IMG/VR virus record: IMGVR_UViG_3300045006_000378
Location: 1 to 22,292 of that record
Reading direction: 5' to 3' (one strand)
Length of the DNA: 22,292 nt
Source: a virus
This document shows, in pieces, positions 1-22,292 of the stretch. The notes under the pieces were generated by a model. That model was given only the letters and a program-made list of their open reading frames with translations, was not told the origin of the DNA and ran no database searches. Both the position numbers and the translations under genes were made by a program. Numbering within the stretch: position 1 is the first letter of the stretch; each line of letters begins with the position of its first letter.

Positions 1-939
1 GTACAGCATCGGCGTCAGATGCCATGTGCAACTCCCACCGGATACCCACACCCGGTAGACGTTGAAGTCGGCCTCCTTCATCGGCCGAATCGTCGGAAGG
101 TACGCATGCCACCGGGCCCCGCCCTCCTTGACCTGTGCGAGCGTATCCTTCCGGGAAGTCGTTTCATGCTGCCCACGGCACTCCACAATGATGTGCGTCC
201 CGTCGAACTTCTCCGGGTCATAAAACGTCTCAAGCCGAACAGCAAGCAGCTCCTCCGACTCAGCCGTCCACCCTACCGTCTCGTTGAAGTACTGAACAAT
301 CGTTCCGACAGACAGAAAGTTGAACATCCTTCGCAGGTTGTACTCTTCTAACGTCATCACATGCAGAAAGGACGGGTATTGCATGTCCGGGTTGCCCGTA
401 GAGAAGTACAGCGTCAAAACGCCATCAATCCAATCCTGCCCACGAGCGAGCTGAACATCCTGAGTAATCGTGAAATGACACGGATCAGTCCGTCCCTCTG
501 GAGCCACATACCGCTTGAGCCACATCAGCCAGTTCTCAGGCATCGGCCCCGTGCACGCCCTCATCCACGATGTCCCATCGGCGGCAGCATCGTAGTACTC
601 GAAGCACGGTAAGGACGTCCGGCGGAATGTTGAGTACGTCGTCCGCCAATTCGTACCGGAGACCTGCCATGAATCAAGCAGGCTCTCCACTGTCAACCAC
701 ACACTAGCCTGCTGCAGATAAGAGGGCGTGATACACCCCAACTCCGGAAAGACGGCCAGGTGGTTCCGATACATCCGGACCGGGTCGTTCTCCGGTGTTG
801 GGTAGTCTTTGAACTCCTCTTCAACCCATCCCCGGGGGTCCATCGGAACGTCCAGTACGAGACCCGCACGCGTCGCGTACCCGTGCCGCCCAGCAGGCCA
901 AACACTTAGTCGTCCCAGTGATCGTTCGAGCGTCCCCAT
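1..939 (-). CDS. Virion/tail-region protein of unknown function, partial at left edge
   Basis: Reading the minus strand from an ATG at 939 gives 313 codons with no stop up to the window's first base, so the gene continues beyond the left edge. The ATG overlaps the stop of the 1062-aa tail gene (TAATG), implying coupled translation. The product begins MGTLERSLGRLSVWPAGRHG and is rich in Trp, Tyr and Phe: examples are RMYRNHLAVFPELG, WQVSGTNWRTTYSTFRR, GPMPENWLMWLKRYV and IVQYFNETVGWTAESEELL. There is no signal peptide or membrane segment. I recognise no family. Position suggests a tail-tip or host-recognition component, but the sequence does not prove it. Confidence 0.75.
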   Translation of the reverse strand, partial: MGTLERSLGRLSVWPAGRHGYATRAGLVLDVPMDPRGWVEEEFKDYPTPENDPVRMYRNHLAVFPELGCITPSYLQQASVWLTVESLLDSWQVSGTNWRTTYSTFRRTSLPCFEYYDAAADGTSWMRACTGPMPENWLMWLKRYVAPEGRTDPCHFTITQDVQLARGQDWIDGVLTLYFSTGNPDMQYPSFLHVMTLEEYNLRRMFNFLSVGTIVQYFNETVGWTAESEELLAVRLETFYDPEKFDGTHIIVECRGQHETTSRKDTLAQVKEGGARWHAYLPTIRPMKEADFNVYRVWVSGGSCTWHLTPMLY

Positions 940-3900
940 TAGGTCGGCCCCGCAACAAGATGGAAAGGCTTCACCCACGACTCCGCCCGCCACGTCTCGG
1001 TCCGGTCCCCAAACCCAATCACAACTAGGATCGCCCCATCCTTCTCCACGATGAGGCTAGACCACGCGGCCACCCCGGACGTATTGCGGACCATCTTCAG
1101 GTACGCCCCGTTGCCGAGAAGCTCCCGCTGCAGCTGCGCTCCCGAAGCAACGCCCACCCAAACAGCACCGTTGCCGTAACCACAGAAGGCGATCCGATCC
1201 ATTGTCGGATAGATTGCCCCCCGAATGAGCCCGTCACCCAGATTAGCCATTGGAACTATCCTCGACAGAACTTGCCCGGGACTGACAGCGATGTCCATCC
1301 GGTCGGCCGCTGGAGATGTAGCGCACACATACACAAGCCCCTGGGAGATGCACACACTACTGTATGTGTACCCCGGACCAAAGACAAGTCCGTGATAGGC
1401 CCAGTAAGCCTGATCGTCGGGCCGCGTATGTAACGTGATCCCTCGTGGCGTGTCAACGACCTGCCACGTACGTCCGGAGACCTTCTCGTACCACAACGCA
1501 GGGCGGCGCGCGGTAAACTCGAAATCCGTGGAGAAGGGCTGGTGAGCTTGAGAAGGAACCAGGATGCCCGTCGCTGAGTAACAGCAGGGGCCAGCGTTTA
1601 CGATGTCTAGGATCCCCGTGAGCTCTCCGCGCTTGACTGTGACGTCCGTTACATCTACGAAGAACCCGTCTGGATAGGATGTTTGTGGAGCGGCCTTGAT
1701 TAGCACAATGTCGCCGATCGCCATCTGGTTGGGGAGGGCAACGTCGATTGCCTCTGTGCCTCCTCGGACATTGACAGCTGTAACGGTCAAAGTCAAGTTG
1801 TCGGCAATGATGTCCGAGGCTGCGATGAACTTCAGCTGGACCGATCCGAGGGCGTACCCGAGGCGGGCCTCCGCGGACGTAATTGACTCCCCATCCGTGA
1901 AAGTGCCGTTGTTGACTTCTCCGAGCTGGAGGTGGAGCGCGACCCACCGAGGAATACCGAGCCCTTTCCAGTCCCAGATGAGGTAGGGGTCGCTCTCTTG
2001 ATACTCGGTTGGGGCGAAGCCTCCCGGGATCTCAACGTCCGCGTAGTTGCCTGCCGAAGACTGAACAATGACGGTATTGCGCCAATCGGCCCCTGAGGGA
2101 AGGGGAGGCGTGATCATGTATGCACGACAGTCCGTAGTTATTCCGAAGTCGGCGCACTGCACACAGTATCCTCGAGTGTAGCCCAACAATACTGCCTGCG
2201 GCCCTGCTACGGGTCCTCCACAGTAGGGGCATTCCCAGGTGTCGAATGTAAGTGCCGGTACGTACGTCTCTCCAGCAGCTTCGGCTTGGGCGCGGAGGCT
2301 TGGAGATTCCGACATATGGGCAAAGGGTTGTGGGTGCTCCCCATACTCAAGGAGGACGCGCTCTGGCTCTAAGAGGACGTCCTTTGTTAGGCTTTCAGGC
2401 TTGTACTTGAGAACAGGCCCCTCGTACTTGCCCCCGAGGCTGAGTGATAGACGGCTGCCGCAATGGCCGGCCTGATACCAGGGGGTCATCGGGGCAGCCC
2501 AGATTGGGAAGTTGTGATCTTCTTGTCCCCCAGCGTTGACCCCCGTATCCGTTCCGTCGGCGTCGTACAAGTCGTAGCTGATCGCTCCCGCTGGTGCCGG
2601 GTTAGTCCCCCAACTGCCGGGATCTCCGGTAGCGCGCCACATAGGGAAGGGCTCCGACCGAACGCCGTTTCCTTGAGAGCCGGGACCCAGCCAGTACTTC
2701 TCACCCGTCGCCGGATTCTGGAGGTACCCGAACTTATGAGAGATGGGGAGGTTGGTATGGGAGCCCGCGACTCCCCACCAGTTTGCGTTCTCCGTGACCA
2801 TCATACTCTCATATACGGTTCCGGCCCCAGCACGGACACTCAGGCGGGGATCCCAAAAGCTTACAGGCGTTCCGCCACTTACATCGAATGCGGCGCACCC
2901 ATACGTAGGATGGTAGGCGACTACGATGTCTGGGCCCGGGCCGATAGTCTCGAAATACCCGTCCGCATCTGCGGTACCCAGCTTGATCCACGTAGCGGGC
3001 GGGCCTCCCCCCGGAGCGGTGTACGTCCAGACCTCTGCGCCCGGACAAGGTTCGCCGTCGTACCTGTAAATCCAGCCCCAGAGGACCTTTCCTGGCGGCG
3101 TACTCGTCCAAGAGCTACCAAAGGCCACGGTCTCAGAAGCACCAGACTGGGAGAGAGTGACTGTCTGCTTCCTCAGGCCCTTGGTATGATCCGATGGGTG
3201 CCCAACAGATACGACGTACTTCCCAGGTGGGAGGTTCGTGACTGTGTATGAGCCGCCCGCGCCTAGGTCGTAGTAAGTCCCGCCTTCTTCCGGGATGGGG
3301 TATCTGGTTGTGCCCTCCCACTCCACAATACACCGAGCGTCTACCGGGCCCGTGACAGTCAGTTGACAAGATACAATGTCTAACACCGCTGCAGTACACG
3401 GGCGCAGCTCTATGAACTCTTGCCGATAGTACGCTCTCACCCGGCTGAGGCGCTGTGCCAGGTGCTCCTGCTGGTTGCCCAGACTACCGATCCCGCGGGG
3501 AAGGACGATATGATCCTCTGTCCGGCCATCCGGATACGAGGGGAGGACGAGGCCAACACCCCCAGTTGTGATGAAGCTCCCCAACTCGTTCGAGCCCCTC
3601 AGCGGGACGCCACCCGCAACGTGAAGATCATTGTACGGGTAGTCGGGCTGAAAGACTGCCTGGACTACTCCATGCGGCGTCTGGTAGTCAAGGACGAGGC
3701 TTACCCACGCTCCATCTCCAGCAGCGGCGCCTCCAACCTTTAGTGTCAGCGGGCCCCAGCGTTCGCCAACCCGCATCACGACCGCGTCTTGTTGAGCATA
3801 CCAGTACGCCTCGGCCCAACCACTGTCGGCGCCCTGAACCCACCGACCCCACCCAATTGGAGCCGGTAGGTCATCGAAGCAGAAGCAGTACAGGGCAGGG

Positions 3901-4127
3901 GAGGAACCGTCCTGGAGGACTAGCCCGTACCGGAGGTAGTCGTCATTGATAGGACCGACAGCATACTCTGTAGCTCCGTCTGCTGTGCACTGAAGGACCC
4001 GCAGGTAGAAGTCACTTCCACCGTACGTGATCATCCCCCGCCCGTCACTGTCCAGTAGGGAGGCCACGGACACGATCGTGCCCCGGCGATGGTTGAGGTA
4101 AATAGAATCGCCAACTGCGAGAGGCAT
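939..4127 (-). CDS. Large tail/virion protein with Ig-like and zinc-ribbon-like regions
   Basis: This 1062-aa protein follows the tape measure gene, where distal tail, hub or fibre proteins are encoded. The N-terminal ~220 residues are beta-rich. A carboxypeptidase-regulatory/SpaA-like beta-sandwich is visible (TYYDLGAGGSYTVTNLPPGKYVVSVGHPSD, interrupted by no gap, residues ~285-320) and a second one follows at ~350-420 (WGWIYRYDGEPCPGAEVW then DADGYFETIGPG). Cys633, Cys636, Cys655 and Cys658 form two CxxC pairs 18 residues apart (CPYC and CVQC), like a zinc ribbon. The last ~200 residues repeat short beta segments with aromatic and Gly residues, possibly a propeller. The ATG at 4127 has AGGGTG upstream; the stop overlaps the next ATG. 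It probably contacts the host surface. No catalytic motif is recognised. Confidence 0.75.
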   Translation of the reverse strand: MPLAVGDSIYLNHRRGTIVSVASLLDSDGRGMITYGGSDFYLRVLQCTADGATEYAVGPINDDYLRYGLVLQDGSSPALYCFCFDDLPAPIGWGRWVQGADSGWAEAYWYAQQDAVVMRVGERWGPLTLKVGGAAAGDGAWVSLVLDYQTPHGVVQAVFQPDYPYNDLHVAGGVPLRGSNELGSFITTGGVGLVLPSYPDGRTEDHIVLPRGIGSLGNQQEHLAQRLSRVRAYYRQEFIELRPCTAAVLDIVSCQLTVTGPVDARCIVEWEGTTRYPIPEEGGTYYDLGAGGSYTVTNLPPGKYVVSVGHPSDHTKGLRKQTVTLSQSGASETVAFGSSWTSTPPGKVLWGWIYRYDGEPCPGAEVWTYTAPGGGPPATWIKLGTADADGYFETIGPGPDIVVAYHPTYGCAAFDVSGGTPVSFWDPRLSVRAGAGTVYESMMVTENANWWGVAGSHTNLPISHKFGYLQNPATGEKYWLGPGSQGNGVRSEPFPMWRATGDPGSWGTNPAPAGAISYDLYDADGTDTGVNAGGQEDHNFPIWAAPMTPWYQAGHCGSRLSLSLGGKYEGPVLKYKPESLTKDVLLEPERVLLEYGEHPQPFAHMSESPSLRAQAEAAGETYVPALTFDTWECPYCGGPVAGPQAVLLGYTRGYCVQCADFGITTDCRAYMITPPLPSGADWRNTVIVQSSAGNYADVEIPGGFAPTEYQESDPYLIWDWKGLGIPRWVALHLQLGEVNNGTFTDGESITSAEARLGYALGSVQLKFIAASDIIADNLTLTVTAVNVRGGTEAIDVALPNQMAIGDIVLIKAAPQTSYPDGFFVDVTDVTVKRGELTGILDIVNAGPCCYSATGILVPSQAHQPFSTDFEFTARRPALWYEKVSGRTWQVVDTPRGITLHTRPDDQAYWAYHGLVFGPGYTYSSVCISQGLVYVCATSPAADRMDIAVSPGQVLSRIVPMANLGDGLIRGAIYPTMDRIAFCGYGNGAVWVGVASGAQLQRELLGNGAYLKMVRNTSGVAAWSSLIVEKDGAILVVIGFGDRTETWRAESWVKPFHLVAGPT

Positions 4128-4151
4128 GTCAGGACACCCTGGACGTGCGCC

Positions 4152-6320
4152 TCATGCTCGGTCCTTGATGACACGTGCTGCAGCCAGGCGGACAGCTTCA
4201 GCCATTGCCTGGCGCAGGGCCGGACTTGCCCCGAGAAGTGAGATCGTACCCCCATCAGTCCCCAGGCGGTGAATGACCTCGCCGCGCTGAATAGCCATTC
4301 GGGGGTCGGGGCGGCCATACTCAGCCATGCCCTGAAGCTCTTCGTCTGTCAACTCGCGGTAGCGGGCCCAGTCAGGCCGGCCAGGGCCAGTATACGGTCG
4401 ATTTGCCCTGGAAGCCTCCGGGCCTGTACGCTCTGTCGTCCAAGTATCGATGTCGCGCACCCAGTCCCAAAATCTGCGTAGCGGACCCCGCTCCTTGAGC
4501 ACGAGCCGCATCCGCTCCTCTTCATCGAACCCCCATGGGCTGGTTGGAATCTGCTTTGGCATTCCAACTAGTGGGAACCACCACGGATTACGCTCCTTCA
4601 TCTCTTGAGTGAACTGCTCCCGGGCGCGGCCCGAGGCCTCGAAGTACTGCTTGTCGTACAGCTCGCGCAGGCGAGCTAGCCGCTCTGCATTGAAGAAGGT
4701 CTGTGGGGGTGTAACTGGCCGATCCAGGACCTCAAAGAGTGGAGAAAGGGCGCGGCTAGTCTGGGCGGCCGCCTCTCCCAGGTGACCAACCGCTGTGCTA
4801 AGAGTATCAACGTTATCTGTCGCGAAGAGAGCAGCGTCTGCTGCCTCCTGCTCAGCTTCGGTCAGGACCTTCTTGCTCTCAGTCTTCTCCCGATCCCCCT
4901 TGAGCTCCTGATCTCCGCCGAGCTTCCGCAACACCCACGCTAGAGGGGACAGGAGGCGGGCAGTAGGTGTTCGGGAAGCGAGGGTCATAACCTTCTGGCT
5001 GAGATCTGAAAGCGTCGTGAAGAAGTGTGTGAGGACGCTAATGTCCCGAAGCCAGCGCAGAGGGTGACTGAGAATGTCCCAGAGCTCCCTTGCTGCTGAA
5101 ATTGCGTCGTGGATGAGGTCTACGATGTCTCCCCAGTAATCCCGGAAGAACTGAATCGTCTTTACGACCACCCAGACAAGAGTGACGATTGCAGCGAGCC
5201 TGAGCAGGACCGTCGCAATCGCACTTAGGAGGTCGGCACCAACAGCACGATACAGAAAGGCAAAGGCCACCCGAAGCGCGCGGCCGATGACGGCGGCGGC
5301 CCCTCCGGCGGCGCGGAGGACAGGGATGAGGCGTGGAAGAAGGGCGAGGATCTTAGGTAGAGCCCAAAGGGTGGTGACTGCGATTGAGAGCCCGCTCAGG
5401 ATACTAAAGAGGGCAGAGAGTAGGTGTGGGAGGGCTACAAGGGCGGCTCCGAGGAGGGCGGCCCCGACAGCAGCTCGGAAGAGAAGGCGCAGGAGGGCCT
5501 GTCCCCGCGGCGTCTCGGCTGCCTGTGTGAGACGGTCAAGGGCGCGGGTGACGCGGTCAATAAGGCGGACGACCTCTGGACGGATTGCCCTCCCAATTGC
5601 ATCCCGGAGCCGAAAGAGAGCATCCTGGGCATTCGAGATCTTCCCAGGGATCGTCTCCATGAAGCGCGTCATCCCACCACCGAACCTTTCGGTGATGAGC
5701 CGCTGTAGCGCATGCTCGATCGCGATTCGGTCCTCAACTGTCTGATTCGCGAGGGTCCCTAGGGTCCTCCCCTGATGGGCTCCGTACTGGATGAGCATAT
5801 TCTCGTTGATGCCGAAGGACTCCTGCAAGCGAGTCATCCGGCCACCGAGAACGGCATCTGCCACCGCTTCGGTAGCAGAAACGACATCCTGTCCCATGGC
5901 CGCGGCAAGGTCACCAACTAGAGGGAACCACTTGTATGCTGTAAGGCCGTAGATCTCGAGGCGCGAGGTGGCGTCTACAACCTCCTGGACGTTGAAGGGC
6001 GTCTCGACGGCCTTCCGCTTCGCCCAGTCGAGGACCTTCGCCGCCTTCTCTTCGTCTTTGTACACCGTCGTCAGTTTGGCAAGGGCGACCTCGAACTCGT
6101 TAGAGGCCTGGACGGCCCACCATGCGGCTCCGAGCGCTGCTCCACCAACGCCGAGGAGTCTCTTTCCGAGGCCTGTGTACTTCTCTGCCGCCCCGACAGC
6201 AGTCTTACCGAGAACGTTGATTGGGTTGAGGAGGTCAGTCAGCCCCGCCTTCGTCGTCCTGAAGACGGGGGTCGCCATATCCCGAGCTTTGAAGATGAAT
6301 TCGATGATGGCGACGCCCAC
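4152..6320 (-). CDS. Tail tape measure protein
   Basis: The 722-aa protein sets tail length and is ejected ahead of the DNA. The N-terminus GVAIIEFIFKARDMATPVF is typical. Residues ~75-240 match the conserved TP901-type tape measure region: KAVETPFNVQEVVDATSRL, YGLTAYKW, ATEAVADAVLGG, then LQESFGINENML. Residues ~276-388 are a long hydrophobic block (RAAVGAALLGAALVALPHLL through AAIVTLVWVVV), likely the membrane-inserting part. The rest is helical and charged, with EAEQEAADAALFA. The GTG at 6320 has AGGA seven bases upstream. At the usual ~1.5 angstrom per residue the tail would be roughly 110 nm; this is a rule-of-thumb estimate. No lysozyme or peptidase motif is obvious. Confidence 0.9.
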   Translation of the reverse strand: MGVAIIEFIFKARDMATPVFRTTKAGLTDLLNPINVLGKTAVGAAEKYTGLGKRLLGVGGAALGAAWWAVQASNEFEVALAKLTTVYKDEEKAAKVLDWAKRKAVETPFNVQEVVDATSRLEIYGLTAYKWFPLVGDLAAAMGQDVVSATEAVADAVLGGRMTRLQESFGINENMLIQYGAHQGRTLGTLANQTVEDRIAIEHALQRLITERFGGGMTRFMETIPGKISNAQDALFRLRDAIGRAIRPEVVRLIDRVTRALDRLTQAAETPRGQALLRLLFRAAVGAALLGAALVALPHLLSALFSILSGLSIAVTTLWALPKILALLPRLIPVLRAAGGAAAVIGRALRVAFAFLYRAVGADLLSAIATVLLRLAAIVTLVWVVVKTIQFFRDYWGDIVDLIHDAISAARELWDILSHPLRWLRDISVLTHFFTTLSDLSQKVMTLASRTPTARLLSPLAWVLRKLGGDQELKGDREKTESKKVLTEAEQEAADAALFATDNVDTLSTAVGHLGEAAAQTSRALSPLFEVLDRPVTPPQTFFNAERLARLRELYDKQYFEASGRAREQFTQEMKERNPWWFPLVGMPKQIPTSPWGFDEEERMRLVLKERGPLRRFWDWVRDIDTWTTERTGPEASRANRPYTGPGRPDWARYRELTDEELQGMAEYGRPDPRMAIQRGEVIHRLGTDGGTISLLGASPALRQAMAEAVRLAAARVIKDRA

Positions 6321-6974
6321 GCGGTGTTCCTTTTTGCGGATGTTGAGATACCCACTGTGCGAGGCCCTTCCCAGCTGCGACGCCCAATCCCTCCGCGATG
6401 ATCTCTTCAGGCAACTGCAAGACTATGTCGATGGACGCACAGAGAGCCTCACATGCTGCGCTTCGCAGCACAGCTACACAGACGGCGTCTCTCCTGGCAC
6501 CGCTCCCGCCAGCGGCGGACCGGCAGTACCGCTCTCCGGCGGACTCGAAGGACTCGCTCCCCCAGAGGTGTCCGATGCGTTGGCGGGGAGCGTAGAAGGC
6601 GTAGGCTGCCCGGGTGGCTGCCCCCTTTTTTGGTCGAACCCCTCAAGCTTCTCGAAGTACGCAGCGGCCAGCTCGATCCGCTCGTTCCATGGCCAACGCC
6701 GGAAGGTGTCCCGGCTGAACGGGATAGGCTCCCACTCCTGCGTCTCTGCATTCTGCTGTTCGACGTCCCTCCAGGAGATGAGGCTGTTGGCCGCGAACTC
6801 GGTAAGGGCGTCATCCAAATCGTGCGCGAGAAGCTGGTCGAACGAGACTTCACGAATCCCAGCCTTTGAGCAGGCACGGATGAGCGCCTTCCACGCGGAG
6901 TCGTCCGATTGGAAGACGAACGTCGCTCCGTGACACTCAACAGCGAGCGGCCCCCCTACCGGGCGGTATGGCAT
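6235..6974 (-). CDS. Predicted -1 frameshift product of the tail assembly chaperone (G-T-like fusion)
   Basis: Lambda-like phages make a longer chaperone by programmed frameshifting. Here the -1 frame is closed by a TGA at 6643-6645 and then stays open from just after it to a TGA at 6235, passing beyond the short form's stop and 86 bases into the tape measure gene. The fusion would be about 246 aa. Its extension contains RSAACEALCASIDIVLQLPE and EIIAEGLGVAAGKGLAQWV, which look like ordinary protein. This also explains 6321-6473, which otherwise has no gene. The exact slip mechanism is uncertain because the A-run is not in the standard heptamer phase. Confidence 0.55.
6474..6974 (-). CDS. Tail assembly chaperone, short form (lambda gpG-like)
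   Basis: This 166-aa protein lies between tail tube and tape measure genes, the fixed place of tail assembly chaperones. AAGGAG seven bases before the ATG at 6974 sets the start. Residues ~25-110 are mostly helical and acidic (VSFDQLLAHDLDDALTEFAANSLISWRDVE, interrupted, then WNERIELAAAYFEKLEGF), as in gpG-type chaperones that coat the tape measure protein before tube growth. The final ~50 residues become Pro/Ser/Gly-rich (QPPGQPTPS and onwards), beginning exactly at a run of six A and five G where a shift to the -1 frame would give a longer product. Confidence 0.78.
   Translation of the reverse strand: MPYRPVGGPLAVECHGATFVFQSDDSAWKALIRACSKAGIREVSFDQLLAHDLDDALTEFAANSLISWRDVEQQNAETQEWEPIPFSRDTFRRWPWNERIELAAAYFEKLEGFDQKRGQPPGQPTPSTLPANASDTSGGASPSSPPESGTAGPPLAGAVPGETPSV
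6621..6631 (-). other. Slippery run A6G5, probable frameshift site
   Basis: The minus strand reads CAA AAA AGG GGG in the chaperone frame. An AAA in the ribosomal P site can re-pair perfectly one base back; the next codon would then be AAG in place of AGG. The site falls 12 bases after the last -1 frame stop and just before the short form turns low-complexity, as expected for a chaperone shift site. Polymerase slippage on the A-run is an alternative. Confidence 0.5.
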
Positions 6975-6985
6975 CAGGGGTCTCC

Positions 6986-7858
6986 TTAGGATGCGGCAAG
7001 TGCGACGCGGTTATACTGAACACCGTCTTGAGGCGTGAACTCGTGAGCGAAGCCGGTGACATCCTCAGCGTCGAACGGCATATTCCACGTCGTGGGCGAG
7101 AAGCTGCTCAGTGTCCAGATGAGGTCCTGAGCATCGGTGCCGTTCTTCATCGTGACGACGATGTCCTCGCCGCTCCAGAGGTCCGCGTCCATTGCCGACC
7201 CCTTGAAGACCTCGCTGGTCACGCAGGCGAAAACCGGATCCTGATACCGGATTGCATACGACGCCGGCCGCGTCTTCTCGTTCGTCGCCTTCATTGCGTC
7301 CATGGGATTGATCATCTTCGTCCCTAGGTCGTTCCGGAGGTCGAAGCTGAGCACTCCCTGTGACGCGCCCGCGATCTGCACCATGATGTCGTTGATCGTG
7401 TGCCCCAGGAGACTGTTGTACACGGGCGCCGCCGTCCCGGCCGCAGCCTCAACCGCGTACTGGAAACGCATACCCAAGGTGTACTCGACCTCCGCATCCT
7501 CGCTGTCTGAGATGGACGCACGGATAGATACGGGCTGGCCGCTTGTCAGGACCCACTCCTGACCGTTTGCGCCGTCGTCCACCTCCACCAGCATATCGGG
7601 GAAGCCGGCGACAACAACACCTGCGGTCGTTGGGCAGAACAGCTGGAGGTCGGCCAGCTCAACCCCGATGCACGTGATCTCGAGGCCGACTTCGTCCGTA
7701 CCCTTCCGCTTGTGCAGCTGCCCCCCCACACCCCTCTTGCGAACGCTGTGCGAGTCGCGGCTGAAGGTCCCGCCAGTGACCGCGCGACAGAAGGCCAACG
7801 GCGTGCCCGTATCGATCTTGCTAACGCCCTGCACCATTCCCGTGTACACGTTACTCAT
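6986..7858 (-). CDS. Major tail tube protein
   Basis: The 290-aa protein stacks as rings to form the non-contractile tail tube. Support comes from position directly before the tail assembly chaperone and tape measure gene, from the length, and from a beta-rich sequence with the usual pattern: GLEITCIGVELADLQLF, then a middle domain with AEVEYTLGMRFQYAVEAAAG and LLGHTINDIMVQIAGA, and a C-terminal FAHEFTPQDG. The ATG at 7858 is preceded by AAGGGGG at eight bases, but the G run can pair with a C run next to the start (see the hairpin entry), so coupling to the upstream gene may matter. No contractile sheath gene is present, which supports a siphovirus-type tail. Confidence 0.8.
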   Translation of the reverse strand: MSNVYTGMVQGVSKIDTGTPLAFCRAVTGGTFSRDSHSVRKRGVGGQLHKRKGTDEVGLEITCIGVELADLQLFCPTTAGVVVAGFPDMLVEVDDGANGQEWVLTSGQPVSIRASISDSEDAEVEYTLGMRFQYAVEAAAGTAAPVYNSLLGHTINDIMVQIAGASQGVLSFDLRNDLGTKMINPMDAMKATNEKTRPASYAIRYQDPVFACVTSEVFKGSAMDADLWSGEDIVVTMKNGTDAQDLIWTLSSFSPTTWNMPFDAEDVTGFAHEFTPQDGVQYNRVALAAS

Positions 7859-8039
7859 TGGGGGAGCCCCCTTCTGAAGGAACCGCGGACGGCTCGGCTT
7901 TGTCGGTCTCTGGCGGAAGCGGAAGAGTCAGGATGTCCTCCGGCTCGCAGGCAGAGGGACGGCAGGCACCAGGAGGAAGATCCTTGACTTTGATCTGGTA
8001 GTGCCCCTCAGGGACGGCCGTCTGAACGGACTTGGGCAT
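7851..8039 (-). CDS. Small hypothetical protein, 62 aa
   Basis: This short protein starts MPKSVQTAVPEGHYQIKVKD with AAGGAG six bases before its ATG, a strong signal, and the ATG overlaps the previous stop (TGATG). The first half looks like a short beta strand pair; the second half is Pro/Glu/Ser-rich, acidic and probably disordered, with two cysteines in ACRPSACEPED. It ends eight bases inside the tail tube gene. I recognise no family. Its place just before the tail tube suggests a structural or assembly helper. Confidence 0.65.
   Translation of the reverse strand: MPKSVQTAVPEGHYQIKVKDLPPGACRPSACEPEDILTLPLPPETDKAEPSAVPSEGGSPNE
7860..7871 (-). promoter_or_regulatory. Short inverted repeat over the tail tube ribosome binding site
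   Basis: The minus strand reads GGGGGCTCCCCC immediately before the tail tube ATG. The G run is also the best ribosome binding site, so a small stem of about four GC pairs could mask it unless a ribosome finishing the upstream 62-aa gene melts it. The interpretation is inference; the complementarity itself is directly visible. Confidence 0.4.
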
Positions 8040-8689
8040 CACGCGCTCCTTCCGCCAACCCGGGCGGTTACATGAAGTTCGATCCCAATAGCCCATAATG
8101 GGAGGCCGGCAGTTCGAACCATCACGATCTCCTCAAGCGCGTGGGGGCTGCGCACATCGTGCCCTAAATCCCAACCAGGAGAAGTGGTAGTCACAACTTG
8201 TGCCCCTGCTCCATCCGCACATGTTAGTGAAACTTCCTGCCGCGTCCCCCCAGCGGTGATCGTAGCTAACCTTCGATGCGGATCATTGAACAGCGCCTTT
8301 CCGATGATCTTCGCATAGGCAGCACGGGCACGCGCCTGACTCGTGTACAGTATCCCAGCAGCTGCGTAGGCCTGATCGAACCCCCGAATGTGTGCGAGAC
8401 GGACAGTTTCAACAACCTGCGCCACGCCCCCAGTTCCGCTCCGGTTCGTGACCGTCGTCCCATTTCCCCAAACCAGGACTCCCGGACAGTACTCCAGGAG
8501 CGTCTGGTTCTTCGGGTAATCGCGGAGGTCACCGTGGTCACAGATCCTCAGGGACGGAAAGGGCGCCTCTTCTGCATCCGGGAACCACGTCCCCGGGAGA
8601 CCGCCAGTGTGAGCCACCCCCTCAGCCCCCCTGAGGACTGCGAGGACCGCATCAACAACTTCCTCTGTGAAGGTCCAATCCTGGGCCAT
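8039..8689 (-). CDS. Tail terminator/tail completion candidate, 216 aa
   Basis: This protein follows the stopper-like gene and precedes the tail tube, the usual place of the tail terminator that caps the tube. It begins MAQDWTFTEEVVDAVLAVLRG, a helical start followed by a mixed alpha/beta body with VETVRLAHIRGFDQAYAAAG and a beta-rich C-terminus ending HVTARVGGRSA. Both the ATG at 8689 and a GTG at 8692 are possible; GAGGGTG upstream fits the ATG better. The product is longer than the ~130-150 aa typical of terminators, so it could instead be another tail-completion protein. The function is inferred from order. Confidence 0.65.
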   Translation of the reverse strand: MAQDWTFTEEVVDAVLAVLRGAEGVAHTGGLPGTWFPDAEEAPFPSLRICDHGDLRDYPKNQTLLEYCPGVLVWGNGTTVTNRSGTGGVAQVVETVRLAHIRGFDQAYAAAGILYTSQARARAAYAKIIGKALFNDPHRRLATITAGGTRQEVSLTCADGAGAQVVTTTSPGWDLGHDVRSPHALEEIVMVRTAGLPLWAIGIELHVTARVGGRSA

Positions 8690-9027
8690 CACGCACCCTC
8701 AAGCAGCAAGGTCAGGAAGTGGTCGTTTGGTGTGACTTTCTTTACAGCAAACAGCTGCCCTGAACCGCCCCCTAGGGGGGTGGCGTACATCGACCATCCC
8801 GCCTGAACAGCCTGCGCGTCCGGGCCCAACACCGCTAACGCGACACGGCCCACCTGTCCCGTTGTACTCGAAGCGCCAAAGGCGCGCCGCTCGTATTCTG
8901 ATGCGGGGGCGTGTATCGAGCACTCGAACTCCCCTGTAGTCACCGGATAGTGATCCGTCTCGGTGGGTTGTGCCTCCTGACGATCTTCAGCGTAGTACTC
9001 GAAGTAGGCGAGGTGAGTTGGGTTCAT
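8689..9027 (-). CDS. Small neck protein, stopper (head closure)-like
   Basis: The 112-aa product starts MNPTHLAYFEYYAED at an ATG that overlaps the previous stop. It is beta-rich: TTGEFECSIHAPASEYERRA, then RVALAVLGPDAQ, and a final pattern LFAVKKVTPNDHFLTLLLEG resembling the end of small head-closure proteins such as SPP1 gp16-type stoppers. The role would be to seal the DNA exit channel until the tail attaches. Members of this class are short and variable, so the assignment leans on gene order among connector, gp10-like and tail terminator candidates. The longer frame to 9126 is ignored because it overlaps the upstream gene. Confidence 0.6.
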   Translation of the reverse strand: MNPTHLAYFEYYAEDRQEAQPTETDHYPVTTGEFECSIHAPASEYERRAFGASSTTGQVGRVALAVLGPDAQAVQAGWSMYATPLGGGSGQLFAVKKVTPNDHFLTLLLEGA

Positions 9028-9500
9028 GGGCTGTGCGGGTGCCAGCGCGGAGGCGCTTTGGCTATTCCGTCCTGAATCAGCTCGTCCTGCTTCGTTACTA
9101 ACGCCTGCTCCACATCGTGCTCCCACACCGGCTCCATCACGGTCCAGGGGCTATAAGGCCTCCCCCGAAGATAGTGATGCGTACCAATAAGGTGGCGGAA
9201 CAGAGTGTTCTCATGCTGCAGCTCTGCGTACGTCTCAGCCGGCGTGCCTGAAGGGCCATAGCTGATCGTAGCCGACATCAGCCCCTCAGATGAGTTCCGG
9301 TGAACTTCGTGCGTCGCCGTCTCCTTGAGCTGGCCAGTCCGGACGGGAACGAGAGCTTGAGACAGCTCGAACGTTTCGTGCAGAAGCCGCTGGACGACGT
9401 CCATGATGGCATTCTCGATCTCGCGCTCGCTCACAGCTCTCCGGCACGCCTCGAGAGCCGCTTCCGCCTCACCTGTGTTGACGTACACTGTGACATTCAT
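9024..9500 (-). CDS. HK97 gp10-like neck/tail-completion protein
   Basis: The 158-aa protein from the ATG at 9500 has an N-terminal helical region (EAEAALEACRRAVSEREIENA...), the typical phrase ALVPVRTGQLKETATHEV and a later YAELQHENT with aromatic and His residues, all usual for HK97 gp10-like proteins that help join tail to head. The ATG overlaps the upstream stop as ATGA; no separate strong binding site is seen, so coupling is likely. A longer open frame begins at a GTG at 9548 but would overlap the previous gene by about 50 bases. The end again overlaps the next start as ATGA. Confidence 0.78.
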   Translation of the reverse strand: MNVTVYVNTGEAEAALEACRRAVSEREIENAIMDVVQRLLHETFELSQALVPVRTGQLKETATHEVHRNSSEGLMSATISYGPSGTPAETYAELQHENTLFRHLIGTHHYLRGRPYSPWTVMEPVWEHDVEQALVTKQDELIQDGIAKAPPRWHPHSP

Positions 9501-10009
9501 CTCTTTATCGGCACACTTGAGCAAAGAAACCGCTTGACCTTCCTCCACGCCTTTGGGGCGATGTCAACCGGCGCGATGCGGACCTGCATATCATACGTCT
9601 CGGATAGGCCGTCGACGCTGATCGACGTTACACCCCCCTCACGTAGCGCAGCCCGATCCAGTAACGGACGAGAGCCGTGCTCCCTCTCCCACATCCAGGC
9701 GGCTTGTTCACAGACTGCGGCCTGTAGCGCTGTAGGGATAAGCACATCGCCGTCTGAATCTACGTCTACCCGGCGGGGGAACCAGAGGCGTTGAGACGTA
9801 TCGTACTGAGCACCGACGAAGCCGAAAGCCCGCTCTTCCCCGAGACCCTCGAGCTCCCGCGTCGCCTGAATCAGAAGGTCGTCTAACTCTTCAGGCGCCA
9901 AAGCAGCTGCCCAGCTTCGACGGCGCGTCTCATCGTAGTACGTGATCGCGTCAAGCCGCGTCACATACGAGTTGTCGGTCTCCCCGCCGGGAGTGCAGAT
10001 CAGCTCCAC
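9497..10009 (-). CDS. Head-tail connector (DnaT-like/gp6-type adaptor)
   Basis: The 170-aa protein shows the pattern of phage adaptor proteins annotated as head-tail connectors or DnaT-like: SYVTRLDAITYYDETRR near the N-terminus, WAAALAPEELDDLLIQATRELE, then GAQYDTSQRLWFPR and VLIPTALQAAVCEQAAWM. Such proteins form a ring below the portal and link it to the stopper and tail. The GTG at 10009 is preceded by GGGAGGG at six bases, supporting that start. Its stop overlaps the next start in ATGA, so the following gene is probably translationally coupled. The family assignment is from remembered sequence patterns and gene order. Confidence 0.8.
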   Translation of the reverse strand: MELICTPGGETDNSYVTRLDAITYYDETRRRSWAAALAPEELDDLLIQATRELEGLGEERAFGFVGAQYDTSQRLWFPRRVDVDSDGDVLIPTALQAAVCEQAAWMWEREHGSRPLLDRAALREGGVTSISVDGLSETYDMQVRIAPVDIAPKAWRKVKRFLCSSVPIKR

Positions 10010-10021
10010 CGCGTGCCCTCC

Positions 10022-10549
10022 CTACACAGTGTCGGAGCTCGCCGCGCGTGCAGGCCGGGGCTTCGGCTTCGGCTTCGGCCCTTCCGAACCCTCCCCCTCA
10101 AACGGCGGCGCCGCTACCGTGAGGGGCACATCCCCCAAGGCCGCCTGGGCCGTCTCCACTGCAGCCTCGAGCGCGGAGTGTGCCCGCCGCACATCCGTAG
10201 CCGCAGGAGAACGGTCGATGTGGTCCGGAGCCCCCGCCAGAACAGCGACAGCGGCCTCGTAGTGGGCCAAGATCGAGCGCTCGTGCACCTTCGCCAGCGC
10301 CGACTTCCCCAGCGCGTTGAGGTTGGCGATGATCTCGAGGCCGAGAACCTTCGCGTCCTCTACCTCCGCCACAAGGCACTGCTTCTCCGTGACGATCGGC
10401 AGCCGCCCAACAGCGGCCTTGTCCGTGGCCAGGACCGCGCCCGTGCTCTCGCAGAAAGCCTTGACGTTCCCCGCAGGAACGAACACCCGGTAGTAGCTCC
10501 CAGCGTGCCGCGAGCTCGCTGGAAACGGCACGTACCCGATCGGCGGCAT
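10022..10549 (-). CDS. Hypothetical structural-module protein, 175 aa
   Basis: I do not recognise this protein. The ATG at 10549 has GGAGGT five bases upstream. Residues ~1-60 look beta-rich (YYRVFVPAGNVKAF, RLPIVTEKQCLVAEVED); residues ~65-140 are helical and alanine-rich (ANLNALGKSALAKVHERSILAHYEAAVAVLAG, split by short loops); the C-terminus is a Pro/Lys linker PKPKPKPRP, encoded by a tandem CTTCGG repeat near 10060-10080, ending in a short tail. It lies between the decoration candidate and the head-tail connector. It may be a head or neck component, but nothing in the sequence proves this. Confidence 0.7.
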   Translation of the reverse strand: MPPIGYVPFPASSRHAGSYYRVFVPAGNVKAFCESTGAVLATDKAAVGRLPIVTEKQCLVAEVEDAKVLGLEIIANLNALGKSALAKVHERSILAHYEAAVAVLAGAPDHIDRSPAATDVRRAHSALEAAVETAQAALGDVPLTVAAPPFEGEGSEGPKPKPKPRPARAASSDTV

Positions 10550-10584
10550 GGTGGACCTCCCTCGGCAGAATGATGGACAGTGAC

Positions 10585-11022
10585 TTACACGTCGTAGCCC
10601 ACGCCGTGGCCGGGGCGGTAGACCAGGAAGAACGTGGCATCAGCCAGGTCGCCGGAAGTCGCCGCGCCGCCCTCAGTCGGAGCGATCTCGAGAACGTCAT
10701 CCCCCGACAGCTCAGCGACTGCTGCACTGGCCGGCGTCATAACCCAGGCCTGCTTGGCCGTGATCGCCTCGTACCCGGTCACGCCGCTGTCCGTCGTCTT
10801 CGTTGCGACGACCGTCGTACCCGCAGCGGCCTGGCCACGGTTCGTCACCGTTGTCGTGTGGATGTTCGCCGCGTGGGCGGCGATCGCGTTACTTGTGATC
10901 CACCCACAGTCGATGAGGACGCAGTCCTCGGGCACCCGGAGGAAGTAGAGCGGCGTTCCGGACGCATCTACAGTGCCGATGTACGTCTCAATGGCTCGGT
11001 AGTTGTTGATTGGTGATCCCAC
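10585..11022 (-). CDS. Putative capsid decoration/head-stabilising protein
   Basis: The gene follows the major capsid gene. I chose GTG at 11022 (145 aa) because GGAGG stands seven bases before it; a longer open frame to 11073 lacks a binding site. The protein is rich in beta-prone sequence with Thr, Ala, Val and Gly (TPLYFLRVPEDCVLIDCGWI, then TTTVTNRG, then ATFFLVYRPG at the end), like the small beta-sandwich proteins often encoded next to coat genes. No membrane segments. It could bind the outer capsid surface and stabilise it. The role is inferred from position, size and composition; a fibre or other minor head protein is the alternative. Confidence 0.6.
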   Translation of the reverse strand: MGSPINNYRAIETYIGTVDASGTPLYFLRVPEDCVLIDCGWITSNAIAAHAANIHTTTVTNRGQAAAGTTVVATKTTDSGVTGYEAITAKQAWVMTPASAAVAELSGDDVLEIAPTEGGAATSGDLADATFFLVYRPGHGVGYDV

Positions 11023-11085
11023 GAGGGAGCCTCCTTCACCTAGATGTACAACAGGACGGCCTGGCACACCCACTGCGGACCTGAC

Positions 11086-11994
11086 CTACGCGTCGGTGAC
11101 GAGCTTCACGCCGGCCTCGTCGGTGACGACGCCAGTGCCCCAGTAGCCCGTCATCTTGAGCTTCCAGGCGTACGTGTCATCGTCCCACGTAACGGCCAGT
11201 CCAAAGTCCTTGAGCCAGTTGAGCCCGAAGGCCTCCGGATTGAACATCGAACCGCAACGATCGGCGCCGGCGTTCGCGGTCTGCACATCGTTCGTGATGT
11301 ACCAGACCATGCCGTAGATGTCGTCGTAGAAGTAGTTCCCGTAGAAGCCCTCCGCCATGTTCGTCTTCGAGGCGTCCACGAGCGGCGAGTTCGCCTCTGT
11401 CATGAGATCGTACCACTGCTGTGAGTGCAACACCACGTAGTGAGGCCCGTACGCGTTCGCGACCTCCAACGTGTTCCGGGCGGCGAGGATGTTCGCATTC
11501 GTGATGTTGACCCCCGTAGAGCCCACTGTGGTAGACAACGACGCGAACGTGGCACATACATCGACGTTGATCTTCGTCGCCATCGCAGCCGCGAGCTCTT
11601 CCCCAGCCTTCACCCACAACTGCAGCTGGTTCGCGGCCGCCTTCCGAGCCTCCCACGTGATCTGCGTCCCGACCTCCTTCTTGATCCCGGTGATGTCGGA
11701 GGTCGCGGGGTCGAGGTCCTGCCAACCGGCGTACTCGACACCCTCCTCTCCATCTGAAGCGGTCAGGGTATTGAACCGCCCGAAGGTCGCCGTCAACCCC
11801 GGAACGTCTCGGAGATCGGCGATCTGGATCACCTGAGGGGAGTGGCCGGGGTCGCCAGGAGCGAAGATCGTCCGGGCCCTCAAGCCAAGAACCGCCACCT
11901 GGAGCGCGGTGTCGACGTACTCCGCGACCAGCGTCGAGTCCGTGATGCGCAGAAGCAACGCGATCACAACACAGACCATCAACAGTGTGCCCAT
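11086..11994 (-). CDS. Major capsid protein
   Basis: This 302-aa protein builds the icosahedral shell. Its place after the scaffold, its length and its sequence (GITGIKKEVGT-like E-loop region around residues 105-115, ARKAAANQLQLWVKAGEELAAAMATKIN spine-like helix, YGPHYVVLHSQQWYDLM, and a beta-rich C-terminal domain ending in TDEAGVKLV) fit an HK97-fold coat protein, nearest in feel to the P22 coat/N4 gp56-type group. A perfect GGAGG six bases before the ATG at 11994 fixes the start, which places a hydrophobic stretch (residues 3-15, TLLMVCVVIALLL) at the N-terminus; that is unusual for this family. No in-frame downstream start has a comparable binding site. The fold is inferred; the coat role is strongly indicated by context. 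Confidence 0.85.
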   Translation of the reverse strand: MGTLLMVCVVIALLLRITDSTLVAEYVDTALQVAVLGLRARTIFAPGDPGHSPQVIQIADLRDVPGLTATFGRFNTLTASDGEEGVEYAGWQDLDPATSDITGIKKEVGTQITWEARKAAANQLQLWVKAGEELAAAMATKINVDVCATFASLSTTVGSTGVNITNANILAARNTLEVANAYGPHYVVLHSQQWYDLMTEANSPLVDASKTNMAEGFYGNYFYDDIYGMVWYITNDVQTANAGADRCGSMFNPEAFGLNWLKDFGLAVTWDDDTYAWKLKMTGYWGTGVVTDEAGVKLVTDA

Positions 11995-12006
11995 CAGAAG
12001 CCTCCG

Positions 12007-12861
12007 TTACGGCGGTGTCTTCCGGGAGATCCCGGGCGGCGTTGTGAGCCGGACGCCCTTCTTTGCGAGTGCTGCTTGCAACTCCTCCAAGCTCGTCGCC
12101 TCCGCAATGCCATCCGTTGTGACTGTGACTCCTCCAGGAGCGCCGCGACGGACGTTCCCACCAGCGCCAACAGGCTGAACACCCGTCCTGAGCCTTCCCA
12201 CCACCGCTTTCGCCTGATCCCCGTACTTCGCTTCTAACTGTTCCGCCGACAAGGTCTGCAGATCCGTGAAGACGTCTGCGACGGTGTCCGCCTGTGCAGC
12301 CGCCTGTGCATCCCGGGCGACGTCGATACTAGCCAGGACCTCCACCTCAGTCGCACCTGTGACCATCGCCGCGTAGGCAGGACTGAGATCCCGTCCAGCT
12401 ATCTGCAGCGTATTCAGCCGCGTGATCTCAGCTCGGGCCAGAGCCAACTCACGCCGGTTCGCCGCACTCTCACTGCTCGGCCGGCCTCCACTACCCTCTC
12501 CCGCAGCACTCCCACCAGCGCTCGGGCTGGTGTTACTGAGTTGTCTGCGCGCTTCCTCCACAACGGCCAGTGCCTCGTCCCGCTCTTCCTCAGCTGTAGT
12601 CTTCGCCCGGCCAGCGGCCTCTAGTGAGGCCGCGTGCGCGCGCTGTTCCCGCTGAAGCCGCTCCTTGATCGCCCGATCTAAGTCAGTCTGTGTGAACTTC
12701 TTCTCGTCCGCCGCCCCACCATCGCCCTCACCTACCCCAGCCGCACCGTCCCCCGCGCCACCCCCACCACCCCCATCAGTACCGTCGGCGCCCTCTCCTC
12801 CGTCTGGGGCTGCAGCGAGGCTAAGCGCGACGAGAACACAGAGACCGAGAAGCCAGAACAT
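12007..12861 (-). CDS. Capsid scaffolding protein with signal-like N-terminus
   Basis: This 284-aa protein lies directly upstream of the major capsid gene, as scaffolds do, and carries the scaffold-type segment FTQTDLDRAIKERLQREQ (residues ~56-73) followed by a long charged, Ala-rich coiled coil (~70-110), a Ser/Gly linker, a second helical region (~135-220) and a C-terminal LEELQAALAKKGVRL. It would template procapsid assembly and then leave or be degraded. Odd features are residues 1-18, a hydrophobic stretch MFWLLGLCVLVALSLAAA resembling a secretion signal, and a Gly/Asp/Ala low-complexity run at ~20-50. The ATG at 12861 is preceded by GGGGGG six to eight bases away. The internal ATG near 12777 is out of frame, so the hydrophobic start is hard to avoid. 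The function call rests on position and coiled-coil character. Confidence 0.8.
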   Translation of the reverse strand: MFWLLGLCVLVALSLAAAPDGGEGADGTDGGGGGGAGDGAAGVGEGDGGAADEKKFTQTDLDRAIKERLQREQRAHAASLEAAGRAKTTAEEERDEALAVVEEARRQLSNTSPSAGGSAAGEGSGGRPSSESAANRRELALARAEITRLNTLQIAGRDLSPAYAAMVTGATEVEVLASIDVARDAQAAAQADTVADVFTDLQTLSAEQLEAKYGDQAKAVVGRLRTGVQPVGAGGNVRRGAPGGVTVTTDGIAEATSLEELQAALAKKGVRLTTPPGISRKTPP

Positions 12862-12873
12862 GAGCGTATCCCC

Positions 12874-12946
12874 CCGTTTATACCGCCCGTCGGCGTAGTA
12901 AACATCTACAACCCGCTTTTACCGCCCGTCGGCGTAGTGAACAGCT
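12874..12946. repeat. Two direct repeats, 39-base period, before the scaffold gene
   Basis: A 19-base core, TACCGCCCGTCGGCGTAGT on the plus strand, occurs at 12881-12899 and again identically at 12920-12938, with further similarity on both sides (about 12874-12907 against 12913-12946). Each core contains CGCC-GACG-GGCG, a short inverted repeat. The pair lies in the non-coding gap immediately upstream of the scaffold start, so tandem operator or activator sites, or paired RNA hairpins in the leader, are possible. I saw no other exact copy in the window. The 317-base interval 12862-13178 holds only this repeat, the -10-like patch and the 41-aa frame. Confidence 0.8.
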
Positions 12947-13070
12947 AGACATGCGCACTTACAGCAGCAGAAGCCGCAGCGAGCTCGGCCTTGAAGAAGT
13001 CGTAGGTCGGGACCCGCCCGAGCTGAGATATTGCTTGAATGAGGCTGTCGTAGCTCGCAAAGCCACCCAT
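12945..13070 (-). CDS. Possible small ORF, 41 aa
   Basis: This short frame starts MGGFASYDSLIQAISQLG and ends in an alanine-rich tail AAASAAVSAHV. AGAGG lies about eight bases before the ATG at 13070. The frame also continues upstream to a GTG at 13145 (66 aa), but that start has no ribosome binding site and would contain the AT-rich promoter-like patch. The sequence looks like one amphipathic helix plus a tail. It fills the junction between the giant minor capsid gene and the scaffold gene. It could be a real small capsid-associated protein or a chance frame in a regulatory region; I cannot decide from sequence alone. Confidence 0.4.
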   Translation of the reverse strand: MGGFASYDSLIQAISQLGRVPTYDFFKAELAAASAAVSAHV

Positions 13071-13116
13071 CGGGGCTGCCTCTGACGCCAGGACCTGCGC
13101 TCTACACCTTACACCT

Positions 13117-13125
13117 AGTATAATA
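13117..13125 (-). promoter_or_regulatory. AT-rich -10-like element upstream of the scaffold-capsid genes
   Basis: An isolated AT-rich patch in otherwise GC-rich sequence reads TATTATACT on the minus strand, containing overlapping TATTAT and TATACT hexamers. It follows the giant gene's stop and precedes the high-expression scaffold and capsid genes, where an extra promoter would make sense. No good -35 hexamer lies at 16-18 bases, so support is from the -10 and the context only. The same bases give TATAAT on the plus strand, but no plus-strand gene would use it. Confidence 0.3.
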
Positions 13126-13178
13126 CAAAGCGAGCCACAAGGCACGCCCGATTTTTACTCTGCCTCCAAGGTTCTTTC

Positions 13179-16100
13179 TTACCCACCGAAGAGCTGCTGC
13201 CGGAAGAAGTGCGTCAGGGCCTCAACGGTCCGTGCGGGGACCCAGGCGGGCAGTGGAGACGGGGTGCCGTTGCGAGCGACGGTCTGCAGCACTTGCTCGA
13301 GGGCCCCAGGTGAGCCGTTACCGCGAAGCATCAGATTCAGAGCTGTAGACTGGGGGCCGGTCCGAAGAGGAGCAGCCTGCAATGCCCGACACAGCTCCCA
13401 ATTGAGGACAGCGTGCAGCATCTCTTGTTGGTGAACAGGCGACATCTCTACAAACCCCGCATCCGTAAGCAGCTTAGCGATCTGCTGCCGCACAGCAGGA
13501 TCTAGAGGCCGCTGTAACGACTGCAAGGCGGCGGTCCGGCGCTGAACGACCTCGCTCAAGACTTCAGCAGCAACCCTAGCAACAGCTACAGGCACTTTGC
13601 CATGAACGGCCGTCCAGTAAGCCTGAAAGGCGGCCTGCACCAAGACCCCAGGATCCCGAATGCCGGCCTCCTGCAGCTGCTGCGCAACGGCTTCAACCTC
13701 CACCTGAGCCGGCAGGACGCACGGTTGACCTGTCTGAGCCTCCCACAACTGCATCCACAAGTCCTTGAGCATCCCAGCGACCGTCACGCTATCCCCTGGG
13801 GAGTCGATAGCGCCCAACGTTGCGAAGAGCGATGTCAGGGGTAGCTGCACGGCCGCCTCCCCTAACGCATCGGTCGGGACTAGAACCTGCTGGACGGCCG
13901 CACCAGCAACCTCGTCCGAGATCGGGACCTGCGGCCCCGACAGTAGGAGGTCCTGCGCAAGCTGCGCAAGTCCCTCTAATGGTGTTGTGCCGGCCACCGG
14001 AACTACTGTGTCCTCAACCTCCCGCCCCCGAATAGCTGTGACGGCAGCCTGCTCCAGGGCGTGCAAAACGCGCTGCCTCGTAGGCTCATCGGCGGTTACT
14101 ATCTGCGAGATGCGCTGAGCATCCAGCCCCTCCCGGAATACCACCCCACCTAGATCCGTCTCCCCCCACTGCAACGCCCGCAGAGCCTCTGGGAGGCCGA
14201 AGGGCAGACCTTGGATGTCCGTGCGGGAAAGCACCTCCCGCTCCCAAAGCAGCCGAACACTCTTTGGCGGCTTCTGCGTGCCAGTGTCGACTCCGAGAGG
14301 GGTGTTTGGTGCCACAGGGCGCCCAGATACGACCTCTACCAGACCTTCTACATCGGTATCTAGCCATACTCCCCCAACCGGAGCAGGCAGCTCGGACTGC
14401 ATTGTGGGGTCGGTCCACACACCCCCCACTGGAGTAACCTCTACCCACACCATCGCGTCTAGCGACTGCTTCAGCTTTTCAACCTCCTCTTGTGGCAGAG
14501 CCGCTACAACCTCCTCAAGGGTAGAGAACTGTTGCTGATACGCCCCAACGAGCCCGCTTAGGAGGCGCCGGCTCATCTCAGGCTCCCCATCAGCGACAGC
14601 ATCATTCAGGACTGCCCGGAAGATGTCGCTAAACGCCCGCCTCTCCCACGCATTCCGGGGCAACTGCTGCAACTGTTGCAGGGTCCACTCGTAATCCCAA
14701 ACAGGATCGCCCTGAAACTCGAGGGCTCCTGGGCGAGACACCTCGATCTGGTACCGCGTGACCTCCTCCTCAGGAATGATCCGACCAGTCTGCGCGTCAA
14801 AGTAGGTGTACGTCGTCTGCCCTGTAGCGTCGGTCTGGCCGATTCGCCACACTTTTTCCGGCTCGGCTACCGCTTCGAAGGCGGCCTCTTCTGCTGGACG
14901 CCACCGCGCTTGACGAACGAAAGACATCAACGGGCGGTGCGGCTCATCGTATGCAGCTACGTTGATCGGTGCGTCGTGCCCCGGCAGGGGGGTGAAGCGG
15001 CTGCCCCGCACAGTCGCGAAGAGCGTCCGTGTAGGCTGCGCAATCTGAAGCCCTCCCTCACGCCTCACATCTTCAAGATACTGCTGCAAAGCGCGCTGCA
15101 CCCTAGGTGAGGGCGCCCCGACAGTCACCGTCGTCGGCATCTCAATCTGCTGCGGCACTGTAGCAACAACACGCGTCTCTCCCTCAGCATTCTTGATCCG
15201 CTGCGTCCGCAGAACCGTTCGAATGGTAGGACGCTCGATCGGTGCCGTCAATGGAACGTCCGGCCGCGTCAATCGGTACAATGCGTCCTGCAGCGGTTGT
15301 AAGATATATCGTCTAACTACAGGATCTCGGCGGAGTACGTCGAAATGGGCTGTGCGGACCGCCTGCCGCCTCAAAACATCTCCGATCACCCTCTCTGAGA
15401 CTGTATACGTCAGATCTCTCTGAGTGTGTTGGTGGTACACCTTCTTGACCAGGTTTCCGAAGGCTCCCACCATGTCTGCATCTGAAGGAATGTGGGGCGC
15501 ACCATACATTACGGCGTTATACGCTTGTGGATGGCGAACACCTAACCACGCCTGCGTCTTTGCCTCGGTTACGGTCTGTGGTGTCTGCGCGACCAGATGT
15601 GAGAAGTTCAGTTCCTGTAACGCGCCGGCAACAACGTTCTGCACTGTACTTGCCGGCGTCCCAGCAACAGCCCGGACCTGTATTTCCAGCAGTCCGTCTA
15701 ACTCAGGATGCATCGTCGGCTCGTACTCGAGAACCTGCGTTGCCGGAGCGCGCGGCGTGACTTTCGCCACCTCTCTCGGAGGTTTCGGTAGAAGAACACG
15801 CAACGCCGGCGTACTCGCAACCTCACTGCGGTCTACAAGGCGAAAGTCAACCCACTCTACACCTGGGACGTTCTCCGGAACAATTCGCGCCCACCAGCAG
15901 TTCGGCGGGTTCCGCATTTCCTGCGGCCGGTCCGTAGCAAGCACTCGAACGCCCCCGACGTCCTCAAAGCGTAACGGGAAATACTGCCGACGGCGACCGT
16001 GGGCAGCAGCTAGCTGGATCGCTGCGTCTACGTAGGCTTGTCCACCAAGATGTGTCTGTAGGACTGTGTGCTCTCGACCCAAAGCTACCCGAGCCGTCAA

Positions 16101-18995
16101 CGGAACTGAGGGCATCACGCGCCACCCCTGATCCAGAACGCCCTGCCCCCCACCGGGAAGCAGACGCGACCCAATCGCCTCCCACGGTTGAGTCATAATA
16201 CCAGGCTGGCCCAGATGTACCCACTGACGTGCCGCATCTCGGAGCGAGACCGGAGTCTCGACACCCTCAAGGTCGAGCAGCACTGTCTCTGCGGCATGCC
16301 CGACAACCGTCCCAACACGTCCCGTGGCCGCCTCGCGCAAGATATCGCCAGCTGCTGGAAAACGGCGACCGGCACCGAGATAGGCCCACAGCCGAAGATC
16401 GTTCTTCGCACGAAGCTTCGCCAGATCCTCAGTCGCAACCTCCTGCAGAACAGCACGGAACTCGTCGAGCGTCGGCGCCTTCCTGAGGTACTGCAGAATG
16501 TAGGGCGTCTCCTTTTTGAGAAGGACTTCCCACATCTCAGGGTCAGCTGCCGCCTCCGCTACCTTCTTCCCCGACTTTGAGAGGATCTTGAGGAGAATCT
16601 TCGGTACAGGCGGCGCAGCGGCTCTCGTTCCTGCCGAAGCCTCCCATGCCTTCTTGACAGCGGCAACCTCTCTCCACAACTCCTCCGCATTCTTCACTCC
16701 CACCTTCCACCGGGCTGCCGCTGCGACGACGTCAAACGGCTTGTCGGGCTCGACTCCGAGCAGGTTCCAGATTACAGCCTTTGCGGACTCAAGGACTGCC
16801 CGCGAAGGCGGCATACCCCCCACGTACGCCCGCGCTAGGGGCTCAATCTCGTCCCAACCAAAGACAAAGTGATACATCCGCCTCACAGGCTCGGGGAGGC
16901 CCTTCAACGCGCGTCCGAGCGCCCGCTGAATCTCTGCAGACACTTCTGGTGTCCAGACCTCCGTACGGAGGTGGAACAGGGCCCGTTGGGCCTGGACCGA
17001 GATATCATGAAAGGCAACTACGTGCCGACGCGCGAGATCGAGAACCTTCGCAGGATCGACAAAGTTGTCCGCCGTAACGGCCGTATCGTACCCCAGAACG
17101 TGCAAGGCGGCCCGCGTAGCCTCGTACGCCCTTGGCGCCCTCCACGCAAGAACGTTCATCGGCACAGACGTACCGGCAGTAACCGCCGGCAGTAGCAACG
17201 GTGTACCGGTCAATGCGGCCCTCGTCAGCATCTCCAGCTCATCAAACCCGAACGCGTAACGCCAGACCGTCCCAACCCAGGGCGGCGCCTTGTCCACAAT
17301 ATCATCGAGAGCCCGACGCGCCCAGGAAGCTTCGCTGGCGGTCCACTCGCCCCGCTGGAGCCGCTGGTACAGATCCTCGAGGTTTGAAATCGTCGTTTTT
17401 CGGAAGACACCCTGTTTCCGTAGAACGTCTCGTAACATCCCATAGGCTTCCGTTGGTGGCGCTGCCACCGCCGTACCGCCACCCTCGAAATGAACGAGAG
17501 CCCGTCTTGCCGCTTCTCGCTCCCCCAACAAGAGATCGTCCCGTCCCAAGTACGCGCGGAGTTGCGCAGCCGCCCACGAGCGGTCCTCAGCCGTCCCAGC
17601 GCCAGCCGCGATTCGCTCCAAGGTCAGTTCGGCCTCTTTCCGCGGAAGGCCGAATTCTGTTACCTTACGTTCGATCCAAGCGGCGGGGTCGAACGTTGGG
17701 GGACGACCAAGCGGCGACGTATCCCAGATGCTGTATACCTCAGACGGCGCGAGACGCGTTCGGCGGACACGTAAGTGACCCCGGCGAATGTCGCGATAGT
17801 ACCGCGACCCCGGCTCGGTTACCCACTTCATGATACGCGCTTCCGGCCCAGACAACAGGAGGTTCCAGTGCGCCCCAGCTGAAATCGGGCGCCGTGAACG
17901 CAGTGCACCCGCGAGAACCTCGCCGAGCCACTTCTTCCCCTGGTCCCGCGCAATGTCCTCAGCCTTTTTGAAAACCGAATCCAACACCCGCTCTTCGACA
18001 GCAGCCCCCAAAGAGTCGACGAGCATATCGCCAACGCCGTCTGTCTTGAGGTACGCATCAAGCGAAGCCCCCAAGTACCGTTCGAGCCCAACAACGGACG
18101 CGTGCAGCCCTTCATCCGCTGCCCAGTGTACCCACGCACCGATCGGTTCATAAACAAACTTCCGCAGGACCTTCGTCTTCAGCGCTACCCACACAGTCTG
18201 CCTCGGACGCCCGCGGCGGCGCCCAATCCGCTCTTCCGGTGGAGAAGGAAGGATGGTTGGGGATTCGACGTGTTTACAGTGTGGGTGCCCGTATCCTGTG
18301 TTGCGAGCCTCAGCTAGCGTGGGATAGCCGGGCGTCGCGCCCGTGAGACTGACTGTTCGTCCCTGCCAGGGGGCGCAGTACTGACAGGATCCGATGTGCT
18401 TAGAGATGGTGACGAGGTCGTAGCCGGCTTCAAGCGTGCGCTCGTACATCCCTGCCGTGACTGCGTCGCGCACGGCGACGTTTGCTAGGGTGTCGTTGTA
18501 TGTATCGTAGGACCACTGATTGCCGCCCTTATCAACGAGGGCGATCAGACGGCCGCGTTGTAGTTGCTGCTGCACCTTGCTAAGCGGCGCTGTGCGCAGA
18601 CGTTGTTGAACAACGTCAAGGGCGCGTGTGTGACGGATCAGGAACTGTTGCTGGACGTTTCCGAGAGCTGCTGCATGTGACGGCATCTTATAGACGTCGA
18701 TGCCTCCAGCCTCGTTATGGCGATGTACGCGGTTCCGCGCTCCGGAGGGAAGAGCCTTATCGGCCAAGGACATTCCGTGGCGGTACGCTTCGAGGAGAAC
18801 GGAGTCGGACCACCCGCGGGCGCGGGCGTCGAGCGCCTGAAGATGAGGCGTGGCGAGGTTCGCAGTTGCTAGCCGATCGGCCTGCCAGGTCTCTTCGGGG
18901 ACGCGCTGCAGCAGCTCAGCCATCCGCCGCGTTTGGCCCTTTGCTAGAGCGGTGTAGGTATCGCGGGGTTCGACGAGCTGCTCCGCGTGATCCAT
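13179..18995 (-). CDS. Giant minor capsid (MuF/Phage_min_cap2-like) fusion protein, 1938 aa
   Basis: Residues ~1-250 form a recognisable minor capsid domain: WSYDTYNDTLANVAVRD, then a conserved core VTISKHIGSCQYCAPWQG (Cys204, Cys207) and GYPTLAEARNTGYGHPHCKH, the Cys/His set shared by MuF-type head proteins, probably binding zinc. Family proteins are usually 250-500 aa, so ~1690 residues are extra. That extension has no motif I recognise: it is mostly helical-looking, with internal repeats around residues 459-730, a beta-looking middle (~1000-1100), a duplicated PVGGVW near 1521-1543, and a Gln/Ala/Val-rich helical C-terminus ending FFRQQLFGG. No signal peptide or clear membrane segment. I chose the ATG at 18995, overlapping the previous TAA with GGAAG upstream; a GTG at 19007 is also possible. 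It likely sits inside the capsid near the portal, and the extension may be packaged and ejected with the DNA; that is inference. No frameshift or stop breaks the frame. Confidence 0.88.
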   Translation of the reverse strand: MDHAEQLVEPRDTYTALAKGQTRRMAELLQRVPEETWQADRLATANLATPHLQALDARARGWSDSVLLEAYRHGMSLADKALPSGARNRVHRHNEAGGIDVYKMPSHAAALGNVQQQFLIRHTRALDVVQQRLRTAPLSKVQQQLQRGRLIALVDKGGNQWSYDTYNDTLANVAVRDAVTAGMYERTLEAGYDLVTISKHIGSCQYCAPWQGRTVSLTGATPGYPTLAEARNTGYGHPHCKHVESPTILPSPPEERIGRRRGRPRQTVWVALKTKVLRKFVYEPIGAWVHWAADEGLHASVVGLERYLGASLDAYLKTDGVGDMLVDSLGAAVEERVLDSVFKKAEDIARDQGKKWLGEVLAGALRSRRPISAGAHWNLLLSGPEARIMKWVTEPGSRYYRDIRRGHLRVRRTRLAPSEVYSIWDTSPLGRPPTFDPAAWIERKVTEFGLPRKEAELTLERIAAGAGTAEDRSWAAAQLRAYLGRDDLLLGEREAARRALVHFEGGGTAVAAPPTEAYGMLRDVLRKQGVFRKTTISNLEDLYQRLQRGEWTASEASWARRALDDIVDKAPPWVGTVWRYAFGFDELEMLTRAALTGTPLLLPAVTAGTSVPMNVLAWRAPRAYEATRAALHVLGYDTAVTADNFVDPAKVLDLARRHVVAFHDISVQAQRALFHLRTEVWTPEVSAEIQRALGRALKGLPEPVRRMYHFVFGWDEIEPLARAYVGGMPPSRAVLESAKAVIWNLLGVEPDKPFDVVAAAARWKVGVKNAEELWREVAAVKKAWEASAGTRAAAPPVPKILLKILSKSGKKVAEAAADPEMWEVLLKKETPYILQYLRKAPTLDEFRAVLQEVATEDLAKLRAKNDLRLWAYLGAGRRFPAAGDILREAATGRVGTVVGHAAETVLLDLEGVETPVSLRDAARQWVHLGQPGIMTQPWEAIGSRLLPGGGQGVLDQGWRVMPSVPLTARVALGREHTVLQTHLGGQAYVDAAIQLAAAHGRRRQYFPLRFEDVGGVRVLATDRPQEMRNPPNCWWARIVPENVPGVEWVDFRLVDRSEVASTPALRVLLPKPPREVAKVTPRAPATQVLEYEPTMHPELDGLLEIQVRAVAGTPASTVQNVVAGALQELNFSHLVAQTPQTVTEAKTQAWLGVRHPQAYNAVMYGAPHIPSDADMVGAFGNLVKKVYHQHTQRDLTYTVSERVIGDVLRRQAVRTAHFDVLRRDPVVRRYILQPLQDALYRLTRPDVPLTAPIERPTIRTVLRTQRIKNAEGETRVVATVPQQIEMPTTVTVGAPSPRVQRALQQYLEDVRREGGLQIAQPTRTLFATVRGSRFTPLPGHDAPINVAAYDEPHRPLMSFVRQARWRPAEEAAFEAVAEPEKVWRIGQTDATGQTTYTYFDAQTGRIIPEEEVTRYQIEVSRPGALEFQGDPVWDYEWTLQQLQQLPRNAWERRAFSDIFRAVLNDAVADGEPEMSRRLLSGLVGAYQQQFSTLEEVVAALPQEEVEKLKQSLDAMVWVEVTPVGGVWTDPTMQSELPAPVGGVWLDTDVEGLVEVVSGRPVAPNTPLGVDTGTQKPPKSVRLLWEREVLSRTDIQGLPFGLPEALRALQWGETDLGGVVFREGLDAQRISQIVTADEPTRQRVLHALEQAAVTAIRGREVEDTVVPVAGTTPLEGLAQLAQDLLLSGPQVPISDEVAGAAVQQVLVPTDALGEAAVQLPLTSLFATLGAIDSPGDSVTVAGMLKDLWMQLWEAQTGQPCVLPAQVEVEAVAQQLQEAGIRDPGVLVQAAFQAYWTAVHGKVPVAVARVAAEVLSEVVQRRTAALQSLQRPLDPAVRQQIAKLLTDAGFVEMSPVHQQEMLHAVLNWELCRALQAAPLRTGPQSTALNLMLRGNGSPGALEQVLQTVARNGTPSPLPAWVPARTVEALTHFFRQQLFGG

Positions 18996-19651
18996 TACGG
19001 CTTCCACTTCAATTTGAGGCTTGGGGCGCGGGTGACGACCTTATGAGGTGTGTTGGCCATCGCCGCTCGTACGTCTGCCGCCGACCGAATGCGGCGGTAA
19101 GTGCCCCGATCCCCAACAGTCCGGCCGACCGCAATGTTGCGTGGCAGAGCCTTGAGATTCCGGAGGCCGCTGGGCGCCTCCCGGGCGATGGTTGGTGCAA
19201 GACGGCCCGCACCCCGAAAGAGGTGGAGGCCTGTGCCTACTCCACCGATAGCGGAGCCGGCGGTTCTAGCCAGGTTACGCATCTCCTCCCGCTTCGTCAG
19301 CTTCTTCCCTTTCTTGGGCCGGATCTGTCCACCAACACGCTCTCCCGCAACGGCAGCTCCCAGCCCCACAGCGAGGGATGCCGGCCGGAGGCCCTTAGCG
19401 GCCCCCTTGACTCCCGCCACCGCCCAGCCCTCTACAGCTCCCATAACTGATGGGGCCATGAGGCTCATCCCCGCGAGGCCGAGTGCGCCGCCAGCAGCAC
19501 CGAGAGCGACATCCTTCCCGTAAGTCTTGAGGAACTGTCTCAGGGGCCCCCGCTTCCTGCGGCCCTTTCCGGCCCGCCCTTGCCCTTGCCCTCGTCCACC
19601 CTTATGTGTTGCGAACCACCACCGACGCTGACGTGCGGTTTTGAGCGCCAT
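18995..19651 (-). CDS. Basic Gly/Ala-rich protein between portal and minor capsid protein
   Basis: This 218-aa protein starts MALKTARQRRWWF, resembling the short K..RQRR opening seen in small phage proteins near portal and MuF genes (recalled, not searched). The first ~45 residues are very rich in Arg, Lys and Gly. Residues ~50-110 are Gly/Ala-rich and hydrophobic (ALGAAGGALGLAGMSLM and a second stretch SLAVGLGAAVAG), able to form membrane-active or tightly packed helices. A basic linker RPKKGKKLTKREE and more Arg-rich sequence follow. The ATG at 19651 has GGAG eight bases upstream and starts just past the portal TGA; a GTG at 19660 is the alternative. The stop overlaps the next ATG (TAATG). 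The composition would suit an internal DNA-binding or ejected virion protein, but that is inference; function unknown. Confidence 0.75.
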   Translation of the reverse strand: MALKTARQRRWWFATHKGGRGQGQGRAGKGRRKRGPLRQFLKTYGKDVALGAAGGALGLAGMSLMAPSVMGAVEGWAVAGVKGAAKGLRPASLAVGLGAAVAGERVGGQIRPKKGKKLTKREEMRNLARTAGSAIGGVGTGLHLFRGAGRLAPTIAREAPSGLRNLKALPRNIAVGRTVGDRGTYRRIRSAADVRAAMANTPHKVVTRAPSLKLKWKP

Positions 19652-19656
19652 TGTGA

Positions 19657-21300
19657 TCACTCCTGCCCAGTTACAGGGCTACTCCAAGACGTCCCTTGAC
19701 CCTGTCCGCCGAAGGTTGAGCCGCCAGGTCCGAACATCTCGCTACCCGCGGGCGCCGCGCCTGGCATGACCTCGGGGACTTGGGTATCGGCGTCGATCTC
19801 GTTGAGGAGGGCCTGCGCCTCAGCCTCAGTGACACCATCAAGCTGTATAATGGCTTGCAGGCGGCTCTGAATGCGGGCGCTGAGACGCTGCGTCTGCTCT
19901 TGGATGTCCTCCATCTCGTTGCGTGGAAGGCCGTCGTTGAATGTGATGCGCAGGTCTGCAGGCTCGAGGGCTGTGACCGAGCCGCTGTTCAACGGCGGCT
20001 GCCACGAAAGAACCGTTGTCGGCCGGACAGCGACCTTGAGGACCGCGCTGTACAGGTCCTGTAGCGTCTTCTTCCACAAGAGTTGGCGGATGTTGACGGT
20101 GACTTGGGTCTTCAGCTGCCGTAGGCGGAGGGCGAAGCCGCTCATGGGGCCGGACAGTGTTGGCTGCAGAAGGGCCTCGCTGTCGATGTTGAATCCGATG
20201 GTGAACTTCTCAGTGTTCTCGCGCAGCGCTTCGACAACCGCGGCTAGCTCCGCGTCCCAGGTGAGGATCCCGAGGGGCGGTGCAGCCGGAGCGCCTGCGG
20301 GTACGTCCACCGCGAGGTACTTGTGCCGACCTACACTGACAGAGCCGTCATCTTCCTTCTCCAGCTCGGGCCCGTACATGAACGGCTCGACGAACTCGTC
20401 TAAGACGGCTCCCCGCTGAGTTTCGCGCCAGTTGATCTGGCCCTGGAGGGCAAGGACGTTCGTGTAGTCGTCGTAGCCGTAGATGTCTTCGTCATCCTCG
20501 GTGTAGAAGTTCTTGTGGTGAATGATTGGGATGATGTCGATCCCCAGCTCCGTCATCGGAGGGAGAGCGGCCGTTGCCTCAAGGGCATCGAGGGGGAGGG
20601 ACTTCTCTGGGTCGTACGTCCCCGTCTTCGGGTTCTCCTTGTCCTCCTCGAGCTTGAACAGCTGGTGGTACAGCCTACAGGTGTACTGTGTTGGCTGGGC
20701 TGGTGGGGGAGCGAGAACGGGCGAGGCCCCCTCTACTTCGGCTGGAGTCGTTACAGCTTCCAGGACGTAGCGCTGCCTCCAGATGTGTGCGTCGACGCCG
20801 CTGCCGTCGATGTCATATGACCGGTACAGTACGTTGTCGATGTTGACTGCCGTTCGGCGGGTCGTGTCTAGTGGGTCGGTCTCGACAAAGTAGGTCGCAG
20901 GGTTGAGGAGGTCAACGATCACCCGGCGAGCGTCTGCGTCGTAGCGGACCTTGAAGACCGCATCGCCCGCATACGAAGACTGGATCGCAGCCCGGAGATG
21001 CTTGAAGTGGCACCCGTTGTCTTCGATGAAGTAGGCGAGGTAGGCGAGTGTGGCAGGGGACGCGCTCGGGGCCGCAAGCTCGACCGGCTCTCCGAAGAGG
21101 CGGCTGGCGATGAGGTTCGTCGCCGCTTGACACAGGTTCGCTGTGAGGTACTCGCTATCCACCGGCGCGACGTACGAGAAGTCCTCAGGAACAAGGAAGA
21201 CGTCCTTGTGTTCGCCTCGCCAAATGTGTCGGTGGCACGTGTACCGCTTGAGGCGGGCCTGATCGTCCTTCGATGGGTAGGGAATTCCCTCATCGGCCAT
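19657..21300 (-). CDS. Portal protein, SPP1 gp6-like
   Basis: The portal forms the twelve-subunit ring at the capsid vertex through which DNA enters and leaves and to which the neck attaches. At 547 aa it has the usual length. Recognisable stretches are the N-terminal clamp region (ANLCQAATNLIASRLFGEP), a beta-rich wing with NPATYFVETDPLD, the middle segment NVLALQGQINWRETQRGAVLDEF, typical of SPP1-like portals, and the stem/crown region SGPMSGFALRLRQLKT. The last ~35 residues are Gly/Ser/Pro-rich. I prefer the ATG at 21300 because GAGGTG lies four bases before it; an ATG at 21312 overlaps the previous stop, and a longer open frame to 21441 has a poor N-terminus that overlaps the upstream gene. 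Position after terminase and before a minor capsid protein agrees with the call. Confidence 0.9.
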   Translation of the reverse strand: MADEGIPYPSKDDQARLKRYTCHRHIWRGEHKDVFLVPEDFSYVAPVDSEYLTANLCQAATNLIASRLFGEPVELAAPSASPATLAYLAYFIEDNGCHFKHLRAAIQSSYAGDAVFKVRYDADARRVIVDLLNPATYFVETDPLDTTRRTAVNIDNVLYRSYDIDGSGVDAHIWRQRYVLEAVTTPAEVEGASPVLAPPPAQPTQYTCRLYHQLFKLEEDKENPKTGTYDPEKSLPLDALEATAALPPMTELGIDIIPIIHHKNFYTEDDEDIYGYDDYTNVLALQGQINWRETQRGAVLDEFVEPFMYGPELEKEDDGSVSVGRHKYLAVDVPAGAPAAPPLGILTWDAELAAVVEALRENTEKFTIGFNIDSEALLQPTLSGPMSGFALRLRQLKTQVTVNIRQLLWKKTLQDLYSAVLKVAVRPTTVLSWQPPLNSGSVTALEPADLRITFNDGLPRNEMEDIQEQTQRLSARIQSRLQAIIQLDGVTEAEAQALLNEIDADTQVPEVMPGAAPAGSEMFGPGGSTFGGQGQGTSWSSPVTGQE

Positions 21301-21308
21301 AACGCACC

Positions 21309-21542
21309 TCATCTGAAGAGACGGCGGATGAACTCGATAGCTGTTCGGACAGTGTTTCCGATGTACCACGCCCAGAAGAGGTTCGGTTGGATTGCAAGCG
21401 CGCGCCCCTCTGGCAGGTTGAGGGCGACAATCCGAACCCACTGACCGTTGACCTGAACAGGCCGAGCAGTTCGAAAGGCCCGAATGACGCCGTTACGGCG
21501 GCCTGGTGTGGCGTTCTTGAGGTCGAGAGTCATTGATCGCAT
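21309..21542 (-). CDS. Hypothetical 77-aa protein between terminase and portal
   Basis: This small basic protein (77 aa from the ATG at 21542; a second ATG lies three codons on) is not one I recognise. A GGAAG sequence sits four bases before the first ATG, which decides the start weakly. The N-terminal half looks like a small beta domain with arginines; the C-terminal end has a hydrophobic aromatic patch (LFWAWYIGNTV) followed by a basic amphipathic segment IRRLFR, which could be a membrane-associated or protein-contact helix. Its stop overlaps an ATG in an ATGA arrangement at the head of the portal gene, so it is part of the packaging/head operon. Coding is inferred from tight packing between two certain genes and the lack of any alternative frame. 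Function unknown. Confidence 0.65.
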   Translation of the reverse strand: MRSMTLDLKNATPGRRNGVIRAFRTARPVQVNGQWVRIVALNLPEGRALAIQPNLFWAWYIGNTVRTAIEFIRRLFR

Positions 21543-21562
21543 GTTACTTCCACGTGTGCATC

Positions 21563-22292
21563 CTAGGCGGCCCTTCGGCCCGTGCGTTTGGGCGGGCCAG
21601 ATGTGCGACGGACACGGACAGTCGGCGTTGGCGGCGCAAACGCGAGGACGAGGGCGTCTAGCTCGTCTGGAGACGGGATGCCCCGCTCTTTCATCGCTTC
21701 CTTCGACTCGACCTTGATCTGGTTCTTCTCGTTGTAACCGTACTGTACGCTGGAGGCCTGTGCCTGCAGGCGTGTGCGCAGGACTGTGTCGTCAATCGCG
21801 ATGCAGATGTTCATCTCGTCGCTGTCTGGCCGGAACAGCTCTCGGAGGTAGTAGTACGCCTCATCCCGCCGGCGAACGAAGTGGTCCCGATCGATCGCCG
21901 CCCCCCCGAATGTGTACCGGCGAAATGTCTTGACATCATGCGCACAGAGGATGTCGCCTACACCCGCACCGACGCCGGTTGTGTCGATGTTCATGAACAA
22001 TCCGCTATGATCTATATTATATTGATCACAAAGCGCGCGGAGGTCCCTTACCGCCTCGATCGCGTACGCCGCCAACAGGCGGGTATCTTGCTCGCCGATC
22101 CACGACCGCATCATCACATGAACAGGGCCGATCCTTCCGGCAATGGCGGTGCGGTCCGATCCAAAGTGGGCCACGTCGAACCCCAGCTGGACGGCAGGGC
22201 GCTTGCCCAGCTGGGACTCAACGCGGTTCGCGGCGTAGGTGAACCAGTGCTGGGGTACGAGGATGACGCTGCTATCCTGCTCGGGGAAGCGC
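21563..22292 (-). CDS. terL: Terminase large subunit, C-terminal nuclease part (partial at right edge)
   Basis: This is the last ~242 residues of the DNA-packaging motor protein; the ATPase half lies outside the window. The frame is open to the window edge, starting in a segment RFPEQDSSVIL, so the GTG at 22174 is an internal valine and not a start. The RNase H-like nuclease signature of terminases is visible: a first acidic strand QLGFDVAHFGSDRT (Asp at 22175-22177), a second NIDTTGVGAGVGD (Asp at 21983-21985), and a third SPDELDALVLAF near the C-terminus, giving the usual metal-binding aspartates. The protein would cut concatemeric phage DNA and pump it through the portal encoded two genes downstream. 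The C-terminal tail after the last motif is short and basic. The family call is secure from motifs and position; the packaging mode (cos, pac or other) cannot be told from this part. Confidence 0.93.
   Translation of the reverse strand, partial: RFPEQDSSVILVPQHWFTYAANRVESQLGKRPAVQLGFDVAHFGSDRTAIAGRIGPVHVMMRSWIGEQDTRLLAAYAIEAVRDLRALCDQYNIDHSGLFMNIDTTGVGAGVGDILCAHDVKTFRRYTFGGAAIDRDHFVRRRDEAYYYLRELFRPDSDEMNICIAIDDTVLRTRLQAQASSVQYGYNEKNQIKVESKEAMKERGIPSPDELDALVLAFAPPTPTVRVRRTSGPPKRTGRRAA

What the first reader, a model, noticed from the sequence alone, without database searches (positions are those of the whole stretch)
13179..18995. Minor capsid protein fused to an unrecognised ~1690-residue extension
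The first ~250 residues are a MuF/Phage_min_cap2-type domain with the Cys/His set (Cys204, Cys207, HPHCKH). Such proteins are normally a few hundred residues; here one unbroken frame of 1938 residues follows. MuF proteins are known to carry C-terminal toxin or effector domains, and giant polyvalent phage proteins travel with DNA into the host. The extension could be an internal virion protein ejected at infection, but it shows no familiar catalytic motif.
Basis: partly seen in the sequence, partly recalled or inferred. Interest (0 to 1): 0.75.

Follow-up and report, generated by a model that had tools for sequence, protein, structure and literature searches.

The report
Giant phage minor capsid (MuF) protein
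A phage head protein of a common type carries an unusually long, mostly unrecognisable tail (about 1,690 residues) that is probably cargo injected into the bacterium with the phage DNA and that faintly resembles ADP-ribosylating enzymes; long tails on this protein are known, but none of those compared here is nearly as long.

Summary
One frame on the MINUS strand (ATG 18995 to stop 13179) encodes 1,938 residues. Residues ~144-250 are a Phage_min_cap2/MuF domain (E 2.6e-14) with its Cys/His set, in the standard place terL-portal-[221 aa]-MuF-scaffold-MCP. Among 138 complete relatives the median open frame is 382 aa and the longest 1,022; none has a matching extension. New here: aa 515-770 is a tandem duplication (~130-aa period), and this stretch plus aa 802-842 weakly but reproducibly resembles ADP-ribosyltransferases (ART) found at the C-termini of other phages' MuF proteins: best of 141 families by profile comparison. 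PF03496 itself is not matched and the active-site motif is incomplete. The remaining ~1,340 residues (aa 260-514 and 860-1942) match nothing. Structure prediction without homologues was uninformative. Most likely: a portal-tethered head cargo protein whose extension is delivered with the DNA and holds diverged, perhaps inactive, ART modules. New variant of a known kind.

The parts
13179..18995 (-). MuF minor capsid gene with giant extension, 1,938 aa from ATG 18995 (1,942 aa if GTG 19007)
18258..18578 (-). Phage_min_cap2/MuF domain, aa 144-250 (GTG numbering); CQYC at 18375-18386 and HPHCKH at 18270-18287
17463..18230 (-). basic unassigned region aa 260-515 (pI 10.0)
17088..17465 (-). repeat copy A, aa 515-640, ART N-half-like; R583 and GTS (612-614) at the positions of the ART Arg and STS
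16698..17075 (-). repeat copy B, aa 645-770, ART N-half-like; His at the Arg position (MYHFV), no STS
16482..16604 (-). ART C-half-like stretch aa 802-842 (PKILLKILSKSGKKV..EMWEVLLKKET); one Glu of the ExE motif aligned, the other replaced by Met
13182..16430 (-). unassigned region aa 860-1942; last ~560 aa acidic (pI 4.6)
18995..19660 (-). 221-aa very basic protein (pI 12.0) with a hydrophobic stretch, stop overlapping the giant gene's ATG (TAATG)
19657..21441 (-). portal protein (SPP1_portal E 7.5e-12)
21563..22292 (-). terminase large subunit, C-terminal part (runs off the window)
12007..12861 (-). scaffolding protein
11086..11994 (-). major capsid protein
12862..13178 (-). gap after the giant gene: 41-aa ATG ORF (12945-13070) and two 39-bp repeat units (12873-12947)

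Best explanation
It is a MuF-type minor capsid protein carrying a very long C-terminal cargo. Shown here: the MuF domain, its place just after the portal region, one continuous coding frame, an internal tandem duplication at aa 515-770, and weak ART-like similarity over aa ~515-860. Inferred from SPP1 gp7 and MuF toxins: the MuF part binds the portal during procapsid assembly, so a few copies of the ~214 kDa protein are packed in the head, and the whole protein or a cleaved extension leaves with the DNA at infection. Inferred: the extension acts in or on the newly infected cell as a multi-domain effector or counter-defence protein. Its ART-like modules are diverged and may be inactive NAD/target-binding folds, or one active ART assembled from copy A (Arg, S/T) and the aa 802-842 segment (Glu).
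For: MuF domain. Gene order terL-portal-MuF-scaffold-MCP. Coding throughout. Relatives' MuF proteins carry effector domains at the C-terminus: Ntox50, DUF3626 and a PI3/4-kinase-like match; ART and weaker PBECR3 and LPD1 matches; ART and Gln_amidase; a 1,129-aa phage ZQG1 MuF protein ends in an ART. Repeat A/B: Smith-Waterman 84-90 against a shuffled maximum of 66, phmmer c-E about 5e-8. Repeat HMM finds the ART of MuF protein L122, E 6e-4 in 20,353 ORFs. ART C-half at aa 802-842 in the right order. HHalign: ART first of 141 families for all three queries with both ART alignments; 0-1 of 150 column shuffles as good in seven of eight tests. Portal-dependent packaging of SPP1 gp7 in few copies and proposed delivery of MuF toxins (PMC6316719, PMC5576092).
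Against: No virion or delivery data. PF03496 does not match the window and HHalign probabilities are low (0.6-34%). With a larger ART set (19 members) the hmmsearch score fell to 4.6 bits, and the best of 1,000 shuffles scored 10.6. Copy A alone against that set: 11 of 150 shuffles as good. Catalytic residues are incomplete. AF2 models have pLDDT 38 and 37. About 1,340 residues of the extension are unassigned.
Confidence: 0.55

Rival explanations
1. A structural or pilot protein: the extension is a large, helix-rich internal head or ejection protein (shaping DNA ejection or forming part of a conduit) with no enzymatic effector role.
For: Helix-rich in the low-confidence models; no catalytic family in any library; mixed basic and acidic blocks; a very basic, partly hydrophobic neighbour whose stop overlaps its start; SPP1 gp7 itself is proposed to control ejection (PMC4493119).
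Against: ART-like signal at aa 515-860; extensions on relatives are mostly effector domains where recognisable.
Confidence: 0.25
2. A MuF polymorphic toxin of the Jamet et al. kind, with an unknown toxin at the extreme C-terminus and a small immunity gene just downstream.
For: C-terminal extension on a MuF2 (PF06152) protein; a small ORF (41-66 aa) lies in the gap after the gene; small ORFs under 150 aa follow 89% of MuF toxin genes (PMC5576092).
Against: No toxin domain at the C-terminus; the small ORF has no known family and its translation is unknown; extensions of relatives that carry toxins are much shorter; temperate lifestyle not shown.
Confidence: 0.12
3. A polyprotein: cleaved during head maturation so that virions keep the ~250-aa MuF part and the rest is released or serves separately. 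(This can also be true together with the best explanation.)
For: Sharp difference in charge between blocks; a >4,400-aa actinophage protein is thought to be processed and virion associated (PMC7302621).
Against: No protease gene was recognised among the window proteins scanned, and the fragment is incomplete.
Confidence: 0.15
4. Assembly or sequencing artefact joining two genes in frame.
For: Single virus record from IMG/VR with no close relative to confirm the junction.
Against: The gene's own frame scores best in all 19 windows with no break; normal gene order on both sides and a TAATG overlap upstream.
Confidence: 0.04

Closest known systems
MuF / Phage_min_cap2 minor capsid proteins (PF06152; SPP1 gp7-like)
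   Same: MuF domain with Cys/His set, gene downstream of the portal gene and before scaffold and capsid
   Different: ~1,690-residue extension; relatives median 382 aa, maximum 1,022 of 138
MuF polymorphic toxins (Jamet et al. 2017, PMC5576092)
   Same: MuF domain plus long C-terminal extension, possible small ORF downstream
   Different: extension far longer; no recognised toxin domain; no recognised immunity gene
MuF-VIP2 ADP-ribosyltransferase fusions of Microbacterium and Arthrobacter phages; Pseudomonas phage ZQG1 minor head protein (1,129 aa, ART at C-terminus)
   Same: minor head protein fused to an ART; the window protein has weak ART-like stretches
   Different: here the ART-like region is internal, duplicated, diverged and followed by ~1,080 further residues; no sequence match of the extension to ZQG1
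Phage polyvalent proteins (Iyer et al. 2017, PMC5512222)
   Same: very large head-module protein with several blocks next to portal and terminase
   Different: no domain of that catalogue recognised at library thresholds apart from MuF

Membership tests
Phage_min_cap2 / MuF2 (PF06152) | profile match above the curated cut-off | tested here: met
   53.4 bits against a cut-off of 26.3
Phage_min_cap2 / MuF2 (PF06152) | conserved Cys/His set and G-Y motif columns | tested here: met
   C211, C244, H246, G162, Y170 invariant in a 9-sequence alignment
Phage_min_cap2 / MuF2 (PF06152) | gene between portal and scaffold/capsid | tested here: met
   one extra 221-aa gene lies between portal and MuF
Phage_min_cap2 / MuF2 (PF06152) | protein present in the virion, bound to the portal | not testable with these tools
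   needs virion proteomics
MuF polymorphic toxin | C-terminal extension of at least 100 aa | tested here: met
   ~1,690 aa
MuF polymorphic toxin | known toxin domain in the extension | tested here: not met
   none in Pfam, PHROGs, NCBIfam or PADLOC; only a sub-threshold ART-like signal
MuF polymorphic toxin | small immunity ORF downstream | tested here: inconclusive
   41-66 aa ORF in the gap, function and translation unknown
ADP-ribosyltransferase (PF03496) | profile match at family cut-off | tested here: not met
   no match in the window up to E 10
ADP-ribosyltransferase (PF03496) | R - STS - ExE active-site residues | tested here: inconclusive
   copy A keeps R583 and GTS 612-614, copy B has His and no STS, C-half has one of the two Glu
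ADP-ribosyltransferase (PF03496) | remote profile similarity beyond controls | tested here: met
   best of 141 families for three queries; shuffles 0-1 of 150 in seven of eight tests, 11 of 150 in the eighth
Phage polyvalent protein | two or more recognised effector or invasion domains in one polypeptide | tested here: inconclusive
   MuF plus a weak ART-like region only
Phage polyvalent protein | encoded in a portal-terminase head module | tested here: met

The most novel reading that the evidence does not exclude
The extension is a previously undescribed multi-domain injected protein in which an ADP-ribosyltransferase module was duplicated and remodelled (a pseudo-ART, or an ART whose active site is split over copy A and the later C-half), followed by ~1,080 residues of new domains, making it the longest MuF-tethered cargo among those compared here.
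Probability: 0.25. Interest if true: 0.65.

Novelty: new variant of a known kind. Interest (0 to 1): 0.42.

Why it matters
MuF proteins address cargo to the inside of phage heads. A 214 kDa example would show how large a protein a portal-associated carrier can bring into a virion, and perhaps through a tail, and offers ~1,340 residues of unclassified sequence in which new anti-host or counter-defence domains may be found. If the ART-like region is confirmed, it is a case of an effector domain duplicated and diverged inside a virion protein.

Tried and rejected
Library searches of the whole extension and of ten overlapping pieces: only sub-threshold matches (RHS_repeat, EccE, SufE, PepSY and the like), taken as chance. 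PDB sequence search: nothing. tblastn of the extension in phages (E up to 10) and plasmids (E up to 1): nothing. Scans of viral contigs with the whole protein, two extension pieces, the repeat pair, portal and capsid: no relatives; with the MuF alignment A2 many relatives, none sharing the extension. Genome contigs with the whole protein: none. These scans need exact or near-exact peptide stretches, so distant relatives can be missed. Six-frame searches of the extension or whole protein in 16 chosen genomes/records and in four group samples: only the MuF part was found, apart from one chance-level match at E 0.02. The alignment A1 of nine MuF proteins was too diverse to scan with. AlphaFold without homologues: pLDDT 38 and 37, so no fold search was run on it. 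A third copy of the repeat: none above noise. Homology of the extension to the 1,129-aa ZQG1 and 1,022-aa L109 MuF proteins: none. HExxH metallopeptidase motif: absent. Structured RNA: no Rfam match; gap fold z +0.9.

Full report
OBSERVATION. The window is a 22,292-base linear virus record. On the minus strand an uninterrupted frame runs from GTG 19007 or ATG 18995 to a TAA ending at 13179. The ATG overlaps the stop codon of the preceding ORF as TAATG, so 1,938 residues is the likelier product; residue numbers below follow the 1,942-residue version (subtract 4 for ATG numbering). Codon usage learned from six neighbouring genes favours this frame over the five others in every 100-codon window, so the frame looks like a gene along its whole length. 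Pfam's Phage_min_cap2 matches residues 144-250 (E 2.6e-14) and PHROG minor-head families match the same part.

CONTEXT. All genes assigned here lie on the minus strand in the usual head-module order: terminase large subunit (partial), portal, a 221-residue very basic protein, the MuF gene, scaffold, major capsid protein, and further on a tape-measure protein. The MuF gene is followed by a 317-base gap before the scaffold gene.

HOW UNUSUAL. An alignment of four MuF domains brought 80 loci from viral contigs and 61 from genome contigs. With the phage records fetched earlier, 138 relatives have a complete open frame: median 382 residues (stop to stop), 20 above 600, maximum 1,022. Family searches of PF06152 in two phylum samples gave open frames up to 804 residues for matches over the cut-off. 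A Pseudomonas phage minor head protein of the related PF04233 type has 1,129 residues. The window protein is thus nearly twice as long as the longest PF06152 relative seen here. None of these shares the extension, nor was it found in the other collections searched.

WHAT IS IN THE EXTENSION. Residues 515-640 and 645-770 are a tandem duplication, 23% identical over 126 residues, with Smith-Waterman scores of 84-90 against a maximum of 66 in 4,000 shuffled pairs and phmmer conditional E of about 5e-8. A two-sequence profile of the repeat found one other protein above the inclusion threshold among 20,353 locus ORFs: the MuF protein of L122, E 6e-4 for the whole protein and 0.003 for the best stretch, in its C-terminal part. 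That part is an ADP-ribosyltransferase exoenzyme domain (PF03496, E 2e-7; phmmer E 7.5e-4 to a PDB chain named PAAR repeat-containing protein, 6dre). The match covers the ART N-terminal half, including the position of the catalytic Arg. A profile of twelve phage ART domains, tested on the window protein, matched residues 550-605 faintly and residues 802-842 with 7.2 bits, the latter being the ART C-terminal half, in the expected order; the protein total of 10.0 bits exceeded all 200 shuffles (best 2.0). With 19 more diverse ARTs the score fell to 4.6 bits and one of 1,000 shuffles exceeded it, with 10.6 bits. Profile-profile comparison with column shuffles gave 0 or 1 of 150 as good in seven of eight tests and 11 of 150 in the eighth. 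Against 140 control families built from ORFs of the same loci, ART ranked first for all three queries. Against this, PF03496 itself does not match and HHalign probabilities stay between 0.6 and 34%. The active site is incomplete: copy A keeps an Arg and GTS in place of STS, copy B has His and no STS, and the C-half aligns one Glu of ExE. I take this as a likely but unproven ART-derived region, probably remodelled or inactive.

Residues 260-514 and 860-1942 have no match. The block charges differ strongly: pI 10.0 for 260-515, 10.2 for 1110-1380, 4.6 for 1380-1942.

MECHANISM. For SPP1 gp7 the literature reports portal binding, targeting to the procapsid interior in few copies, and a role at the start of infection; it states that MuF toxins probably exploit this route and were proposed to be delivered to the host (PMC6316719; PMC5576092). 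MuF-VIP2 ART fusions are described in Microbacterium phages, with the role unclear (PMC7302621), and MuF fused to effector domains is part of the polyvalent-protein concept (PMC5512222). Recognisable extensions on relatives fetched here are mostly effector-like. By analogy the window protein is most likely packaged through its MuF part and its extension delivered with the DNA. Packaging, delivery and activity are inferred, not shown.

VERDICT. A real and unusually large member of the MuF minor capsid family with a largely new extension; a new variant of a known kind.

Noticed in passing
window 12873-12947 (-): Two 39-bp repeat units between the giant gene and the scaffold gene, each with ACTACGCCGACGGGCGGTA, exact twice and nowhere else in the window; possible binding or regulatory site.
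   Followed up: partly
window 12945-13070 (-): 41-aa ATG ORF (66 aa from GTG 13145) in the same gap; could be a small protein or immunity-like gene.
   Followed up: partly
window 18995-19660 (-): 221-aa protein, pI 12.0 (45 Lys/Arg, 8 Asp/Glu) with a hydrophobic glycine/alanine-rich stretch, between portal and MuF, no family.
   Followed up: partly
window 939-4127 (-): 1,062-aa ORF next to the tape-measure gene with no PHROG or PADLOC match.
   Followed up: no
window 12007-12861 and 11086-11994 (-): Scaffold and capsid ORFs both begin with a leader-like hydrophobic stretch; start codons may be misplaced.
   Followed up: no
L113 5248-7404 (+): MuF protein from a Flavonifractor contig carries an intein splicing domain (PF14890, E 3e-10) after the MuF domain.
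   Followed up: no
L015, L122, L128, L132, L134, L141, L202: MuF proteins with C-terminal Ntox50, ART, Gln_amidase, DUF6883, DUF6883, ART and ART respectively: a sample of the effector repertoire on this carrier.
   Followed up: partly
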